NCBI RefSeq assembly: GCF_002355655.1
Contig: NZ_AP017569.1
Span: forward strand, 2,108,001-2,172,000
Source of the DNA: Halorubrum trapanicum
GTDB lineage: Archaea > Halobacteriota > Halobacteria > Halobacteriales > Haloferacaceae
DNA: 64,000 nucleotides
Direction of reading: 5' to 3'
Below the pieces are notes generated by a model. That model saw only the letters and a list, made by a program, of their open reading frames with translations. It was not told the DNA's origin and did not search any database. The translations under genes and the position numbers were made by a program. The first letter of the stretch is position 1. Every line of letters starts with the position of its first letter. Below, piece after piece: positions 1 through 64,000 of the stretch.

Positions 1-1
1 G

Positions 2-853
2 GAGGCGGCGGCCGAGGCGGACGCGACCGCGAGCGACCCCGAGGCGTTCCGCGCGTCGCTGCGCGCCGCGGCCCGGACGCTCCGCGAGACGCGCCCGACC
101 GCGGTGTCGCTGCCGAACGCCCTCCGGTACGTCCTCCAGCGGATGGAGGGCGACTCGGTCGACCGACTCCGCCGAAGCGTCGTCGACGCGAGCGAGGCGT
201 TCGTCGACCAGCTCGACCGCGCGCAGGAGGACCTCGGGCAGGTCGGCGCGAACCGCCTCGCCGACGGCGACACGGTGATGACCCACTGCCACTCCACCGA
301 CGCCCTGGCGTGCATCGAGGCGGCCGTCGAGCAGGGGAAGTCGATCTCGGCGGTCGTCAAGGAGACGCGCCCGCGCCAGCAGGGCCACATCACCGCCGAA
401 CAGCTCCGCGACGCCGGCGTCCCCGTCACGCTCATCGTCGACTCCGCGGCGCGGCGCTACCTCGACGAGGTCGACCACGTCGTCGTCGGCGCTGACTCGA
501 TCGCCGCCGACGGCGGCGTGATCAACAAGATCGGCACCTCGGGGCTCGCGGTCAACGCCCGCGAGCGCGGCGTCCCGATCATGACCGCCGCGCAGACGAT
601 CAAGCTCCACCCGGAGACGCTGACGGGCCACACCGTCGAGATCGAGATGCGCGACGAGGCCGAGGTGATCGCTCCCGAGGCCCGCGAGGCGATCGGCGAG
701 ATCGACGTCGAGAACCCCGCGTTCGACGTGACGCCGCCGCGATACATGGACGCGATCGTCACCGAGCAGGGGCAGTTCCCCCCGGAGAGCATCGTGACGC
801 TGATGCGCGAGCTGTTCGGCGAGGGCGCCGCCGAGCCGTGGGCGGAGCCATGA
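2..853 (+). CDS. Ribose-1,5-bisphosphate isomerase, 5' end outside window
   Basis: Member of the eIF2B-alpha/MtnA-like isomerase family. It converts ribose 1,5-bisphosphate to ribulose 1,5-bisphosphate in nucleoside pentose degradation in the cytoplasm. The reading frame is open from base 2; a GTG at 104 is in frame but lies inside the conserved TRPTAVSLPNAL motif, so the true start is upstream of the window. Visible catalytic-region motifs are THCHS (the Cys-containing loop, codons near 280-294) and GADSI (the Asp loop, near 488-502). The stop TGA (851-853) overlaps the ATG of the next gene as ATGA, so the two are translationally coupled. The neighbouring PfkB kinase fits the known haloarchaeal non-carboxylating pentose bisphosphate pathway, in which a ribose-1-phosphate kinase supplies the substrate; no Rubisco is seen here. 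Confidence 0.9.
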   Translation, partial: EAAAEADATASDPEAFRASLRAAARTLRETRPTAVSLPNALRYVLQRMEGDSVDRLRRSVVDASEAFVDQLDRAQEDLGQVGANRLADGDTVMTHCHSTDALACIEAAVEQGKSISAVVKETRPRQQGHITAEQLRDAGVPVTLIVDSAARRYLDEVDHVVVGADSIAADGGVINKIGTSGLAVNARERGVPIMTAAQTIKLHPETLTGHTVEIEMRDEAEVIAPEAREAIGEIDVENPAFDVTPPRYMDAIVTEQGQFPPESIVTLMRELFGEGAAEPWAEP

Positions 854-2094
854 GCGGGCGCGACGGCGCTCCGGATGACGGCGATCGCTCCGACGCCTCT
901 GTCGACGGCGAGCGACCCGACGACGGTACCGAGGTCGACGACGGCGAGGGCGTCGGCGACTGGGACGAGACGGTCGCGGCGTGGGACCGCGAGGTCGACG
1001 AGTGGGAGGAGGCCCCGGACGGCGGCACCGAAGGGCGGGTCGACGGCGACGGGCCGGACGCCGACGGAACCGGCGACGGGCCGGACGAGGTCGACCCCGC
1101 GGTCGACCGCGACCCCGACCTGACCCCGGGCGACGCCGACCGCGTGCCGAAGGTCGTCTCGGCGGGCCACATCAACTGGGACGTGACGATCCACGTCGAC
1201 AGCCTGCCCGAGCCGGACGGGGAGACGCGGATCGACCGGCTCGAACAGTCCGGCGGGGGCAGCGCCGCGAACGTCGCGGTCGGGCTCGTCGATCTGGGCG
1301 GCCAGTCGGTCGTCTACGGCAGCGTCGGCGGCGACGAGTCCGGCGCGCTGGCGCTGCGCGAGCTCGCCAGCGCCGGCGTCGACCCCGGGCAGGTGCTGGT
1401 CGACGCCGACGAGCCCACCTCGGTGAAGTACGTCATCGTCGACGGCGGCGGCGAGCTGCTCATGCTCGCGAACGACGGCGCCAACGAGTCGTTCTCCGCG
1501 GCCGGGCTCGACCGCGACACGCTCGCGGCCGCCGACCACCTCCACCTCACGGGACAGCAGCCCGAGACCGCGGCGGCGCTCGCGACCGCGGCCGCGGAGG
1601 CGGGCGCGACGCGGAGCTTCGACCCCGGCCGCCGCGTCGCGGACCGCGATTTCGAGGCCGCGCTCCACGCGAGCGACGTGCTATTTTTAAATGACCGCGA
1701 GGCCGACGCGCTCGAAGCGGCGACCGACGTCGACCCGTGGGAGCCGGACGACCGCGTCGTCGCGATCAAGCTCGGCGACGAGGGCGCCACGGTGCGGACG
1801 CCGCACGGGAGCGTCTCGCACCCGGGGTTCGACGTCGACCCCGTCGACACGACCGGCGCGGGCGACGCCTTCGCGGCCGGGTTCCTCGCGGCCGCGCTCC
1901 GGGAGTCGGAGATCACCGGCGACGGGTTCTCGCACGACCCGCGCGACTACCAGGTGCCGATCCTGGTCGGCAACGCCTGCGGCGCGGTCGCGACCGAGTC
2001 GGTGACCGCGCGCACCGACCTCTCGTGGGAGCGCGTGCGGGAGCGGATGGGCGAGTCGCCCGAGTCGGACCTCCTCATCGAAGTCCGGGCCTGA
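850..2094 (+). CDS. PfkB-family sugar kinase (probable ribose-1-phosphate kinase)
   Basis: A 414-residue ribokinase-like (PfkB) kinase. The catalytic domain begins near residue 98 (VPKVVSAGHINWDV); it has the N-terminal glycine-rich motif GGGSAANVAVGLVDLGG near residue 136 and the C-terminal signature DTTGAGDAFAAGFLAA near residue 335, whose Asp is the catalytic base. The first ~97 residues are an Asp/Glu/Gly-rich, low-complexity extension not usual for the family. ATG at 850 was chosen over GTG at 838 because ATGA overlaps the stop of the isomerase gene. The pairing implies phosphorylation of ribose 1-phosphate to ribose 1,5-bisphosphate for the upstream isomerase; substrate is inference from context, the kinase fold is seen directly. 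Confidence 0.85.
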   Translation: MSGRDGAPDDGDRSDASVDGERPDDGTEVDDGEGVGDWDETVAAWDREVDEWEEAPDGGTEGRVDGDGPDADGTGDGPDEVDPAVDRDPDLTPGDADRVPKVVSAGHINWDVTIHVDSLPEPDGETRIDRLEQSGGGSAANVAVGLVDLGGQSVVYGSVGGDESGALALRELASAGVDPGQVLVDADEPTSVKYVIVDGGGELLMLANDGANESFSAAGLDRDTLAAADHLHLTGQQPETAAALATAAAEAGATRSFDPGRRVADRDFEAALHASDVLFLNDREADALEAATDVDPWEPDDRVVAIKLGDEGATVRTPHGSVSHPGFDVDPVDTTGAGDAFAAGFLAAALRESEITGDGFSHDPRDYQVPILVGNACGAVATESVTARTDLSWERVRERMGESPESDLLIEVRA

Positions 2095-2118
2095 GCCCAC
2101 GGTGGCCCGCGAGTCGAA

Positions 2119-3357
2119 TCACTCGCTCTCGTAGTCGAACGCGACCGCGAGGTCGGCGGCGCCCCAGAACACGAACCGGTACCGACCGGGGACCAGGTCC
2201 GGACACACCCGGAGCGCGTCGGCGTGCGGCCCGCCTTCGACCGACGTCCCGTCCCTGACGGGACCGCCCTCGACGAGCCCGGACTCGGTCATCTCGAACT
2301 CCCACTCTAGACTCTCGCCCGGCGGGACGATGATCGCCTCGTCGGTGTACGCGAACGTGGCGTCGCCGTCGGCGCCGCGGAGTTCGGTCCACCCGTCCTC
2401 GGTGCGGACCTCCAGGTTGTACTTCCCCTGATTGCCGACGGACGCCTCGCGCCCGGAGACGTTCGTCAGCTCGATCCGGAACCGGGTCCCGCGGCCGAGC
2501 GCGAGGGGATCGGACCCGGGGTCGTCGTCGCCGGGGATCACGACTCGGAGCGCGAGCGGGCCGTCGCCGCCCGCGTCGCTGCCGGCGCCGCCCCCGCCGC
2601 CCCAGTTGACCTCGCCGTCGTACGCCTGCGGGTGGCGCTCGAACCCCTCCGTGTCGCAGTCGAAGGCGGGGGGGACGTTCGTGGGCTCGTGGTCGGGCCG
2701 GATCCCGCCGGCGAGGCTCTCCGGGTCGCGGATCCCGTCGCCGCTGCGGACCGTTCCCGTCTCGCCCCAGCCGTCGGTGACGGAGAGCCGGGCCGAGTCG
2801 GGGAGCGGATCGCTCGTGACGCGGAGCAGCGCGGCCGGGTAGGTGATCGCCTCGCCGCAGGCGACGTCGTCGCTCTCGGCGCCGAGCACGGTCGCGTCGG
2901 CGACGAGCGTCCCGTCCTCGACGGCGACGCCGTCGAACGCGATCTCGTCGTGACAGGTGTCGGGCCCGACGGACTCGACGTACAGGATCCGCGACTCGTC
3001 GAAGTCGGTCTCCTCGACGAACGCGCGGATCTCCTCCGGCGCGTCGTCGAGCAGCCACGAGGCGTCCCCCTCCTCGGCCAACAGCACGCAGAACCCGCGC
3101 CGCTCGTCCCGGCTCCACGCCGGCCCCGAGAGGGCGGCGCCGACCTGCTGGACGGCCGTCGTTACCGCCCCGTCGTCGCCGTCGCCCCCGTCGCCGTCGG
3201 CGCCGTCTCCCCCGTCGGACCCGTCGCTATCGTCTCCGTCGCCACCGTCGGTCCCGTTCCCGTCCGCGGGGACGCCGGTTTCGGTACATCCCGCGAGCGC
3301 GGCGGTGCCGCCGATGGCGACGCCGTAGAGGGCCGCTCGCCGAGTGAGTTCGGTCAT
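2119..3357 (-). CDS. Tat-exported lipoprotein of unknown function
   Basis: A 412-residue secreted protein. The N-terminus shows a twin-arginine pair (TRRAALYG), a hydrophobic stretch and a lipobox ending AGC at residue ~24, so it should be exported folded by the Tat pathway and anchored by a lipidated cysteine, as is common in haloarchaea. A Gly/Asp linker (~residues 30-65) follows, then a mature domain with four widely spaced cysteines. The C-terminal ~140 residues read as beta-rich (alternating hydrophobic/acidic segments ending RFVFWGAADLAVAFDY), possibly an Ig-like or intracellular-proteinase-inhibitor-type sandwich; that fold is a guess. ATG at 3357 is preferred over further upstream starts because it puts the RR signal at the N-terminus. 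Convergent with the kinase gene. Confidence 0.75.
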   Translation of the reverse strand: MTELTRRAALYGVAIGGTAALAGCTETGVPADGNGTDGGDGDDSDGSDGGDGADGDGGDGDDGAVTTAVQQVGAALSGPAWSRDERRGFCVLLAEEGDASWLLDDAPEEIRAFVEETDFDESRILYVESVGPDTCHDEIAFDGVAVEDGTLVADATVLGAESDDVACGEAITYPAALLRVTSDPLPDSARLSVTDGWGETGTVRSGDGIRDPESLAGGIRPDHEPTNVPPAFDCDTEGFERHPQAYDGEVNWGGGGGAGSDAGGDGPLALRVVIPGDDDPGSDPLALGRGTRFRIELTNVSGREASVGNQGKYNLEVRTEDGWTELRGADGDATFAYTDEAIIVPPGESLEWEFEMTESGLVEGGPVRDGTSVEGGPHADALRVCPDLVPGRYRFVFWGAADLAVAFDYESE

Positions 3358-3482
3358 ACCTCCCGGTACACGGCCGATACATAAGGGCTTCCTGTAAACG
3401 AAAACAGGTGTCTGTCCCATCGCGGCGGGCGGTCTCGCTCCGCTCGGTGCGCCGCGCTCGGCTCACCCGGCCCGCGGTCGCC

Positions 3483-4571
3483 TCACGCCGATTCGAACAG
3501 CGCCTCGATCCCCTCGGCGTCGAGGCCGGCGGCGAGGCCGAGCGCGAGCGCGACGCGCGCCTTCGCCGCCGGGAGGTCCCCGGCGAACGTCACCCCGTGG
3601 TCCGCGAGCGTGACGGCGCCGCCGGGCGTCCCGTACACCGGCTCCGTCGGTCCGGCCGGCGGGCGGCCGGCGACGACGACCGGCACGGAGTCGACCGCGC
3701 CGGCGATCGCGTCGCCGAGCGCGCCGGTGACGTTCCCGAGGCCGGTCCCCTCGACGACGACGCCGCCGACGCCCGCGTCCAGCGCGCGTTCGAGCGCCCC
3801 CGCGCCGACGCCGGTCCCCGAGTGGACCACCGGGACCTCGGGCACGTCCGCGGGGTCGTCGATCGCGTCCGCGAGCGGGTCGATCGGTACGCCGCGGGCG
3901 GGCGTCCGGACGACGCGCGAGGCGGCTCTGGTGAACGTCGCGACCGGGCCCGTCCCCGGCGAGGTCATCGTCGACAGCGCGTTGCTGTGGCCCTTCACGA
4001 CGTCGCGGGCGGCGTGGAGCTCGTCGTCGAACGCGACGTGGACGCCCGGCGCGAACCGACGGTCGGCGGCCGCTCGAACCGCGAGCGCGAGGTTCGCGGG
4101 GGCGTCGCTGGAGGGCTCGTCGAGCCGCCGCTGCGCGCCCGTGACGACGACGGGCGCGTCGAGGTCGGTGAGGATATCGAGCGCGAACGCGGTGTCGGCG
4201 AGCGTGTCCGTCCCGTGGGTGACGACGACGCCGTCCGCGGGCTCGCCGTCCGCCCCGCCGACCGCGTCGTGCGCGGCCGCCGCCGTCGCGAGCACGTCCC
4301 GCCACCGGACGTCGAACCCGGGCTGTGAACACACCTCTCTGGTCGTCACCCGCGCGTGGTCGCTCACGGCCGGCACCGCCTCGACGAGGTCGTCGCCCGT
4401 CTTCTCGGGGGCCGCGCCGTCGTCGCCCGGCTCCGAGGCGATGGTGCCGCCGCAGGCGATGACCGCCACGCGCGAGCGGCCGCCGTCGGCGCGCGCGGCG
4501 GGGCGCCCTCGGTCGTCGCCGGTGGGTGCGTTCGGGTCCTCGCTTCGGCCGCGGCGATCGGTCTCGGTCAT
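3483..4571 (-). CDS. L-asparaginase (type I/II family)
   Basis: A 362-residue asparaginase hydrolysing L-asparagine to aspartate and ammonia. Both catalytic threonine motifs are visible: ACGGTIAS near residue 40 and VVTHGTDTLADTA near residue 118, plus the lysine loop KGHSNALSTMTSPGTGP near residue 195. A polar 30-residue N-terminal extension rich in Arg/Asp precedes the domain; the exact start within it is not certain. The gene stands alone, convergent with nothing close and separated from the upstream gene by ~350 bp. No signal peptide is visible, so it is probably cytoplasmic. Confidence 0.9.
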   Translation of the reverse strand: MTETDRRGRSEDPNAPTGDDRGRPAARADGGRSRVAVIACGGTIASEPGDDGAAPEKTGDDLVEAVPAVSDHARVTTREVCSQPGFDVRWRDVLATAAAAHDAVGGADGEPADGVVVTHGTDTLADTAFALDILTDLDAPVVVTGAQRRLDEPSSDAPANLALAVRAAADRRFAPGVHVAFDDELHAARDVVKGHSNALSTMTSPGTGPVATFTRAASRVVRTPARGVPIDPLADAIDDPADVPEVPVVHSGTGVGAGALERALDAGVGGVVVEGTGLGNVTGALGDAIAGAVDSVPVVVAGRPPAGPTEPVYGTPGGAVTLADHGVTFAGDLPAAKARVALALGLAAGLDAEGIEALFESA

Positions 4572-4917
4572 ACCCCTCCTCGCTCCGCGACAGACAAAGC
4601 GGTTGGTGCCGCGGCAGTCGTTCCGCGTCGGACTCGCTGGATCGCCGCGACCGCCGCCGGGTTCGGGCGGACCGGGCCGCGACCGTGCCCACCTCGGTCC
4701 CGGCGGTCCGCACCGGTCGGACCGCTCCGGAACGGCCGGACCGCCCCGAGACTGCCCGATCGACGCCGATCCCGAAACAAAGTATTAGCGGACTCGATGA
4801 ACAGTTAAAACGTCTCTGCGCCTGTTTTAAAACGACCCGATAGGTCGAGAAACGCCGTGAAATTCGCCGAACCCTCGTCGGGGTATATGTGGTCCCCCGT
4901 CGTACGGAGAAGTGTCC
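4572..4917. other. Intergenic region with divergent promoters
   Basis: A 346-bp spacer between the asparaginase gene (leftward) and a small membrane protein gene (rightward). The left part is GC-rich and featureless. From about 4780 the base composition drops sharply and several T/A-rich stretches appear (4776-4790, 4803-4832). A TATA-like TATATG at 4884-4889 lies about 30 nt before the ATG at 4918. No open frame with haloarchaeal character or RNA gene was recognised in it. Confidence 0.5.
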
Positions 4918-5139
4918 ATGTCAACCCCCGCTCCCACCCAGATCGCCTCCGGCGAACGGCTCGCCGGGCTGATGACCGGCACCGTCAAGGCCGCCGCCTT
5001 CTGGGCGGCCATTGCCATCCCGGCGACGTACCCCGCCCTGCTGTACTCGGGACTCGACGGCGGTACCGGGCGGCTGTTCGTGGTCCTGCTGTTCGCGAAC
5101 GCACTCGCGCTCGCGCTCGGTCACGACTACAAGCGCTGA
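4918..5139 (+). CDS. Small two-helix membrane protein, unknown function
   Basis: A 73-residue protein with two hydrophobic segments, about residues 25-42 (KAAAFWAAIAIPATYPALL) and 50-67 (RLFVVLLFANALALALG), joined by a short polar loop, with a basic C-terminus (YKR). It is expected in the cytoplasmic membrane. ATG at 4918 is chosen over GTG at 4912 because TATATG at 4884-4889 is then ~30 nt upstream, giving a leaderless message. Not recognised beyond that; small haloarchaeal membrane proteins of this kind are common. The following ~220 bp (5140-5358) is a pyrimidine-rich spacer with nothing recognisable. Confidence 0.65.
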   Translation: MSTPAPTQIASGERLAGLMTGTVKAAAFWAAIAIPATYPALLYSGLDGGTGRLFVVLLFANALALALGHDYKR

Positions 5140-5358
5140 CCGTCAACGTCTGACCCTCGCCGAGGCCCGACCGAACCGCCCGTCCGAACGCCCTCCGATC
5201 GCCGACGCGTCGCGTGGACACCGGCGCTTCGCCTCCTGCCCTCCACCTCTGTTCGCTCCCCGCTGCCCTCCCGACCTCCCGCCCTTCCCCCGCTTTCGTT
5301 CCTCCCGCCAGCGTCCCGCTCTCGAAGCGCTTACCCCCGCCCCGATCCGACTGGGCGT

Positions 5359-7017
5359 ATGAGCGACGAGACCCGCGTCGAGTGGCGCGACTGGGGCCCC
5401 GAGGCGTTCGCCGAGGCCGACGAGCGCGACCGCCCGGTGCTGCTCTCGCTGTCGGCCACCTGGTGCGAGGGCTGTCACGAGATGGACGCGATCACCTACG
5501 CGGAGCCGCGGATCGCGGCCAACGTCAACGAGGGGTTCGTCCCCGTCCGCGTCGACGTCGACCGCCACCCGCGGGTGCGCGAGCGGTACAACATGGGCGG
5601 GTTTCCCACCACGGCCTTCCTCACGCCCGAGGGGACGCTGCTGACCGGCGCGGGCTATCTCGACGTCGACGGGATGCGGCAGGTGCTCGAATCGGTCCGC
5701 GAGATGTGGGCCGACAAGGGCCGCGAGGCCGGGCGCGTTCCGCGCGCGCTCGACGCCGACCTGCCGCCCCGCGGCGAGCTGACGGACGAGATAGAGAGCC
5801 ACCTGGCGGGCCAGCTGGAGGCGAAGTACGACGCCGAGAACGCCGGCTGGGGGACGGACGCGAAGTTCCCGCTGCCCCGCACCGTCGAGTTCGCGCTGAA
5901 GCGCGACCGGAACCGCGCGCTCCGGACGCTCGACGCGGTCCGCGACCACCTCACCGACGACGTCGACGGCGGGTTCTTCCGCTACGCGGCCACCCGTGAC
6001 TGGGGCGACGTCGCCTACGAGAAGCCGCTCGACACGAACGCGGCCGTGACGCGGGCGTTCGCGAACGCCTTCCTCTACACCGGCGACGAGGCGTACCTCG
6101 ACCCCGCGCTCGACGCCGTCTCCTTCCTCACCGGCGACCTCTGGACCGGCTACGGCGTCGGCGGCAGCCTCGGGCCCGGACTCGGCCGCGCCTACTACGC
6201 GGCGCCGGCCGCGGACCGCGAGGACCTCGACGAGCCGCGTCGCGACCTGACCGTCTTCGCCGGCGGCAACGCGCTCGCCGCGGACGCGCTGTTCGCGGTC
6301 GCCGCCTACACCGACGACGAGCGCGCCCGCGAGTACGCCGGCCGGATCCTCGACGGCCTCGAACGCGACCTGATCGACGCCGACAGCGGTGCGGTGACCC
6401 ACTACCGCGGCAGCGACGAGGCGGGCGAGACCGACCTGCTGGAGGACGCCGCCCGCGTCGTCGGGGCGTACGTCCGCGCCGCCGGCGTGCGCGGCGAGGG
6501 GGCCGACGTCGCCCGCGCGGTCGCGGACCGGGCGATCGACCGCCTCCACGTCGACGGCTCGTTCGTCGACGGGCCGCGCTCGGGGCCGGGGCTGCTCGAC
6601 CGGTCGTTCCGCCCGCTCGACGCCAACGTCGAGATGGCGTCGTCGCTGCTCGACTTGGCGGCGCTCACCGGCGAGGAGCGCTACCGCGAGGTCGCCCGGG
6701 AGACCGCCGAGGCGTTCGCCGGGGCCACCGACCGGCTGAGCGTACAGGTCGCCGACTACGGGAGCCTCGCGGGGCGGCTCCGGCGCGGGACGACCGTCAT
6801 CGCGGTCGGGACCGAGCCCGGGAGCGACCTCCACCGCGCCGCGTGGCGGGTCGCCGACCACGAGAAGGTGATCGCGCCGAACGCCCACGACGCCGACGCG
6901 CCCGCGCCGCGGACGGTCCCGGAGGGGACGGCGGTCGTCCTCGCGGGCGACGAGCGCTCCGAGCCGGCGGAAACCCCGGACGAGTTGATGGCCCGCGTCG
7001 GCGACGTCCTGGCGTAG
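5359..7017 (+). CDS. Thioredoxin-domain protein (DUF255/YyaL-like)
   Basis: A 552-residue member of the COG1331 family (spermatogenesis-associated protein 20-like). The N-terminal ~130 residues form a thioredoxin-like domain with the redox CXXC motif in ATWCEGCHEMD and a cis-Pro loop GGFPTTAFLTPEG. The rest resembles an alpha/alpha six-barrel, as in the family, here shorter than the ~650-700 residues of many bacterial members, so part of the barrel is condensed. The exact reaction is unknown for the family; a redox or glycan-related role is only inferred from the folds. Cytoplasmic, no signal peptide. Monocistronic, followed by a TrmB-type regulator 121 bp downstream. Confidence 0.85.
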   Translation: MSDETRVEWRDWGPEAFAEADERDRPVLLSLSATWCEGCHEMDAITYAEPRIAANVNEGFVPVRVDVDRHPRVRERYNMGGFPTTAFLTPEGTLLTGAGYLDVDGMRQVLESVREMWADKGREAGRVPRALDADLPPRGELTDEIESHLAGQLEAKYDAENAGWGTDAKFPLPRTVEFALKRDRNRALRTLDAVRDHLTDDVDGGFFRYAATRDWGDVAYEKPLDTNAAVTRAFANAFLYTGDEAYLDPALDAVSFLTGDLWTGYGVGGSLGPGLGRAYYAAPAADREDLDEPRRDLTVFAGGNALAADALFAVAAYTDDERAREYAGRILDGLERDLIDADSGAVTHYRGSDEAGETDLLEDAARVVGAYVRAAGVRGEGADVARAVADRAIDRLHVDGSFVDGPRSGPGLLDRSFRPLDANVEMASSLLDLAALTGEERYREVARETAEAFAGATDRLSVQVADYGSLAGRLRRGTTVIAVGTEPGSDLHRAAWRVADHEKVIAPNAHDADAPAPRTVPEGTAVVLAGDERSEPAETPDELMARVGDVLA

Positions 7018-7109
7018 TCCTCGCCGACGCGACGGATAAAAATCGTCGCGCCGCGCTGACGTCGGCGAGCCCGCCGACCCCTCGCTCCGGATCGTAAACG
7101 GGCGACGCG

Positions 7110-7137
7110 TTTATACGGGTGCCGGGGCATCCCCGGG
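7110..7137 (+). promoter_or_regulatory. TATA box plus inverted repeat at the TrmB-type gene start
   Basis: TTTATA at 7110-7115 lies 24-29 nt before the ATG at 7139, so transcription should begin at or next to the start codon (leaderless). Between them, 7123-7137 is an inverted repeat, CCGGGG-CAT-CCCCGG. Its position over the transcription start is what an autorepression operator would look like; TrmB-family proteins bind such palindromes, but this one's target is inference. Confidence 0.45.
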
Positions 7138-7138
7138 T

Positions 7139-7945
7139 ATGGCATCTCTTCGCGACTTGGGCCTCTCCGAGTACGAGGCCCGGGCGTACCGCGCGCTGCT
7201 TCGGACCGGGCCGACGACGGCGAAGGACCTCTCGCGGGCCAGCGAGGTTCCGATGGGACGGATCTACGACGTGCTCAACAGCTTAGAGCAGCACAGTCTG
7301 GTCCGCAGTCAGGCCGCCAGCCGGCCGAAGAAGTACGTCGCGGTCGAGCCGGACGCCGCGCTCGACCGCCTGCTCGACGAGAAGAAGCAGGAGCTACAGA
7401 CGCGGGCCGAGCAGTACGAGTCGGTCGTCGACGACCTCTCGGCCGAGCTCGACGCGGGCGAGCCGGTCGACGGCCAGTTCTGGACCGCGGCGGTCGGCGC
7501 CGAGGAGGCGACGGACCTCCTCTTGGAGCGGATCGCGGCCGCGGAGCGCCGGATCGTCATGGTGGCCGGCGCGCCCGCGACCGGCTTCGACCTCGGCACG
7601 ATCGGCGAGCGCGTGACCGCCGAGCTGGAGGGCGCGCTCGACCGCGGCGTGGAGATCCGGGTGCTGCTCTCGCCGGAGACGGTCGACGAGCTCCCGCGGA
7701 GCGTCGGCCGGCGGTACACGTCGGAGCTGGCCGACATGGACGGGTTCGAGGTCCGGACGACGCCGGGCGTCGACGGAACCTTCAACGTGTTCGACGAGAT
7801 CGAGGTCTGCATCGAGGTGCCGCACCCGCTGTCGGCGGACGAGCCGTTCGCGATGATCGACGTGAAGGACATCGAGTTCGCGACGAGCGTGAAAGACCAG
7901 TTCGAGCCGCGCTGGGCGGAGGCGGAGCCGCTGACGTTCGGATAG
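7139..7945 (+). CDS. TrmB-family transcriptional regulator
   Basis: A 268-residue sugar-regulator-type protein. Residues 1-75 form a winged helix (LGLSEYEARAYRALLRTGP, then VPMGRIYDVLNSLEQHSLV), the classical TrmB DNA-binding domain. A helical, coiled-coil-prone segment follows (residues ~80-110, EKKQELQTRAEQYES), then an effector domain resembling a phospholipase-D-like fold (RIVMVAGAPATGF ... VEIRVLLSPETV) as in many archaeal TrmB relatives. It lacks the long sugar-binding C-terminal barrel of full TrmB, so the ligand may differ. It is likely autoregulated through the inverted repeat just before the start. No metabolic gene is co-transcribed; the region downstream is the first copy of a structured repeat element. 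Confidence 0.85.
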   Translation: MASLRDLGLSEYEARAYRALLRTGPTTAKDLSRASEVPMGRIYDVLNSLEQHSLVRSQAASRPKKYVAVEPDAALDRLLDEKKQELQTRAEQYESVVDDLSAELDAGEPVDGQFWTAAVGAEEATDLLLERIAAAERRIVMVAGAPATGFDLGTIGERVTAELEGALDRGVEIRVLLSPETVDELPRSVGRRYTSELADMDGFEVRTTPGVDGTFNVFDEIEVCIEVPHPLSADEPFAMIDVKDIEFATSVKDQFEPRWAEAEPLTFG

Positions 7946-7962
7946 GTGGCTGGCGACGACCG

Positions 7963-8321
7963 TTTATAAATGGCAGTGCGGCGGCGCGTGCCTGCGAGCG
8001 GCCGCCCTTGGCGGCCGCGAGGAGCACGCGCGAGGGACGCCGCGAACGCCCGCAGGGCGTGAGCGGCGAGGTTGGGGAGGTGTGAGGTGCTGTGCGGAGC
8101 GGTGCGGGGCGGGACTCAAAGGGGCAGCCGTGAGGGCGGCGCAGGTGACGCAAGGACCGCAAGGAGGGAGCGGCAGCGACCGACTGAGGACCGCAGCGAG
8201 CGTGCGCCGCCCTCACGGCTGGGGCTTTGGAGGCGGTCGCCGTCGATCAACAGTCAGTGATTTATGAGTGAGCGGCTGGGCTTCGGCGGTGTTGACCGTG
8301 CCACCGCTAACTGCTTATAAA
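7963..8321 (+). repeat. Structured repeat element, copy 1
   Basis: First of four diverged copies of an unrecognised element. Order: TTTATAAAT box at 7963-7971; hairpin A 7984-8031 (stem GCGCGTGC with GCACGCGC, tandem GA/GA at 7996-7997 and 8019-8020, inner stem GCGGCCGCC with triloop CTT); hairpin B 8039-8067 (GCCGC:GCGGC, GA/GA at 8044-8045 and 8061-8062, ACGCCC:GGGCGT, triloop GCA); G-rich core ~8068-8124 ending GGGACTCAAAGGGG; long stem C, 19 bp perfect, 8125-8143 with 8203-8221; inner hairpin 8162-8185 with two tandem GA/GA steps separated by GG:CC; CTGGGGCTTTGG at 8219-8230; one further tail unit 57 bp on (8276); TATA-like box at 8315-8321. Sits in the convergent gap between the TrmB-type and mptA genes. 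Short GC-rich open frames across it are not credible genes. Confidence 0.8.
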
Positions 8322-8380
8322 CAGTCGACAGCAAAACCAGATTTCATTTAAAAAGGCTCAGCGACCACAGCAATCCGCAC

Positions 8381-9307
8381 CTATCGGTCGAGTTCGTCCC
8401 GCAGGTCGCCCAGTCGGACCTCGCGCTCGGCGTGGGCGTTGTGCTGGTGGATCGACTCGTCGTTCGACTGCTTCATGTGGATCACGGCGTCGTCCGAGAG
8501 GTGCGGGAACTCCTCGACGGTGCCCTCGGCGAGCGCGCGGACGCAGTCCTCGACGAACTTCGCGTCGGCGTGGGCCTCGTAGGTCATGTGGTCCTCGTCG
8601 GGCCGCTTCGCCATGTTGTAGATGCGGGCGCTCATCGAGTCGCGCGCGACGTCGATCACGTCTCGGAGGTCCACGTCGGGGTGGCCGTCGGTCGTGATCG
8701 TCAGCGTCGCGTGGCCGCGCTGGGAGTGGCCCGGCTGCGGGACGGCGTCCAAGAACTCCTCGGTCGTCTCCTCGTCGACGCCGAGCTCGGCGAGCTTGTC
8801 GCGGGCCCGCGACTCGCTCATCCCCTGCGAGCAGGGGCAGACGGTCATCCCCGTCACCTCGGCGCCGATCTCCTCGCGCGTGCCCTCCTCGGTGGCGGTC
8901 GCGCTGGCGACGATCGTCGCCGTGCTCTGCGTCTCGATGCCGGACGCCGGCGTGTCCTCGCGGGTGACCAGCTCCGCCGACATCGACACCTCGGCGGTGG
9001 TGGTGTAGTCGTGTTTCTCCAAGAGCCGCTCCGCGGCGTCGCCGCAGACGTCCTCGACGCGGTACGCCTCCTCGCGGGTGATGTCCTCTAAGATCTCGTC
9101 GACCGTCGCGAGGTTCCGCGACATGTCGATCCCCTTCCGGCCGCTCGGGAGGTCGACGAACACCTCGAACTCCGCCATGAGGACGATGGGGCGTTTGTCG
9201 CCGCGCGCCAGCTTGACGAGTTTCTCCACGCCGGTGACGCCGACCTGCGAGAGTCCGACGGTGACGTCGGGCGCCGACGCCTGTACGTCCGGCAGCTGAT
9301 GACTCAT
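8381..9307 (-). CDS. mptA: GTP cyclohydrolase MptA (FolE2 type)
   Basis: A 308-residue GTP cyclohydrolase of the COG1469/FolE2 family, which opens GTP to 7,8-dihydroneopterin 2',3'-cyclic phosphate, the first step of pterin cofactor synthesis in archaea. Family hallmarks are visible: [10 protein letters not shown] near the start, the metal-binding cysteine motif [12 protein letters not shown] near residue 160, and conserved histidines in [14 protein letters not shown] and [10 protein letters not shown]. Length matches the archaeal family. The start at 9307 gives [11 protein letters not shown]; in-frame sequence further upstream is G-rich noncoding-like. It converges on structured repeat copy 1. 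Cytoplasmic. Confidence 0.93.
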
Positions 9308-9598
9308 TACGAAGGTGATAGGGACTGCCGGGATTAGCCCTTTCGGAAGGGGGAGGTGCGTCTGGTAGTCGCGTGCGCGTGCGAGTCGGCCGCGCGTGGG
9401 AACGGGAGAACTCGGCGGTCGCGGCGGGGGCCCGTCGCTCCCGGGCTGCCGCGACCGTGGGCTGCCGGAATCGTGGGTCGCCGATCGCGGGCCGCCGGAA
9501 TCGCAGGCTTCGCCGCTCTCCGCGTGTGTGAGGCCTCCACGTCCAGCGGGCCGTAACGCACGATTTATAACGGCGGCAGCGGAAGGTATCCCAAGACC
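9308..9598. promoter_or_regulatory. Divergent promoter region, rpl21e TATA box
   Basis: A 291-bp spacer between mptA (leftward) and the L21e gene (rightward). ATTTATAA at 9563-9570 is the TATA box for L21e, about 30 nt before its ATG at 9599. The middle (9430-9530) contains imperfect short direct repeats of GCCGGAATCG type but no gene is supported. Confidence 0.5.
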
Positions 9599-9892
9599 AT
9601 GCCGAGTTCCAATGGGCCGCAGAAGGCGACTCGCGACAAGCTCTCGAACAAACCCCGCAACCGCGGCACCTCCCCGCCGCAGCGAGCGATCCAGGAGTTC
9701 GAGGAGGGATCGCAGGTCCACCTCAAGATCGACCCGAGCGTCCCCAAGGGGCGCTTCCACCCGCGCTTCGACGGCCGGACCGGAACCGTCGTCGGCAAGC
9801 AGGGCTCCGCGTTCAAAGTCGAGATCCCGGACGGCGGCAAGACGAAGACGCTCATCGTCACCGCCGCCCACATGCGGGCCCAGCAGAACTGA
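9599..9892 (+). CDS. rpl21e: 50S ribosomal protein L21e
   Basis: A 97-residue large-subunit protein of the eukaryotic/archaeal L21e family. It shows the basic N-terminal region ([19 protein letters not shown]), the family signature around [25 protein letters not shown] and a compact SH3-like barrel with [11 protein letters not shown]. Length is normal. It begins a conserved archaeal run: L21e, RNA polymerase Rpb4-like subunit (1-nt gap), and, after interrupting genes here, DUF655 and KsgA. The TATA box is at 9563-9570. Confidence 0.97.
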
Positions 9893-9893
9893 G

Positions 9894-10250
9894 ATGACAA
9901 TTTTCAAGGAAAAACTCGACGAGGAGTACGTCACCACCTCCGAGGCGAAGGAGATCCTCGTGGAGATCGAAGACGAGCGCGCGGAAGACGAGGACCGCGA
10001 CCTCCGCTACGAGCTGGCTCGCGCGATCGAGCACGTCAACCGGTTCGCGGACCTCGACGCCGACGAGTCCCGCGAGCTCGTCGAGGAGCTGGCCGAGCTC
10101 GACCAGATCGACGTGCCGACCGCGGTGAAGATCGCCGACCTGCTTCCCGAGGACCGCACGGAGCTCCGCTCGGTGTTCGCCCAGGAGCGCTACTCCCTCG
10201 ACGGCGAGGAGCTCGACGAGATCCTCAACGTCGTCGCGAAGTACGCCTGA
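9894..10250 (+). CDS. rpoF: RNA polymerase Rpb4-like subunit F
   Basis: A 118-residue subunit F of archaeal RNA polymerase, the partner of subunit E in the stalk that binds emerging RNA and helps open the promoter. It is an all-helical HRDC-like protein: [16 protein letters not shown], the helix [19 protein letters not shown], and the C-terminal pair [17 protein letters not shown] ... [15 protein letters not shown] at 9894 follows the L21e stop by one base, so the two are co-transcribed; a longer in-frame extension upstream overlaps L21e and was rejected. Confidence 0.92.
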
Positions 10251-10324
10251 CCGCGGGTCCCTGCCGGCCCGGCGGGCGGCTCGCCGACACGTTTTTTCAG
10301 AATTCCGTACGTACGTCGAGCCGC

Positions 10325-10759
10325 ATGTACCAGACTACCCTCGTGCCGACCGGCGAGGGCGACGCCGCCCTCGACGCGGTCGACGACGCGATCGAGGTCA
10401 CGGCCGACGACGGGACGGTACACGTCCTCGGCGTCGTCGAGGAGATCCCGATGTACGACCGCTCCGGCAAGCCGGAGAAGTTCGACGACGACGACTCCGA
10501 GCGCCGCGAGCGGCTGGCGGCCGCGGTCGACCGGGTCGCGACGGCCGTCGCGGAGGCCGGAATCGACAGCGAGACGGCGGTCGAGGCCGGGGTCCCGGCC
10601 CACGAGATCGCCGCGTACGCCGACGCCGTCGACGCGGACGCGGTCGTGATGGGCAAGCGCGGCCTCGACGCGGCCGCCGACGACCTGCTCGGGAGCACGA
10701 CCGAGCGCGTCATCCGGAACGCCGACGCGACGGTCGTCTCCGTGCCCGTCTCCGGGTGA
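10325..10759 (+). CDS. Universal stress protein (UspA family)
   Basis: A 144-residue single-domain UspA protein. It has the N-terminal beta strand TTLVPTGEGDAALDAV, the acidic middle and the C-terminal nucleotide-binding signature VVMGKRGLDAAADDLLGSTTERVIRNADATVVSVPV (read in parts), typical of ATP-binding Usp proteins. Exact role is unknown; family members respond to stress. It interrupts the L21e-rpoF and DUF655-ksgA run that is contiguous in many haloarchaea, suggesting later insertion of this gene and its two reverse-strand neighbours. One of three Usp genes in the window. Confidence 0.9.
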   Translation: MYQTTLVPTGEGDAALDAVDDAIEVTADDGTVHVLGVVEEIPMYDRSGKPEKFDDDDSERRERLAAAVDRVATAVAEAGIDSETAVEAGVPAHEIAAYADAVDADAVVMGKRGLDAAADDLLGSTTERVIRNADATVVSVPVSG

Positions 10760-10782
10760 GCGGCGGCTCCTATTCCCCCGGA

Positions 10783-11487
10783 TCAGCGATTCCGTCCGGC
10801 CTCGACGGCGATAGTCCCGAAGAGGTGCCGCTGCCGCTCGCGGACGGCCGCGCGGTCGTCGAGCGCGCGCCGCGCGGCGTCGGTCCGCTCCGCGAGCCGC
10901 CCGAGCGGGTCGTCGGTCCCCGCGTCGAACAGCCGGCCGTTCAGCGCCACGAACGCCCGCAGCGCGGCGTTCGCGGCCCGGTTCCCCCCGGGGACGAACG
11001 CCGCGAGGACGACGGCGTCGCTCAGGTCGCACCAGCGGCTCACGACCGCGTACGGGTCGGGGAACAGCGACGTGACGAACGTCGCGAGGACGCCGTCCGC
11101 GGCCGCGACCGGCGGGCGCTCGGCGTCGGCCTCGACGAGCGAGACGTTCCCCCAGCCGCGCCGCTCGACGAGCCTCGCGGCCCGGTCGAGCATCCGACTC
11201 GAGATGTCGACGCCGACGACGCGGCCGCTCGGCCCGACGGCGTCGCGGAGCGCGGGGAGGTTCACGCCGGGCCCGCAGCCGAACTCGACGACCGTGTCGC
11301 CCGGCGAGAGGTCAAGCGCGCGGACGCAGGCCCGCCGGACGCCGCCGACGGACGCGGTAGCCCGCGCGAACCAGTCGTAGGCGCGGGCCCAGGCGTCGTA
11401 GCCGCGCCGGATCCGGCGTAGCCGGTCCGGCCCTCCCCCCGCGGCCGCGGAGCGCGCCCGATCGGCCGGGTCGCCGTCGCGGGTCAC
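10783..11487 (-). CDS. Class I SAM-dependent methyltransferase
   Basis: A 234-residue methyltransferase with the SAM-binding glycine motif VVEFGCGPGVNLPAL near residue 66, followed by the acidic strand VVGVDISSRML and a motif-II-like LVEADAERPPV. The layout resembles UbiE/COQ5-like small-molecule methyltransferases; the substrate is unknown. The start is a GTG at 11487 that overlaps the stop of the upstream reverse-strand gene as GTGA, indicating translational coupling; no ATG fits better. It forms a two-gene unit with the cysteine-containing protein upstream. Confidence 0.82.
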   Translation of the reverse strand: MTRDGDPADRARSAAAGGGPDRLRRIRRGYDAWARAYDWFARATASVGGVRRACVRALDLSPGDTVVEFGCGPGVNLPALRDAVGPSGRVVGVDISSRMLDRAARLVERRGWGNVSLVEADAERPPVAAADGVLATFVTSLFPDPYAVVSRWCDLSDAVVLAAFVPGGNRAANAALRAFVALNGRLFDAGTDDPLGRLAERTDAARRALDDRAAVRERQRHLFGTIAVEAGRNR

Positions 11488-12281
11488 GGGTCGGCGCCGA
11501 CCGCCGCCGGCGGGGTCTTCGGCCACCACCGCTCCGGGCCGTCGCGGGCGACGGTCGACCGGCACCGCTCCGAGTCCTCGCAGCCCCGCGGCCGCTGGTA
11601 GGCGATCCCGCGCTCGGCCAGGTAGGTGACGTACCCGTCGTCGACGCGGTCCAGCTTCTCGTGGCACACCCACCGCTTCCCGCAGGTCTCGGCCGCGACG
11701 TCCCGGTACGGACAGGTGAACCGCGTCTCCTCGACCCCGCCCGCCGACGCGGTCTCGTCGATCCGCACGCCGACGGACCGGTACGCCAGCCGGAGCCGCC
11801 GGACGACCGCTCGCGGCGAGGACGCGCCGAGGAAGAGGACGTGCGCGAGCGCGTACCCGAAGTCGTGGAGCAGGCGCTCGCCCCGCGTCAGCGACGCGCG
11901 GTCGCCCTCCAGCCGCGACCGAAGGGTGCCGTACCACTCCGCTATCTCGCGGATCTCGTCGCGCAGCGCGGCCGCCTCCGCGAGGGCGTCTCGCCGCTCC
12001 CGCAGGGGCGTCGGTCCGTCCGAGAGCCGGAACGACGGCACCGCCTCGACGTGTTCGAGCACCCGCTCGCGGAGGCAGTCGCCGTCCGCGTGCCCTTCGG
12101 CCCGGCGGCGGAGTTCGGGGTACCAGCGCCGCGTCAGGGCGCCGTACGCCCCGTCGAGCAGCTCGTCGACCCGCTCCGCCGCCTCGGTCGCCTCGTCGCG
12201 GTCCGACCCGCCCCCCTCGGCCGACGCTCCCGGGAACGCCTCGACGAGTCGAACCAGCTCCTCGGGGTCCGGTTTCGCCAT
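11484..12281 (-). CDS. Uncharacterised protein with C-terminal cysteines
   Basis: A 265-residue protein that I do not recognise with confidence. The N-terminal two thirds are helical, Arg/Glu/Ala-rich. The C-terminal ~85 residues carry a patterned set of cysteines: TCPYRDVAAETCGKRWVCHEK and then GCEDSERCRS, suggesting a metal site or, alternatively, a fold like L-2-amino-thiazoline-4-carboxylate hydrolase-type proteins; that resemblance is weak. ATG at 12281 (MAKPDPEELVRL) is chosen over longer frames because the upstream stretch covers the promoter zone of the divergent DUF655 gene. Coupled by a 4-nt overlap to the methyltransferase downstream. Confidence 0.7.
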   Translation of the reverse strand: MAKPDPEELVRLVEAFPGASAEGGGSDRDEATEAAERVDELLDGAYGALTRRWYPELRRRAEGHADGDCLRERVLEHVEAVPSFRLSDGPTPLRERRDALAEAAALRDEIREIAEWYGTLRSRLEGDRASLTRGERLLHDFGYALAHVLFLGASSPRAVVRRLRLAYRSVGVRIDETASAGGVEETRFTCPYRDVAAETCGKRWVCHEKLDRVDDGYVTYLAERGIAYQRPRGCEDSERCRSTVARDGPERWWPKTPPAAVGADP

Positions 12282-12384
12282 GGTACCACGTGGCACCCGA
12301 TCCCCTTGAATCCGCCCGTCGGCGGTCGCGGGTGCGCCCCGCTCCGCCAGCGGTTTTTTCACCGCTCGGAGCGATGAACGATGT

Positions 12385-13026
12385 ATGGACCACGCCGACG
12401 GCGACGGGACGCCGGCCGACGATCGGAGCGGGGCTGACGCCGCCGCGGACGCCGGGGAGAGCACGGGCGGTTCCGACGCCGACGAGGGCCCGACCGCCGT
12501 CCTGCTCGACGTGCTGCCGAACGGGCGTCCGGACGACGAGCGACCCCAATCCAGTAAGTCGCCGGTGGCGTACGGGCTCGGCGACGCCTCGTTCGCGCTG
12601 TACGAGCTGACGCTCGACGACGACGCGGACGTCTCGGTCGGCGACCGGATCGCGCTGGACGGGCCGGCCGTCGGCCGCTACCGCGAGGTGTCGTTCGACG
12701 ACCTCACCCGGAACGCGGCCGCGGAGATCGAGTACGCCGCGGAGGCGATCGTCGAGGCCGACGAGGAGCGCTTCGTCGACTTCTACAACGAGGCGGGCCC
12801 GATCACCCTCCGGCTCCACCAGCTGAACCTGCTGCCCGGGATCGGCAAGAAGCTGCGGAACGACCTCTTAGACGAGCGGAAGCGCGGGCCGTTCGAGAGC
12901 TTCGCGGACGTCGAGGAGCGCATCTCCGGGCTCCACCGCCCGCGGGAGGTGATCCTCGAACGGATCGTCGAGGAGATCCGCGAGGACGACCTGAAGTACC
13001 GGACGTTCGTCGGCCGCGAGGAGTGA
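12385..13026 (+). CDS. DUF655 family protein (helix-hairpin-helix nucleic-acid binding)
   Basis: A 213-residue archaeal DUF655 protein. After an acidic, disordered ~40-residue N-terminus comes a small beta domain (PTAVLLDVLPNGRP ... GDRIALDGP) and a C-terminal helix-hairpin-helix region (LNLLPGIGKKLRNDLLDERKRGPFESFADVEERI, read in parts) typical of DNA/RNA binding. The family sits next to ksgA, L21e and rpoF in many archaea, as here, so a role in ribosome or RNA metabolism is inferred. Gap to ksgA is 76 bp. Confidence 0.88.
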   Translation: MDHADGDGTPADDRSGADAAADAGESTGGSDADEGPTAVLLDVLPNGRPDDERPQSSKSPVAYGLGDASFALYELTLDDDADVSVGDRIALDGPAVGRYREVSFDDLTRNAAAEIEYAAEAIVEADEERFVDFYNEAGPITLRLHQLNLLPGIGKKLRNDLLDERKRGPFESFADVEERISGLHRPREVILERIVEEIREDDLKYRTFVGREE

Positions 13027-13102
13027 GCCGCGCCCTCCATCGGAGGCCGCTCCGGTGACCCCGAAACGAGGCTTTTACCCGAACACCGCGTGTACCCCGG
13101 CT

Positions 13103-14023
13103 ATGACCGACTCATCGACGGGTGAGGGCGCCGCGTACGGGAGCCGCGATCCCGACGCGCTCGCGAGGCGGGCCGGCGCGCGCGCCGACCCCGACCGCGA
13201 CCAGCACTTCCTCGTCGACGACCGGGTCCTCGACCGGATCCCGGGCTACCTCCCCGAGGACGCGGATACCAGTCACCTCCTCGAGATCGGCGGCGGCGCG
13301 GGCGCACTCACGGACCGGCTGCTCGCGACGGCGACTGCCGACGCTGCGGACGCCGCGGACGCCGCCGACCGCGACCCCGGCCGCCTGACGGTTATCGAGC
13401 GCGACGGCGCCTTCGCAGAGTTCCTCCGCGAGGAGTTCGCGGACGCGGTCGCCGACGGGTCCCTCGACGTGGTGGAGGGCGACGCGCTCGACGTCGAGCT
13501 CCCGCCGTTCACCGCCTGCGTCGCCAACCTCCCGTACGGCGTCTCCTCGGAGATCGCCTTCCGACTGCTCCCCGAGAAGAAGCCGCTCGTGTTGATGTTC
13601 CAGGCGGAGTTCGCCGACCGGATGGTCGCGTCCGCCGGCGAGTCCGAGTACGGTCGGCTCTCGGTGTCGGCGCAGCACTACGCCGACGTGGAAGTCGTCG
13701 AGCGCGTCCCGAAAGAGGCGTTCGACCCGCAGCCGGCCGTCGAGAGCGCCGTCGTGCGCTGTACCCCCCGGGATCCGGACTACGCCGTCGGCGACGAGGC
13801 GTTCTTCCTCCGGTTCGTGAAGGCGCTGTTCACCCAGCGGCGCAAGACGGTGCGGAACGCGGTGCGGAACACCGCGCACATCTCGGGGCTCGACGACCCC
13901 GAGGCCGTCGTCGACGCGGCCGACGAGAAGCTCATGGGCAGCCGTCCCGGCACGCTGGAACCGGCGGCGTTCGCCGCGCTCGCCGAGCTGGCCCGCGAGC
14001 GCGGCGCCCCGACGGAGGCGTGA
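13103..14023 (+). CDS. rsmA: 16S rRNA adenine dimethyltransferase KsgA/RsmA
   Basis: A 306-residue Dim1/KsgA enzyme that dimethylates two adjacent adenines near the 3' end of 16S rRNA during small-subunit maturation. Visible motifs: QHFLVDDRVLDRI at the N-terminus, SAM motif LLEIGGGAGALTDRLL near residue 57, acidic loop TVIERDG, and the catalytic N6-adenine motif VANLPYGVSSEIAF near residue 142. ATG at 13103 is preferred over the in-frame GTG at 13055, which would add residues overlapping promoter-like sequence. The following mscS-like gene starts within 3 nt of its stop. Confidence 0.95.
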   Translation: MTDSSTGEGAAYGSRDPDALARRAGARADPDRDQHFLVDDRVLDRIPGYLPEDADTSHLLEIGGGAGALTDRLLATATADAADAADAADRDPGRLTVIERDGAFAEFLREEFADAVADGSLDVVEGDALDVELPPFTACVANLPYGVSSEIAFRLLPEKKPLVLMFQAEFADRMVASAGESEYGRLSVSAQHYADVEVVERVPKEAFDPQPAVESAVVRCTPRDPDYAVGDEAFFLRFVKALFTQRRKTVRNAVRNTAHISGLDDPEAVVDAADEKLMGSRPGTLEPAAFAALAELARERGAPTEA

Positions 14024-14025
14024 CG

Positions 14026-15195
14026 ATGACCGGTTGGATCGGCCTCGTGACCGAGCTTCAGCGCGCGCTCGCGGGCAACTTCGATCGGTTCGCCGCCTCG
14101 GTCGGAGTCGTCGCGGCCGTGGTGACGGTCCGGTTCCTGACGGGGCGACTGAAGCACGGGGACCGGGACCTCAGTTCCACGCAGCGCCTCCTGCTGTCGG
14201 CGACGGTCGGCGTCGCGACCGCGGTCGGCGCGCTCACGCTGATCGCGGTGTGGGACCGGAGCGGCGCCCTCTTCGAGACGGCCCGGTCGGCGCTGAGCGC
14301 GAACCAGCTGTCGAACGTCGTCCTCGCCGTGATCCTCCTCGCGATCGCGTACGCGCTCACGGACTTCCTCGGCGGGGTGATCCGCGAGATCGGCGCCGAG
14401 AGCGCGTCGATCTCCCAACACCAACAGGAGGTGATCCTCCGGATCACGCAGCTGACCGTCTACACGACCGCGCTGGTCGCCGTCGTCGGGCTGTTCACCG
14501 ACAATGTCGGCGGCCTCCTCGTCGGCGCGGGATTCCTCGGGATCGTGGTCGGGATGGCGGCCCGGCAGACGCTCGGCGCGATCCTCGCGGGCTTCGTGCT
14601 GATGTTCTCCCGGCCGTTCGAGGTGGGCGACTGGGTCGAGATCGGCGACCACGAGGGGACGGTGACGGAGATCTCGATCATGAGCACGCGGCTGCGGTCG
14701 TTCGACGGCGAGGTGATCACGATGCCGAACGACGACGTGCGCGCCGGATCGATCGTCGACCGCTCGCGGCGGAATCGGCTGCGGATCGAGGTCGAGGTCG
14801 GCGTCGACTACGACACCGACGTCGAGCGCGCGGCCGCCGTCGTCGAGGAGGCGGTCGCGGGCGTCGAGGACGTCGCCGAGATGCCCGAGCCCAACGCCGT
14901 GACGAAGCGCTTCGGCGACTCCGCGGTCGTGTTGGGGCTCCGCTACTGGATCCGGAACCCGAGCATGCGGAAGCGCTGGCGCACCCAGACGGCCGCCATG
15001 AACGCGATGAAGGACGCGCTCGAAGACGACGGCATCGTCATCCCGTTCCCGCAGCAGACGCTCTCCGCCCGCGCGGAGGGCGCGAGCGGGCCGCAGGTGG
15101 ACGCGTCGGTCGAGGGCCGGGCGGCGACCCGCGACGGGTCCGAACGCTCCAGTGACGGCGGCGCGGAAGGCGGCGACGAGGGGGACGGTCGATGA
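14026..15195 (+). CDS. Mechanosensitive channel, MscS family
   Basis: A 389-residue small-conductance mechanosensitive channel in the cytoplasmic membrane that releases solutes on hypo-osmotic shock. Four to five hydrophobic helices are visible (around residues 20-38, 55-75, 92-112, 137-155) before the pore-lining helix (LLVGAGFLGIVVGMAARQTLG) and the beta domain RPFEVGDWVEIGDHEGTVTEI. The C-terminal tail is acidic and disordered. An alternative GTG at 14020 overlaps the ksgA stop; ATG at 14026 was chosen. Its last four bases overlap the next gene as ATGA, so ksgA, this gene and the HemK-like gene form one transcription unit. Confidence 0.92.
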   Translation: MTGWIGLVTELQRALAGNFDRFAASVGVVAAVVTVRFLTGRLKHGDRDLSSTQRLLLSATVGVATAVGALTLIAVWDRSGALFETARSALSANQLSNVVLAVILLAIAYALTDFLGGVIREIGAESASISQHQQEVILRITQLTVYTTALVAVVGLFTDNVGGLLVGAGFLGIVVGMAARQTLGAILAGFVLMFSRPFEVGDWVEIGDHEGTVTEISIMSTRLRSFDGEVITMPNDDVRAGSIVDRSRRNRLRIEVEVGVDYDTDVERAAAVVEEAVAGVEDVAEMPEPNAVTKRFGDSAVVLGLRYWIRNPSMRKRWRTQTAAMNAMKDALEDDGIVIPFPQQTLSARAEGASGPQVDASVEGRAATRDGSERSSDGGAEGGDEGDGR

Positions 15196-15809
15196 CCGCC
15201 GGCGGGGACGAGCGCGACGATAGCGACGAGCGCGGCGGCGGCCTCGCGGCGCTGCGCGGCGACGACGACGCGGTCGTGTACCAGCCCGCCGAGGACTCGG
15301 GGCTGCTCGCGGAGGCGGCGGTCGCGGAGGCACACGGGCCCGTGCTGGAGGTCGGCACGGGCTCGGGGTGGGTCGCCGAGCGGATCGCGACCGAGCGCGG
15401 CCTCGCCGTGGTCGGCAGCGACCGCAACCCGCACGCGGCGCGGGAGGCCCGCGGGCGCGGCGTCGAGGCGGTCGTCGCCGACCTGCTCGACCCGTTCCGC
15501 GCGGACGCGTTCGACGCGGTGTGTTTCAACCCGCCGTACCTGCCGACCGACCCCGACAACGAGTGGGACGACTGGATGGAGCACGCGCTCTCGGGCGGCG
15601 AGTCCGGCCGCGAACTCATCGAGCCGTTCCTCGCGGACGTGGGGCGCGTCCTCGCGCCCGACGGCGTCGTCCTCCTGCTCGTCTCCTCGCTCACCGGCTA
15701 CGACGAGGTGCTCGCCTTGGTCGAGGACGCGGGGTTCGACCACGAGCCCGTCGTCGAGGAGTCGTTCCCCTTCGAGACGCTCACGGTGTTGGCGCTGCGG
15801 CGGGAGTGA
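15192..15809 (+). CDS. HemK2/Mtq2-type protein methyltransferase
   Basis: A 205-residue SAM enzyme of the HemK/PrmC-related archaeal group that methylates the glutamine of the GGQ motif in release factor 1. It shows VYQPAEDSGLLAEAA, the SAM motif VLEVGTGSGWVAERI near residue 55 and the diagnostic NPPYLP catalytic motif near residue 115. It is short, lacking the bacterial N-terminal domain, as expected for the Mtq2 group. ATG overlaps the mscS-like gene's stop (ATGA). Some promoter activity for the next gene lies in the 75 bp downstream. Confidence 0.9.
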   Translation: MTAGGDERDDSDERGGGLAALRGDDDAVVYQPAEDSGLLAEAAVAEAHGPVLEVGTGSGWVAERIATERGLAVVGSDRNPHAAREARGRGVEAVVADLLDPFRADAFDAVCFNPPYLPTDPDNEWDDWMEHALSGGESGRELIEPFLADVGRVLAPDGVVLLLVSSLTGYDEVLALVEDAGFDHEPVVEESFPFETLTVLALRRE

Positions 15810-15853
15810 TCGGCGCCTAAAAATAACCCGAAGGCATCAAACGCATTAGCAAA

Positions 15854-15860
15854 TATTATA
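15854..15860 (+). promoter_or_regulatory. TATA box for the methionine synthase pair
   Basis: The AT-rich run at 15840-15861 contains TATTATA (15854-15860), 25-31 nt before the ATG at 15885, so the metE transcript should be leaderless or nearly so. The surrounding sequence is strikingly AT-rich for this genome. Confidence 0.6.
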
Positions 15861-15884
15861 CCACGGCATAGCCAACGCTCGGTA

Positions 15885-16901
15885 ATGACCGAACGAGTCG
15901 CGGCGACGCCGGGGCTGTATCCGCTCCCGGACCGGGCGAAAGAGACGTTATCGGACCTCAAGGGCCACCAGAAGGGCGACCTCCTGAGCGGCGACGAGGG
16001 CGAGGCGATCGTCGCGGAGTACGACGAGGTGCGTGCCGAGTACGTCGACGACCAGCTCGACGCCGGCCTCGACCTGATCAGCGAGGGACAGGGCCGCTGG
16101 GACGACATGATCGCGCACCCGCTGACCGTCAGCGACGCGGTCGAGACCGGCGGGATCGTCCGGTACTACGACAACAACAACTTCTACCGCGACCCGCGCG
16201 TCGTCGACGACCTCGGCTTCTCGGGCGACGTGGCCGGCGAACTGGAGAAGGCGGCCGGCCTGCTCGCCGACGCCGACGGCGCCGCGGACGCGTCGCTGGC
16301 GGCGACGCTCCCCGGCCCGTACTCGCTCGCGGACCTCGCGACCGACGAGCACTACGGCGACGAGGACGAGTTCCAGGCCGCGATCGCCGAGTTCCTCGCG
16401 GGCGAGGTCGCGGCGTTCCCCGACCACGAGACGCTGTTCCTCCTCGAACCGTCGCTCGTCACGAACCCGCCCGCGGAGGGCGACGAGTCGAGCGCGACCG
16501 ACGCGATCGCGACGGTCGCGGCCGAGACCGACGCCGACGTGGTCGTCCAGACCTTCTACGGCGCGCTCGGCGAGAAGCTGTACGCCCACCTCGTCGACGA
16601 GGCGGGCGCGGACGCGCTCGGGCTCGACCTCGTCGCCGGCGACCGCGACGACACCGTCTACAACGTCCAGGAGTTCGGCTCGACCGACTCGCTGTCGCTC
16701 GGGCTCGTCGACGGGCAGAACACGCTCGTCGAGGACGCGGAGACGATAGCCGAGCGCGTCGAGTGGTTCGAGGAACAGATCCCGCTCGAAGGGTTCGACC
16801 GAACCTACCTCACGCCGAACACGGAGCTGTTCTACCTGCCGACCAACAAGTACCGCGAGAAGCTGAACGCGCTCGCCGCCGCCGCGGAGGTGCTCGACTG
16901 A
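15885..16901 (+). CDS. Methionine synthase-like protein, first of two (MetE N-terminal type)
   Basis: A 338-residue protein related to cobalamin-independent methionine synthase. It has TIM-barrel features of the MetE/URO-D superfamily: GLYPLPDRAKETLSDLKGHQKGDLL at the start (read in parts), SEGQGRWDDMIAHPL, and TLPGPYSLADLA. The zinc-ligand His/Cys motifs seen in its neighbour are absent, so it corresponds to the folate-binding or regulatory half rather than the zinc half. It overlaps the next gene by one base (TGATG). In haloarchaea such paired genes are taken to form the methionine synthase; the methyl donor is uncertain. Confidence 0.87.
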   Translation: MTERVAATPGLYPLPDRAKETLSDLKGHQKGDLLSGDEGEAIVAEYDEVRAEYVDDQLDAGLDLISEGQGRWDDMIAHPLTVSDAVETGGIVRYYDNNNFYRDPRVVDDLGFSGDVAGELEKAAGLLADADGAADASLAATLPGPYSLADLATDEHYGDEDEFQAAIAEFLAGEVAAFPDHETLFLLEPSLVTNPPAEGDESSATDAIATVAAETDADVVVQTFYGALGEKLYAHLVDEAGADALGLDLVAGDRDDTVYNVQEFGSTDSLSLGLVDGQNTLVEDAETIAERVEWFEEQIPLEGFDRTYLTPNTELFYLPTNKYREKLNALAAAAEVLD

Positions 16902-17971
16902 TGGTCCGAAACCCGTCTGCCAACCGCGACCAGTTCCGCCCGGACGACCACCCGAACGAGACGTTCCTGCTCTCGACCGTCGTCGGCTCCTACCCGAAGC
17001 CCAAGTGGCTCAACCGGGCCGACGAGCTGGTCGACGATCCGGACTCGAAGTTCGACGCGTCGGACCTCGAAGAGGCCCACGACGACGCCTGCCGGCTCAT
17101 CACGCACGAACACGAGCGCGCCGGGCTCGACACGGTCGTCGACGGCGAGATGCGCCGCAACGAGATGGTGGAGTTCTTCGCCGACCGCATCGACGGCTAC
17201 GAGTTCAACGGGCCGGTGAAGGTGTGGGGCCACAACTACTTCGACAAGCCGAGCGTGGTCGAGGAGGTCGGGTACGACGAGCCGTGGCTGGTCGACGAGT
17301 TCGAGTTCACCGCCGGCGTCGCCGAGCGCCCCGTCAAGGTCCCGATCACGGGGCCGTACACCCTCGGCTTCTGGGCGTTCAACGAGGCGTACCCCTCCAC
17401 CGAGGAGCTCGTCTACGACCTCGCGGACCTCGTCAACGAGGAGGTCGAGAAGCTGGTCGCGGCCGGCGCGCGCTACATCCAGATCGACGAGCCCGCGCTG
17501 GCGACGACGCCGGAGGACCACGCCATCGTCGGCGAGGCGCTCGAACGCATCGCCGCGGGCATCGACGAGGAGGTCCGGATCGGCCTCCACGTCTGCTACG
17601 GCGACTACTCGCGAATCTACCCCGAGATCAACGACTACCCGATCGACGAGTTCGACGTGGAGCTGTGTAACGGCGACTTCGAGCAGATCCCGACGTTCAC
17701 CGAGCCTACATTCGAGCCCGACCTCGCGCTCGGCGTCGTCGACGCCCACACCGCCGAGGTCGAGTCTGTCGAGGAGATCAAGGAGAACATCCGGCAGGGC
17801 CTCCGCGTCGTCCCGCCGGAGAAGCTCACCATCTCGCCCGACTGCGGGCTGAAGCTCCTTCCGCGTGACATCGCCTACGGCAAGACCGAGAACATGGTGA
17901 CCGCGGTCCGCGAGGTCGAGGCCGAGATCGACTCCGGCGAGATCGACCTCGACAACCCGCTCGACGACTGA
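16901..17971 (+). CDS. metE: Methionine synthase, zinc-binding half (MetE C-terminal type)
   Basis: A 356-residue MetE-type catalytic domain that transfers a methyl group to homocysteine. Characteristic motifs: LLSTVVGSYPKP near residue 24, VDGEMRRNEMVEFF, PITGPYTLGFWAF, IQIDEPAL, the zinc ligands His and Cys in GLHVCYGDY near residue 228, and the third ligand Cys in SPDCGLKLL near residue 311. ATG at 16901 gives MVRNPSANRDQ; a longer upstream frame overlaps the previous gene in another frame and is noncoding. Expected to act with the preceding gene product. Confidence 0.93.
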   Translation: MVRNPSANRDQFRPDDHPNETFLLSTVVGSYPKPKWLNRADELVDDPDSKFDASDLEEAHDDACRLITHEHERAGLDTVVDGEMRRNEMVEFFADRIDGYEFNGPVKVWGHNYFDKPSVVEEVGYDEPWLVDEFEFTAGVAERPVKVPITGPYTLGFWAFNEAYPSTEELVYDLADLVNEEVEKLVAAGARYIQIDEPALATTPEDHAIVGEALERIAAGIDEEVRIGLHVCYGDYSRIYPEINDYPIDEFDVELCNGDFEQIPTFTEPTFEPDLALGVVDAHTAEVESVEEIKENIRQGLRVVPPEKLTISPDCGLKLLPRDIAYGKTENMVTAVREVEAEIDSGEIDLDNPLDD

Positions 17972-18123
17972 GGCGGCGCTGGTTCGGGTTCCTCTGACAG
18001 TCCGGTTCCCGCTGAGACAGCCGGGAGACCGTGATCGCTTCCTGATCGGTAGCGGGAGTGAGTATCGCAGATCGCCGGCCGTGATGTCGGATTTAAATGA
18101 CCGAGAGCGATGCCGACGATCGC

Positions 18124-18470
18124 TTATAAATCCGGTTGCGGTCGGCGCGCCTGCGAGCGGCCGCCGATGGCGGCCGCGAGCCAGCCCGCGAGGGACGCGG
18201 TGAGCGACGTGGGCGACCGGAGGGAGCCCGGAGCGAACCGCGAGGCTGGGGAGGCGTGAGGCTGTGCGGTGCTGTGCGGGGCGGGACTCAAAGGGGCAGC
18301 CGTGAGGGCGTCGTAGGCGACGTAAGCACCGCAGGGAGCGAACGGAGTGAGCGACCGAGGAGCGCAGCGAGCGTACGACGCCCTCACGGCTGGGGCTTTG
18401 AAGGCACTCGCCGCAGTTGCGTCAGCCACTTATAAATAACCGACAGCAACACCGCGATCCGACTTATAAA
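18124..18470 (+). repeat. Structured repeat element, copy 2
   Basis: Second copy, same order as copy 1. TTATAAAT box at 18124-18131; hairpin A with inner stem 18157-18165 / 18169-18177, triloop GAT, flanked by GA/GA (18155-18156 with 18178-18179); hairpin B 18197-18241 (outer GCGGT:ACCGC) with three successive tandem GA/GA steps (18202/18235, 18206/18231, 18215/18224) and triloop GGA; G-rich core ending GGGACTCAAAGGGG at ~18296; stem C, 19 bp perfect, 18297-18315 with 18374-18392; inner hairpin 18334-18356, with GG:CC, GA/GA, GC:GC, GA/GA, AC:GT around triloop GGA; CTGGGGCTTTG at 18390-18400; TATA-like boxes at 18430-18437 and 18464-18470. Stem C differs from copy 1 at two pairs, both compensated. 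The tail units are decayed here. Confidence 0.8.
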
Positions 18471-18585
18471 CGCCCTCACTCACGACGTACTACACTCACT
18501 CCCGCTATGGATCGCCGTCGCGCCTGTGCTGAGCGATCGAGTATCGGAAACGGTCCATCGGATCGCGACGGAACCACCGCCACTA

Positions 18586-18593
18586 TTTATAAA
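18586..18593 (+). promoter_or_regulatory. TATA box for the sugar isomerase gene
   Basis: TTTATAAA 24-31 nt before the ATG at 18617, predicting a leaderless message. Confidence 0.6.
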
Positions 18594-18616
18594 AACTAGC
18601 CGCACCCACCGCCGAC

Positions 18617-19366
18617 ATGGAGATCGGCGTGACCGTCGGCGACGACATCGACCGCCTCGCGGCGTCGCCGCCGCGGTTCGACTTCTGCGAGCTCGGCGTC
18701 GGCGAGCCGACGCTCGTCCCGGGCGAGATCGACCCGGAGCGGCTCGCGACCGCGCTCGGCGACCGCGACCTGCTCGTCCACCTGCCGTACGGCCAGCGGC
18801 TGGCGACGTACGTCCCGGAGGTGAACGACGCCATCGTCGACTACCAGCGCCGCCTGTTAACTGCGGCCGGCGACCTCGGCGCGGAGAAGGCGGTCCTCCA
18901 CGCCACTTCCGCCGACCGCGACGACGTCGAGTTCCGGGAGACCGCGGCCGAGCAGCTCCGGCGGGTCGCGGACGCCGGCCGCGAGGCGGGCGTCGAGGTC
19001 GTCGTCGAGAACGTCGGCCACCAGCACGCGGGGCTCCAGCTCTCCGTCCTCGGCGACCTCGCTCGGGAGACGGACACGCCGGTCTGCTTCGACGTCGGCC
19101 ACGCGTACATGGAGGGCGGTAACAAGGCGATCAAGCGGTTCCTCCGGAGCCACGGCGACCGGGTCTCGCACCTCCACTGCCACGACGTCCGCCGCCGCGG
19201 CGACACGCACCTCCCCGTGGGGGCCGGGGAGGTCGACTACGGCCTCGTCGAGTCCGAGCTCGCGGGCTTCGACGGCACGGTCGCGCTGGAGGTGTTCACC
19301 GACGACGAGACCCTCCTCCTCGATTCGGCTGAACGAGTCGCCGACCGACTCGGCGGGTCCTTTTGA
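18617..19366 (+). CDS. Xylose-isomerase-like sugar phosphate isomerase/epimerase
   Basis: A 249-residue TIM-barrel protein of the AP_endonuc_2/xylose isomerase-like family. Metal-ligand-type motifs include HLPYGQRLA, AVLHATSADRDD, VVVENVGHQHAG (Glu ligand), CFDVGHAYMEGG (Asp/His) and HLHCHDVRRRGDTHLPVGAGEVDY near the C-terminus (read in parts). The family includes isomerases, epimerases and endonuclease IV; the small size and lack of endonuclease IV features favour a sugar or hydroxypyruvate-type isomerase, substrate unknown. It lies directly downstream of structured repeat copy 2 and may use a promoter derived from it. Confidence 0.82.
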   Translation: MEIGVTVGDDIDRLAASPPRFDFCELGVGEPTLVPGEIDPERLATALGDRDLLVHLPYGQRLATYVPEVNDAIVDYQRRLLTAAGDLGAEKAVLHATSADRDDVEFRETAAEQLRRVADAGREAGVEVVVENVGHQHAGLQLSVLGDLARETDTPVCFDVGHAYMEGGNKAIKRFLRSHGDRVSHLHCHDVRRRGDTHLPVGAGEVDYGLVESELAGFDGTVALEVFTDDETLLLDSAERVADRLGGSF

Positions 19367-19375
19367 AACTGTGAC

Positions 19376-20287
19376 TCAGTTCGGCCGGTCGTCAGAGTCG
19401 TCCGCGTCCCGGCTCTCGTCGTCCCCGTCGTCGTCCGCGCCGGCGTCCGCGCCGTCCTCCCCGCCCGCACCGCTCTCCGCGTCGTCGCCCTCACCGGGAC
19501 CGGTCTCGCCGGCGTCCGGGTCGGCCTCGTCGCCGTCGATCTGGCGCTTTATCGACTCCAGCTCGGACTCGACGTCGACCTCCGGGGGGTCGTCGGCGTC
19601 GCCGGCCGCTTCGCCCTCGGCACCGTCGTCTCCCCCTTCGCCGGGGTCGGTCACGTCGATCTGAACCGGGGTCCCGTCGTCGTCCCGGTCGGACCGCGTC
19701 TCGTCACGCTCGCGGCGCGCGTCGTCGCGCTCGCGGCGCCCGTCGTCGCGCTCGCGGCGCCCGTCGTCTCGCCGACCGTCGCGGTCCCGCCCCAGTCGCC
19801 GGTCGCGCGCCGCGTCCGCCTCCCGGCGCCCCTCGTCGATGCGGGACTCGATCTCCGCGGTGAGGTCGCGCGCGTCGGCGATGATCGACCGGGAGGCGGC
19901 GTCTTCGGGGAGGTCCGCCTCCGAGAGCGCGGTCCGGAGCTCCGAGAGCGACCGCGAGAGCCCGGCGGTCGCGCCGTCGCGGACGTCCGCGAGGCGGTCG
20001 CCGGCGCCCTCCGCGCCCTCGGCGACGCTCCGGCCGGGATCGGCGAGCCGGAGGGTGCCCTGAATCAGTTCGAGCGACTTGATCGTCGTCTCCAGCAGGG
20101 CGATGAGCGTCGGAATCGTGTACTGTTCGGTGAACCGGACCAGCTCCGAGAGCCGGGGCGGCTGCGGGGGCCCGCGGCGGTCCTCCTCCGTCTCCCGGAG
20201 GTCGGCGCGGAGCTCACTCAACACGTCCTCGAGTTCGTCGAGCCGCTCCTCGAGGTCGTCGTCGTCGCGTCGGTCGCGGGAACTCAT
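19376..20287 (-). CDS. Charged coiled-coil protein with Arg/Asp repeats, unknown function
   Basis: A 303-residue haloarchaeal-type protein that I cannot assign. The N-terminal ~45 residues are a heptad-like coiled coil (DLEERLDELEDVLSELRADL). Residues ~50-90 form a conserved hydrophobic helix region (LSELVRFTEQYTIPTLIALLETTIKSLEL read in parts). Around residues 165-200 a short repeat of GRRERDD/ARRERDE type occurs, encoded by near-identical ~21-bp DNA units at 19700-19770. The C-terminus is strongly acidic and disordered. A TATA-like TTTTTATC on the minus strand near 20311-20319 precedes the start. Ends 9 bp from the convergent isomerase gene. Confidence 0.65.
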   Translation of the reverse strand: MSSRDRRDDDDLEERLDELEDVLSELRADLRETEEDRRGPPQPPRLSELVRFTEQYTIPTLIALLETTIKSLELIQGTLRLADPGRSVAEGAEGAGDRLADVRDGATAGLSRSLSELRTALSEADLPEDAASRSIIADARDLTAEIESRIDEGRREADAARDRRLGRDRDGRRDDGRRERDDGRRERDDARRERDETRSDRDDDGTPVQIDVTDPGEGGDDGAEGEAAGDADDPPEVDVESELESIKRQIDGDEADPDAGETGPGEGDDAESGAGGEDGADAGADDDGDDESRDADDSDDRPN

Positions 20288-20336
20288 GCCGCGTCGTAGG
20301 CGGTCCGCGGATAAAAAGCCCGGCAGCGCAGATGAT

Positions 20337-21596
20337 TCAGAACCCCTCGCGCAGGTGCGTCGTCCGCGGCGGGAACAGCGCGCGGAGGCCGGCCGCGAGG
20401 CCGTCGCCCCGGTCCGCGTCGTCGACGGCGAGGCCGTCGCCTCGAATCACCTCGTCGACCGACCGGTACCCGACGTACAGCTGCGAGAGAGCGCCAATCT
20501 CGACCGCGGCGTCCGCGTCACCGACCTCGGAACCGCTCTCGCCGCCCGCTCTCTCGGCACCGTCGGCCGGCTCGACCGCTACCGCACCGTCCGCGACCTC
20601 GACTCGGAACGTCCGGTCGTTCCACTCCGCGAGGGGGTCGACGACCGAAAGCGAGAACGCGGCCTCGACCGCCGGGTCGGGGGAGAGCGCTTCGAGCGCG
20701 GCCGCGACGTCGACGAGGCGGACCATCGGGCCGGTGCGGACCTCGCAGTCGACGGCGCGCGGGTCGTCGACGAGGTCGAGCAGGGGCGCGTCCGGCGGGG
20801 CGCGGATCCGGACCTCGTCGACCTGCGAGTCGTGGTTGCGGAAGAAGCGCAGCAGCTGGAACCACGCCTCGTCGTCCGCGACGGCGACGTCGGTGACGCG
20901 CAGGACCGGTCCGTCCGCGTCGTCCGGCTCCGCGAAGCTGTACGCGCAGACGGCCCGGAGCTCGCCGTCGCGCTCCCAGCCGTAGACGAACGGGTCGGTC
21001 TTCCACCCTTGGAGGGTCCGCTCGCGCCACCACTCCTCGGTCCAGTCCATCGTCAGGTCGTAGCGGTCGGCCATCGCCGCGAGGACGGGCGTCACCGCCG
21101 AGTAGTCCTCCTCGCCGAGCCGGCGGAAGCGCCCTGCGTCGTCGCCGTCGGTCGCGATCAGGTCGTCGACGAACCCCAGCTGGGCCGGCGGCGCGGTCAG
21201 GCGGCGGTATCGGCTCGCGGTCGCCCAGCCGTAGTTCGCGTAGAATGGGTACTCGAAGGGCCACAGCGTCGAGACGAACACGCCGCGCTCGCGGTACTCA
21301 GCCAGCGACTCCCGAAGCATCCGGCCGACGTTCCCGCGTCGGCGGTGTTCCGGCGGGGACGCGACCGCGGAGAGCCCGGCGACCTCGCGGTCCGCGTCGC
21401 GGATCCGCAGCGAGAAGTAGTGGTGCGCGCAGGCCACGACCGGGTCGCCGCCGTCGAACAGCCCCCGCCTGTCGGCGATGGTGTCGTGGTCGTCGGCCGC
21501 CTCGGGGTTGTACGGGCCCTCTGTCGGGGAGAAGGCGTACCGCATGAACGCGTCGAACTCGTCGCCGCGCTCGTCGGGGAACGGTCGGTACTCCAT
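20337..21596 (-). CDS. GNAT acetyltransferase, Eis-like
   Basis: A 419-residue protein with the domain plan of enhanced-intracellular-survival (Eis) type acetyltransferases: an N-terminal GNAT domain with the acetyl-CoA loop VASPPEHRRRGNVGRML near residue 83 (R/Q-x-x-G-x-G/A pattern), a second degenerate GNAT unit, and a C-terminal sterol-carrier-like domain (FRVEVADGAVAVEPADG ... IGALSQLYVGYRSV). Eis enzymes acetylate amines, in bacteria including aminoglycosides; the archaeal substrate is unknown. Length is normal for the family. ATG at 21596 yields MEYRPFPDERGDEFDAF. Confidence 0.85.
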   Translation of the reverse strand: MEYRPFPDERGDEFDAFMRYAFSPTEGPYNPEAADDHDTIADRRGLFDGGDPVVACAHHYFSLRIRDADREVAGLSAVASPPEHRRRGNVGRMLRESLAEYRERGVFVSTLWPFEYPFYANYGWATASRYRRLTAPPAQLGFVDDLIATDGDDAGRFRRLGEEDYSAVTPVLAAMADRYDLTMDWTEEWWRERTLQGWKTDPFVYGWERDGELRAVCAYSFAEPDDADGPVLRVTDVAVADDEAWFQLLRFFRNHDSQVDEVRIRAPPDAPLLDLVDDPRAVDCEVRTGPMVRLVDVAAALEALSPDPAVEAAFSLSVVDPLAEWNDRTFRVEVADGAVAVEPADGAERAGGESGSEVGDADAAVEIGALSQLYVGYRSVDEVIRGDGLAVDDADRGDGLAAGLRALFPPRTTHLREGF

Positions 21597-21673
21597 ACGC
21601 GGTCGGCTCGCGGGAGCCGAATAAGTCTTCCCGGAGCGTGCGGAAGCGTCTCGACCTCCCCTCGCCGACCGCC

Positions 21674-22774
21674 TCAGTCGAAGCGCCCGCGCCGGTACTG
21701 GACCGGCCAGTCGGCCTCCTCGCCGAGCTCGTGGGCGGCCTCCAGCGGCCAGTAGGGGTGTCGGAGCATCTCGCGGCCGAGCGCGACGAGGTCGGCCCGC
21801 CCGTTCCGGACGAGGGCGTCGGCGTGGGTCGGCTCCGTGATCCCGCCGACTGCGGCGACAGGCACGTCGGTCCCCTCGCGGATCGCCTCGGCGTACGGGA
21901 CCTGGTAGCCCGGGCCCGCGTTCGGGATCTCCTGGTCCGGGTGGATCCCGCCGCCCGAGACGTCGATCAGGTCGGCGCCGGCCTCGGCGAGTAGGGGGGC
22001 CAGCCGCACCGAGTCGTCCACGTCCCACGAGTCGCGCTCGGGGAGCCAGTCGGTCGCGGAGATGCGGACGAAGACGGGCTTGCCGTCGGGCCAGACCTCG
22101 CGAACGGCCTCGACGACCTCGCGCAGGAGGCGAGTGCGGCCCTCGAAGTCCCCGCCGTACCCGTCGTCGCGGTCGTTGGTGACCGGCGAGAGGAACTGGT
22201 GGAGCAGGTAGCCGTGGGCCGCGTGGACCTCCGCGACCTCGAACCCGATGTCACGCGCGCGCTCCGCGGCGGCCGCGAACGAGTCGATCACCGCGTCGAT
22301 CCCGTCCCCGTCGAGCCGGCGCGTCTCGGCCAGGTCCCCCTCGTCGACGTCCGGGTGCGGGTACGGCTCGTCGGTCGCGGAGACGGTCTCCCACCCCTCG
22401 GGCTCGTCGACGGAGATGGGGCCGCTCCCCTCGGCCGGCGGGCGGTGCGACGCCTTCCGGCCGGCGTGGGCCAGCTGGATCCCCGGCGTCGCGCCCTGCG
22501 ACCGGACGAACTCGACGATCGGTTCGATCGCCTCGGCGTGCTCGTCGGACCAGATGCCGAGGCAGTTCGGCGTGATACGGCCGCGGGACTCGACGGCCGT
22601 CGCCTCGGTCATCACGACCCCCGCGCCCCCGGCGGCGCGGGCGCCGAGGTGGACGCGGTGCCAGTCGTTCGCCATGCCGTCCTCGGCGGAGTACTGGCAC
22701 ATCGGCGACAGCATTACGCGGTTTCGGAACTCGGTGTCGCGGAGCGAAAGCGGCGTGAACAGCGTGTTGGTCAC
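21674..22774 (-). CDS. Old yellow enzyme family NADH:flavin oxidoreductase
   Basis: A 366-residue FMN TIM-barrel ene-reductase of the YqjM (thermophilic-like) class. Signature residues are visible: SPMCQYSAEDG with the redox-tuning Cys near residue 25, GIQLAHAGRKAS near residue 99, HAAHGYLLHQFLSP (active-site His pair) near residue 180, and VRISATDW. Expected to reduce activated alkenes or related electrophiles with NAD(P)H in the cytoplasm; the physiological substrate is unknown. Monocistronic, 77 bp downstream of nothing co-oriented. Confidence 0.92.
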   Translation of the reverse strand: MTNTLFTPLSLRDTEFRNRVMLSPMCQYSAEDGMANDWHRVHLGARAAGGAGVVMTEATAVESRGRITPNCLGIWSDEHAEAIEPIVEFVRSQGATPGIQLAHAGRKASHRPPAEGSGPISVDEPEGWETVSATDEPYPHPDVDEGDLAETRRLDGDGIDAVIDSFAAAAERARDIGFEVAEVHAAHGYLLHQFLSPVTNDRDDGYGGDFEGRTRLLREVVEAVREVWPDGKPVFVRISATDWLPERDSWDVDDSVRLAPLLAEAGADLIDVSGGGIHPDQEIPNAGPGYQVPYAEAIREGTDVPVAAVGGITEPTHADALVRNGRADLVALGREMLRHPYWPLEAAHELGEEADWPVQYRRGRFD

Positions 22775-22881
22775 GGATCGCCGAACGCCCCCGGCGACGT
22801 AAGTCCCACCGATCCCCCGCGCGGATCGCCGGCGACGGTTTAGGTCGACCGAAATCTATAACAGCACCGGTCCCTGACCGG

Positions 22882-23055
22882 ATGGTAATGACAACGGGAG
22901 ACCGGATGGAGCGGGACGTCGAGTCGGCGGCCGACGAGCGGCCGGCCGTCGCCGCGACCCGCTGCTCGCAGGAGCGGACCGTCTTCGCCGAACAGGGGAA
23001 CACCGACGCGTGGATCGCGACCGACCTCACGGTCGATCTCGACCTCGAACGGTAA
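22882..23055 (+). CDS. Short conserved-looking haloarchaeal protein
   Basis: A 57-codon frame beginning MVMTTGDRMERDVESAA (an alternative start is the ATG at 22888) and ending DLTVDLDLER. It is acidic with one cysteine, and its second half (ERTVFAEQGNTDAWIATDL) has the look of short haloarchaeal proteins with a conserved NTD-W-I motif that I have seen recur in the group; no function is known. A TATA-like ATCTATAA near 22855-22862 lies ~25 nt upstream. Codon third positions are G/C-rich as in neighbouring real genes. Confidence 0.6.
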   Translation: MVMTTGDRMERDVESAADERPAVAATRCSQERTVFAEQGNTDAWIATDLTVDLDLER

Positions 23056-23102
23056 CGCCGACCTCGCCTTCTACGCCCTTCGCGTTCGCCGCTCAGTGAC
23101 GC

Positions 23103-23696
23103 CTACTCCTCGGAACGCAGCGTCTCGCCCGACGCTCCGGACGCGCGCGTCGAAGACGCGGCTCCCGCGCCCGTCGTCACCTCGCGCTCCCGCCGCTCGT
23201 CGACGAGCGCGCGGATCCGGTCCAGGATCGCGTCGAACCGGCCGCGTTCGGACCCCTTCTCGAAGTAGGCGTCCGCGCCGGCGCCGAACGCCGCCGCCTC
23301 GCGCTCCTCGCCCGGACACGTGGTGTGGAAGACGACCGGGACCCCCCGGCCCGCCTCGCGCAGCCGCTCGGTGAGGTCGACGCCGTCGCCGTCGGGGAGC
23401 CGCTGTTCGGTCACGACGCAGTCGACCGCGACGCGTTCACCGTCGACCTCGACGCCGGTCTCGACCGCGTCGAGCGCGTCCGCAAAGCGGCCCACGGAGC
23501 GGACTCGGACCCGGTCGGTGAGCCGCGCCGCGAACGCCTCCAGTAGCTCCGCGGAGCGCGCGTCGGGCTCGACTTGGAGGACGGTTATCGGCGCGTGGCG
23601 CGTCTCCGCGGCTCCGGCTGCGGTCGGTTCTGATCGATCGGCGGCTGCGTTCGTGTCCGCGCGTGCGTCGGACGGCGGGGATGTGTTGTCGGGCAT
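23103..23696 (-). CDS. Receiver-domain protein with altered phosphoacceptor
   Basis: A 197-residue protein with a response-regulator receiver domain at about residues 45-165: ITVLQVEPDARSAELLEAF, DCVVTEQRLPDGDGVDLTERL, VVFHTTCPGEEREAAAFGAGADAYFEKG. The site that is normally the phosphorylated Asp reads Glu (TEQRLPDGDG), and the acidic pocket at the start is E-P-D. This may make it constitutively 'on' or a non-phosphorylated scaffold. No output domain follows. ATG at 23696 was chosen; a longer start at 23786 would add a 30-residue polar segment lying over an AT-rich promoter-like region (23755-23775). Confidence 0.75.
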   Translation of the reverse strand: MPDNTSPPSDARADTNAAADRSEPTAAGAAETRHAPITVLQVEPDARSAELLEAFAARLTDRVRVRSVGRFADALDAVETGVEVDGERVAVDCVVTEQRLPDGDGVDLTERLREAGRGVPVVFHTTCPGEEREAAAFGAGADAYFEKGSERGRFDAILDRIRALVDERREREVTTGAGAASSTRASGASGETLRSEE

Positions 23697-23930
23697 GGGT
23701 TGCGTGGCGGGCGACGAGTCGTCGAGGAGCGACTTACTACTACGGTGGTGATTTTCTTCGAAAAATAATTTCATCTCCGACGGCATAATAATACCGCGAT
23801 CACCGTTGTCACGGCGCTCAGAGCCGATTATTCGGTGGTATCACCGCGAAAACACCGGACGAAAGTGGGGGCGGCGAGCGGTCGCGGGGACGGTCCGCGA
23901 GCGCGGCGGGGGTTCCCGGAACGGGGTCGC

Positions 23931-25208
23931 TTAGGCGAACAGGTCGCGCGCCTCGCGGACCGCGTCGACCAAGGCGTCGACCTCCTCGACGGTGTTGTAG
24001 AAGTAGAAGGAGGCGCGCGCCGAGGCGGCGACGCCCATCTCGTCGTGGAGCGGCTGGGTGCAGTGGTCGCCGGCGCGGATCGCGACGCCGTAGTCGTTGA
24101 GGATGCTGGAGAGGTCGTGGGCGTGGACGCCCTCGACGTTGAACGCGACGAGGCCGCCGCGGTCGTCGCCGGGCGGGCCGTAGATCTCGACGCCGCCGAG
24201 CGCCTCGAGTTCGTCGTAGGCGTACTCGGCCAGCAGGTCCTCGTGGGCCTCGATCCGGTCCATGCCGACCTCCTCTAAGTACTCGATCGCGGCCGCGAGG
24301 CCGACCCCCTGCGCGATCGAGGGCGTGCCGGCCTCGAACTTCCACGGGAGGTCCTCCCAGGTGGAGTCCTCGAAGGAGACGCGACGGATCATGTCGCCGC
24401 CGTAGAGGTACGGCTGCATCCCGTCTAAGATCTCCTCGCGGCCGTAGAGGGCGCCGACCCCGGTCGGACCGCACATCTTGTGGCCGGAGAAGGCGAGGAA
24501 GTCGACGTCGAGGTCGCCGACGTCGACCGGACGCGTCGGCACGGACTGCGCGGCGTCGGCGAAGATGAGGGCGTCGTGATCGTGGGCCATGTCGGCCAGC
24601 TCGCGGATCGGGTTCACCGTCCCGAGCGTGTTCGACACGTGGACGACGGAGACCATCTCGGTGTCGTCGTCGATCAGCTCGGCGGCGTGGTCCATGTCGA
24701 GCCGCCCCTCGTCGGTGACGTCGACGAAGCGCACGTCGGCGCCCGTGCGCTTGCCGATCTGCTGCCAGGTGACCAGCGAGGCGTGGTGCTCCATCTCGGT
24801 GAGGACGACGTTGTCTCCCGGGCCGAGCTCCTCGAGTCCCCAGGCGTAGGCGACGAGGTTCATCGCCTCGGTCGTGTTCTTCGTGAAGACGATCTCCTCG
24901 CGGCCGTCCGCGCCGATGAACTCCGCGACCGCGTCGTGGGCCTCCTCGTAGGCGACGGAGGCCTCCTGGCTCAGCTGGTGGATCCCGCGGTGGACGTTCG
25001 AGTTGTAGCTCCGGTAGTAGTCGGAGATGGCGTCGACGACCGGGTCGGGCGTGTGCGAGGTCGCCGCGTTGTCGAGGTAGACGAGGGGGGTGTCGTCGCC
25101 CTCGCCCTCGCCCGCCGTCTCCGGATCTCCGCCGACCTTCCGATCGAGGATCGGGAAGTCGGCGCGGAGCGCCTCCACGTCGAACGGGTACTGTTCCTGA
25201 ACTCCCAT
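23931..25208 (-). CDS. sufS: Cysteine desulfurase, SufS type
   Basis: A 425-residue PLP enzyme that takes sulfur from cysteine for Fe-S cluster assembly. Motifs: YLDNAATSHTP near residue 42, HHASLVTWQQ, ADAAQSVPTRPVD, the PLP lysine in FSGHKMCGPTG near residue 243, and the catalytic Cys in RAGDHCTQPLH near residue 380, in the SufS/CsdA-type context. A small acidic insertion (GDPETAGEGEGDD) lies near residue 30. Other suf genes are not in the window. Transcribed leftward. Confidence 0.94.
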   Translation of the reverse strand: MGVQEQYPFDVEALRADFPILDRKVGGDPETAGEGEGDDTPLVYLDNAATSHTPDPVVDAISDYYRSYNSNVHRGIHQLSQEASVAYEEAHDAVAEFIGADGREEIVFTKNTTEAMNLVAYAWGLEELGPGDNVVLTEMEHHASLVTWQQIGKRTGADVRFVDVTDEGRLDMDHAAELIDDDTEMVSVVHVSNTLGTVNPIRELADMAHDHDALIFADAAQSVPTRPVDVGDLDVDFLAFSGHKMCGPTGVGALYGREEILDGMQPYLYGGDMIRRVSFEDSTWEDLPWKFEAGTPSIAQGVGLAAAIEYLEEVGMDRIEAHEDLLAEYAYDELEALGGVEIYGPPGDDRGGLVAFNVEGVHAHDLSSILNDYGVAIRAGDHCTQPLHDEMGVAASARASFYFYNTVEEVDALVDAVREARDLFA

Positions 25209-25342
25209 TACCCCCAATCGGGGCCCGAGGGCTAACACACCTTCGGTCCGGTACGTCTTGCCCGTATCGCTGACGCGCGGGATCGCGCTATCCGCGGGCG
25301 GCTCGCCGCCGAAATCCGACCGTCCGGTCGGCGACCTTCGGT

Positions 25343-25681
25343 CTACTCCCCCCAGTCGGGGTTCGCCCGCGGCGGCGAGAAGATGTCGTAGCCGACGGCC
25401 GGTTCGTCGGTCCGGTTCTCGGCGGCGTGCGGCTCGCCGCCGGGGATCGCGTAGGTGTCGTCCGGGCCGACCACGCGCTCCTCGCCGTCGACGAGGAAGG
25501 TGAGCCGCCCGGCCGTGATCACGCCGATCTGCTCGTGCGGGTGGTCGTGTTCCGGCACCGTCTCGCCCGGCTCGATCTCGAACCGCTGGATGCTCATTCC
25601 CTCGCCGACGGCGCCCTGCGTGAGGAACACGCCGTCGACCGCCTCGACCGCCTCCACGTCCGCGTCTGGTACGACCTCCAT
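25343..25681 (-). CDS. Small cupin-domain protein
   Basis: A 112-residue single cupin barrel. The metal-binding motif 1 is visible as PEHDHPHEQIGVITAGRL (His-x-His-x3-Glu pattern) and motif 2 as PGGEPHAAENRTDEP. Such proteins bind metal and may be sensors or small dioxygenase/isomerase enzymes; the role is unknown. It sits between sufS and the YcaO gene on the same strand, with gaps of about 130 and 100 bp, so co-transcription is possible but not shown. Confidence 0.85.
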   Translation of the reverse strand: MEVVPDADVEAVEAVDGVFLTQGAVGEGMSIQRFEIEPGETVPEHDHPHEQIGVITAGRLTFLVDGEERVVGPDDTYAIPGGEPHAAENRTDEPAVGYDIFSPPRANPDWGE

Positions 25682-25781
25682 ACGGCCTCCCGCGACCCGG
25701 AGGCACCTAAATCCGCGGGCGCGGGCAGTCGGCGCCGGAGGCGTCGGGCCCGACCGGCGCGGCGCGTCCCGAACCGCGCTC

Positions 25782-27473
25782 TCACGGGAACGGGTGGTAC
25801 GGCCGGTCGAGCGCGGGCTCGAACCCCATCGACCGCGGCACCTCGCTCGCGCGGTCGCCGAAGAAGGGCTCGCCGGTGAACAGCGGCTGCGCGCCCGGCA
25901 CCAGCACGCGGACGGCCTCGAAGCCCAGCGCTTCGAGGTCGCGGGTCGTCACCCGCGCGACGTACGGGTCGAGCCCGACGTCCTCGACGCGGTCGACGAC
26001 GGCGTCGAGCTCCTCGGTCCCCGTCAGCGCCGGCTCCCCGAGCCCCTCGGCCGAGACGCTCGCGTCCGGGTCGAAGAACGCCGCGGTCTCCGCGGGGAAG
26101 TCGGCGTGGCGACCGATCGCGGCGCCCTGCTCGGCGGCCGTCTCCCGGCCCATCGAGCGGAGCTCGGTCCAGTTCTGGAGCGCCTCGGCGAGCGCGCTCC
26201 GCGCCGCCGCGGCCGGGTCGAGGTCGGCGCCCGACCCCGCGGCGAACCGCGGCCAGTCGCCCTCGCGCTCGACGCCGGCCGCGACGACCGGCACGTCCAC
26301 GTCCGTCGTGACGAGCAGGAGCGTCGCCGACAGCGACTCCGCGCGCGCCCGCTTCTCCAGCTCGGCGACCTCCGGGTCGTCGACGTCGAGCCCGAGCGGC
26401 TCCGTCGTGGAGTACCAGCCGGTCATCGTCGCGTCGCGCTCGATCGACTCGTACAGCCCGGAGAGCGCGGCGTCGGGTCCGGAGCTCCCGAGCCCGAGCC
26501 CGGTCGTGATCGGCGGGCGATACCGGTTCTCCGGCGGCGGGAAGCCGACGAACTCCGCCGGGAGGCTCGCGGGGTCGCCCGTTCCGAGGCGCTCGCCGCG
26601 GACCCACGGGAGGGCGTCGTCGCGGTCGTACGCCTCGGCGCCGTCGGGGCGGACGAACGCGTCCGGCGTGACCGGGTTCGGCACGTTCGCGGCCGGCGCG
26701 CGCGTGAACTCGGCCTCGCGGTAGACGCCGGCCGCGTACCGCTCTAACCCCTCGCCGAGCGCCTTCATGAACGCGGCGTCCCAGTCGGCGGCCGCGCCGC
26801 CGCCGAAGTCGGCCGCGTCCGCGTCGGAGAACGGCGTCGTGTCCGCGACCCGGGCGACGTAGTACGGCAGCGGGAACGACTCCTGTTCGCCGACCTCGCG
26901 AAGCGCCCCGATCCGGGGGTCGACGGCCCGCTCCGCGCGGTCGATCGCGTCGTCGAGCCCGCGGTCGGCGTGGTCGCGCGGGAGCGCGTCGCCGGGGGCG
27001 GCGCCGCAGCCGCACCCGGGCGCGGGCAGCAGCGTCCGCTCGGCGCCCGGTACCTCGACGACGGTGTCCGCGACCGGGTCGCCGGCGAGCAGCCGGATCG
27101 CCCGTCGCCCGGCCACCGCGCCGGCGTAGCGCACGGCGGAGCGGCGGCCGGTCGGCGCGTCGGCGGGCTCGGCGCCCCCGCTCTCGACGCGAGCGCGCAG
27201 GCAGTCGTAGCAGGCGTCGTCGAAGACGGTCACCGCCGCGTCGAGGTCGGCGAGGGGGACGCCGCCGAGCCCGCCGACCTCGACGCCGATCCAGCGGTCG
27301 AGCAGTTCGTTCGCGGTCGCGAACGCCGACGACCCCGCGGTGTCGACGACGACCGCCAGGTCGAACCCGTCGAGTAACTCCGCCTCGACGGGCATCGCGT
27401 TCACGTCGACGTCGCCGAGCGCGGCCTCGGTCGCCTCGACCGCGGGCCCGTCGCCGACAAGTCCGATATCCAT
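25782..27473 (-). CDS. YcaO-domain protein with cysteine-containing N-terminal module
   Basis: A 563-residue protein. The C-terminal ~370 residues are a YcaO domain (ATP-dependent backbone cyclodehydratase/thioamidation fold), with GLGLGSSGPDAALSGLYESIERDA, an ATP-site-type segment, and SALAEALQNWTELRSMG. The N-terminal ~190 residues carry CYDCLRA and CGCG, reminiscent of the zinc tetrathiolate of E1-like partner domains fused to YcaO in azol(in)e biosynthesis. No precursor peptide, dehydrogenase or transporter is adjacent, so a housekeeping modification of a protein or RNA is as likely as a peptide natural product. ATG at 27473; a T-rich TATA-like stretch lies near 27493-27502. Confidence 0.82.
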   Translation of the reverse strand: MDIGLVGDGPAVEATEAALGDVDVNAMPVEAELLDGFDLAVVVDTAGSSAFATANELLDRWIGVEVGGLGGVPLADLDAAVTVFDDACYDCLRARVESGGAEPADAPTGRRSAVRYAGAVAGRRAIRLLAGDPVADTVVEVPGAERTLLPAPGCGCGAAPGDALPRDHADRGLDDAIDRAERAVDPRIGALREVGEQESFPLPYYVARVADTTPFSDADAADFGGGAAADWDAAFMKALGEGLERYAAGVYREAEFTRAPAANVPNPVTPDAFVRPDGAEAYDRDDALPWVRGERLGTGDPASLPAEFVGFPPPENRYRPPITTGLGLGSSGPDAALSGLYESIERDATMTGWYSTTEPLGLDVDDPEVAELEKRARAESLSATLLLVTTDVDVPVVAAGVEREGDWPRFAAGSGADLDPAAAARSALAEALQNWTELRSMGRETAAEQGAAIGRHADFPAETAAFFDPDASVSAEGLGEPALTGTEELDAVVDRVEDVGLDPYVARVTTRDLEALGFEAVRVLVPGAQPLFTGEPFFGDRASEVPRSMGFEPALDRPYHPFP

Positions 27474-27583
27474 ACTCGGTCGTGGCGAGGCGGCGAAAAA
27501 AAGCCGCGGGGTCCGCGGCGGGACGCGCGACGAGGCTGCGGCGGGACGCGTGACGAGACTGCGGCGGGAACGGGAACCGGTGT

Positions 27584-28405
27584 TCAGGCGGGCGTCGCGG
27601 CCATCATCTCGGCGGCCTCGGCGGCCAGCTCCGCGGCGTCGACGCCCTCGAGGCGCTCGTCGCCGAGCTTCAGCCGGAGCCGGGGGCGGCCGACGTCGAT
27701 CGGGACCTTCTCCGTGTCGATGATCCCGAGGTCCTCGAGGCGCGTCTTCGTCCGGGAGAACGTCGCCTTCGAGGCGATGCCGACGTCCTCGCCCCACTTC
27801 GAGATGTCGTAGAGCAGCACGTCGTTCTTCGCCGCGACGAGCAGCGAGACGGTCACCTCGTCGAGGTCGGCGCCGCCGTCGCCCTCGGTCGCGTCGAGGA
27901 CGGCGTCGAAGTCGGCGCGGGCCGCCTCGCCGATCTCCGACTCCATCGTCTCGCGGACCCGGCTGATCGCCGGCGTGCGGAGCGTGTACGGCTCCGCGTC
28001 GTCGAACGCGCTCCGGTGGGAGTCGTACACCTCGTCGACGAACTCGTCGTCGTCGGTCGAGAGCGCGGCGACGCCGTCCCCCGCGGTGACCAGGGCGACG
28101 ACCCGGGAGGGGGAGACGAACAACGCGTTGTCGACCTCGCCGTCCAGCACCCGGAGGTCAAGAGCGCCGTCCGCCACGAGGTCGGCCGCCCGGGACGCGA
28201 CGACGAAGTCGTCCATGACGCTCTTGAGCGTGCGCTCGTCGGCGAGCATCGACAGCTCCGGGAGGTCGTCCCGCCCGACCGCGGTCTCGACCAGCGATAC
28301 GATCGTCTCCGCGGAGGGGTCCACGACGAGCAGCTCGTCGTCGCCCCCGGCGAACGCCGCTTCGAGCGCCGCCTCGACGTCGGCCGCCAGTAAATTCGAC
28401 ACCAT
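27584..28405 (-). CDS. TbsP-like transcriptional regulator (DUF5821 type)
   Basis: A 273-residue haloarchaeal regulator resembling TbsP, which in Haloferax acts with TrmB on glycolysis/gluconeogenesis genes. The N-terminal ~130 residues contain SNLLAADVEAALEAAF and LLVVDPSAETIVSLVE; the C-terminal third has a winged-helix-like segment (VTVSLLVAAKNDVLLYDISKWGEDVGIASKATFSRTKTRLEDLGIID, read in parts). The assignment rests on the overall pattern; I am moderately sure. The promoter is visible on the minus strand as an A/T-rich box at 28432-28446, ~30 nt before the ATG. Confidence 0.75.
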   Translation of the reverse strand: MVSNLLAADVEAALEAAFAGGDDELLVVDPSAETIVSLVETAVGRDDLPELSMLADERTLKSVMDDFVVASRAADLVADGALDLRVLDGEVDNALFVSPSRVVALVTAGDGVAALSTDDDEFVDEVYDSHRSAFDDAEPYTLRTPAISRVRETMESEIGEAARADFDAVLDATEGDGGADLDEVTVSLLVAAKNDVLLYDISKWGEDVGIASKATFSRTKTRLEDLGIIDTEKVPIDVGRPRLRLKLGDERLEGVDAAELAAEAAEMMAATPA

Positions 28406-28693
28406 TTATCTCTTCGATCAAAAGCCGGTTGCGTATTTAATATTAACGGGAATCATGGGTCGAACAACGCGCGCAGCGGGCCTCAAACCACCGAAAACGG
28501 CCGATGAGCGGCGTCGGAAAATTTCCCGTCTCGGGAGGTCGCTTCCGAGCCGCCAGTCTTCTCTCGGCCGGGGGTCTTTCCCCGGGACTTCGCTCTCGGG
28601 CCGACCGTCAGGGGGAGCCGCGTCCGCGGACGGAGCGCCGGCATTTCCGCCGGCGACGGAAGGATTAATGCGCGGTCGCGCCCGCGTTCGCAC

Positions 28694-29941
28694 ATGGACC
28701 ACGAGCACGTCCGGGAGGTCGACCCGGCGGTCGCCGACGCGCTGGCGGGCGAGCGCGACAGACAGGAGCAGACGCTCGCGATGATCGCGAGCGAGAACCA
28801 CGCCAGCGAGGCGGTGCTGGAGGCGCAGGGGAGCGTCCTCACCAACAAGTACGCCGAAGGCTATCCCGGGTCGCGCTACTACGCCGGCTGCGAGTACGCC
28901 GACGAGGTGGAGGAGCTGGCGATCGAGCGCGCGAGGGAGCTGTGGGGCGCCGACCACGTCAACGTCCAGCCCCACTCCGGCACGCAGGCGAACCAGGCGG
29001 TGTACTACTCCGTCCTCGAACCGGGCGACAAGATCCTCTCCCTCGACCTCAACCACGGCGGCCACCTCTCGCACGGCCACCCCGCGAACTTCACGGGGCA
29101 GCTGTACGACGTCGAGCAGTACGAGGTCGACCCCGAGACGGGGTACATCGACTACGAGGGGCTCCGCGACGCGGCCGAGTCGTTCGAGCCGGACATCATC
29201 GTCTCGGGCTACTCGGCGTACCCCCGCACCGTCGACTGGGAGGAGATCCAGGCGGCCGCCGACGCGGTCGACGCCTACCACCTCGCCGACATCGCGCACA
29301 TCACCGGGCTCGTCGCCGCCGGCGTCCACCCCTCGCCCGTCGGCGTCGCCGACTTCGTCACGGGCTCGACCCACAAGACGATCCGCGCCGGCCGCGGCGG
29401 GATCGTGATGTGCGACGCGGAGTTCGCGGACGACGTCGACTCGGCCGTGTTCCCCGGCGGGCAGGGCGGCCCGCTGATGCACAACGTCGCCGGCAAGGCG
29501 GTCGGCTTCAAGGAGGCTCTCCAGCCCGAGTTCGAGGAGTACGCCCGGAACGTGGTCGACAACGCCGAGGTGCTCGCCGAGACGCTGCAGGAGCACGGCC
29601 TCTCTCTGGTCTCCGGCGGGACGGACAACCACCTCGTGCTGGCCGACCTGCGCGACTCGCATCCGGACCTCTCCGGCGGCGACGCGGAGGACGCCCTCGC
29701 GGCCGCGAACATCGTCCTCAACGGGAACACGGTCCCCGGCGAGACGCGCTCGCCGTTCGACCCCTCGGGGATCCGCGCGGGCACCGCCGGGCTGACGACG
29801 CGCGGCTTCGACGCCGACGCCATCGAGGAGGTCGGCGACCTGATCTACCGCGTCGTCGACAACGTCGACAGCGACGATGTCATCTACGAGGTCGGCGAGC
29901 GCGTCGTCGAGCTCTGCGAGGCGCACCCGCTGTACGAGTGA
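28694..29941 (+). CDS. glyA: Serine hydroxymethyltransferase
   Basis: A 415-residue PLP enzyme interconverting serine and glycine with a one-carbon unit on a pterin carrier. Key motifs: QEQTLAMIASENHAS, TNKYAEGYPGSRYYAGCE, VQPHSGTQANQAVY, DIAHITGLVAAGVHPSP and the PLP lysine in TGSTHKTIRAGRGG near residue 226. Length is standard. An ATTAATG box near 28662-28668 lies ~28 nt before the start. The upstream 288 bp holds divergent promoters for this gene and the TbsP-like gene and no other gene. It supplies the one-carbon pool used by the methionine synthase pair in this window. Confidence 0.96.
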   Translation: MDHEHVREVDPAVADALAGERDRQEQTLAMIASENHASEAVLEAQGSVLTNKYAEGYPGSRYYAGCEYADEVEELAIERARELWGADHVNVQPHSGTQANQAVYYSVLEPGDKILSLDLNHGGHLSHGHPANFTGQLYDVEQYEVDPETGYIDYEGLRDAAESFEPDIIVSGYSAYPRTVDWEEIQAAADAVDAYHLADIAHITGLVAAGVHPSPVGVADFVTGSTHKTIRAGRGGIVMCDAEFADDVDSAVFPGGQGGPLMHNVAGKAVGFKEALQPEFEEYARNVVDNAEVLAETLQEHGLSLVSGGTDNHLVLADLRDSHPDLSGGDAEDALAAANIVLNGNTVPGETRSPFDPSGIRAGTAGLTTRGFDADAIEEVGDLIYRVVDNVDSDDVIYEVGERVVELCEAHPLYE

Positions 29942-30074
29942 CGACGTAGCGCCGGCCGGCCGCCCCGGTCGCCCTCGATCGCCGCCCCCGGTCACCCTCG
30001 ATCATCGCCCGATCGCCGCTCTCCCGCGCCGACGAATCCATGCGTAAAAGTGGGGGCGGCTCGGAATGGGCGGT

Positions 30075-30485
30075 ATGGACGCTCCGTCGTTTCTCGCCGC
30101 CCGCCTCGACCGCGGCGCCGCGCCGCTCGCCGTCGGGGACGTGATCGCGTTGATCCTCCTGTTGACCGTGGGGACGCTCAACCACCAGACGATTGAGTTC
30201 CTGACCGCGAACCCGCTGTACCTGCCGGGCGTCTACGCGCCCTTCCTGATCGCGTGGGCCCTGATCGCGCCGCTCGTCGGCGCGTACTCCGCGGGCGCGG
30301 CCGAGACCGGGAAGTCCTCGGTCCCGCTCGTCGTCCGGTCGTGGATCCCCGCCGCGGTCCTCGGGCTCGCGCTCCGCGCGTTCGTGTTCCGCGGCGGCGC
30401 CGAACTCACCTTCGCCGCCGTCATGCTCGTGACGGGGTCGCTCGCGCTCGGCGGCTGGCGGGCGCTCTACTTCCGACTCCGGTAG
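30075..30485 (+). CDS. DUF3054 family membrane protein
   Basis: A 136-residue integral membrane protein with four hydrophobic helices (around residues 19-35, 55-75, 85-105, 112-128). Motifs typical of DUF3054 are visible: GDVIALILLLTVGTLNHQ and a C-terminal GWRALYF. Function is unknown. ATG at 30075 is preferred to 30066 because a weak TATA-like AAAA stretch at ~30045 is then ~28 nt upstream. Confidence 0.82.
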   Translation: MDAPSFLAARLDRGAAPLAVGDVIALILLLTVGTLNHQTIEFLTANPLYLPGVYAPFLIAWALIAPLVGAYSAGAAETGKSSVPLVVRSWIPAAVLGLALRAFVFRGGAELTFAAVMLVTGSLALGGWRALYFRLR

Positions 30486-30632
30486 CGTTCTCGTCCGATT
30501 TCGGCGCTCGGCCGCCGTTTCTTCCCCCTTTTTGCGTTCTCGAACCGCGTCGGCGACAGCTCGGTCCGGTTCATAAGTTATGAGTCACATCTGCGTGTTC
30601 ACGAACGAACCGCCTCCGAACCGCGGGAAAAA

Positions 30633-30639
30633 TTTAATA
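30633..30639 (+). promoter_or_regulatory. TATA box for small membrane protein gene
   Basis: TTTAATA in an A/T-rich patch, ~31-37 nt before the ATG at 30670. Confidence 0.5.
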
Positions 30640-30669
30640 TGGATTTCTCCGTTAGTATTCGACGGGAGC

Positions 30670-30954
30670 ATGACTGGATACTACGACTACGTCCTCGGGC
30701 TCATCCCGGTAGCGCTGATCGGTGTGACCGCCTCGCTCACGCTGGTCGGACTGTCGGTAACGTCGGCGCTCCCGTTCGGCGCCGTCGCCGCGGGGACGGT
30801 GATGGCTCACGCGATGTTCGTCCGAAATCCAGTCGCGCTCGACGCGCCCGCGGAGCGCTCCTTCGACGGCGACGCCGGCGAGCGCTCCGCGGTCGGCGGC
30901 TCGGCCGCGGGCGGCTCGACGGCGGGCGGTTCCTCCGCGGGCACCGCCGACTGA
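30670..30954 (+). CDS. Small two-helix membrane protein with Gly/Ser tail
   Basis: A 94-residue protein starting MTGYYDYVLGLIPVALIG, with two membrane helices (residues ~8-27 and ~32-52) and a C-terminal hydrophilic tail containing GGSAAGGSTAGGSSAG-type repeats. The pattern (short aromatic N-terminus, two helices) is common in haloarchaeal proteins of unknown function. An in-frame extension to 30580 crosses the promoter and was rejected. Confidence 0.65.
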   Translation: MTGYYDYVLGLIPVALIGVTASLTLVGLSVTSALPFGAVAAGTVMAHAMFVRNPVALDAPAERSFDGDAGERSAVGGSAAGGSTAGGSSAGTAD

Positions 30955-31048
30955 CGGTCCTGTCGCTCCTCCCTTGCCGTTCCGGTCGCCGCCGCGACCG
31001 TTCGCCGCGTCCTGTATCGTTTAGTCCCCGCGCCCCGAGTGGGCGGGT

Positions 31049-32050
31049 ATGACGGACGCCCTGTTCCTCACGAGTTCCGAGGTCGACGACCTCGCCGAGC
31101 CGGCCGACTACGTCGCCGCCGTGCGCGACGCCTACCGACAGGTCGGCGAGGGAGCGCCGGCGGAGCCGCGGACGAAGCTGTTCAACCGCGAGCCGCCGGG
31201 GATGTTCACGACCTACGCCGCCGTCCTCCCGGAGACGGGCGCGATGGGCGGGTACAGCTACTCCGCCGGCTTCGGCGCGGAGGACGCGTGGTTCATGACG
31301 CCGCTGTTCGACGCCGAGTCGGGCGAACCGCTCGCGCTGCTCGACGGCGCGTCGATGAATCCGTTTAAAACGGGTGCCGCGGGGGCGGTCGCGGTCGACG
31401 CGCTCGCCCGCGACGACGCGACCGAGCTCGCCGTGATCGGCAGCGGCGCGCAGGCGCGCGGGCAGGTCGCGACGACCGCGACGGTCCGCGAGTTCGAGAC
31501 CGTTCGGGTGTTCTCGCCGACCCCGGAGAGCCGGGAGTCGTTCGCCGCCGACTTCGAGGAGCGCCTCGACGCCGACGTGGCCGCGGTCGCGAGCGCGAGC
31601 GACGCGCTGGCGGGCGCCGACGTCGTGATCACCGCGACGACCGCGAGCGACCCCGTGATCGACGACGCCGACGTGGAGCCGGGGACGCACGTCACCGCGA
31701 TGGGACAGTACCACCCGGAGAAGAACGAGCTGCCGCCCGAGCTCGTCGCGCGGGCGACGTACGTCCCCGACCTCCGGGCGCGCGCGACGCAGGACGCCGG
31801 CTCGTACCTCGCCGCGGTCGAAACGGGCCTGATCGAGGAGGGCGAGGGGATCGCGGCAGATCTGGGCGAGGTCGTCGCAGGCGACCACCCCGGCCGGACG
31901 AGCGATGACGAGGTGACCGTCTTCGACTCTGGCGGGACCGGCGTCGAGACGGTCGCGGCCGCACACATGCTTTATAAGCGGGCGAGCGAGAGGGGGCGCG
32001 GACAGACGATCGACTTCGCGCCCGCGAGCGAGGCGCTGACCGGGGAGTAG
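31049..32050 (+). CDS. Ornithine cyclodeaminase / alanine dehydrogenase family protein
   Basis: A 333-residue mu-crystallin/OCD family dehydrogenase. The Rossmann nucleotide motif VIGSGAQARGQV lies near residue 130, preceded by the substrate-binding region ALLDGASMNPFKTGAAGAVA and followed by TATTASDPVIDDADVEPGTHVTAMG (read in parts). Archaeal members include NAD-dependent alanine dehydrogenases and ornithine cyclodeaminases; sequence alone does not decide, though the KTGAAGA segment fits either. Cytoplasmic, monocistronic. Confidence 0.86.
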   Translation: MTDALFLTSSEVDDLAEPADYVAAVRDAYRQVGEGAPAEPRTKLFNREPPGMFTTYAAVLPETGAMGGYSYSAGFGAEDAWFMTPLFDAESGEPLALLDGASMNPFKTGAAGAVAVDALARDDATELAVIGSGAQARGQVATTATVREFETVRVFSPTPESRESFAADFEERLDADVAAVASASDALAGADVVITATTASDPVIDDADVEPGTHVTAMGQYHPEKNELPPELVARATYVPDLRARATQDAGSYLAAVETGLIEEGEGIAADLGEVVAGDHPGRTSDDEVTVFDSGGTGVETVAAAHMLYKRASERGRGQTIDFAPASEALTGE

Positions 32051-32110
32051 TCACGAAAGCCGCGAGGTGGTAGCCGGAGGTTGAAGTGCCGCGCCCGCCT
32101 CCCGGCGCAC

Positions 32111-32635
32111 ATGCTGATCGGCATCGTCTCCGACACGCACGACGACCTCGCCGCCGTCGAGGCGGCTGTCTCGCTGTTCGAGCGCGAGGGCGTCGACGCG
32201 GTCGTCCACTGCGGCGACTTCGTCGCGCCCTTCTCGGTGACGCCGTTCGACGCAGACTTCGACTTTCACGCGGTCCGCGGGAACAACGACGGCGAGTGGG
32301 CGGTCGAGTCGACGGTCGAAGAGTTCGGCGCGTACCACGGCGAGGCCGCGGCGCTCTCGTTCGACGGAGCCGGGGGCGACTCGGTCGACGTCGCGGTCAC
32401 CCACGGCACGAGCGACCTCGTCGTCGACGCGCTCGTCGACTGCGGCGACTACGACTACGTGTTCCACGGCCATACCCACGCGCACGGCGTCGAGGAGCGC
32501 GACGGGACTATTCGGGTGAACCCGGGCGGGCTTCCGATCCCGGTCGAGGGCGCGGACGACGCGTTCCGGGTCGCGACGCTGGAGACGGCGGAGTCAGGAG
32601 CGGACGCCGTGACGCACCACGTCCTCGATGAATAA
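32111..32635 (+). CDS. MJ0936/YfcE-type metallophosphoesterase
   Basis: A 174-residue calcineurin-like phosphodiesterase. All metal-binding motifs are in place: GIVSDTHDDLAAVEA (D-x-H), VVHCGDFVAP (GD), VRGNNDGEW (GNND), AVTHGTSD (H) and FHGHTHAHG (GHTH). Length matches the MJ0936 group, which hydrolyses phosphodiesters in vitro; the natural substrate is unknown. ATG at 32111. It is followed by the reverse-oriented structured repeat copy 3. Confidence 0.92.
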   Translation: MLIGIVSDTHDDLAAVEAAVSLFEREGVDAVVHCGDFVAPFSVTPFDADFDFHAVRGNNDGEWAVESTVEEFGAYHGEAAALSFDGAGGDSVDVAVTHGTSDLVVDALVDCGDYDYVFHGHTHAHGVEERDGTIRVNPGGLPIPVEGADDAFRVATLETAESGADAVTHHVLDE

Positions 32636-32661
32636 GAGAAGCACGTGACGCAGAGCGGCTG

Positions 32662-33058
32662 TTTATAAGCCGACTCGGGACACGGTGTTGGATGTTTATA
32701 AGTGATCGTCGACTCTGCGGTGAAGGCCGCCAAAGCCCCAGCCGCTCGCTTATAAATGGCTGCCAGCAGATCGGCGGCGACCGCCTCCAAAGCCCCAGCC
32801 GCGAGGGCTCGGTGCGCTCGCTGCGCGCCTCGGTCGCTCGCGCTGCTCGCTCCCTGCGGTGCTTACATCGCGCGCCTTCGCCCTCGCGGCTGCCCCTTTG
32901 AGTCCCGCCCCGCACAGCACCGCAACCTCACCCCTCCCCAACCTCGCGGTTCGCTCCGGGCTCCCTTCGGTCGCCCGTCGCTCACCGCGTCCCTCGCGCG
33001 TGCGACTCGCACCCTGCGGGCGCTCGTCGGCACGCGCCACCGCATCATTTTTTATAAG
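32662..33058 (-). repeat. Structured repeat element, copy 3 (minus strand)
   Basis: Third copy, reading leftward, with coordinates descending. TATA-like box at 33051-33058 (minus strand CTTATAAA); hairpin A 32996-33037 (GCGCGTGC:GCACGCGC, GAC:GTC, GA/GA); hairpin B 32946-32988 with three tandem GA/GA steps and triloop GAA; G-rich core ending in CTCAAAGGGG; stem C, 13 bp, 32880-32892 with 32796-32808; inner hairpin 32832-32853 with GG:CC, GA/GA, GC:GC, GA/GA, GC:GC around triloop AGC; CTGGGGCTTTGG at 32787-32798 and again, exactly 57 bp on, at 32730-32741; tail TATA-like boxes at 32750-32757, 32695-32701 and 32662-32669. It lies between two plus-strand genes, so any transcript would be antisense to neither coding region. 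Confidence 0.8.
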
Positions 33059-33137
33059 CGATCGCGCCGCATCTAACTGGCATTTAAACTGCGATCCCAC
33101 CCCGAGTTTTATCGCCGCTCGTTCGCTCTATTGGTTC

Positions 33138-34859
33138 ATGAGACACGCACAGGGGCCGCTCCTCACGATCGACCTGACCGAGCGGACCGCGTCGACGGCA
33201 CCGATCGACGACCGGCTCGCGTCGTTCGTCGGCGGCCGCGGGCTCAACACGTCGCTCGCGTACGACCGGATCCCGTTCGACGCCGACCCGCTCGGGCCGG
33301 AGAACCGCCTCTACCTCTCGACGGGGCCGATGCAGTACTCGACGACCTCCTACACCGGCCGGATGGCCGCCACGGGCCTCTCGCCGCTCACGAACGGTCT
33401 GCTGTCGTCGAACGCGGGCGGGTTCCTCTCGCGGAACTTCACCGGCGCGGGGTACGCCGCGGTCGAGATCGTCGGCGCGAGCGACGACCTCCTCGCGGTC
33501 CACGTCCGCGAAATCGGGCCGGACGGCGAGCCGGACGTGACGTTCGAGGAAGTTTCCGATCTGGCGGAGGCCGAGGTGTCGGCCGTGTCGGACCGGTTCG
33601 CGCAGAGCCACGGCCTGGAGCCGGAACACGTGGCCTGTATCGGCCCGGCGGGCGAGAACGCGGTCCGGTTCGCGTCGATCATGACCTCGGACACGCGGGC
33701 GTTCGGCCGCGGCGGGCTGGGGGCGGTCCTCGGGTCGAAGGGAGTGAAGGCGCTCACGTTCGACGGCGACGCCGAAGTCGACCTCGACCTCGACTGGCCC
33801 GACGAGGCGGGCGAGGTCCACCGCGAGGCGGCCACCTCCGACTCGATCATGAAGCGGCAGGGGACGACGAGCGTGACGGAGCTGGCGAACGAGGTGGACG
33901 CGCTTCCGTCGTACTACTTCGCGGAGACCTCCTTCGAGGGCGTCGAGGGCATCTCCGGCGACCGCGTGGAAGAAAAGAAGTACAAGAAGGGGACCTGCTC
34001 GCAGTGCGCGTTCGCCTGCAAGCTCCCCACGCGCGACGAGGAGACCGGCGTCGAGACCGAGGGGCCGGAGTTCGAGACGGTGATGGCGTTCGGCTCGAAC
34101 GCCGGCGTCGACGACGTCGTCGACGTAATGGCCGCCAACGAGCTGTGCGACGAGCTGGGGATGGACACCATCTCCTGTGGCGACGTCGTCTCGATGTTCT
34201 TGGAGAGCGAAGACGAGTTCGGCAACGCGGAGCTCGTCCGCTCGCTCGTCGAGCGGATCGCCTACCGCGAGGGCGTCGGCGACAAGCTCGCGGAGGGGGT
34301 CCACCGCGCCAGCGGGGAGTTCGGCGCCGAGGACTGGACGGTGAAGGGATTGGCCTTCTCCGGCCACGACGGCCGCGCGCTCAACGGGCAGGGGCTCGCG
34401 TTCGCGACCGCGAACCGCGGCGCCGACCACATGTACGGGGAGTTCTACCCCTACGAGTACCCGCTCGTCGACCCCGACGACGCGCTCGACCCCCAGGGGC
34501 TCGACGGGAAGCCGCCGAAGCTCGTCGCGAAGGAGAACCGCAACGCGGTCCTCGACTCGGCCGTCGTCTGTAAGTTCTCGCGGGGCACCGTCACCGACGA
34601 CCGGCTCGCGGCGCTGCTCGACGCCGACTACGACGCCCTCCAGACGCTGGGCGCCCGGATCGTCGAGCTGGAGCGCGCGTTCAACAACGCCCGCGGCTTC
34701 GACCGCGCGGACGACACCCTCCCGTACGCCGACGCCATCGAGGGGTTCGACGACGCCCTCTCGGAGTACTACGCGATCCGCGGCTGGAACGACGACGGCA
34801 CCGTCCCGGGCCACGGCGACGGGCTCGACCCGGCGAGCGCGGCGCCGGCCGACGACTGA
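33138..34859 (+). CDS. Aldehyde:ferredoxin oxidoreductase (tungsten AOR family)
   Basis: A 573-residue AOR-family enzyme that oxidises aldehydes to acids with ferredoxin, using a tungstopterin and a [4Fe-4S] cluster. The N-terminal domain shows VGGRGLNTSLAYDRIP and GPMQYSTTSYTGRMAATGLSP; the cluster cysteines are in GTCSQCAFACKLP (C-x2-C-x3-C) near residue 290 and a later Cys in DSAVVCKFSRG near residue 478. Length is slightly short of the ~600-620 typical of AOR. ATG at 33138 is used; an in-frame extension upstream crosses repeat copy 3. Substrate specificity cannot be told from sequence. Confidence 0.93.
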   Translation: MRHAQGPLLTIDLTERTASTAPIDDRLASFVGGRGLNTSLAYDRIPFDADPLGPENRLYLSTGPMQYSTTSYTGRMAATGLSPLTNGLLSSNAGGFLSRNFTGAGYAAVEIVGASDDLLAVHVREIGPDGEPDVTFEEVSDLAEAEVSAVSDRFAQSHGLEPEHVACIGPAGENAVRFASIMTSDTRAFGRGGLGAVLGSKGVKALTFDGDAEVDLDLDWPDEAGEVHREAATSDSIMKRQGTTSVTELANEVDALPSYYFAETSFEGVEGISGDRVEEKKYKKGTCSQCAFACKLPTRDEETGVETEGPEFETVMAFGSNAGVDDVVDVMAANELCDELGMDTISCGDVVSMFLESEDEFGNAELVRSLVERIAYREGVGDKLAEGVHRASGEFGAEDWTVKGLAFSGHDGRALNGQGLAFATANRGADHMYGEFYPYEYPLVDPDDALDPQGLDGKPPKLVAKENRNAVLDSAVVCKFSRGTVTDDRLAALLDADYDALQTLGARIVELERAFNNARGFDRADDTLPYADAIEGFDDALSEYYAIRGWNDDGTVPGHGDGLDPASAAPADD

Positions 34860-34866
34860 GGCGGTC

Positions 34867-36525
34867 TCACTCGGGTCGGTCGCCGGGCTCGACGTCGACG
34901 CCGCGGAACTCGAACCGGGCGCCGCCCGTTTCGCTCTCAGCGAGCTCGACCGTCCACCCGTGCGCCTCCGCGACCTCGGCGACGATCTTCAGCCCGAAGC
35001 CGGTCCCGTCCGGGTCCGACGTCACGCCCGCCTCGAACGCCTCCTCGCGGTCACCGGGGTCGATCCCGGGGCCGTCGTCGGCGACGTAGAAGCCGTCGCC
35101 GTCGGGGAGCGCGCCGACCGTGACGGCGACGTCGGGGCCCGCGTGGGTGACCGCGTTGACGAAGAGGTTCTCCAGCGCCTGCCGGAGGCGGCTACGGTCG
35201 GCGGCGACGACGGCGCCCGTCTCGACCGTCAGCGTCGCCGACTCGGTGTCGGCGGTCTCCCAGCACTCCGCGACGAGGTCGGCCAGCGGGACGGGCTCGG
35301 TCTCGTCGATGCCGGCGCCCTGTCGGGCCAGCGCGAGCAGGTCCTCGATCAGCGCGTCCATCCGGTCCAGCGAGCGCTCGACCGCGCCCAGCTCCTCGAC
35401 GTCGATCGACTCGTCGGCGAGCCGGTCCGTGACGATCTCGAGGTTCCCGGCGGCGACGTTGAGCGGGCTCCGCAGGTCGTGGGAGACGAGGCTGGCGAAC
35501 TCCTCCAACCGGTCGCGCTCGCGGGCGACCTCCGCTTCGCGCCGGCGGAGCTGTCGCTCCCGCTCGATGCGGACCAGCACCATCGTCACCGTCGCCGCCC
35601 AGATGCGCGCGACCGCGAGGTCCGAGTCGTCGAACGCGTCGGGAACGGTCGCGCCGACGTTCAACACCCCGTACCGACCGAGCGGGACCACGAGCTCGCT
35701 GCGGATCGTCGCGTCGTCGTCGTAGCGGTCGGGGTCGTCGCCGACGTCCGCCACGTAGGTCGGCTCGCCGCTCTCGAAGGCCTCCCAGGTGATGCTCGGC
35801 TCGTCGGCCGCGAACGTCGGATGATCGCCGACGACGGCGTCCGCGGTGTCGGTCCAGACGATCGGTTCGAGGGCGTCCGACTCCTCGTCGTACAGCCAGA
35901 TCGCGGCGATCGGGTGGCCGAGCACGTCGTCGACGTACGACACCGCCGCCTCGGCGGCCGCCTCCCTGTCGGTCGTCTTCAGCAGCTCCCTGGTCGCCTC
36001 GTGGAGGGATTCGAGCGTCTCCGTGCGGCGCTGGAGCGCCAGCCGCCGCGTCCGCTCGTTCGAGACGTCGATCGCGGTGACGACCGCGTACGGGTCGCCG
36101 TCTATCTCGAACGGGCCGACGCTGACCCGAACCGGGACGAGGACGCCGTCGCCGCGGCGCACGGCCAGCTCGAACCCGTCGGCGAGCGACCGCGCCTCGC
36201 CGGCGCGCGTCGTCTCGATCAGCGCCGTCACGCCGTGACGGGAGCCCGCCGCTTCCGCCTCGCTCCGCTCGTCGCTCCGGGAGGCTCCGCCTCCGGTGTC
36301 GTCGCCGTCGGTATCGGTTCCGAATGGCGGCGTCGACCCGCCGCCGCCCCAGTCCAACTCGGTCGGGTCCTGGAACACGTCGTCGATCGATCGCCCGGCG
36401 AGGTCCGTCGGATCGAGGCCGAACACCGCCTCGACGCTCGGTGTGCCCGCGCGGACGACGCCGTCGCCGTCGACGACGAGCGTGGGGTCCGGGGTCGCGT
36501 CGATCGCCTCTGGGAAGCGGTCCAT
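34867..36525 (-). CDS. Sensor histidine kinase with PAS and GAF domains
   Basis: A 552-residue soluble histidine kinase. Order: PAS domain (residues ~5-60, PDPTLVVDGDGVVRAGTPSVEAVFG, interrupted by a Gly/Asp/Ser-rich loop and resuming ~100-150 with FEIDGDPYAVVTAIDVSNE), a GAF domain (~180-325), HisKA with the phosphoacceptor His in ASLVSHDLRSPLNVAAG near residue 350, and a HATPase domain with N-box LFVNAVTHAG and G-boxes DDGPGIDPGD, GTGFGLKI. No membrane helices. ATG at 36525; a GTG at 36531 overlapping the stop of the next gene is possible. No response regulator is adjacent, as is common in haloarchaea. Confidence 0.9.
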   Translation of the reverse strand: MDRFPEAIDATPDPTLVVDGDGVVRAGTPSVEAVFGLDPTDLAGRSIDDVFQDPTELDWGGGGSTPPFGTDTDGDDTGGGASRSDERSEAEAAGSRHGVTALIETTRAGEARSLADGFELAVRRGDGVLVPVRVSVGPFEIDGDPYAVVTAIDVSNERTRRLALQRRTETLESLHEATRELLKTTDREAAAEAAVSYVDDVLGHPIAAIWLYDEESDALEPIVWTDTADAVVGDHPTFAADEPSITWEAFESGEPTYVADVGDDPDRYDDDATIRSELVVPLGRYGVLNVGATVPDAFDDSDLAVARIWAATVTMVLVRIERERQLRRREAEVARERDRLEEFASLVSHDLRSPLNVAAGNLEIVTDRLADESIDVEELGAVERSLDRMDALIEDLLALARQGAGIDETEPVPLADLVAECWETADTESATLTVETGAVVAADRSRLRQALENLFVNAVTHAGPDVAVTVGALPDGDGFYVADDGPGIDPGDREEAFEAGVTSDPDGTGFGLKIVAEVAEAHGWTVELAESETGGARFEFRGVDVEPGDRPE

Positions 36526-36527
36526 GG

Positions 36528-37337
36528 TCACTCCTCGGTCGGCTCGTGGACGTGCCCGCACTCGGGGCAGCGCACCTCCTCTCCCCGGAGGTCGGCCGAG
36601 GAGGCGCGCACCTCGCGCATCACCTCGCTGATCTTGTCTTCGGCCTCCAGCTCGTCGGCGACGGCGAGGTCGACCCCCTCCACTTCGAGGAGGAACTTCG
36701 CGACCTCCGTCACCTCGTACATCATCTCGTCTAAGTCCTCGGCGGTGAAGAAGCCGGACATCGCGCCGTAGAGGAACGTCGCGCCGGCCTTCGTCACCTT
36801 CTCCTCGAAGGAGTAGCGCGCCTGGTTGACCGCCTGCGGCGTGTACGTGTCGGTCATGAAGGGGACCAGCTCCGGGAGGTTCTCGCCGATCTTCGTCATC
36901 TCGACGCCCGTCTCAGTGCGGAAGTCGGCGCAGAGCCGCGCGATCGCCCACTCGCGGGCCGTGATGTACGTCCGGTCGCGGAGGAACTCGTTGACGCGCT
37001 CGTAGCGCGCGCCGTCCATCTTTGTGAACCGCTCGTACTTCTGGACGTCCCGCGGCACGTCGTCGGACTCGTCGCCGGTCGCGTCCTCGGTGTCGGGTTC
37101 CTCACCGGTCGCGGTCGGATCCTGTTCGCCGTCCGTTCCGCCTTCGTCGTCGGCCGCGTCCGGCTCCGCTTCCGGCGTCTCGTCGTCCGATCCGTCGTTC
37201 GATTCGTCGCCCGCTCGGGAGTCGGGCTCCCCGTCGCCGCCTCCAGAGGGGGACCGGTCCTCGGGCGGGGACCGGTCCGCGGCGGAGTCGCCGGTCTCGC
37301 CGGCCGAGTCGGCCGCCGAACCGGTGTGATCGCTCAT
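36528..37337 (-). CDS. Haloarchaeal protein with acidic N-terminus and zinc-ribbon half
   Basis: A 269-residue protein not recognised by function. The first ~105 residues are Asp/Glu/Ser/Gly-rich and disordered. The conserved domain (~105-255) is helical (PRDVQKYERFTKMDGARYERVNEFLRDR, AREWAIARLCADFRTETGVEMTKIGENLPELVPFM, read in parts). It ends with a single knuckle VRCPECGHVHEPTEE. The pattern resembles an uncharacterised haloarchaeal family. Its stop lies 2-3 bases before the start of the kinase gene, so the two form an operon with this gene first. Confidence 0.75.
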   Translation of the reverse strand: MSDHTGSAADSAGETGDSAADRSPPEDRSPSGGGDGEPDSRAGDESNDGSDDETPEAEPDAADDEGGTDGEQDPTATGEEPDTEDATGDESDDVPRDVQKYERFTKMDGARYERVNEFLRDRTYITAREWAIARLCADFRTETGVEMTKIGENLPELVPFMTDTYTPQAVNQARYSFEEKVTKAGATFLYGAMSGFFTAEDLDEMMYEVTEVAKFLLEVEGVDLAVADELEAEDKISEVMREVRASSADLRGEEVRCPECGHVHEPTEE

Positions 37338-37426
37338 ACCTCTGAAACTCCACGGGCGGGCAAAAGCCTTGTCGGTGGTCGCCCGCCGGAGATCCACTTT
37401 TGTACCGGCGCGTGGAGGGATGGGGC

Positions 37427-37795
37427 ATGAAGGTGCTCTGCGGGATCGGCGGCAGCGACGACTCGTTCCGCGCGCTCGACCGGACGGTGGAGCGCGCGGC
37501 GATCGCGAACGACGACCTGACGATCGCCGTGGTGGACAACGAGGACTCGTCGGTCGCCCCAGACGAGGTGATGGAACGCGCCCGGGAGGCGACAGACGAG
37601 GCCGAGATCGACGCCGAGGTGCGACGCGTCGAGGGCGACCCCGGAAGCCGACTGGTCGAGATCGCCGAGACCGAGGGGTTCGAGGAGATCGTCTTGGGCG
37701 GCGGCCACACCAGTCCGATGGGGAAGATCACCATCGGCTCGATCGCGGAGTTCGTCCTGCTGAACGCGAAGACGTCGGTCACGCTGGTCAGATGA
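37427..37795 (+). CDS. Universal stress protein, short form
   Basis: A 122-residue UspA-like protein. The start MKVLCGIGGSDDSFRALDRTVE and the C-terminal signature GGGHTSPMGKITIGSIAEFVLLNAKTSVTLV (read in parts) are typical of ATP-type Usp folds; the protein is about 20 residues shorter than usual because the central helix-loop is trimmed. ATG at 37427. Its TGA overlaps the ATG of the acetyltransferase gene (ATGA), so they are translationally coupled. Confidence 0.87.
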   Translation: MKVLCGIGGSDDSFRALDRTVERAAIANDDLTIAVVDNEDSSVAPDEVMERAREATDEAEIDAEVRRVEGDPGSRLVEIAETEGFEEIVLGGGHTSPMGKITIGSIAEFVLLNAKTSVTLVR

Positions 37796-38352
37796 GCGAC
37801 CGAGGCTACCCGGACGCGGTGGCGGACGAGTTCCCGCCGCCGCCGACCGCGTTCACCGACCGCGAGGACCGCGAGATCGAGGTCCGGCCGTACGAGGGCG
37901 AGGAGGCGGTCCGCGAGGCGCTCGTCGAGATGTACGACGCCTTCGACCCGGCCGACCGCGCACAGGGGATCCCCCCGGGCGGCGAGGAGCGCATCCGCGA
38001 GTGGCTCGACGCCATCCTCGGCGACGACTGCTACAACGTGATCGCCTGGTGCGGCGACGAGGCCGCCGGCCACGCGACGCTCGTCCCCGACGGCGACGCC
38101 TACGAGCTGGCGATCTTCGTCCACCAGGAGTACCAGCGCGCCGGGATCGGCACGCACCTCATCCGCGGGCTGCTCGGGCACGGACAGGCGAACGGCGTCG
38201 AGAAGGTGTGGCTCACCGTCGAGCGGTGGAACCGCGCCGCGGTCTCGCTGTACAAGAAGATCGGCTTCGAGACCTCCGACGCCGAGAGCTTCGAGCTGGA
38301 GATGGGGCTGCGGCTCCGCGCGGACGACGGAGACGAGGACGGCGAGGACTGA
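37792..38352 (+). CDS. GNAT family N-acetyltransferase
   Basis: A 186-residue GNAT enzyme. The acetyl-CoA-binding motif is clear in LAIFVHQEYQRAGIGTHLIRGLLG (Q/R-x-x-G-x-G/A), followed by VEKVWLTVERWNRAAVSLYKKIGFE, the usual strand-helix end of the fold. The N-terminus is acidic with a PPPPT run. Substrate unknown. Coupled to the Usp gene by the ATGA overlap, which suggests a joint stress role (possibly acetylation or binding of a Usp-regulated target); that is inference. Confidence 0.88.
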   Translation: MSDRGYPDAVADEFPPPPTAFTDREDREIEVRPYEGEEAVREALVEMYDAFDPADRAQGIPPGGEERIREWLDAILGDDCYNVIAWCGDEAAGHATLVPDGDAYELAIFVHQEYQRAGIGTHLIRGLLGHGQANGVEKVWLTVERWNRAAVSLYKKIGFETSDAESFELEMGLRLRADDGDEDGED

Positions 38353-38409
38353 GGGACCTCGCTCGCCGGAATCTTCAAGCCTTTAGGGGCGGCCCGCGAC
38401 CGCTCCGGT

Positions 38410-39033
38410 ATGAGCCATCGAATTCTGCTGTTGGGGGCGCCCGGCGCCGGGAAGGGGACGCAGAGCGCGAAGCTGGCCGACGAGTACGGCGTCGAGCACG
38501 TCACGACCGGCGACGCGCTCCGCGCGAACAAGGAGATGGAGACGGAGTACGGGACGCCGAAGTCGTTCATGGACGCGGGCGAGCTCGTTCCCGACCCGGT
38601 CGTCAACGAGATCGTGAAGGCCGCGCTCGACGACGCCGACGGGTTCGTCCTCGACGGCTACCCGCGCAACATCGAGCAGGCGGAGTACCTCTCGGAGATA
38701 ACCGACCTCGACGCCGTCATCCTCCTCGACGTCGACGAGGAGGTCCTCGTCGACCGACTCACCGGCCGCCGCGTCTGCGACGACTGCGGCGCGAACTACC
38801 ACGTCGACTTCCAGCCCCCGGAGGAGCCGGGCGTCTGCGACGAGTGCGGCGGCGAGCTGATCCAGCGCGAGGACGACACCGAGGAGACCGCGCGCGAGCG
38901 CCTGGAGGTCTTCTACGAGAACACCGAGCCCGTGGTCGACCACTTCCGCGACGAGGGCGTGCTCGTCGAGGTCGACGGCGAGGCCCCTCCGGACGAGGTC
39001 TTCGCCCGGATCCGCGACGTCGTCGAGAGCTAA
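38410..39033 (+). CDS. adk: Adenylate kinase with zinc-type LID
   Basis: A 207-residue adenylate kinase (ATP + AMP to 2 ADP). P-loop [13 protein letters not shown] at residues ~7-18, AMP-binding [17 protein letters not shown] and a LID domain with four cysteines (CDDCG ... CDECG, residues ~122-145), the zinc-binding version found in Gram-positives and many archaea, rather than the trimeric archaeal AdkA. A weak TATA-like TTTAGG at 38381-38386 is ~25 nt upstream of the ATG. It is followed 120 bp later by the DUF106 insertase gene, a conserved archaeal neighbour. Confidence 0.95.
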
Positions 39034-39152
39034 CTCGCGTCGCCGAAAACTGATCCGCGTCGTCGTCGGAGGTCGACTCGCGTCGTCGAGGGACGCCGAT
39101 CCGAGCGGCGATCCTACAAGGTTCTTAACCGTCGACCGCTAATCGGCCGCTA

Positions 39153-40061
39153 ATGAGCAAAGTCGAACGGCGAGTCCGCTCGCTGGTCCGCGATGACGGC
39201 GAGATGCGGGACGCCATTCAAGTCGTCCTCGACAACGCCAGCGGCGGCGAGGTCCGTTGGGTCGACGTTCGCGACGAAATCTCGAGCGGGCAGTGGGGCC
39301 GGCTCATCGAGAAGGAGATCCTCGTCGACGGCGAGGAGGGGTTCGCGCTGGCCGACCGCGAGGGGATCGAGGCCGGCATGGAGGACGACGACGACTCGGG
39401 CGGCGGCGACGTGGAGACGCCGGAGACGACCACCTGGTCGAAGTGGGACAAGCTCGCCGGGGTGGCGACGGTCGGCGCGTTCGTCGGCTACGCGGTCGGC
39501 CCGGTCCGGAACGCCATCGCCGGCGCCATCGACGTCGTCCTCGGCCCGCTCCTGAACGTGGTCCCCTTCTACGTCGTGATCATGGTCATCGCGCTCGGGA
39601 CGGGGCTGTACTCGACGCTGCTGCGCGCCGGGCTCATGGACATGGAGAAGATGGGCGCGTACCAGGACCGGATGAAAGACATCCAAGAGCGTCGGAAGGA
39701 GGCCGAGAAGCGCGACGACGACGAGGCCCTCGACGAGATCCAAGAAGAGCAGATGGAGGCGATGGGCGACCAGCTCGGCATGTTCAAAGAGCAGTTCCGC
39801 CCGATGGTGTGGATCATGTTCCTCACCATCCCCGCGTTCCTCTGGATGTTCTGGGTGATCGGCTACCGCGGCTCGGACGCCGCGTATCCGGCCGTCGCCG
39901 CGCAGGAGCTCGTCGTGCCGCTGGCGGGGACCGTCACTTGGGACACCGGGATCGTCGGCCCGATCCAGATGTGGATCCTCTGGTACTTCCTCTGCTCGAT
40001 GGCGTTCACGCAGCTGGTCCAGAAGAGCCTCAACATCGAGATGTCGCCGTCCTCCTCGTAG
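39153..40061 (+). CDS. DUF106/EMC3-type membrane insertase (Oxa1/YidC superfamily)
   Basis: A 302-residue archaeal YidC-like protein. Membrane helices at residues ~108-130 and ~138-158 (FYVVIMVIALGTGLYSTLL) are followed by a long charged coiled coil (~165-210, KDIQERRKEAEKRDDDEAL) and two or three more helices (RPMVWIMFLTIPAFLWMFWVIGY; IQMWILWYFLCSMAFTQLV), matching the DUF106 plan, which inserts proteins into the membrane. The ~75-residue N-terminal extension is soluble and may bind ribosomes; its role is not known. Neighbour of adk, as in many archaea. Confidence 0.92.
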   Translation: MSKVERRVRSLVRDDGEMRDAIQVVLDNASGGEVRWVDVRDEISSGQWGRLIEKEILVDGEEGFALADREGIEAGMEDDDDSGGGDVETPETTTWSKWDKLAGVATVGAFVGYAVGPVRNAIAGAIDVVLGPLLNVVPFYVVIMVIALGTGLYSTLLRAGLMDMEKMGAYQDRMKDIQERRKEAEKRDDDEALDEIQEEQMEAMGDQLGMFKEQFRPMVWIMFLTIPAFLWMFWVIGYRGSDAAYPAVAAQELVVPLAGTVTWDTGIVGPIQMWILWYFLCSMAFTQLVQKSLNIEMSPSSS

Positions 40062-40097
40062 GCGACGCGCTCGATTCCCGCTGTTTCCTCCCGGCGC

Positions 40098-41363
40098 CTA
40101 CTCGTCGGCTTCGCCCGCGTTGTCGCCGTCGCTCTCCTCGGTCGCAACCTCCTCGGCCGCGACCTCCTCGGCGACCGCCTCGAACGCCGCGAGGATGACG
40201 CGCTTACACGCCTGTCCCTCGGTGCTCCAGTGGTGGGCGTAATCGAGCATGTCGTCGTAGATGTCGGGCTTGCAGCCCGCCGCCTGCGGGTGGCCGCCGC
40301 CGTTCACCTTCCCGGCGACCTCGTGGGCGTGCCGGAAGTCGTCCGAGCCGCGGATGGAGGCGGACCCCGCGGGCTTGACGATCACGGCGGCGTCGGCGCC
40401 CGCCTCGCGCAGCCGCTCCGCGACCTCGTTCTGCGAGCAGCGGCCGTAGGTGACCGCGACGCGCCAGTCGCCGACCTCGTGGGTGACCGCGCGGTCGACC
40501 GCGAGGTCGATTCTGGCTTCCTTCTCGACGCGGCGGTCCTCGACGAACGACCGCACCGTCTCGGGGAGGTCGACGCCGTACGCGCCGATCACGGCCGCGT
40601 ACTCCTCGGCGCCGGCCCAGTAGGAGTAGTCGGCGAGGTCGTCGGAGCGCGGGTCCTCCTTGATCCAGAGGTCGTGGTCGCGCGTGACTTCGGCGAGTTC
40701 GGCCCAGCGGTCGTCGAACGCGACGTCGAGCGACCGGAGCGTCACGTCGGCGGTGCACTCCTCGTCGGAGTCGCCGACGACGAGGTCGACGCCGGCCTCG
40801 CGCACCGCCGCGGCGGTCTCGTCGTCCCACTGGTGGTGGTCGAACCAGCGGATCGCGTCGGTCGACTCCGCGAGCGATTCCAGCGGCTCCGCGATCGGCT
40901 CGTAGTCGTCGGGACAGAGGTCGCAAATGAACAGGTCGACGCCGTCGTCGGCGTACGCCTCGACGCGTTCGAGCGCGGTGTCGATCGAGTACGGGCCCGC
41001 CGAGAGCAGCCCGACCGGGGACTCGGCGTGGACGTCGGCGAGGGGGTCGTCGTCGGACTCCTCGCCGTCATCGTCGTTGCCGTCGGACTCCTCGTCGTCG
41101 TCCGCCAACCGCGCCGCGATGGCGTCTTCGAAGGGCTCGACGTCGAGCGCGGCGTCGTACGCCTCGCGGATCATCGCCGCGCAGGCGAGGCCGTCGGCGT
41201 CGCCGTCGGCGATCACGACCGCCTCGCTGCCCTCGATCGCCTCCCGCGCCCGGCGCTCCGCGCGTTCGTCGTCCAGCGAGTCGGGGTAGAAGAACCCCTT
41301 CCCCGGAAGTTTCGTGTACCGCGAGCGGGGGGCCTCGCCCGTCTCGATGAGGTCGTCGTCCAT
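40098..41363 (-). CDS. DHH family phosphoesterase (RecJ-like)
   Basis: A 421-residue DHH/DHHA1 protein related to archaeal RecJ/GAN or Nano-RNase-type phosphoesterases. Metal motifs: VVIADGDADGLACAAMI near residue 50, FICDLCPDDYEP, the DHH signature IRWFDHHQWDDET near residue 173, and DHHA1 motif KVNGGGHPQAAGC near residue 355. An acidic insertion (DDEESDGNDDDGEESDD) lies near residue 93 and an acidic tail ends the protein. Role as exonuclease or oligonucleotide phosphatase is inferred from the family. Confidence 0.9.
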   Translation of the reverse strand: MDDDLIETGEAPRSRYTKLPGKGFFYPDSLDDERAERRAREAIEGSEAVVIADGDADGLACAAMIREAYDAALDVEPFEDAIAARLADDDEESDGNDDDGEESDDDPLADVHAESPVGLLSAGPYSIDTALERVEAYADDGVDLFICDLCPDDYEPIAEPLESLAESTDAIRWFDHHQWDDETAAAVREAGVDLVVGDSDEECTADVTLRSLDVAFDDRWAELAEVTRDHDLWIKEDPRSDDLADYSYWAGAEEYAAVIGAYGVDLPETVRSFVEDRRVEKEARIDLAVDRAVTHEVGDWRVAVTYGRCSQNEVAERLREAGADAAVIVKPAGSASIRGSDDFRHAHEVAGKVNGGGHPQAAGCKPDIYDDMLDYAHHWSTEGQACKRVILAAFEAVAEEVAAEEVATEESDGDNAGEADE

Positions 41364-41460
41364 ACCGTTGAGGCGGGCGGCAGCCGGAAAACTCCGCCGC
41401 TCTCGGGGCGGTCGCGGGGCGTCAGCGTCGCGTTCGGCGGCCGCCGACCTCCGCGACCGC

Positions 41461-41925
41461 TCAGATCGTCGTCCGCCGCGGGTCCTCGTCGGTCAGCTGT
41501 CGCACCGTCAGCACCGGCACCGGGCAGGTCCGGACGACGCGCTCGGCGACGGAGCCGATGAGGAAGCGGTTCTCGCCGTGGCGGCCCCGCGTGCCCATCG
41601 CGACGAGGTCGGCGTCGACCGACCGGGCGTACGTGTCGATCTCCGAGGCCGGGCGCCCCTCGCGCACCTCGATGGTGACGTCGAGGTCGCCGTCGCGGTC
41701 GTGCGCCGCGTCGGAGACGCGGTCGAGCGCGTCCCGTCCCTGGTCGTCGAGCGCGTCGCGGAGGTCGTCGCGGACCCTGTCCGGCGACGACTCCACCTCG
41801 CCGGCGTCGACGACGTACACCGCGTGGACCTCGGCGTCGAACCGCGCCGCCACGTCGACCGCGACCGAGACGGCCCGCCGGACGCTGTCGGAGCCGTCGG
41901 TCGCGACCACGATGGTGTCGAACAT
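41461..41925 (-). CDS. Universal stress protein (UspA family)
   Basis: A 154-residue Usp. The ATP-binding pattern is well preserved: DTIVVATDGSDSVRRAV at the start and VAMGTRGRHGENRFLIGSVAERVVRTCPVPVLTV at the end (read in parts; the G-x2-G-x9-G-S/T pattern is met). Cytoplasmic. It is transcribed leftward; its upstream region is shared with structured repeat copy 4, whose head box lies ~90 bp beyond its start. Confidence 0.92.
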   Translation of the reverse strand: MFDTIVVATDGSDSVRRAVSVAVDVAARFDAEVHAVYVVDAGEVESSPDRVRDDLRDALDDQGRDALDRVSDAAHDRDGDLDVTIEVREGRPASEIDTYARSVDADLVAMGTRGRHGENRFLIGSVAERVVRTCPVPVLTVRQLTDEDPRRTTI

Positions 41926-42014
41926 GGCCGACCGTTCGCCGCAGCGATACCTAAAACCCGGCGGTCGGGTGAGGGGAGACGGTGCGAAGCGGCGTGAATT
42001 CGATGACGATTCTA

Positions 42015-42526
42015 TTTATAAATGACCGGGCGTGGCGGTGGCGCGTGCCGACGAGCGCCCAGCGGGCGCGAGTCGCACGCGCGAGGGAGTCGGCCGACCG
42101 GAGGGAGGCCGACGAGGCTGGGGAGGTGTGAGGCTGCGGTGCTGTGCGGGGCGGGACTCAAAGGGGCAGTCGGCGAGGCGGGCGCAGGCGTTCACGAGAG
42201 CAGAGCTCTCGTGAGCCAATCAGAACGCAGAGCGTTCTGATGACGACGTAAGCACTGGAAGGAGCGAGCAACGCGAGCGACTGAAGCGCGCAACGAGCGT
42301 GCGCCCGCCTCGCCGGCTGGGGCTTTGGCTGTGTCCGCTGCGGCGGCAGCGATTTATAAGCGAGCAGTTGGTGATTTGGCGGTGTCCACCGTTGATCCAT
42401 AGTCGACTATTTATAAACGAGCGGCTGAGGCTTTGGAGGCGTTTGCCGCCGATCCATAATCGACTATTTATAAGTGAGCGGATGGGGCTTTGGCGGCGTT
42501 CGCCGCAGACCCGCCGTATTTATAAA
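42015..42526 (+). repeat. Structured repeat element, copy 4 (longest)
   Basis: Fourth copy. TTTATAAAT box at 42015-42023; hairpin A 42041-42082 (GCGCGTGC:GCACGCGC, GAC:GTC, GA/GA at 42053-42054 with 42070-42071, GCGCCC:GGGCGC, triloop AGC); hairpin B 42089-42113 (GTCGGCC:GGCCGAC, GA/GA, CC:GG, triloop GGA); core with GGGACTCAAAGGGG; stem C, 20 bp with one G-T pair, 42167-42186 with 42300-42319. Inside stem C are two extra perfect hairpins absent from other copies (42192-42214, 10-bp stem; 42219-42241, 10-bp stem; both with AGA loops), then the inner hairpin 42260-42282, AG:CT, GA/GA, GC:GC, GA/GA, GC:GC around triloop AAC. CTGGGGCTTTGG is at 42317-42328, followed by a tail of 57-bp units. Confidence 0.82.
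42352..42526 (+). repeat. Tail array of 57-bp units in copy 4
   Basis: Tandem units starting ATTTATAA at 42352, 42409 and 42466 (period 57) with a fourth box at 42518. Each unit carries a version of GAGCGGcTGgGGCTTTGG (42368, 42425 and 42482 in phase) followed by a short GGCG...CGCC-type stem and GATCCATA-TCGACT. The same 57-bp spacing separates the CTGGGGCTTTGG motifs in copies 1 (8219 and 8276) and 3 (32798 and 32741). Confidence 0.8.
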
Positions 42527-42548
42527 AGACTGCGCGCGTCCAGTCGCG

Positions 42549-44219
42549 CTACGCCAAGAACACGTGTCGCGGTCGGTCGGCGAGCACGTCGCGGCCCCAC
42601 TGGACTGTCTCGGAGAACTCGTCGGAGCGGAAGAAGGCCATCGCGTCCTCCTTCGCGTTCCACTGGCTGGCGATGAACATGTCGTTCTCGTCTTCGACGT
42701 TCACCATCAGGTCGGTCTCGACGTGGCCGTCCATCTCCCCCAGCAGCTCGCCGACGTCGTCGAACGTCTCGACGAACTCCGACTGGTAGTCGGGCTTGAC
42801 CGTGTAGAACATCCCCATCGTGCCGAAGCCGGACTCCTCGCCGGCGCGCGCGACGATGTCGGGCAGCTCGGAGAGGAAGCCGGCCGCGGTCTCCGCCGCC
42901 GACGCGGTGTCCCAGATGGAGACGACCGCGGCGCGGTCGGTGTGGCGGCCCTCGTACACCGCGGTCTTGACGTGGGTGCCGTAGTGGTCGAAGTTGCCGC
43001 GCAGCCCCTCGACCTCGTCGAACAACTCGTCGACGTCGGCCTCGCTGTACAGCACGGTGGCGTACACGTCCTCGCCGTGGGGCTTCCCGGCGTAGATGTC
43101 GAGGTCGGCGAGCTCGCCGCGGATGTCCTCGTCGGAACTCCCGTCCCCCCCGCCGCCGTGGCCGCCCTCGCCGCCGTGGCCGTCGCCCTCGCCGTGGGGG
43201 TGGTCGCCCTCGCCGCCGCCCCCGTCCTCGCCGTGGGGGTGGTCGCCGTGGGCGGAGCCGCCGCCCGCGCCCGAGCGGTCGTGGCCCTCACCGCGACCGT
43301 GGCCGTCGTCGCCGTGCCCGCCTTCGCCGTGATGGCCCCCCTTGCCGTGATGGCCCCCCTCGCCGTGATGGCTCCCCTCGTCGCCGTGCCCGCCTTCGCC
43401 GTGGGGGTGGCCGGCGCTGTCGTCCTCCGGAACGCGCCCGGTCGGGACCGACTCGCCGGCGAGGAAGGCGTCGAGGTCGCTCGGCGGGAACCGGCGGCCG
43501 ACGTAGAAGTCGCCGAACTCGCCGTACCGCGAGGAGGCGGGGTCGAACCGCATCTCGTAGACGATGTCCTTGATGTCGGTCGGGTCGGCGCCGAACAGCG
43601 TGACGCCCCACTCGTGGTCGTCGAAGCCGACGGAGGAGGCGATCACCTGCTTGATCTTGCCCGCGTACTCCTTGCCGACCTCGCCGTGGCCCGCCATCAG
43701 CTCGGCGCGCTCCTCGAACTCCAGGTCGTACCAGTTGTGCTCCTCGCCGCGGCGCTTGCTCATCGGGTAGAAGCTGACGTACTCCTCGTCCGGGATGTCG
43801 GGCTTCAGCTTCCCCTCGATGTAGCGGCGGAGCCCCTCGTCGACGGCGTCGGCGCCCTCCTCGAAGTAGTCGTCCGAGACGTACCCGGACACCTCGGTGA
43901 CGGAGACGTAGGAGGTCTCCCGTTCGGTGAACTTCGCGAGCGCGGTGTCCTCGAAGCGGCGCTCGATCGAAGACAGGTCGTCGAGCGACGGCCGGAAGTG
44001 TAAGAAGAGGAGGTCGGCCTTGTGCCCGAGCACGGAGAACAGCGCCGACTCGCCGTCGTCGGCGTCGGCGACCAGTTCGCGGTGTTTCAGGAAGGCCTCG
44101 CCCTCCTCGATCGCTCGCTGCCGCTCGGACTCGGGCGCCTCGCGCCAGGCGTCCCAGTCGATCGAGCGGAAGTCGTGCAGCGAGAACCACCCTTCGGCGG
44201 TCTGTGGAGCCTCGACCAT
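42549..44219 (-). CDS. PitA-type chlorite dismutase-like / antibiotic monooxygenase fusion
   Basis: A 556-residue haloarchaeal fusion protein. Residues 1-~262 are a chlorite-dismutase/HemQ-like heme domain (VEAPQTAEGWFSLHDFRSID, KADLLFLHFRPSLDDL, YVSFYPMSKRRGEEHNWYDL, and the VIASSVGFDDHEWGVTLFGADP segment, read in parts). Residues ~360-556 are an ABM-like dimeric alpha/beta domain. In such organisms the protein is the likely coproheme decarboxylase of heme synthesis or a heme-handling enzyme. Between them is a ~90-residue linker (268-358) packed with His, Gly, Glu and Asp (repeats of the type GEGGHHGKGG and DHPHGEGD), an unusual metal-binding-looking insert. The reverse orientation places its 3' end next to repeat copy 4. 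Confidence 0.88.
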   Translation of the reverse strand: MVEAPQTAEGWFSLHDFRSIDWDAWREAPESERQRAIEEGEAFLKHRELVADADDGESALFSVLGHKADLLFLHFRPSLDDLSSIERRFEDTALAKFTERETSYVSVTEVSGYVSDDYFEEGADAVDEGLRRYIEGKLKPDIPDEEYVSFYPMSKRRGEEHNWYDLEFEERAELMAGHGEVGKEYAGKIKQVIASSVGFDDHEWGVTLFGADPTDIKDIVYEMRFDPASSRYGEFGDFYVGRRFPPSDLDAFLAGESVPTGRVPEDDSAGHPHGEGGHGDEGSHHGEGGHHGKGGHHGEGGHGDDGHGRGEGHDRSGAGGGSAHGDHPHGEDGGGGEGDHPHGEGDGHGGEGGHGGGGDGSSDEDIRGELADLDIYAGKPHGEDVYATVLYSEADVDELFDEVEGLRGNFDHYGTHVKTAVYEGRHTDRAAVVSIWDTASAAETAAGFLSELPDIVARAGEESGFGTMGMFYTVKPDYQSEFVETFDDVGELLGEMDGHVETDLMVNVEDENDMFIASQWNAKEDAMAFFRSDEFSETVQWGRDVLADRPRHVFLA

Positions 44220-44261
44220 ACGCCGGGTTCGGGCCGCGCGACTTAGGGGTTTGCGGGTCGT

Positions 44262-44371
44262 CCCGCGCACCGGAAACGGAACCACGGTCGCGGGTCCCGC
44301 GCACCGGAAACGGAACCACGGTCGCGGGTCCCGCGCACCGGAAACGGAACCACGGTCGCGGGTCCCGCGCG
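44262..44371. repeat. 34-bp tandem repeat, about three copies
   Basis: The unit starting CGCGCACCGGAAACGGAACC at 44264 recurs at 44298 and 44332 with perfect 34-bp spacing; each ends in GGTCGCGGGTCC. It lies in the divergent gap between the PitA-type gene and the ABC transporter, about 45 bp before the latter's ATG. It could be a multi-operator, or simple slippage; there is no gene within it. Confidence 0.75.
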
Positions 44372-44414
44372 CCGCTCACATAGCGTTTTGTACACGCCTC
44401 GTGTTGCGGGCGGT

Positions 44415-45425
44415 ATGCCCGCTGAGACGGCACCCTCCGACGACGCGACCGCGTCACCCGACGACGAGTCGATCGCGGTTCAAACGATCGGCCTGACGAA
44501 ACGCTACGGCGACGACGTCCTCGCGGTCGACGACCTCGATCTGACCGTGTACGCCGGCGAGATATTCGGGTTCCTCGGGCCGAACGGCGCCGGGAAGTCG
44601 ACGACGATCGACGTGATCATGGACTACGTCCGCCCGTCAGCCGGGAGCGCGACCGTCCTCGGGCACGACGCGCAGGCCGAGACGCGCGCGGTCCACGAGC
44701 GGGTCGGCATCCTCCCGGACGGGTACGGGCTCTACGACCGGCTGACCGGGCGAAAGAACCTGGAGTACGCGATCGCGTTGAAGGACGCCGACGACGATGT
44801 CGACGACCTACTCGACCGCGTCGGCCTCGACCGCGCGGCCGCCGACCGCGCGGTCGGCGGCTACTCGAAGGGGATGACCCAGCGGCTGGCGCTCGCGATC
44901 GCGCTCGTCGGCGACCCCGACGTGCTGATCCTCGACGAGCCGTCGTCGGGGCTCGACCCGAACGGCGTCCGCCTCGTCCGCGAGATCGCCCGCGACCACG
45001 CCGACCGGGGGAAGACGGTGTTCTTCTCCAGCCACATCCTCAGTCAGGTCGAGGCCGTCTGCGACCGCGTCGCGATCCTCGACCGCGGGCGGCTCGTCGC
45101 CGTCGACACCATCGCGGGGCTCCGCGACGCGCTGGACACCGGCTCGACGGTAACACTCACGGTCGACGCCGTCCCGGACCGGCTGACGCTCGGCGAACTC
45201 GCCGGCGTCGACGACGTCGCGGTCGACGACCGGACGATCCGGGTGCGCGTCGGCGAGGCCGCCGCGAAGGTCGGCGTCATCGATCGGGTGCGCGAGGACG
45301 GGGCCGCGGTCCTCGACGTGGCGATCGCGGAATCGTCGCTGGAGGACCTTTTCAGCGCCTATACCGGCGGGTCGACGCCGGATCGAAGCGGTTCCGACGT
45401 CGACCCCGCGGAGGCGGAGCGATGA
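44415..45425 (+). CDS. ABC transporter ATP-binding subunit (exporter type)
   Basis: A 336-residue ATPase of the ABC-2 (drug/antibiotic, NatA/CcmA-like) type. Walker A GPNGAGKST near residue 63, signature YSKGMTQR near residue 155, Walker B VLILDEPSSGLDP near residue 173, His switch SSHILSQ. The ~105 residues after the ATPase core form the regulatory C-terminal domain of this class. ATG at 44415 (MPAETAPSDDATA) preferred over in-frame TTG at 44388. Its ATGA overlap with the permease gene gives a coupled pair; a PadR regulator follows. Confidence 0.93.
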   Translation: MPAETAPSDDATASPDDESIAVQTIGLTKRYGDDVLAVDDLDLTVYAGEIFGFLGPNGAGKSTTIDVIMDYVRPSAGSATVLGHDAQAETRAVHERVGILPDGYGLYDRLTGRKNLEYAIALKDADDDVDDLLDRVGLDRAAADRAVGGYSKGMTQRLALAIALVGDPDVLILDEPSSGLDPNGVRLVREIARDHADRGKTVFFSSHILSQVEAVCDRVAILDRGRLVAVDTIAGLRDALDTGSTVTLTVDAVPDRLTLGELAGVDDVAVDDRTIRVRVGEAAAKVGVIDRVREDGAAVLDVAIAESSLEDLFSAYTGGSTPDRSGSDVDPAEAER

Positions 45426-46261
45426 CCCGGCGCGTCCGGCTGACGATCGCTCGCAAGGAGTTCGGGGACGCCCTCCGGTCGCGAGTGGTCTGGGGGATCG
45501 TCGCGGTCGTCGCCGCGATGTCCTCCCTGTCGGCGGCGCTCCCGCTGTTCGTCCCCGAGGCGGACGTGGGCGCCGGCCCCGAGGCGGCGATCGGCGGCGC
45601 GTCGCAGTTCGCCGGGCTACTCGTCCCGATCATGGCGCTGATCGCCGCCTACCTCTCTGTCGCCGGCGAGCGCGAGTCGGGGAGCCTGAAGGTGTTGCTC
45701 GGGCTCCCGCCGTCGCGCGGCGAGGTGATCGCCGGGAAGTTCTTCGGCCGGGGCGGCGCGGTTGCCGCCGGGATCGCCGCGGGGTTCGCGATCTCGGGCG
45801 CGGTCACGGCGGTCCTCTACGGCGGCCTCCCGGTCGCCGCGTTCCTCGCGACGACGGCGCTGACGGTGCTGCTCGCGGTCTCGTTCCTCGGTATCGCCGT
45901 CGGGATATCGGCCGTCACGGCGACGCGGGCCCGGGCGATGACGCTCGCGATCACGGCGTACCTCGGCTTGACGCTCCTCTGGGACCTCGCCCCGAACGGC
46001 GTCCACCTGCTGGTCACCGGGCGACTCCCCGGAGCCGACGTGCCCGCCTGGTTCCTGCTCGTCCGGGGGCTCAGCCCGACCGGGGCATACAACGCGCTCG
46101 TCCAGCGGACGCTGCTCGGCGACGCCGGCGTGGCGGCGGCGACCGGCGGCCCCGCGCCGGCGTTCCTCAGCCCCGTCGTGTTCCTCGCGGTCATGGTCGC
46201 GTGGGCCGCGGTTCCGCTCGCTGTCGGGTACCTCGGCTTCCGGCGCGCCGACCTGAGCTGA
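45422..46261 (+). CDS. ABC-2 type permease
   Basis: A 279-residue membrane subunit of the exporter, with six hydrophobic helices (around residues 20-40, 60-80, 105-130, 140-160, 175-195, 250-272). The N-terminal amphipathic region RLTIARKEFGDALRSRVVW is the typical coupling segment of NosY/ABC-2 permeases, and SGSLKVLLGLPPSRGEVIAGKFFGR (read in parts) is the conserved loop. Start ATG overlaps the ATPase stop. Substrate unknown. Confidence 0.9.
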   Translation: MTRRVRLTIARKEFGDALRSRVVWGIVAVVAAMSSLSAALPLFVPEADVGAGPEAAIGGASQFAGLLVPIMALIAAYLSVAGERESGSLKVLLGLPPSRGEVIAGKFFGRGGAVAAGIAAGFAISGAVTAVLYGGLPVAAFLATTALTVLLAVSFLGIAVGISAVTATRARAMTLAITAYLGLTLLWDLAPNGVHLLVTGRLPGADVPAWFLLVRGLSPTGAYNALVQRTLLGDAGVAAATGGPAPAFLSPVVFLAVMVAWAAVPLAVGYLGFRRADLS

Positions 46262-46379
46262 CCCGGTCCGTCGTCGCTCTCGGCCGCGGTCGCTCTCTAC
46301 CATCGCCGTTTTCGGCCCTCATCGTGGCCGTTCGGCCGGAGTCGCCGTGACCGAAACCCTTTCGACGCGACCACGAAAG

Positions 46380-46973
46380 ATGTGGACGATGCGGAAAAGC
46401 GGCCCGCCGAAAGGACTGATCTCGTATCTCGTGCTGGAGCTGCTCGACGAGCGTCCCCGGTACGGGTACGAGCTGCTCGGCGAGATCACGGAGATCAGCG
46501 GCGGCCACTGGGAGCCCTCCTACGGCTCCGTCTACCCGATCCTCTACAAGTTCGAGGAGGAGGGCGTCGCCGAGCGCGTCGAGCGCGACGACGAGCCCGA
46601 CCGTAAGTACTTCGCGCTCACCGACACGGGCCGCGAGGAACTGGCGGAGAAGCGCCGCGAGATCGGCGGCGAGGCGAAGGAGTTCGGCGACGTCGTCCTC
46701 GGCTTCTATCACCTGTACGCCGCGCTCGCCACCGACGACCGCTTCGAGGTGGACGACGCGGACGCCGACTGGGGGTACTCGGAGCGGTACAGCGCGTGGA
46801 TCGTCGAGCAGATGATCCGGCACCACGAGCGCGACTTCGGCGAGTTCGAGCGGATCGACGCCTCCCCGGAGGAGTTCTACGCGGCGGCGGACGGCTCTGA
46901 CGCCGCCGACGCGGAGGAGTCGGAGGGGGCGTCCGGCGTCGAGGAGTCCTCCTCCGGCGCGGCCGACGACTGA
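46380..46973 (+). CDS. PadR-family transcriptional regulator
   Basis: A 197-residue PadR repressor. The winged helix is clear: GLISYLVLELLDERPRYGYELLGEI, SYGSVYPILYKFEEEGVAERVER, RKYFALTDTGREEL. The middle is a helical dimerisation region and the C-terminus is acidic and disordered. Starts at 46380 or 46389 (MRKSGPPKG) are both possible; the latter begins the conserved block. Located 118 bp downstream of the ABC exporter genes in the same direction, it is a good candidate for their regulator, since PadR proteins often control drug efflux; that link is inference. Confidence 0.88.
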   Translation: MWTMRKSGPPKGLISYLVLELLDERPRYGYELLGEITEISGGHWEPSYGSVYPILYKFEEEGVAERVERDDEPDRKYFALTDTGREELAEKRREIGGEAKEFGDVVLGFYHLYAALATDDRFEVDDADADWGYSERYSAWIVEQMIRHHERDFGEFERIDASPEEFYAAADGSDAADAEESEGASGVEESSSGAADD

Positions 46974-47007
46974 CGCCGGACGAGCCGCCCGCGGCGGAAC
47001 GAGTCCC

Positions 47008-47856
47008 TCACCGGTGGAGCAGCCGCCACAGGAGCCCGCCGGGAAGCCCGGCGCGCACGAGCCGGTCGTACAGCCGGTCGGGGAGGACGCGCGCGAGGCG
47101 GGGCAGCCACCGCGCCCGGCGACTCACCCGGTAGCGCGTCCGCGGTCGGTCCGCGGTCGTCGCGGTCACCACGCGTTCGACGACCGTCTCGACGTCTGTG
47201 GCGGCCGGGGAGTACCCCTCGAACGCGCGGTAGGTGTCGGCGTAGGGGCCCGCGCCGCTCGCGTCCTCGTCGCCCTCTCTCGCGCCGCTCGCCTCCTCGC
47301 CGCCCGCACTCACGACCGCCGCCGCGGCCCGCTCGTTGAACCCGGTCGGGACCGGCCCGGGTTCGACCAGCGCGACGTCGATCCCGCGGGGCGCGACCTC
47401 GCGCCGCAAGGCGTCGACGTAGCCGTCCAGCCCGGCCTTCGCGGCGCTGTACGCCCCGTGGTACGGCAGCGCCACCGACCCGACCATCGACCCGACGACG
47501 ACGATCCGCCCGCCGCGCTCGCGCAGCGACGGGAGCGCCGCGGAGACGGTCGCGTGGACCGCGGTCAGATTCGTCTCCAGCTGTCGCCGGAACGACGCGG
47601 CCGAGGTGTCCTCGACCGCCGCGATCTCGTAGCCGCCGACGCAGGAGACGACGGCGTCGAGGGGACGGTCCGCCAGCAGGTCGCGGACGGCGTCCTCGTC
47701 GCGGAGGTCGACCACGGCGGTCTCGACCGCGTCGGGCAGGGCGGCGAGCCCGTCCGCGTCGCGGTCGGCGCCGAGGACGTCGTGGCCGGCGGCCGCGAGC
47801 GAACGAGCGACGCCCCCGCCGATCCCGCCCGCCGCCCCCGTCACGAGAACGTACAT
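47008..47856 (-). CDS. Short-chain dehydrogenase/reductase
   Basis: A 282-residue SDR oxidoreductase. NAD(P) motif TGAAGGIGGGVAR at residues ~6-18, the acidic residue after strand 2 (GADRDADG) suggesting NAD preference, NLTAVHATVS, the catalytic Ser-Tyr-Lys as GSMVGSVALPYHGAYSAAKAG near residues 130-150, and EPGPVPTGF. A ~30-residue Gly/Ser/Glu insertion near residue 195 and a basic C-terminus (RRARWLPRLARVLPDRLYDRL) of membrane-associating character follow. Substrate unknown. Monocistronic. Confidence 0.9.
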   Translation of the reverse strand: MYVLVTGAAGGIGGGVARSLAAAGHDVLGADRDADGLAALPDAVETAVVDLRDEDAVRDLLADRPLDAVVSCVGGYEIAAVEDTSAASFRRQLETNLTAVHATVSAALPSLRERGGRIVVVGSMVGSVALPYHGAYSAAKAGLDGYVDALRREVAPRGIDVALVEPGPVPTGFNERAAAAVVSAGGEEASGAREGDEDASGAGPYADTYRAFEGYSPAATDVETVVERVVTATTADRPRTRYRVSRRARWLPRLARVLPDRLYDRLVRAGLPGGLLWRLLHR

Positions 47857-48016
47857 GCCGGAAGTTCGCGGCGCGGCCAGTAGACGGTGGCGGTTCTCGG
47901 CGTCCGCGGGCGCGGACCGGAGTCCCGGCCCGGATCGGCGTCCCGGTCGGAGCGCGGCGCCGACCCCGCCCGCGACGCCCGAAGGCATATATCCGCCACG
48001 GGCGATTGTCGGCGTA

Positions 48017-48238
48017 ATGTCCACCGACGAGCCGTCCGTCCCGATCGTGTGCGACGAGTGCGAGACGGAGACCCGCGTGCCGCTCGACGACCTCGCGGAC
48101 GCGCTCGAGAAACACAACGCCCAGAAACACGACGGCGAGTCCGTCGCCGAGGTCGACCCGGCGATCAAAGACCGCCTCGCCGACCTCGTCGCCGAGGATC
48201 TCGGGCTGTTCGACGAGGACGCGACCGAGCGGCCGTGA
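48017..48238 (+). CDS. Short protein with one CxxC knuckle
   Basis: A 73-residue acidic protein with a single CDEC motif (VPIVCDECETETRVPL) and a helical rest (LADALEKHNAQKHDGE ... DRLADLVAEDLGLF). The single zinc half-site suggests a dimeric or partner-completed zinc site. No function known. A TATA-like ATATAT at ~47987-47992 lies ~25 nt upstream. Confidence 0.72.
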   Translation: MSTDEPSVPIVCDECETETRVPLDDLADALEKHNAQKHDGESVAEVDPAIKDRLADLVAEDLGLFDEDATERP

Positions 48239-48502
48239 GACCGCACGCCCGATTCGGGTGACCGGGTCGCCCGCTGACCGACTCCCGCACACGCGCCGCG
48301 CGACCGAGAACGACGACGCGCGATGCGGCGGAATACACCAGCAACAATTGCGTTGTTCGATGACGTGCTTTGCTCCGAAATACCCCTTAAAATCAGTGTT
48401 CAGTCCCGAGAGGCTCCGAATTCCGGATTCATCGATGTCACCGGAACGCGCTTCCGTTGCTGGTGACGCGAGGGTGTTGCCCGCGGAGCCGCTTCCGTGT
48501 GT
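48239..48502. promoter_or_regulatory. Promoter region of the SsuABC-like importer
   Basis: A 264-bp spacer with lower GC than its surroundings at 48330-48420. It contains a 10-bp inverted repeat, CACCAGCAAC (48336-48345) with GTTGCTGGTG (48456-48465), and TTAAAATC at 48389-48396 as a possible TATA element. The far spacing of the inverted repeat makes its role uncertain. Confidence 0.4.
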
Positions 48503-49531
48503 ATGTACGAATCTACGCGGACAGCGTCGCGGCGGTCGTTCCTCGCGGCAGCGGGCGGAACCGCGACGGTCGGCCTCGCCGGCTGTCTCGGCGGCGGCAG
48601 TGGCGGCGGACTCGACGAGCTGACGGTCGCGCACATGCCGATCTACCCGGACCTCCAGTGGTACGTGATGGAGGGCGAGGGGTACTTCTCGGAGATCGAC
48701 GCCGAGGTCACCGGGCAGGAGTTCAGCAACGGCCCGGACATCGTTCAGGCGCTCGGCGGGGGTGACATCGATATCGCGATGTTCGGGATCGTCCCCGCGA
48801 TGATCGCGATCGACCGCGGCATCGCCGCGCAGGTGACCGCCGCGAACATCCAGGAGCCGATGGGCATCATGGCGGAGGAGTCGTTCCACGAGACGTTCGA
48901 GGCCGAGGGCGGCGACGCGTTCGCGACGTGGGAGGAAGAGCGGGGGGAGCCGTTCACCTTCGGCACGTTCCCGCAGGGGAGCGTCCCCGACGTCCTCCTG
49001 CGCTACTGGCTCCGCGACGTCGGCGTCGACCCCGCCGAGAACGACGCGGTGGAGATCCTCGAGATCAGCGGCGCGAGTTCGGTCTGGCAGGCGATCGCCA
49101 ACGACGAGATCGACGGCACCTCCATCATGGAGCCGGTGCCGACCATCGCGCAGGCCGAGGGCTCCTCGGTGACGATGCTCCGGACCGCCGCGGAGGTCCT
49201 TCCCGGCCAGCCCGCCGCGGTCACCCTGATGAGCGACGCGGTGCGCGACTCTCCGCTCGCGGCGCAGTTCCTCGAAGGGCACGTCCGCGCGACCGAGTTC
49301 ATCGGCGAGAACCCGGACGCGACCGCCGCGCACGTCAACGAGGGGATCGGGATGCCGACCGACCGCGCGCGGGACGCGCTCGACTCCCCGCTGTCGAACT
49401 TCATCACCGACCCCAACAAGATCACGGACGCGACGCAGGTGTTCTCGGAGTTCGCGGCCGGTAACGGCCAGATCGACGAGCAGCTGTCGAACGACGCGAT
49501 CTTCGATCTGGAGGTGTACGACTCCCTCTGA
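48503..49531 (+). CDS. ABC importer substrate-binding lipoprotein (SsuA/NMT1-like)
   Basis: A 342-residue periplasm-type binding protein. Tat signal ASRRSFLAAAGGTATVGLAGC with lipobox at residue ~27 directs export and lipid anchoring. The mature part resembles nitrate/sulfonate/taurine-binding proteins: LTVAHMPIYPDLQWYVMEGEGYF, GGDIDIAMFGIVPAMIA and GTFPQGSVPDVLLRYWL. The ligand may be an alkanesulfonate, a pyrimidine or a related anion. ATG at 48503; a GTG at 48497 is in frame. Its stop overlaps the permease ATG by one base (TGATG). Confidence 0.9.
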   Translation: MYESTRTASRRSFLAAAGGTATVGLAGCLGGGSGGGLDELTVAHMPIYPDLQWYVMEGEGYFSEIDAEVTGQEFSNGPDIVQALGGGDIDIAMFGIVPAMIAIDRGIAAQVTAANIQEPMGIMAEESFHETFEAEGGDAFATWEEERGEPFTFGTFPQGSVPDVLLRYWLRDVGVDPAENDAVEILEISGASSVWQAIANDEIDGTSIMEPVPTIAQAEGSSVTMLRTAAEVLPGQPAAVTLMSDAVRDSPLAAQFLEGHVRATEFIGENPDATAAHVNEGIGMPTDRARDALDSPLSNFITDPNKITDATQVFSEFAAGNGQIDEQLSNDAIFDLEVYDSL

Positions 49532-50334
49532 TGGCGACCGAAACCGCATCGCCGGTCGCGGAGGGCGACGCGTCCGCGGGCGTCGGGCTCGGCGACGGCC
49601 GCCGGCTGCTCCGCGGGGCCGTCGGGGTCGCGGCGTTCCTCGTCGTCTGGCACGCCGTCTCGCTGACGCAGGACCCGTTCGTCCTTCCCTCTCCCGTCGC
49701 GGTCGCCGGGGCGTTCGCGAGCGAACTCGCCTCGGGCGACATGACGGCGGCGCTGTACCAGAGCGTCCAGCACTGGGTCCCGGGCACGCTCGCCGGGACC
49801 GGCCTCGGCGTGGCCGCGGGCGTCGCGTTCGGCTGGAGCCGCCTGCTCGACGACCTGACCGCGCCGCTCGTCCGGACGCTGCGCCCGGTGCCGCCGCTCG
49901 CGCTCATCGGGTTCGCCATCGCGTGGTTCGGGATCAACGACTGGGGCGCCGCGTTCATTATCGCGGTCGGCGCGTTCTGGATCAACTTCTACGCGGCGTA
50001 CGGCGCCGTCGAGGGCGTGAGCGAGGATCTCCTCGACGTGGGCCGGACGCTGGGGGTCCGGAGCGACCTCGACGCGGTCCGGTCGATCGTGCTGCCGGCG
50101 TCGATGCCGGGGATCCTGACCGGGATCCGGACGGGACTGGGACGGTGTTGGATGCTCGTCGTCGCCTCGGAGATCTTCGGCGTCCCCGGGGTCGGCCGCG
50201 AGATCATCCGCGCCAGCAACAACCTCCGCGTCGACCGGGCGATCGCGTACATCCTCGTGTTGAGCCTGATGTACCTGCTCGTCGACGTGGCGTTCCGCGC
50301 GGTCGAACGGAGGGCGTTAGCGTGGCGGGCGTGA
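49531..50334 (+). CDS. ABC importer permease (SsuC-like)
   Basis: A 267-residue inner-membrane subunit with six helices. Conserved features of the SsuC/TauC group: VLPSPVAVAGAFASEL, HWVPGTLAGTGLGVAAGVAFGWS (read in parts), PVPPLALIGFAIAWFGINDWGAAF and the EAA-type loop DVGRTLGVRSDLDAVRSIVLPASMPGILTGIRTGL (read in parts) that contacts the ATPase. Coupled on both sides by short overlaps (TGATG upstream, GTGA downstream). Confidence 0.93.
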   Translation: MATETASPVAEGDASAGVGLGDGRRLLRGAVGVAAFLVVWHAVSLTQDPFVLPSPVAVAGAFASELASGDMTAALYQSVQHWVPGTLAGTGLGVAAGVAFGWSRLLDDLTAPLVRTLRPVPPLALIGFAIAWFGINDWGAAFIIAVGAFWINFYAAYGAVEGVSEDLLDVGRTLGVRSDLDAVRSIVLPASMPGILTGIRTGLGRCWMLVVASEIFGVPGVGREIIRASNNLRVDRAIAYILVLSLMYLLVDVAFRAVERRALAWRA

Positions 50335-51155
50335 ACGGCGACGACGTGAGCGAGTCAGCGGGATCGTCCGCGGCCGGCGAGTCGCCTCTTGCCCCCGAGG
50401 CGGCGAGCGTCGCCCTCGACGGGGTCGGGAAGACGTACCCCGGTGACGGGGACGGCGGCGCGGTGCGCGCGCTCGACGACGTCTCCTTCTCGGTCGCGGA
50501 CGGGGAGTTCGTCTGTCTCGTCGGCCCGTCTGGCTGCGGGAAGACGACGCTGTTCCGGATCGTGGCCGGGCTCACCGAGGCGACCGACGGTCGCGTCCTG
50601 CTCGACGGCACCGAGGTCACGGGCCCGACGACGGACATGGGCGTGGTGTTCCAGGAGTACCACCTGTTCCCGTGGCTGACGGTCGCGGAGAACGTCGGAT
50701 TCGGCCTCGAACGGAGCGGCCGCTCGCCGGCCGAGCGCGAGGCGCGGGTCGACGAGATGCTCGATTTGGTCGGCCTGACGGAGTTCCGCGACGCCTACCC
50801 GAAGTCGCTGTCCGGCGGGATGAAACAGCGCGTCGCCATCGCCCGGTCGCTCGCCGTCGACCCGAGCCTCCTGCTAATGGACGAGCCGTTCGGCGCGGTC
50901 GACGCCCAGACCCGCGAGATGCTCCAGCGGGAGCTGCTCGACGTGTGGGCCTCGACAGGGAAGACGGTCCTCTTCGTCACGCACGACGTCGCGGAGGCGG
51001 TGACGCTCGCGGACCGGATCGTCGTGATGGCCGCCGACCCGGGACGCGTCCGCGAGATCGTCGACGTCGACGCCGAGCGCCCGCGCGAGCGCGGCGACGC
51101 CGCGTTCGCGGAGTACGTCGGCCGCGTGCGAGAGCTGATCGGGGCCGGGCCGTAG
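50331..51155 (+). CDS. ABC importer ATPase (SsuB-like)
   Basis: A 274-residue ATPase of the nitrate/sulfonate/taurine class. Walker A GPSGCGKTT near residue 65, Q-loop VVFQEYHLFPWLTVAENVGFGL, signature LSGGMKQR near residue 160, Walker B LLLMDEPFGAVDA, switch His FVTHDVAEAV. GTG at 50331 overlaps the permease stop as GTGA and is chosen over GTG 50322. The first ~35 residues are an acidic extension. Completes a three-gene importer operon. Confidence 0.92.
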   Translation: MNGDDVSESAGSSAAGESPLAPEAASVALDGVGKTYPGDGDGGAVRALDDVSFSVADGEFVCLVGPSGCGKTTLFRIVAGLTEATDGRVLLDGTEVTGPTTDMGVVFQEYHLFPWLTVAENVGFGLERSGRSPAEREARVDEMLDLVGLTEFRDAYPKSLSGGMKQRVAIARSLAVDPSLLLMDEPFGAVDAQTREMLQRELLDVWASTGKTVLFVTHDVAEAVTLADRIVVMAADPGRVREIVDVDAERPRERGDAAFAEYVGRVRELIGAGP

Positions 51156-51189
51156 CGGATCCGACGGCGCTCTCCCGCGGCCGCTCCGG

Positions 51190-51366
51190 CTACGATTCCC
51201 CGTCGTCTCCGCTCTCCTCGACGCTCGCGGACAGCTCGTCGACGTGGGTGCGCAGCGTCGCCAGCGTCGCGTCCGCGTCGGCGTACCCCTCGTCGTAGTC
51301 GTCGAGCGCGGCCGCGGCTCGGTCGAGGAAGCGTTCTACCGCCTCGTCGGTCGACTCGTCGGTCAT
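51190..51366 (-). CDS. Short acidic helical protein
   Basis: A 58-codon frame starting MTDESTDEAVERFLDRAAAAL and ending ELSASVEESGDDGES. It is predicted as two amphipathic helices with regular Asp/Leu/Ala spacing, like a tiny coiled-coil subunit; the architecture loosely recalls an exonuclease VII small subunit-like fold, but this is only a resemblance. Codon use matches genuine haloarchaeal genes. It converges on the importer operon. Confidence 0.65.
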   Translation of the reverse strand: MTDESTDEAVERFLDRAAAALDDYDEGYADADATLATLRTHVDELSASVEESGDDGES

Positions 51367-51437
51367 GCGAAACCGTCCGCCCGCGAGCGGTTTATGTCCC
51401 CCGGCCGCGCGGTCGAACGCCGGCGGTATGTGCCCGG

Positions 51438-51665
51438 CTACTGTCGGCGCCGGAGCGCGTACGTCGTGTAGCCGACCGCGACGACGAGCGCGACGGAGAG
51501 AAGGGTGCCGAAGACGGCGGGCGACGCGGTGACGTAGTCGCCGAACGGGTCGGTCAGCGCGAACACGCCCACGATGAGCGCGAGCGAGATGGCGATGCCG
51601 ACCGCGCCGAACGCCTTGAACGCCGCGTCGAGGTCGAAGCGTTGCGATCCCCGTTGATGGCTCAT
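51438..51665 (-). CDS. Small two-helix membrane protein
   Basis: A 75-residue protein beginning MSHQRGSQRFDLDAAFKAFG, with helices at ~20-40 (AVGIAISLALIVGVFALT) and ~50-70 (SPAVFGTLLSVALVVAVGYTTYAL) and a basic end LRRRQ. ATG at 51665; a minus-strand TTTATAAA box at 51687-51694 lies ~25 nt upstream. No function known. Confidence 0.68.
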   Translation of the reverse strand: MSHQRGSQRFDLDAAFKAFGAVGIAISLALIVGVFALTDPFGDYVTASPAVFGTLLSVALVVAVGYTTYALRRRQ

Positions 51666-51739
51666 ACCCCGTAGTACGCGCTCCATTTATAAATCGGCCC
51701 AGTGGAATTCCCAGCTTCGGAGAACGGCGACCCCGGCCG

Positions 51740-52378
51740 TCACTCCGGGTAGCCCTCGACGATTTCGACGCCGGAGGAGGCGCCGATCCGGACCGCGCCC
51801 GCGTCGAGCATCTCTATCGCCTCCTCGTAGGAGCCGACGCCGCCGGAGGCCTTCACCGGGAGGTACTCGCTCATCAGCTCCACGTCGGCGACCGTCGCGC
51901 CGCCGTCGGCGAAGCCCGTCGAGGTCTTCACCATGTCGGCGTCGGCGGCGACCGCGGCCTCGCAGGCGCGGCGCTTCTCGGCGTCGTCGAGCAGCGCGGT
52001 CTCGATGATAACCTTCACCGGGACGGGGACGGCCGCGACGACGTCGGCGAGCTCGTCGGCGACGGCGCCGTCGTCGCCCGCCTTCAGCCGGCCGACGTTG
52101 ATCACGAGGTCGATCTCGTCGGCGCCCGCCTCCCACGCCGCGACCGCCTCGTCGCGCTTGACCCCGGGGGCGTGCTGGCCGTGCGGGAACCCGACCACGG
52201 TGGCGATCGCCTCGGGGTCGCGTTCGTACGCGACCGCCTCGGCGACGTAACACGGCGGGATGCAGGCGTTCATCCCGCGGGCGGCGGCCTCGTCGAGAAC
52301 GGTCCGCACGTCGGCCGGGGTCGTCTCGGGACCGAGGACGGTGTGGTCGATGCTGGCGGCGAACTCCTCGCGGTTCAT
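51740..52378 (-). CDS. deoC: Deoxyribose-phosphate aldolase
   Basis: A 212-residue DeoC (class I aldolase) that cleaves 2-deoxyribose 5-phosphate to acetaldehyde and glyceraldehyde 3-phosphate. Motifs: [15 protein letters not shown], the Schiff-base lysine in [15 protein letters not shown] near residue 145, [19 protein letters not shown] with another active Lys/Glu, and the phosphate loop [16 protein letters not shown]. Standard length. With the ribose-phosphate genes at the window start it points to nucleoside salvage. Confidence 0.94.
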
Positions 52379-52555
52379 GCCTCCTCCGTGGCGGCGGGCG
52401 GTAAAAGGCGTGCGGGGTCGACGCGCGCGGCTCGGTACGGATCGGCGGCGAAAAAACGGGGGCGTTCGAGCGAAAACGAGGGCGTTCGAGCGAAAACGGC
52501 GGAAGGGAGGGAGCGACCGGCGCGGTGCCGGTCGGTCGGGGCGGGCGGGCCGAGG

Positions 52556-52918
52556 TCAGCCCTCGATCTCGATCTCCGTGCCGGAGACGGCGCCCTCGAC
52601 GGTCACGGGGAGCCGGACCGTCAGGATGCCGTTCCGGTACTCGGCCTCGATGCCGTCCTCGTCGATCGCCTTCGGGAAACGGAACCGCCGGTGGTACGTC
52701 CGGCGGGTCCCGCGGCGCTCGTCCTCGTGTTCGCCGGCGACGTTGAGCACGCCGTCGTTCCACGAGGCGGTGATCTCCGCGGGGTCGAACCCAGGGAGCT
52801 CGACCGAGAGGACGAACTCGCCGTCCTCCTCGTACAGTTCGTAGTCGTTGCTACCGGATTCGAACAGTCGGCTCGGGAAGTCGGTTCCCTGCGTCCACGT
52901 GTTCGCCGGTTCGAGCAT
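52556..52918 (-). CDS. Small heat shock protein Hsp20
   Basis: A 120-residue alpha-crystallin chaperone. The core domain spans residues ~28-115: YEEDGEFVLSVELPGFDPAEITASW, DGVLNVAGEHEDERRG, FRFPKAIDEDGIEAEYRNGILTVRLP (read in parts), including the A-x-x-x-G-I-L-T-V type motif. The N-terminal arm is short. It prevents aggregation of unfolded proteins. Its upstream region (52919-53000) is strongly AT-rich, containing a TATA-like ATAAAAATA near 52965-52975 used in one or both directions. Confidence 0.94.
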   Translation of the reverse strand: MLEPANTWTQGTDFPSRLFESGSNDYELYEEDGEFVLSVELPGFDPAEITASWNDGVLNVAGEHEDERRGTRRTYHRRFRFPKAIDEDGIEAEYRNGILTVRLPVTVEGAVSGTEIEIEG

Positions 52919-53095
52919 GGGAATTGCTGACCACCTCGAACTCAGTCACAACTATGGTTGCGATTCTATAAAAATATCACGAATTATGTGGGTTTGTCAC
53001 AATTTATGCCCCGGCCCGTCTCCGATTCGAACACGCGCTTCGGGGCGCCGCGCCGACGGATCCTGCCTCCGCCCCGGACGAGAGCGGGCGAACGG

Positions 53096-53117
53096 ACGTT
53101 GGAGAATTCTCCAACGT
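53096..53117. promoter_or_regulatory. Perfect 22-bp palindrome, candidate operator
   Basis: Half-site ACGTTGGAGAA followed directly by its exact complement, centred on GAATTC. It lies ~18 bp before the TTTATT box (53136-53141) of the aminotransferase gene and ~48 bp before its ATG at 53165. Both its perfection and its place suggest a binding site for a dimeric regulator, for example of the Lrp/AsnC type. Confidence 0.6.
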
Positions 53118-53164
53118 TCTCGCGATCGCCTCGCATTTATTGCATTCGCGTGCCACCGCAACGC

Positions 53165-54505
53165 ATGGATCGCGACACCGCCGCGCCCGCCGTCGCCGAC
53201 CTCCCCGGCGAGCGCGCTCGCGAGTGGGTCGACTACCACCACGAGTCGGCCGCGCCGAGCACCTACGTCTACGAGTTCGTCTGGGACCGCACCGCGCCCG
53301 CCGAGGGGCCGTTCTGTACCGACGTCGACGGCAACGTCCTCATGGACTTCACCAGCCACGTCGCCGCCGCGCCGCTCGGGTACAACAACCCCCTGATAAT
53401 GGACCGTCTCGAAGAGTTCGATCTGGTCGACCCCCTGAAGATCGCCGGCCAGGACTTCTACGCCGCGGGCGGCCCCTCGCCCGGGGACGGGATCCCCGGC
53501 GCCTCGGGGCTCATGGACCGCCTGACGGACCTGACGAGCCACTACGAGATGGACACCGTCTTCCTCTCGAACTCCGGGGCGGAGGCGGTCGAGAACGCCA
53601 TCAAGATCGCCTACGACGCCTCTGACGGCGCGAAGTACGCGATCACCTTCGACGGGGCGTTCCACGGCCGGACGCTGGGCGCGCTCTCGCTCAACCGCTC
53701 GAAGTCCGTGTACCGCCGTGACTTCCCCGAGATCAGCGGCGTGACCGAGGTCCCGTTCTGCGACGACCGCACCTGTTCGCCCGAGACCTGCTCGTGCGGC
53801 TTCTTCGCGGACGGCGTCTCGCGGCTCCGGAGGAAGCTCGACCCGGAGCGCGGGAACGTCCACCCGGACGACGTGGCCTACCTCATCATGGAACCGATCC
53901 AGGGTGAGGGGGGCTACCGGTTCCCCTCCGAGGCGTTCACCGACGAGATCGCGGCGCTCGCCGAGGAACACGATATCACGGTGATCGCCGACGAGATCCA
54001 GACCGGCGTCGGCCGCACCGGCGAGATGTGGGGCTCGGACCACTACGCGTACGACCCCGACGTGATCGCGAGCGGGAAGGGGCTCCGCGTGGGCGCGACC
54101 GTCTCGCGGAGCGACGTGTTCCCCGAGGAGACCGGCCGCCTCTCCTCGACCTGGGGCGCCGGCGACCTGATCGCCTCCGCGCAGGGCGCGCTCACGCTGG
54201 ACGCGATCGAGGAGGCGGACCTCACCGACAACGCCGTCGTCCGCGGCCGACAGTTCAAGGAGACGATGCGCGACGCCGCCCTCGACCCCGTCGAGGACGT
54301 CCGCGGGAAGGGGCTGCTGCTCGCCGTCGAGTTCGACACGAAGGAGCGCCGGGACGCGGTCGTCGACGAGGCGTTCTCGCGCGGTCTCCTCACGCTCGCG
54401 TGCGGTCACAAGGTCCTCCGGGTCCTCCCGCCGCTCGACGTCACCGAACGCGAGATCGACCTCGGCTGCAACCTCCTCGCGGACGCGATCGCGGCCGCGG
54501 CGTAA
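53165..54505 (+). CDS. Class III aminotransferase (4-aminobutyrate/ornithine type)
   Basis: A 446-residue PLP transaminase of class III. Motifs: FCTDVDGNVLMDFTSHVAAAPLGYNNP, SNSGAEAVENAIKIA, DGAFHGRTLGALSLNRSK, VIADEIQTGVGRTGEMW and the PLP lysine in VIASGKGLRVG near residue 303. Similar archaeal enzymes act on 4-aminobutyrate, ornithine or related omega-amino acids; the exact substrate is unclear. Extra cysteines (RTCSPETCSCGF, ~residues 200-212) stand out and may bind metal. ATG at 53165; the upstream palindrome and TATA box at 53136-53141 set the promoter. Confidence 0.9.
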   Translation: MDRDTAAPAVADLPGERAREWVDYHHESAAPSTYVYEFVWDRTAPAEGPFCTDVDGNVLMDFTSHVAAAPLGYNNPLIMDRLEEFDLVDPLKIAGQDFYAAGGPSPGDGIPGASGLMDRLTDLTSHYEMDTVFLSNSGAEAVENAIKIAYDASDGAKYAITFDGAFHGRTLGALSLNRSKSVYRRDFPEISGVTEVPFCDDRTCSPETCSCGFFADGVSRLRRKLDPERGNVHPDDVAYLIMEPIQGEGGYRFPSEAFTDEIAALAEEHDITVIADEIQTGVGRTGEMWGSDHYAYDPDVIASGKGLRVGATVSRSDVFPEETGRLSSTWGAGDLIASAQGALTLDAIEEADLTDNAVVRGRQFKETMRDAALDPVEDVRGKGLLLAVEFDTKERRDAVVDEAFSRGLLTLACGHKVLRVLPPLDVTEREIDLGCNLLADAIAAAA

Positions 54506-54523
54506 GTTCGCGATCGTCGCTCG

Positions 54524-55171
54524 CTATCGATCCGCGTACCACTCCGCGAACTTCGCTAAGGCCCGTCCGCGGTGTGACACCGCGTTCTTCCGGTCGGTGT
54601 CCATCTCCGCGAACGTCTCGCCGTCGTGTTCGAAGATCGGGTCGTACCCGAACCCGCCGTCCCCCCGCGGCGCGACGATCCGGCCCGGGACGTACCCCTC
54701 GAACAGTTTCACCGGGAGCGGGTCCGCGTCGGTCCCGCCCGACCCCGCCTTACCCTCGCCGTCCGGCCCCGCCGCCGCGGCGGCGTCGCGGTCGCCCCGG
54801 TCGACGGGGTCGGGGCTCGCCGCGAACCCCTCGCCGTCGCAGTAGCCGAGGACGCAGCGGAAGGCGGCGCGGCGGTCGTCGAGGTCGGCGGCGATATCGT
54901 GGACTCGCTCGATCCCGAGCGTCTCCTCGACGTACGACGAGTACGGCCCCGGGAAGCCGTCGAGCCCCTCGACGAACAGCCCCGCGTCGTCGACGAGGAC
55001 CGGCGCGTCCGCGTGGCGGTACGCCTCGCGGGCCCCCCGCGCCGCGATCGGGCCGAGCTCGTCGGCCTGGACCTCCGCGTAGTCGAAGTCGAGCCGCTCC
55101 ACCGAGCCGTCCGGGAGGTACCGCTCCGCCTCGCGCACCTTCCCCGGGTTCGTCGTCACGTACCTGAGCAC
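54524..55171 (-). CDS. rdgB: XTP/dITP diphosphatase (RdgB/HAM1) with insertion
   Basis: A 215-residue pyrophosphatase that removes non-canonical purine nucleotides. Start GTG at 55171 gives LRYVTTNPGKVREAERYL, the usual family beginning (TTNPGK). Other motifs: DDAGLFVEGLDGFPGPYSSYVEE, FGYDPIFEHDGETFAEM and SHRGRALAKF. A low-complexity, Gly/Asp/Ala-rich stretch is inserted at about residues 114-153, between beta strands of the core; the normal enzyme is ~185 residues. An in-frame upstream extension is noncoding. Confidence 0.92.
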   Translation of the reverse strand: MLRYVTTNPGKVREAERYLPDGSVERLDFDYAEVQADELGPIAARGAREAYRHADAPVLVDDAGLFVEGLDGFPGPYSSYVEETLGIERVHDIAADLDDRRAAFRCVLGYCDGEGFAASPDPVDRGDRDAAAAAGPDGEGKAGSGGTDADPLPVKLFEGYVPGRIVAPRGDGGFGYDPIFEHDGETFAEMDTDRKNAVSHRGRALAKFAEWYADR

Positions 55172-55273
55172 GGATCGCCGTGGGCGCGCCCCCGACGAAT
55201 AGCCGTCGGTCGCGGGCGGGAACCGGCCGCCTGTGGCAGTACGTTTTTGTCGGGCCGACGACAGCACTCGCGT

Positions 55274-55687
55274 ATGGCCCTCCCCACGTTCGAGAAGAAG
55301 CGACTCATCGGGCTCATCGCGATCCTGTCGTTCGGGCTCACCTCGCTGTCCGCCGTCCTCCTCCCGGCTCCGCTTGTGACGCTCGGGCCGGCCCTGTTCA
55401 TCACCGGCTTCTTCATCCTCATTCCGCTGGTGCTGGTGCTCGGCGAGCAGTTCCCGCTCGTCGCGTCCGGCGACGAGTCGGCGACCGCGTCGCCCGCGAG
55501 CGAGGGGACCGCCGACCGGCCGGTCGCGGCGCTACGCGAGCGCTACGCGAGCGGCGAGATCGACGAGGCGGAGTTCGAGCGCCGGCTCGACCGCCTCCTG
55601 GCGACCGAGGACCTCGACGAGCGGTTCGACCGGATCGAGTCGGACCGCGACGAGGGGAGTCGAGAGCGCGAGCTGGAACCGGAGTGA
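55274..55687 (+). CDS. Membrane protein with C-terminal SHOCT domain
   Basis: A 137-residue protein. Two membrane helices (residues ~10-30 and ~35-55) are followed by a polar linker and a SHOCT (short C-terminal) helical pair: LRERYASGEIDEAEFERRLDRLLATEDLDE (read in parts). SHOCT proteins are small oligomerising membrane-associated factors, common in haloarchaea; the function is unknown. Divergent from the dITPase gene with ~100 bp between. Confidence 0.82.
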   Translation: MALPTFEKKRLIGLIAILSFGLTSLSAVLLPAPLVTLGPALFITGFFILIPLVLVLGEQFPLVASGDESATASPASEGTADRPVAALRERYASGEIDEAEFERRLDRLLATEDLDERFDRIESDRDEGSRERELEPE

Positions 55688-55700
55688 GCCGGGACGCGGC

Positions 55701-56792
55701 TCAGGGGTCGACCCGGACGAGCCACGCCTCGGGATCGTCGATCTCCGCGGCGGTCGGCAGGTTCTCGGCGCGCTCCCAGACGGCCCCCGCCGCCTCGATG
55801 CCGCGCGCGTCGGCGACGTGTCGGAAGAACTCCGCGCCGCGCTCGTACTGCCGGCGCTTGAGCCCGAGTCCGAGCAGGCGCTGCGCGAGCCGGCGCACGG
55901 GGCCGCCGCCGCCGCGCCGCTCGTCGAGCTTCGCCCGGAGGTCGGCGTACTCGCCGTCGAACGCGCGGTCCATCAGCACCTCGGCGTACCCCTCGACCGC
56001 GGTCATCGCGGCCTGGAGCTCCGCGAACGCGTCGGGGTCGAGCCCGCGCCCGGTTATCCCCTCGACGCCGCCCGCGCCGCCGACCATCCCCTCGACGCCG
56101 CGCTCGACGCGCGATTCGAGGTACTCCGGCAGCCACGGCGCCGCGCCGAACTCCGCGGCGTGGGTCACCTCGTGGAACGCGATCCACCGGCGGAACCGGG
56201 GGTAGTCGACGTCGAGCGCGGCCGCGACCGCGACGATGTTCGGGTGGACGAAGTAGAGCCCGTGCTCGGCGTCCGGCTCGTCGGCGAGCAGGAGGGGATC
56301 GTACTGGCCGAGGACGTTTCGGGCGAGGAAGCCTAAGGCGAACGCCATCGAGCCCGTGTTGGCGACCCGCGACAGATCCCGCGCGAAGGCGGCGCCGGGC
56401 GCGGGGCCGGTCGGCCCGGGCGAGCCGTCCGGCATCACGTCGAGCGAGTCGGTTCCGGGAGTCCCGACCGCTCCGACCTCCTCGCCGTCGCCGGTCGCGG
56501 CCGCCTCGATCGGGTCCATCACGCGTCGGAAGGTGCCGACGCTCGCGTCGATCCAGTGGTGGCGGTTCTGCACCTCGACGGTGTCCGGCACGTCGAACTC
56601 GATCCCGGCGGTGTCGGCCAGCCGGGTTCGGGCGTCCCGCACGTCGGCGGCGTACCCCGCGCGCTCCGCGTCGGTGAGGGCGATCGACCCGGGGTCCGTG
56701 GCGTCCTTCGCGGCCGCCGCGGCCCGGTCCCAGTCGACGACGCCCGGCCCCTCCGCCTCGGCGACGGTCCGGACGCTTCGGAGGATGTCCAT
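55701..56792 (-). CDS. Zinc-dependent metalloprotease-like protein (DUF2342 type)
   Basis: A 363-residue member of the DUF2342/coenzyme F420 biosynthesis-associated, zincin-like family. The metal-binding HExxH-type motif is seen as IAFHEVTHAAEFG near residue 200 with a distal Glu in VEGYAEVLMDRAFDG. N-terminal part shows VQNRHHWIDASVGTFRRVMDP. Length and layout match the family, whose members have unknown substrates. An Ala/Gly/Pro-rich loop lies near residues 125-145. Start ATG at 56792. Confidence 0.85.
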   Translation of the reverse strand: MDILRSVRTVAEAEGPGVVDWDRAAAAAKDATDPGSIALTDAERAGYAADVRDARTRLADTAGIEFDVPDTVEVQNRHHWIDASVGTFRRVMDPIEAAATGDGEEVGAVGTPGTDSLDVMPDGSPGPTGPAPGAAFARDLSRVANTGSMAFALGFLARNVLGQYDPLLLADEPDAEHGLYFVHPNIVAVAAALDVDYPRFRRWIAFHEVTHAAEFGAAPWLPEYLESRVERGVEGMVGGAGGVEGITGRGLDPDAFAELQAAMTAVEGYAEVLMDRAFDGEYADLRAKLDERRGGGGPVRRLAQRLLGLGLKRRQYERGAEFFRHVADARGIEAAGAVWERAENLPTAAEIDDPEAWLVRVDP

Positions 56793-56897
56793 ACCGATCG
56801 GACGGGCGGCCGCCCCAAAGCGCTTGTGTCGCCGCCCGCTCCCGGCGGCACGGCCCGCCATCGGTGTCTTCTTGCCGGGGCCGGTCGACCCGCGCGT

Positions 56898-57974
56898 ATG
56901 GACGACGAGCGCAGCGCGTTCCTCGACGACCTCCTCGCGACGCCGAGCCCTTCGGGCTTCGAGACGGCCGCACAGCGGGTCTGGACCGACTACGTCCGCG
57001 AGTTCGCGGACCGGGTCGACACCGACGCGTACGGCAACGCCGTCGCGGTCCACGAGGGCGACCCCGACGCGCCGGCGATCGCCGTCACCGGCCACGCCGA
57101 CGAGATCGGGTTCATCGTCCGCGACGTGCTCGACGACGGCTTCCTCCGCATCGGGCGCATCGGCGGCTCCGACCGCACCGTCTCGAAGGGCCAGCACGTG
57201 ACGGTCCACGCCGACGAGCCCGTTCAGGGCGTGATCGGCCAGACCGCGATCCACCTGCGGGACGGCGGCGACGAGGAGTACGAGGACGTCGCGGGCCAGT
57301 TCGTCGACATCGGGGCCGAGGACGCCGAGGCGGCGCGCGAGCACGTCGAGGTCGGCGACCCGGTCACGTTCTCGTCGGGCGTGCGCGACCTCGTCGGCGA
57401 CCGGATCGCCGCCCGCGGAGTCGACAACCGGGCGGGGGCGTGGGCGGCCGCGGAGGGGCTCCGCCGCGCCGCCGCGGCCGGCGTCGACGCCACCGTCTAC
57501 GCGGTCTCGACGGTCCAGGAAGAGGTCGGGCTACAGGGCGCCCGGATGGTCGGCGTCGACCTCGACGACGTCGACGCGTTCGTCGCGGTCGACGTCACCC
57601 ACGCCACCGACAATCCGGACGTCGATCGCGAGCGGCGCGGTCCGGTCGAGCTCGGCGCCGGCCCGGTGATCGGCCGCGGCAGCGCGAACCACCCCACCCT
57701 CGTCGACCTCGCGCGCGACGCGGCCGACGACGCCGGCCTCGAGGTCCAGCTCCAGGCGGCCGGCACCCGCACCGGCACCGACGCGGACGCGTTCTACACC
57801 GCCCGGGGCGGCGTGCCCGCGCTCAACGTCTCGATCCCGAACCGGTACATGCACACGCCGGTCGAAGTGATCGACACGACCGACCTCGACGCGGTCGCCG
57901 ACCTCCTCGCCGCGATCGGCGCGGCGGCGGGCGATCTCGACGCGGCGTCGACGCCGTTCGCCGTCGACGTCTGA
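56898..57974 (+). CDS. M42 family aminopeptidase
   Basis: A 358-residue tetrahedral-type metalloaminopeptidase of the M42 family. Metal and catalytic ligands are visible: TGHADEIGFIV (His/Asp), RGVDNRAGAWAA (bridging Asp), STVQEEVGLQGA (general-base Glu-Glu), AVDVTHATDN (Asp) and NRYMHTPVEVID (His). Expected to remove N-terminal residues from peptides in the cytoplasm. ATG at 56898; divergent from the DUF2342 gene. Confidence 0.93.
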   Translation: MDDERSAFLDDLLATPSPSGFETAAQRVWTDYVREFADRVDTDAYGNAVAVHEGDPDAPAIAVTGHADEIGFIVRDVLDDGFLRIGRIGGSDRTVSKGQHVTVHADEPVQGVIGQTAIHLRDGGDEEYEDVAGQFVDIGAEDAEAAREHVEVGDPVTFSSGVRDLVGDRIAARGVDNRAGAWAAAEGLRRAAAAGVDATVYAVSTVQEEVGLQGARMVGVDLDDVDAFVAVDVTHATDNPDVDRERRGPVELGAGPVIGRGSANHPTLVDLARDAADDAGLEVQLQAAGTRTGTDADAFYTARGGVPALNVSIPNRYMHTPVEVIDTTDLDAVADLLAAIGAAAGDLDAASTPFAVDV

Positions 57975-58068
57975 GCGCGGCTCGCCACGACAAACCGGGG
58001 CACGGCGGCGTCGAAACGGAACTGTTTTACTATCGTCTTTCCTACCGTAGATTGCGACGAACGGACGT

Positions 58069-58143
58069 GCTCTGGTGGTGTAGTCCGGCCAATCATATCA
58101 CCCTCTCACGGTGATGACCTGGGTTCAAATCCCAGCCGGAGCA
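58069..58143 (+). tRNA. tRNA-Glu (anticodon CTC)
   Basis: A 75-nt tRNA folds fully: acceptor GCTCTGG with CCGGAGC (one G-T), D arm with a T8-G9 link, anticodon stem TCACC:GGTGA (58098-58102 with 58110-58114), loop CTCTCAC with anticodon CTC at 58105-58107, T stem CTGGG:CCCAG with loop TTCAAAT, and discriminator A at 58143. CCA is not encoded. The anticodon decodes GAG. Its 3' 21 nt are duplicated 150 bp downstream. Confidence 0.97.
58122..58142. other. Candidate attachment-site half (attL-like) in tRNA-Glu 3' end
   Basis: This 21-nt segment of the T arm and acceptor 3' half is identical to 58272-58292. It is the usual core for tyrosine integrases that target tRNA genes. Confidence 0.6.
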
Positions 58144-58271
58144 TCTTTCTGACTGACTTCGTCAGTCAATATCCGCTTCGCTCAGCGGGCTCTCGAACGA
58201 AGTGAGAGAAATCGATGAGAGCGGATTGAACCCTATCAGACGCGCGCAGCGAAGCGAACACGTCTGATTCT
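58144..58271. other. Hairpin-rich interval between duplicated tRNA 3' ends
   Basis: 128 bp with several self-complementary segments: TGACTGAC (58150-58157) with GTCAGTCA (58161-58168), ATCCGC (58171-58176) with GCGGAT (58221-58226), TCTC-GA-AC with GT-GA-GAGA around a GAA triloop (58191-58209), and TCAGACG with CGTCTGA near 58236-58267. No protein or recombinase gene. Looks like a shrunken or decayed insert. Confidence 0.55.
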
Positions 58272-58292
58272 GGTTCAAATCCCAGCCGGAGC
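58272..58292. other. Candidate attachment-site half (attR-like), duplicate of tRNA-Glu 3' end
   Basis: Exact 21-nt copy of 58122-58142 without the rest of a tRNA, 150 bp downstream of the original. Confidence 0.6.
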
Positions 58293-58457
58293 GTCCCGCG
58301 TCGTCGCTTTCTCGCCGCTCGGAACGACCGCGTAGCCGCTTCGCCCGCGGTCGGTTCGTTTCGACTCCGACGGTCGCGACCGACGGTGCCGTTAGAGGTA
58401 GCGGCAGGCGTTGAACGGCGAGACGGGCTTTTATCTGGTGGAGTGCGAGGAGTTCGC

Positions 58458-58922
58458 ATGAGCGACGCCGCACTCCCCGCGCCGACCGCCGACGAGGCGC
58501 TCCACACGACGGTCGACCTCCCCTTCGAGGACGCGGTGCCGTTCGTCCAGCTCGAACACGAGCTCGCCGACTTCGAGACGGTGCGCGTTACGCGCCTCGA
58601 CGAGATGATCGAGGGGATGCTCGGCCACGACGACGTCAAGCGGACGGCGCTGATCGTCGTCTGTCATCCCGAGATCGCGTACGACGCGTTGCGGATAGAT
58701 CCCACGCTCGCCGGCATGCTCCCGTGTACCACCGTCGTGTACGAGCGCGCCGGCGACGACCGCGTCCACGTCCACCACGTCTCGGCGACGAAGGCGATCC
58801 GCGACCTCGGCTGCGCGTCGGCGGCCGGGGGCGACGGGGACGCCGTCGAGGAGCTGGTGGCGAAGACCGGAGAGCTGATGGCGGTCGTCTGGGAGAACAT
58901 CGAGACGCACGGCCGGGCGTAG
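58458..58922 (+). CDS. DUF302 family protein
   Basis: A 154-residue DUF302 protein, an alpha/beta fold of unknown biochemical role often met in stress or heavy-metal contexts. Typical blocks: LHTTVDLPFEDAVPFVQLEHELADF (read in parts), LIVVCHPEIAYDALRIDPTLAGMLPCTTVVYE, and the C-terminal helix VAKTGELMAVVWENI. ATG at 58458. Confidence 0.88.
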   Translation: MSDAALPAPTADEALHTTVDLPFEDAVPFVQLEHELADFETVRVTRLDEMIEGMLGHDDVKRTALIVVCHPEIAYDALRIDPTLAGMLPCTTVVYERAGDDRVHVHHVSATKAIRDLGCASAAGGDGDAVEELVAKTGELMAVVWENIETHGRA

Positions 58923-58973
58923 TCGCCGTCCTCGGCGGGCGCCCTCCGCTGACCGCTCCCGGGCGGCCCGCTT

Positions 58974-59204
58974 TCACCGGTCCAGCCGCCAGCGGATCAC
59001 CGCTGCGGCGAGGAGGACGGTTCCGAACGTGACTGCCCCGGAGACGAGCGCGCCGCGCGCGCTCGTCGCCCCGGTCGCGAACGCGCTCGCGGAGGCGGAG
59101 CCGCCGACCACCGCCGCCCCGCCGGCCAGCCCGCCGAACCCGATGCAGCAGAGGCTCAGCAGACCGACCGCGGACAGCGACCCGAGAACCCCGTCGTCGC
59201 TCAT
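58974..59204 (-). CDS. Small membrane protein with vicinal cysteines
   Basis: A 76-residue protein, MSDDGVLGSLSAVG followed by a helix containing LLSLCCIGFGGLAGG and a second helix near the C-terminus (AVTFGTVLLAAAVIRW). Paired cysteines inside the first helix recall small mercury/metal-transport type proteins, but the similarity is only superficial. Convergent with the DUF302 gene and divergent from the helicase gene. Confidence 0.6.
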   Translation of the reverse strand: MSDDGVLGSLSAVGLLSLCCIGFGGLAGGAAVVGGSASASAFATGATSARGALVSGAVTFGTVLLAAAVIRWRLDR

Positions 59205-59297
59205 CGCTCCTCTATTGCTACCGGCTCCGACCACGAATAGCTGTCGCGCCCGCCGCCCAAGCGAGGATTTAATTCCGACAGCGCGCGAGAGCGTCGT

Positions 59298-61202
59298 GTG
59301 GACCCGAGCCGGATCCCCGCCGAGTTCCCCGCGCCGAGCTTCCGCGGGGCGCAGGAGCAGGCCCTCGACGACATCCGCGACGCGTTCGCGGCCGGTAACC
59401 GAGTCGTGCTGGTGCGCGCGCCGACGGGCAGCGGCAAGTCGCTGCTCGCCCGCGCGATCATGGGCGCGGCCGAGACCGCGGGCGAGGCGGCCCCCAGCGA
59501 GGCGACCGGCGCCTACTACACGACCCCGCAGGTGTCGCAGATCGACGACGTCGAGGCCGACGACCTCCTCGACGACCTCGCGGTGATCCGCGGGAAGTCG
59601 AACTACGACTGCGTCCTCCCGGGCGAGCACGACACGCCCGTGAACCGCGCGCCCTGCGCGCGCCAGCAGGGGTTCGACTGCTCGATCCGACACCGCTGCC
59701 CGTACTTCTCCGACCGCGCTATCGCCTCCGGCAACCGCTTCGCGGCACAGACGTTAGCGTACTTCATGCGCACCGCCGGCTCCGAGGTGTTCCGGAAGCG
59801 CGACGTCGTCGTGATCGACGAGGCGCACGGGCTCGCGGAGTGGGCCGAGATGTACGCCACCATCGAGATCTCGCCCGAGCGTGTCCCGGTGTGGGACGAC
59901 GTGGGCGTCCCCGACGTCGCGGCCGACGCCGGTCCCGAGGAGGACGCCCTCGACCGAACCGCGCGGTTCGTCGAGGCGCTCCGCGACGCCGCGATCCGAG
60001 CGAAAGACGAGCTGGTGGGTCGCCCGGAGCTCGACCGCGAGGAGGTCGCCCGCCGCGACCGACTCCAGGAGCTCATCAGCGAGCTCGGCTGGTTCTTAGA
60101 GGACTACCGCGACCCGGAGTCGCCGACCTCGTGGGTCGTCGACCAGGCGGGCGGCGAGGGGTCCCCAATCGACATCAAGCCGCTCGACCCCGCGCGGTAC
60201 CTCAGACACACGGTGTGGGACCGCGGCAACCGCTTCGCGTTACTGTCGGCGACGATCCTCTCGAAGGAGGCGTTCTGTCGCGGCGTCGGCCTCGACCCCG
60301 CCGACGTCGCCCTCGTCGACGTCGAGCACACGTTCCCGCTCGCGAACCGGCCGCTGTACGACGTGACGCAGGGGTCGATGACGTACGAGCACCGCGACGA
60401 GACGACCCCGAAGATCGCGCGCCTGATCGTCCGTCTGATGGCGGAACACCCCGACGAGAAGGGGCTGATCCACGCGCACTCGTACGACATCGCCGAGCGG
60501 CTCACCGAGCGCCTCGGCGAGTTCGGCGTCGCCGCGCGCGTCAGGCGCCACGACCGACAGAACCGAGACGCCGAGCTGGAGGCGTGGAAGGCCAGTTCCG
60601 ACCCGGAGGTGTTCGTCTCCGTGAAGATGGAGGAGGCGCTGGACCTGAAGGGCGAGCTCTGTCGGTGGCAGGTGGTGTGTAAGGCGCCGTACCGGAACAC
60701 GAACGACTCGCGGGTCGCACGCCGGCTGGAGGACGGTCAGTGGGCGTGGTACCACCGCACGGCACTGCGCACGGTCATCCAGGCGTGCGGCCGGGTCGTC
60801 CGCGCGCCCGACGACTACGGCGCGACGTACCTCGCCGACGACTCCCTCCTCGACCTCTTCGAGCGCGCCGAGGCCGACACGCCCGACTGGTTCCGCGACC
60901 AGGTCGACGCGATGACGACCCGGTCGCTGCCGGCGTTCGATCCCGAGGCGGCGCTGGCAGGCATCGACGCGTCGCCGTCCGGCGGTGCGGGGGCGGGACG
61001 GCGGCGGAGTCGCCGTTCGGGCGGGTCAGAGAGCGGGAACGCGGGTCACTCGTCGCGCGGCGAGGGCGGCTCGGAAACCGGTGACGGCGACGCGACCGCC
61101 GACAGCGAAGCGACCGGCGACGAGTCGGTTCGGACCCGTTCCGAGCGGGACGCGGACCGACGGAAGGACCACCCGCTGTCGGACGTGTGGGGCGACGGCT
61201 GA
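59298..61202 (+). CDS. Rad3/XPD-like ATP-dependent DNA helicase
   Basis: A 634-residue superfamily 2 helicase of the DEAD_2/Rad3 group. Walker A APTGSGKSLL at ~residue 42; four cysteines for the Fe-S cluster at ~105-135 (NYDCVLPG, APCARQ, FDCSIRHRCPYF), DEAH box VIDEAHGLAEW at ~173, motif III LLSATILSKEAF, motif VI VIQACGRVVRAPDDYG near the C-terminus. The last ~85 residues are a Ser/Gly/Asp-rich tail. The start is GTG at 59298; no better ATG exists. Likely acts in repair or recombination. Confidence 0.92.
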   Translation: MDPSRIPAEFPAPSFRGAQEQALDDIRDAFAAGNRVVLVRAPTGSGKSLLARAIMGAAETAGEAAPSEATGAYYTTPQVSQIDDVEADDLLDDLAVIRGKSNYDCVLPGEHDTPVNRAPCARQQGFDCSIRHRCPYFSDRAIASGNRFAAQTLAYFMRTAGSEVFRKRDVVVIDEAHGLAEWAEMYATIEISPERVPVWDDVGVPDVAADAGPEEDALDRTARFVEALRDAAIRAKDELVGRPELDREEVARRDRLQELISELGWFLEDYRDPESPTSWVVDQAGGEGSPIDIKPLDPARYLRHTVWDRGNRFALLSATILSKEAFCRGVGLDPADVALVDVEHTFPLANRPLYDVTQGSMTYEHRDETTPKIARLIVRLMAEHPDEKGLIHAHSYDIAERLTERLGEFGVAARVRRHDRQNRDAELEAWKASSDPEVFVSVKMEEALDLKGELCRWQVVCKAPYRNTNDSRVARRLEDGQWAWYHRTALRTVIQACGRVVRAPDDYGATYLADDSLLDLFERAEADTPDWFRDQVDAMTTRSLPAFDPEAALAGIDASPSGGAGAGRRRSRRSGGSESGNAGHSSRGEGGSETGDGDATADSEATGDESVRTRSERDADRRKDHPLSDVWGDG

Positions 61203-61225
61203 CGAGGGCTACCGCGGCGCGGCCG

Positions 61226-61309
61226 TCACAGCAGCGAGACGCCGTACGCGACCATGGAGCTCACCATGAGAAACGCGAAGAACAGCGCCATGATCTGTTG
61301 TCTGTCCAT
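61226..61309 (-). CDS. 27-residue membrane peptide
   Basis: An 84-bp frame encoding MDRQQIMALFFAFLMVSSMV and AYGVSLL, a single hydrophobic helix. It is compact, ends in TGA and is preceded by sequence with a leftward AT-rich patch near 61330-61345. Very short hydrophobic peptides of this kind recur in haloarchaeal intergenic positions; translation is not proved. Confidence 0.5.
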   Translation of the reverse strand: MDRQQIMALFFAFLMVSSMVAYGVSLL

Positions 61310-61479
61310 GCCGCCGTGTCGACCGCAGAACCGTTTAACTCCTGCGGGCGAGGGGTGGCGGCGCGCGAGTCGTATTATCACTCCCGCGCCGATCATACGC
61401 CAATATATATCGTATAAGGTGTATCAGGGCCCTCCATGAAGTAGTAACCTTCATAATCCCTCACGCGACTACTGGATAT

Positions 61480-61671
61480 ATGGCCACGAACGGGCTGTCG
61501 AGTGCGCTGACGCTGTACGGTGCGCGAACCCTGACGCTGTCGCAGGCGGCCGCACAGGCAGGGCTCAGCGAGGCCGAATTCATCGAGCAGCTCGAACGCC
61601 GCGGGATCGACGTAACCGAGTCCGAGCGCGCCGCGGCGCTCGGCCGCGAACAGCCCGCCCGCGCCGACTGA
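61480..61671 (+). CDS. Short HTH-like protein
   Basis: A 63-residue protein, MATNGLSSALTLYGARTLTLSQAAAQAGLSEAEFIEQLERRGIDV (read in parts), resembling the UPF0175/antitoxin-like helix-turn-helix: LSQAAAQAGLSEAEF is a good HTH core. No toxin partner is adjacent. The AT-rich upstream (61390-61475) contains TATATATC/GTATAAGG-type promoter elements and a small ATGAAG...CTTCAT inverted repeat. Confidence 0.68.
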   Translation: MATNGLSSALTLYGARTLTLSQAAAQAGLSEAEFIEQLERRGIDVTESERAAALGREQPARAD

Positions 61672-61800
61672 GCGTCTCCCCGTCCCCGCTGACGACGTCG
61701 ACGCGCCGACCCGATTTCACGGCTCTCTTCCACGAACGATCAGTTCCGGCTCTCGCGTGGGTGGCTCTCGGAGCGAGTCGGACGCGGTCCGCGAGTAGCG

Positions 61801-62946
61801 TCAGTCCCGACTCGGAGCCGACTCCGCGGCCGGCTCCGTCCCCTCCGCCGGCACGAGGTGGACGTCGCCGTCGTGTTCGAAGGCGAGGACGGAGTCGGCG
61901 TCGTCGTCGACGAACGTCGGGTTCGGGACGGTCTTCGCCTCGTAGGTGACGGGGTCGAGGACCTGGATCGCGTTCTCGTCCTCGACGGTCACGACCGTCG
62001 TCTCCGCCGCGTCGTCGCGGGTGCCGAGCCGGGTTGCGTCGGGGGCCTCCCCGTCCGCGAACGCCGACGTGTACTCCGCGCCGCTCGCGAGCCGGACGCC
62101 TTGGATCCGGCCGGAGACGCCGGTGACGAGTACCGGCCCGTCGCCGTCCTCGGGGTCGACGATCTCGCCTGCCGCGTACTTCGGGAGCCGGACCGCGAAG
62201 GTGACGCGGTACACCTCGTTGCCGTCGCCGTCCTCGGTGACGAGCGTCGGGTACGACTCGAAGCTCCCGCCGAGCGACTCGGTGATCCGCGTCGCGACGT
62301 TCTGCGCGAGGCGGTTCGAGGAGAGCTTGATGTTCGGCCCGTCGTCAGTTTCGTTCACCTCCGTGATGAACGCCTCCCGGTCGCCGTCGGCCTCCTGGTC
62401 GGCGACGTACCGCTCGGCGATGTCGAGCGCCTCGGCGCGCTCGGCGGGCGTGAGGTCGCGCTCGTCGGCGCGGACCTGGACGATCCCGGCGTAGTAGCCG
62501 CCGGCGATGCGCCCGCAGCGGTCGCAGGTCCCGCGCGAGATCTTCACCGGGACCGTCACCTCCGCCGAGCGGAGCGTGCCGCGCACCACGCCGGAGAAGC
62601 GGCAGTGCATCCGCACGTTGTTCTCGTCGACCTGCTCGGGCTCGACGCCCCACTCGACGTCCGCGGCGTCGACGTGGACGCCGAGCGCCTCCGCGACCTC
62701 GTCGACGGCCACGTCGGTGTAGTCGCGCGCGCCGACGTCGCGCCACGACTCGCCGCGCCTGACGGCGCCGCAGCCGGAGCACACCAGCACCTCGATCCGG
62801 TCGGGCGCGTCGACCAAGTCGAAGTCCTCGAAGTAGCAGTCGTCACAGAGCAGCGCGTCTCGCCCGCGCGGCTCGCCCGGAAGGGGGTCGCGCCGCTCGG
62901 GGACCGGGTCGCCGCAGCGCGGACAGAACTCCCGCGACTCGCTCAT
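61801..62946 (-). CDS. NMD3-like ribosomal export/biogenesis protein
   Basis: A 381-residue archaeal NMD3 family protein. N-terminal zinc ribbons are visible: FCPRCGDP, LLCDDCYFE, VLVCSGCGAVR, then CDRCGRIAGGYYAGIVQVR in the middle domain. A beta-rich C-terminal part (SSNRLAQNVATRITESLGGSFE, VYRVTFAVRLPKYAAGEI) follows. It binds the large ribosomal subunit in eukaryotes; the archaeal role is inferred as large-subunit maturation. Its divergent neighbour is PDCD5. Confidence 0.93.
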   Translation of the reverse strand: MSESREFCPRCGDPVPERRDPLPGEPRGRDALLCDDCYFEDFDLVDAPDRIEVLVCSGCGAVRRGESWRDVGARDYTDVAVDEVAEALGVHVDAADVEWGVEPEQVDENNVRMHCRFSGVVRGTLRSAEVTVPVKISRGTCDRCGRIAGGYYAGIVQVRADERDLTPAERAEALDIAERYVADQEADGDREAFITEVNETDDGPNIKLSSNRLAQNVATRITESLGGSFESYPTLVTEDGDGNEVYRVTFAVRLPKYAAGEIVDPEDGDGPVLVTGVSGRIQGVRLASGAEYTSAFADGEAPDATRLGTRDDAAETTVVTVEDENAIQVLDPVTYEAKTVPNPTFVDDDADSVLAFEHDGDVHLVPAEGTEPAAESAPSRD

Positions 62947-63084
62947 TGGCGGCGGCTACGCCGAGGATCCGTTTAAACCGCGCGGACCGCCCCCGCTCTC
63001 GTCGCGGGCGCGAGCCGGTTCCGGCCGGCCGCGCGGGTCGCGACCTCCGAAATGGTTTTTCGCACGGACCGAGAACGGACGCGT

Positions 63085-63438
63085 ATGAGCGGCAACCCCG
63101 ACGACGAACGGCTCGAGGAACTGCGCGAACAGAAGATGGAGGAGCTCCGCGAGCGACAGGGCGGCGAGGGCGACGCCGCCGAGGCCCAACAGGAGGCTCA
63201 GGAGCGCGCCGAGGCCCAGCAGGAGGCGGTGTTGAAACAGCACCTGACCGACGGCGCGCGCCAGCGGCTCAACGCGGTCGAGATGTCGAAGCCGCAGTTC
63301 GGCGAGAAGGTGAAACAGCAGGTCGCCGCGCTGGCGCAGAGCGGGCGGATTCAGGGACAGATCGACGAGGACCAGATGCGCGAGCTCCTCAAGGAGCTCC
63401 AGCCCGAGCAGAAGAGCTTCGACATCCGACACCGGTAG
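63085..63438 (+). CDS. PDCD5-family DNA-binding protein
   Basis: A 117-residue protein of the archaeal PDCD5/TFAR19 family. An N-terminal charged helix ([20 protein letters not shown]) precedes the triple-helix core [39 protein letters not shown] (read in parts) and ends FDIRHR. Thought to bind nucleic acid or act in chaperone/ribosome association. ATG at 63085. The PP-loop gene starts at the base after its stop. Confidence 0.92.
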
Positions 63439-64000
63439 ATGGAGCTCGCGCTGCTGTACAGCGGGGGGAAAGACTCCTCGCTCGCCGCCCACCTGCTCGA
63501 CCGGTTCTACGACGTCCGCTGCGTCACCGGGAGCTTCGGGCTCACGGACGACTGGGAGCACGCCGAGCGGGCGGCCGCCGAGCTCGGGTTCCCGTTCGAG
63601 CGCGTCGACCTCGACCGCGACGTGGCCGAGAGCGCCGCCGAGACCATGGTCGCCGACGGCTACCCCCGGAACGGGATCCAGCGCGTCCACGAACACGCCT
63701 TAGAGACCATCGCCGCCCTCGACGTCGACGCCATCGCGGACGGCACGCGCCGCGACGACCGCGTCCCCACGGTGTCGCGGGCGCAGGCGCAGAGTCTCGA
63801 AGACCGAAACGAGATCGACTACATCTCCCCGCTCTCCGGGTTCGGCCGCCACGCCGTCGACGCGCTCGTCGACGCCACCTTCGACGTCCAGCAGGGGCCG
63901 AGCGAGGAGGTCCCGAAGGCGGACTACGAGGACGAGCTCCGGACGCTCATCGCCGACGAGTACGGCGAAGGGACCGTCGGCGACGTGTTTCCGGATCACG
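63439..64000 (+). CDS. PP-loop adenine-nucleotide alpha hydrolase, 3' end outside window
   Basis: Starts ATG immediately after the PDCD5 stop and stays open to the window end (187 codons visible). MELALLYSGGKDSSLAAHLL carries the PP-loop SGGKDS for ATP pyrophosphatase chemistry; FGLTDDWEHAERAAAELGFPFERV and HALETIAALDVDAIADGTRRDD follow the pattern of nucleotide-activating (tRNA or cofactor-modifying) enzymes. Exact reaction unknown; related proteins include diphthamide or tRNA-thiolation enzymes. Confidence 0.85.
   Translation, partial: MELALLYSGGKDSSLAAHLLDRFYDVRCVTGSFGLTDDWEHAERAAAELGFPFERVDLDRDVAESAAETMVADGYPRNGIQRVHEHALETIAALDVDAIADGTRRDDRVPTVSRAQAQSLEDRNEIDYISPLSGFGRHAVDALVDATFDVQQGPSEEVPKADYEDELRTLIADEYGEGTVGDVFPDH

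What the first reader, a model, noticed from the sequence alone, without database searches (positions are those of the whole stretch)
18124..18470. Four-copy family of structured intergenic elements with compensatory base changes
Regions 7963-8321, 18124-18470, 32662-33058 (minus) and 42015-42526 share one architecture: TATA-like box, hairpin A, hairpin B, G-rich core with GGGACTCAAAGGGG, long stem C enclosing an inner hairpin, and a tail with CTGGGGCTTTGG and more TATA-like boxes. The loops and core are conserved while stems drift together: stem C changes T:A to C:G between copies 1 and 3 and shows two compensated pair changes between copies 1 and 2. Paired change of both strands is evidence of selection on folding, in RNA or single-stranded DNA. 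I do not recognise the family.
Basis: partly seen in the sequence, partly recalled or inferred. Interest (0 to 1): 0.95.

Follow-up and report, generated by a model that had tools for sequence, protein, structure and literature searches.

The report
Haloarchaeal folded repeat with quadruplex signature
Salt-loving archaea carry many scattered, apparently non-coding copies (176 core matches in this genome) of one element whose folded shape is conserved while its sequence drifts; it likely persists as a slow mobile element that an unknown enzyme would recognise in folded form.

Summary
The four copies belong to a family with 176 core matches in this Halorubrum-type genome, all on the main contig. 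A model of stem C hits 285 of 391 genomes of its class; Rfam has no match. Stem C covaries: 26 of 38 pairs change on both sides among 73 copies here, 34 of 38 among 60 matches from other genera. Its top is a ladder of 2-bp helices separated by conserved tandem G.A pairs. At its base two unpaired GGG tracts face each other, with GGG-N-GGG just upstream; all four tracts are intact in 113 of 121 copies here and 53 of 59 elsewhere, a G-quadruplex signature. The named copy spans 18051-18506, with exact 13-bp terminal inverted repeats; a sister species has the same unit in opposite orientation at the same site. Copies show no fixed orientation to genes, occupy sites sporadically, and share genus-specific paired changes. 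The 11 element-rich genomes tested lack RVT_1; three lack Y1 transposases. I read it as a slow, non-autonomous dispersed element recognised as a folded plus strand. DNA or RNA is unresolved: loop types favour DNA, folding energies favour RNA.

The parts
18051..18506 (+). complete copy 2 of the element (456 bp), the named copy
   Evidence: Exact 13-bp inverted repeats at both ends. In G038 a 435-bp unit with the same ends lies in opposite orientation at the same site (88.8% identical as reverse complement, flanks 84%)
18051..18063 (+). left terminal inverted repeat AGCGGGAGTGAGT
   Evidence: read; exact reverse complement of 18494-18506; terminal-repeat census
18494..18506 (+). right terminal inverted repeat ACTCACTCCCGCT
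18124..18130 (+). TATA-like box TTATAAA before hairpin A
   Evidence: in 74 of 114 own copies with a recognised head an A/T box ends 3-14 nt before the head (36 of 114 have none within 45 nt)
18138..18194 (+). hairpin A with tandem G.A
   Evidence: sequence; RNA folding of other own copies
18195..18254 (+). hairpin B and GAGGCTGGGGAGG motif
   Evidence: motif within 2 mismatches in 122 of 122 extracted own copies
18278..18285 (+). G tracts 1 and 2 (GGGG-C-GGG)
   Evidence: GGG-N1-2-GGG in 115 of 121 own copies and 52 of 60 other-genus matches
18283..18404 (+). stem C (122 nt): helix 1, GGG/GGG internal loop, long variable stem, G.A ladder
   Evidence: alignments A1 and A2, pair counts; model R1
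18289..18293 (+). helix 1, 5' arm CAAAG (pairs with 18396-18400)
   Evidence: CAAAG:CTTTG, CGAAG:CTTCG, GAAAG:CTTTC, GGAAG:CTTCC and AAAAG:CTTTT variants
18293..18296 (+). G tract 3
   Evidence: 120 of 121 own copies
18392..18395 (+). G tract 4
   Evidence: 121 of 121 own copies
18316..18373 (+). apical ladder: 2-bp helices between tandem G.A pairs, GNA or GNNA loop
18401..18493 (+). tail with two TATA-like boxes (18430-18436, 18464-18470)
   Evidence: a box starts 22-31 nt after CTTTGG in 101 of 121 own copies
7963..8321 (+). copy 1 (stem C 8111-8233)
   Evidence: same site occupied in other species
32662..33076 (-). copy 3 (stem C 32784-32906)
42015..42526 (+). copy 4 (stem C 42153-42328, with extra inserted hairpins; tail of repeated TATA units); longer than the stems aligned in A1

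Best explanation
It is a dispersed, apparently non-coding haloarchaeal repeat whose plus strand is conserved as a fold, and it likely spreads and persists as a slow, non-autonomous mobile element that an unidentified enzyme would recognise in folded single-stranded DNA form. Shown: copy number, class-wide distribution, covariation, conserved G.A ladder and four G tracts, exact terminal repeats of copy 2 and its opposite orientation in a sister species, genus-specific paired changes in the copies sampled, and sporadic occupancy of sites. Inferred: when the plus strand becomes single (replication, repair), stem C folds, the four G tracts are predicted to lock its base as a G-quadruplex in multimolar K+, and an enzyme acts on that fold; divergent dimers and terminal repeats would serve pairing of two ends. 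Gene conversion between copies probably spreads hairpin modules.
For: Fold: 26 of 38 pairs with changes on both sides, 322 both-side cells against 95.6 in shuffles; other genera 34 of 38, 534 against 165.5. Eight non-canonical G.A positions kept in 64-71 of 73 sequences. Four G tracts intact in 113 of 121 own copies and 53 of 59 elsewhere. Plus strand: outside mid-stem columns G.T 54 to A.C 7, other genera 52 to 14. DNA-type loops: GNA or GNYA in 62 of 71 own rows, GNRA in 1; GNA in 34 of 44 other-genus rows with an apical pair, GNRA and UNCG 0. That cGNAg and cGNNAg are especially stable in DNA is recalled, not from a call. Element-like behaviour: own copies lie between genes in all four arrangements; 13 of 44 scored loci of other genera are divergent dimers; the copy-2 unit lies in opposite orientation between the same ends in G038; 27 of 31 terminal-repeat matches flank 18 element cores, 9 of them on both sides (control 3); occupancy differs between species, and scars fuse GGGG or GGCTGGGG repeats. 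Genus-specific pair: C in all 44 core matches of 43 Halorubrum-titled loci (G partner found in 41), G in all 25 matches of 21 other haloarchaeal loci (C partner found in 19) (65 of the 80 listed loci were checked, one of them a Bacteroidales bin).
Against: No mobilising enzyme was found. Y1_Tnp has no match in three element-rich genomes and RVT_1 none in 11 of 11; no longer unit was seen between terminal repeats. Among the 121 of 176 own copies compared, the closest full-length paralogues are about 88% identical, and one pair 92.5% over 292 bases, so no recent burst is visible; pairs of 91.7-96.7% over 123-229 bases occur in three other genomes. The G.T excess shrinks over all columns: 64 to 29 here, 65 to 54 in other genera. 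Folding energies favour RNA: over 71 sequences RNA parameters recover 96.7% of covarying pairs (95.8% apical), DNA parameters 70.8% (16.1% apical). 47 of 121 own elements hold a cTNCGg string somewhere, not assigned to loops. Most own copies lack the terminal repeats. Opposite orientation at one site could also mean two separate insertions. Target duplication could not be established.
Confidence: 0.45

Rival explanations
1. A multicopy structured RNA: in Halorubrum each copy would be transcribed from its own TATA box and the RNA (hairpins A and B plus quadruplex-based stem C) would bind a shared protein, for example as a sponge or regulator. Genus-specific paired changes would reflect co-evolution with that protein.
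For: RNA parameters predict the covarying fold almost exactly while DNA parameters do not. TATA-like box 3-14 nt before hairpin A in 74 of 114. G.T excess on the plus strand outside the mid-stem. The fold is kept while sequences drift. Genus-specific change.
Against: From the usual TATA-to-start distance (recalled) transcripts would start about 17 nt inside the head, cutting off the 5' arm of hairpin A. TATA boxes are not evident upstream of the other-genus copies I read. Little orientation bias to the upstream gene (62 '+', 53 '-', 6 unknown). RNA-typical GNRA and UNCG apical loops nearly absent. No transcript data were available.
Confidence: 0.3
2. A host chromosomal site (topology, nucleoid or replication-related) where folding of the DNA matters and copies are kept because they organise the main chromosome.
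For: 176 of 176 own core matches on the main contig, 0 on the other 0.24 Mb (about 14 expected if even). With copy 2 as query 4 of 72,556 plasmid records match, none over 80% of it, and no phage record of 50,697; 1 viral contig for the exact 19-base core pattern. 8 to 17 copies per full 200-kb bin.
Against: Core matches vary from 0 to 192 within one genus. Strand use is near even (83 and 93), so no overall polarity. No core within 900 nt downstream of the copy-2 neighbour gene in 25 of 30 loci, though the next gene differs in several of these.
Confidence: 0.15
3. A derivative of a known IS200/IS605 or RAYT (Y1) system, i.e. PATE-like or REPIN-like.
For: High copy, extragenic, palindromic, inverted pairs, repeat-mediated core deletions and same-site opposite orientations resemble Haloquadratum PATEs and SwitchRepeats (passages of PMC3119063) and REPINs (abstracts in a listing).
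Against: No Y1_Tnp match in G111, G279 and G066, which hold 82, 81 and 56 model hits. Of 30 Y1 loci with 1.5-kb flanks only one holds a weak model hit (E 1.5e-4).
Confidence: 0.1

Closest known systems
REP/REPIN/BIME elements with RAYT transposases (bacteria; abstracts in listing)
   Same: Many extragenic copies, hairpins, inverted pairs, no coding capacity.
   Different: Stem C is about 120 nt, not the 20-40 bp given for REPs (abstract of PMC3733652 in listing); no Y1 match in three element-rich genomes; four-G-tract base and G.A ladder, which I do not recall for REPs.
PATEs and small mobile repeats of Haloquadratum walsbyi (PMC3119063, passages)
   Same: Transposase-free dispersed haloarchaeal repeats, divergent copies, core deletions between direct repeats, same-site opposite orientation.
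   Different: PATEs are defined by near-terminal palindromes related to IS605 ends and lack terminal inverted repeats; copy 2 here has a 13-bp exact terminal repeat and no IS605 link was seen; this family is class-wide.
BOX elements of Streptococcus pneumoniae (recalled)
   Same: Modular build with a repeated unit, stable folds, over 100 intergenic copies.
   Different: No sequence relation tested; BOX is confined to streptococci (recalled).
Integron attC sites (recalled)
   Same: Variable stem, fixed base, strand-specific recognition of a folded single strand.
   Different: No cassette arrays seen here; no integrase link tested.
G-quadruplexes of Haloferax volcanii (PMC12873603, abstract and passages)
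   Same: Reports G4s in haloarchaeal DNA and RNA in vivo.
   Different: The passages I saw name no dispersed hairpin element of this kind.

Membership tests
REP/REPIN with RAYT | mobilised by a Y1 (RAYT) transposase present in the genome | tested here: not met
   PF01797: 0 matches in G111, G279 and G066
REP/REPIN with RAYT | many extragenic copies | tested here: met
   176 core matches; 115 of 121 extracted copies overlap no gene predicted by my crude codon model
REP/REPIN with RAYT | pairs in inverted orientation | tested here: inconclusive
   13 of 44 scored other-genus loci are divergent dimers; own copies were not scored this way
REP/REPIN with RAYT | short palindrome of 20-40 bp | tested here: not met
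   stem C 122 nt
PATE (IS605-related) | ends related to IS605-type transposons | tested here: inconclusive
   stem-C model against 30 Y1 loci: one weak match, E 1.5e-4; termini were not compared
PATE (IS605-related) | no terminal inverted repeats | tested here: not met
   copy 2 has 13-bp exact repeats; 9 elements have both ends at <=1 mismatch; most copies have none
MITE | terminal inverted repeats | tested here: inconclusive
   18 elements with at least one end, 9 with both, of 176
MITE | ends shared with a transposase-bearing element | tested here: inconclusive
   31 terminal-repeat matches in the own genome: 27 flank element cores, 4 lie elsewhere and were not read; other genomes not searched
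MITE | target-site duplication | tested here: inconclusive
   no clean empty site among the loci printed for two sites
Retroelement | reverse transcriptase in the genome | tested here: not met
   PF00078 in 0 of 11 element-rich genomes; control rang in 3 of 14 known genomes
Rfam family | match to a curated covariance model | tested here: not met
cis-regulatory RNA (riboswitch-like) | constant orientation and position to downstream genes | tested here: not met
   downstream gene '-' 81, '+' 40 of 121 in the own genome; 28 '+', 15 '-', 1 unknown of 44 elsewhere
G-quadruplex element | four G3 tracts able to stack | tested here: met
   113 of 121 and 53 of 59
G-quadruplex element | quadruplex forms physically | not testable with these tools
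   needs spectroscopy or probing

The most novel reading that the evidence does not exclude
A class-wide haloarchaeal nucleic-acid machine not known before: a natural quadruplex-duplex hairpin, with a G.A-ladder arm and a four-tract G-quadruplex base, present in up to about 190 copies per genome and recognised as a folded strand by a dedicated, still unknown recombinase or binding protein that co-evolves with it genus by genus.
Probability: 0.3. Interest if true: 0.92.

Novelty: new variant of a known kind. Interest (0 to 1): 0.82.

Why it matters
A 3.1-Mb genome holds 176 core matches of a strongly covarying element that Rfam does not know, and relatives of it occur across its class. The seven literature searches I made did not show it in their listings; subscription papers and supplements were not searched. 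It offers an evolutionarily supported quadruplex candidate in cells with molar potassium (recalled), and same-site opposite orientation and genus-specific paired change that can be tested in culturable Halorubrum strains.

Tried and rejected
Known RNA family: Rfam at gathering threshold over the window gave only a tRNA, and E<=1 over the element gave nothing. Y1/RAYT or IS605 origin: three element-rich genomes lack Y1 matches and only 1 of 30 Y1 loci has a weak model hit. Retrotransposition: no RVT_1 in 11 genomes. Plasmid or phage carriage: 4 of 72,556 plasmid records with partial matches to copy 2, no phage record, 1 viral contig for the exact core. Replication-strand polarity: 83 against 93, no clear regional bias, no statistical test made. 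Gene-directed placement (terminator, leader): no consistent orientation across genera, though in this genome the downstream gene points at the element in 81 of 121. Minus-strand or cruciform function: G.T exceeds A.C outside the mid-stem, and the minus strand as RNA recovers only 30.1% of apical pairs; the minus strand of copy 2 still folds well overall (z -7.2). Recent burst in this genome: closest full-length paralogues about 88% identical among 121 copies. TATA boxes as insertion target: species without element or scar at the copy-1 site show no such box within 700 nt (part of that output was cut), but divergence makes this weak. Papers: PMC2864571 and PMC3733652 texts hold no word beginning 'Halo'; PMC7565180 passages name Halobacteria only in general statistics.

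Full report
What is there. The 17-base core GGGACTCAAAGGGGCAG has 83 forward and 93 reverse places in the window's genome at up to 3 mismatches, against 9 for the reversed control (reverse places listed). All 176 lie on the 2.84-Mb contig. I extracted 122 copies (121 after removing a duplicate signature) from 42 search loci, 60 fetched stretches and the window; the remaining places were not fetched. Each of the 122 carries the B motif GAGGCTGGGGAGG and a CTGGGGCTTTGG closing motif within 2 mismatches.

Fold of stem C. I aligned the 73 of 121 copies whose stem has the commonest lengths; the other 48 (45 longer, 3 shorter) were left out of this count. In the structure I drew, 94.1% of cells pair, 26 of 38 pairs change on both sides, and 322 cells carry double changes against a shuffled mean of 95.6. 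The best slid control gave 44 such cells and a covariation score of 0.060 against 0.342. The structure was derived from one of these sequences, which favours it over slid versions; two rows with an inverted apical part were kept in. Between the outer stem and the loop lies a ladder: 2-bp helices that covary, separated by G.A/A.G pairs kept in 64 to 71 of 73 sequences, and a nearly invariant GGG/GGG internal loop near the base. The helix below that loop also covaries: CAAAG:CTTTG with CGAAG:CTTCG inside this genome, and GAAAG:CTTTC, GGAAG:CTTCC and AAAAG:CTTTT in other genera.

How far it reaches. A covariance model (R1) hits 285 of 391 genomes of the class, 70 of 86 genera, with strict filters and at most 9 scored matches a genome. 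In 34 genomes chosen because they had hits, counts reach 82. From 44 other-genus loci 60 matches were aligned: 90.7% of cells pair, 34 of 38 pairs change on both sides, 534 double-change cells against 165.5 shuffled, score 0.562 against at most 0.076 slid. This alignment was fitted to the model and leans towards it. I checked 65 of the 80 listed loci. In 43 Halorubrum-titled loci all 44 core matches carry C at the pair next to AAAG (G partner found in 41); in 21 other haloarchaeal loci all 25 matches carry G (C partner found in 19). So a paired substitution separates the sampled copies of one genus from those of others.

Quadruplex signature. Immediately 5' of the core lies another G tract, so the order is GGG-N-GGG-ANTNAAA-GGG(G)-[stem]-(G)GGG. 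GGG-N1-2-GGG is present in 115 of 121 own copies and 52 of 60 other matches. All four tracts are intact in 113 of 121 and 53 of 59 (one partial match left out). These G's are unpaired in the fold yet hardly vary. A G-quadruplex is the simplest reason, but it is inferred. G4s have been reported in vivo in Haloferax volcanii DNA and RNA (PMC12873603, abstract and passages).

Which strand, RNA or DNA. G.T cells exceed A.C cells 54 to 7 outside the alternative mid-stem columns (64 to 29 over all), and 52 to 14 in other genera (65 to 54 over all). Read outside the mid-stem, this points to the plus strand as a single strand. RNA parameters recover 96.7% of the covarying pairs and 95.8% of apical ones, DNA parameters 70.8% and 16.1%, and the minus strand as RNA 73.7% and 30.1%. 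The covarying structure lies a mean 10.2 kcal/mol above the predicted minimum with DNA parameters and 7.4 with RNA parameters (medians 8.6 and 3.6). Against RNA, apical loops are GNA or GNYA in 62 of 71 own rows and GNA in 34 of 44 other rows with an apical pair, with one GNRA and no UNCG; such loops are, to my recall, the especially stable ones of DNA. 79 of 121 own elements contain GCGAAGC, to my recall the classic DNA mini-hairpin, and 47 of 121 contain a cTNCGg string somewhere. The question stays open; I lean to DNA because placement and rearrangement are DNA-like.

Behaviour as an element. A crude codon-model gene caller of my own gives all four neighbour arrangements: 39 -/-, 38 +/-, 24 +/+, 14 -/+, and 6 with the upstream side unknown; the downstream gene points at the element in 81 and away in 40. 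Six of 121 copies overlapped a predicted frame. In other genera, 44 of 57 loci could be scored (13 dropped): 22 single, 13 divergent dimers, 9 with a B-type motif upstream. At the copy-1 site, of 30 loci fetched (own included), 16 have the core in the same orientation (one of these, L134, has lost stem C between its GGGG runs), 1 has it inverted, 12 lack it within 900 nt (two of them with a scar fusing GGCTGGGG repeats), and 1 was not oriented. At the copy-2 site 5 of 30 have it, four of them in opposite orientation to the own copy, and 25 lack it within 900 nt; in several of these the next gene differs. In G038 the copy-2 unit has opposite orientation: both species have AGCGGGAGT at offset 82, the unit is 456 and 435 bp, 88.8% identical as reverse complement against 74.7% as is, with flanks 84% identical. 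In-place inversion is the simplest reading; two separate insertions are not excluded. The terminal repeat occurs 31 times at up to one mismatch in the genome (reversed control 3); 27 flank 18 cores, 9 on both sides.

What moves it is unknown. Y1_Tnp and RVT_1 do not explain it, and no longer unit was seen between terminal repeats. Among 121 own copies the closest full-length paralogues are about 88% identical, with one pair 92.5% over 292 bases, so spread here looks old; pairs of 91.7%, 93.0% and 96.7% over 123-229 bases occur in G111, G279 and G258. Hairpin B cassettes recur among copies and differ between copy-1 orthologues, by eye, which suggests module exchange.

Verdict. The best mechanism is a slow, non-autonomous dispersed element recognised as a folded plus strand, with a multicopy RNA as the strongest rival.

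Noticed in passing
L019, L081 and L104 (own genome): In one copy of each the apical part of stem C is inverted between the stem arms, turning the G.A ladder into T.C.
   Followed up: partly
window 42320-42526; L001: Tail units of about 57-63 bp (TATA box plus GGCTGGGGCTTTGG) repeat in tandem; 83 of 121 own copies have at least one extra unit, up to 5. They look like collapsed elements or promoter arrays.
   Followed up: partly
L008, L015, window 42153-42328: Extra palindromes with 3-nt loops sit at similar points of stem C in several copies, as if hairpins were swapped as cassettes.
   Followed up: no
G035, G043, G046, G047 (same genus): Congeneric genomes with 0 to 2 core matches; comparing their gene content with rich species might reveal the partner gene.
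   Followed up: no
L046 (G112): This copy has CCCC instead of GGGG in the 3' arm, which would give a perfect hairpin instead of the GGG/GGG loop.
   Followed up: no
L162, downstream of the copy-1 orthologue in G024: By eye, what looks like an IS200-type transposase gene lies where other species hold the element; not translated or searched.
   Followed up: no
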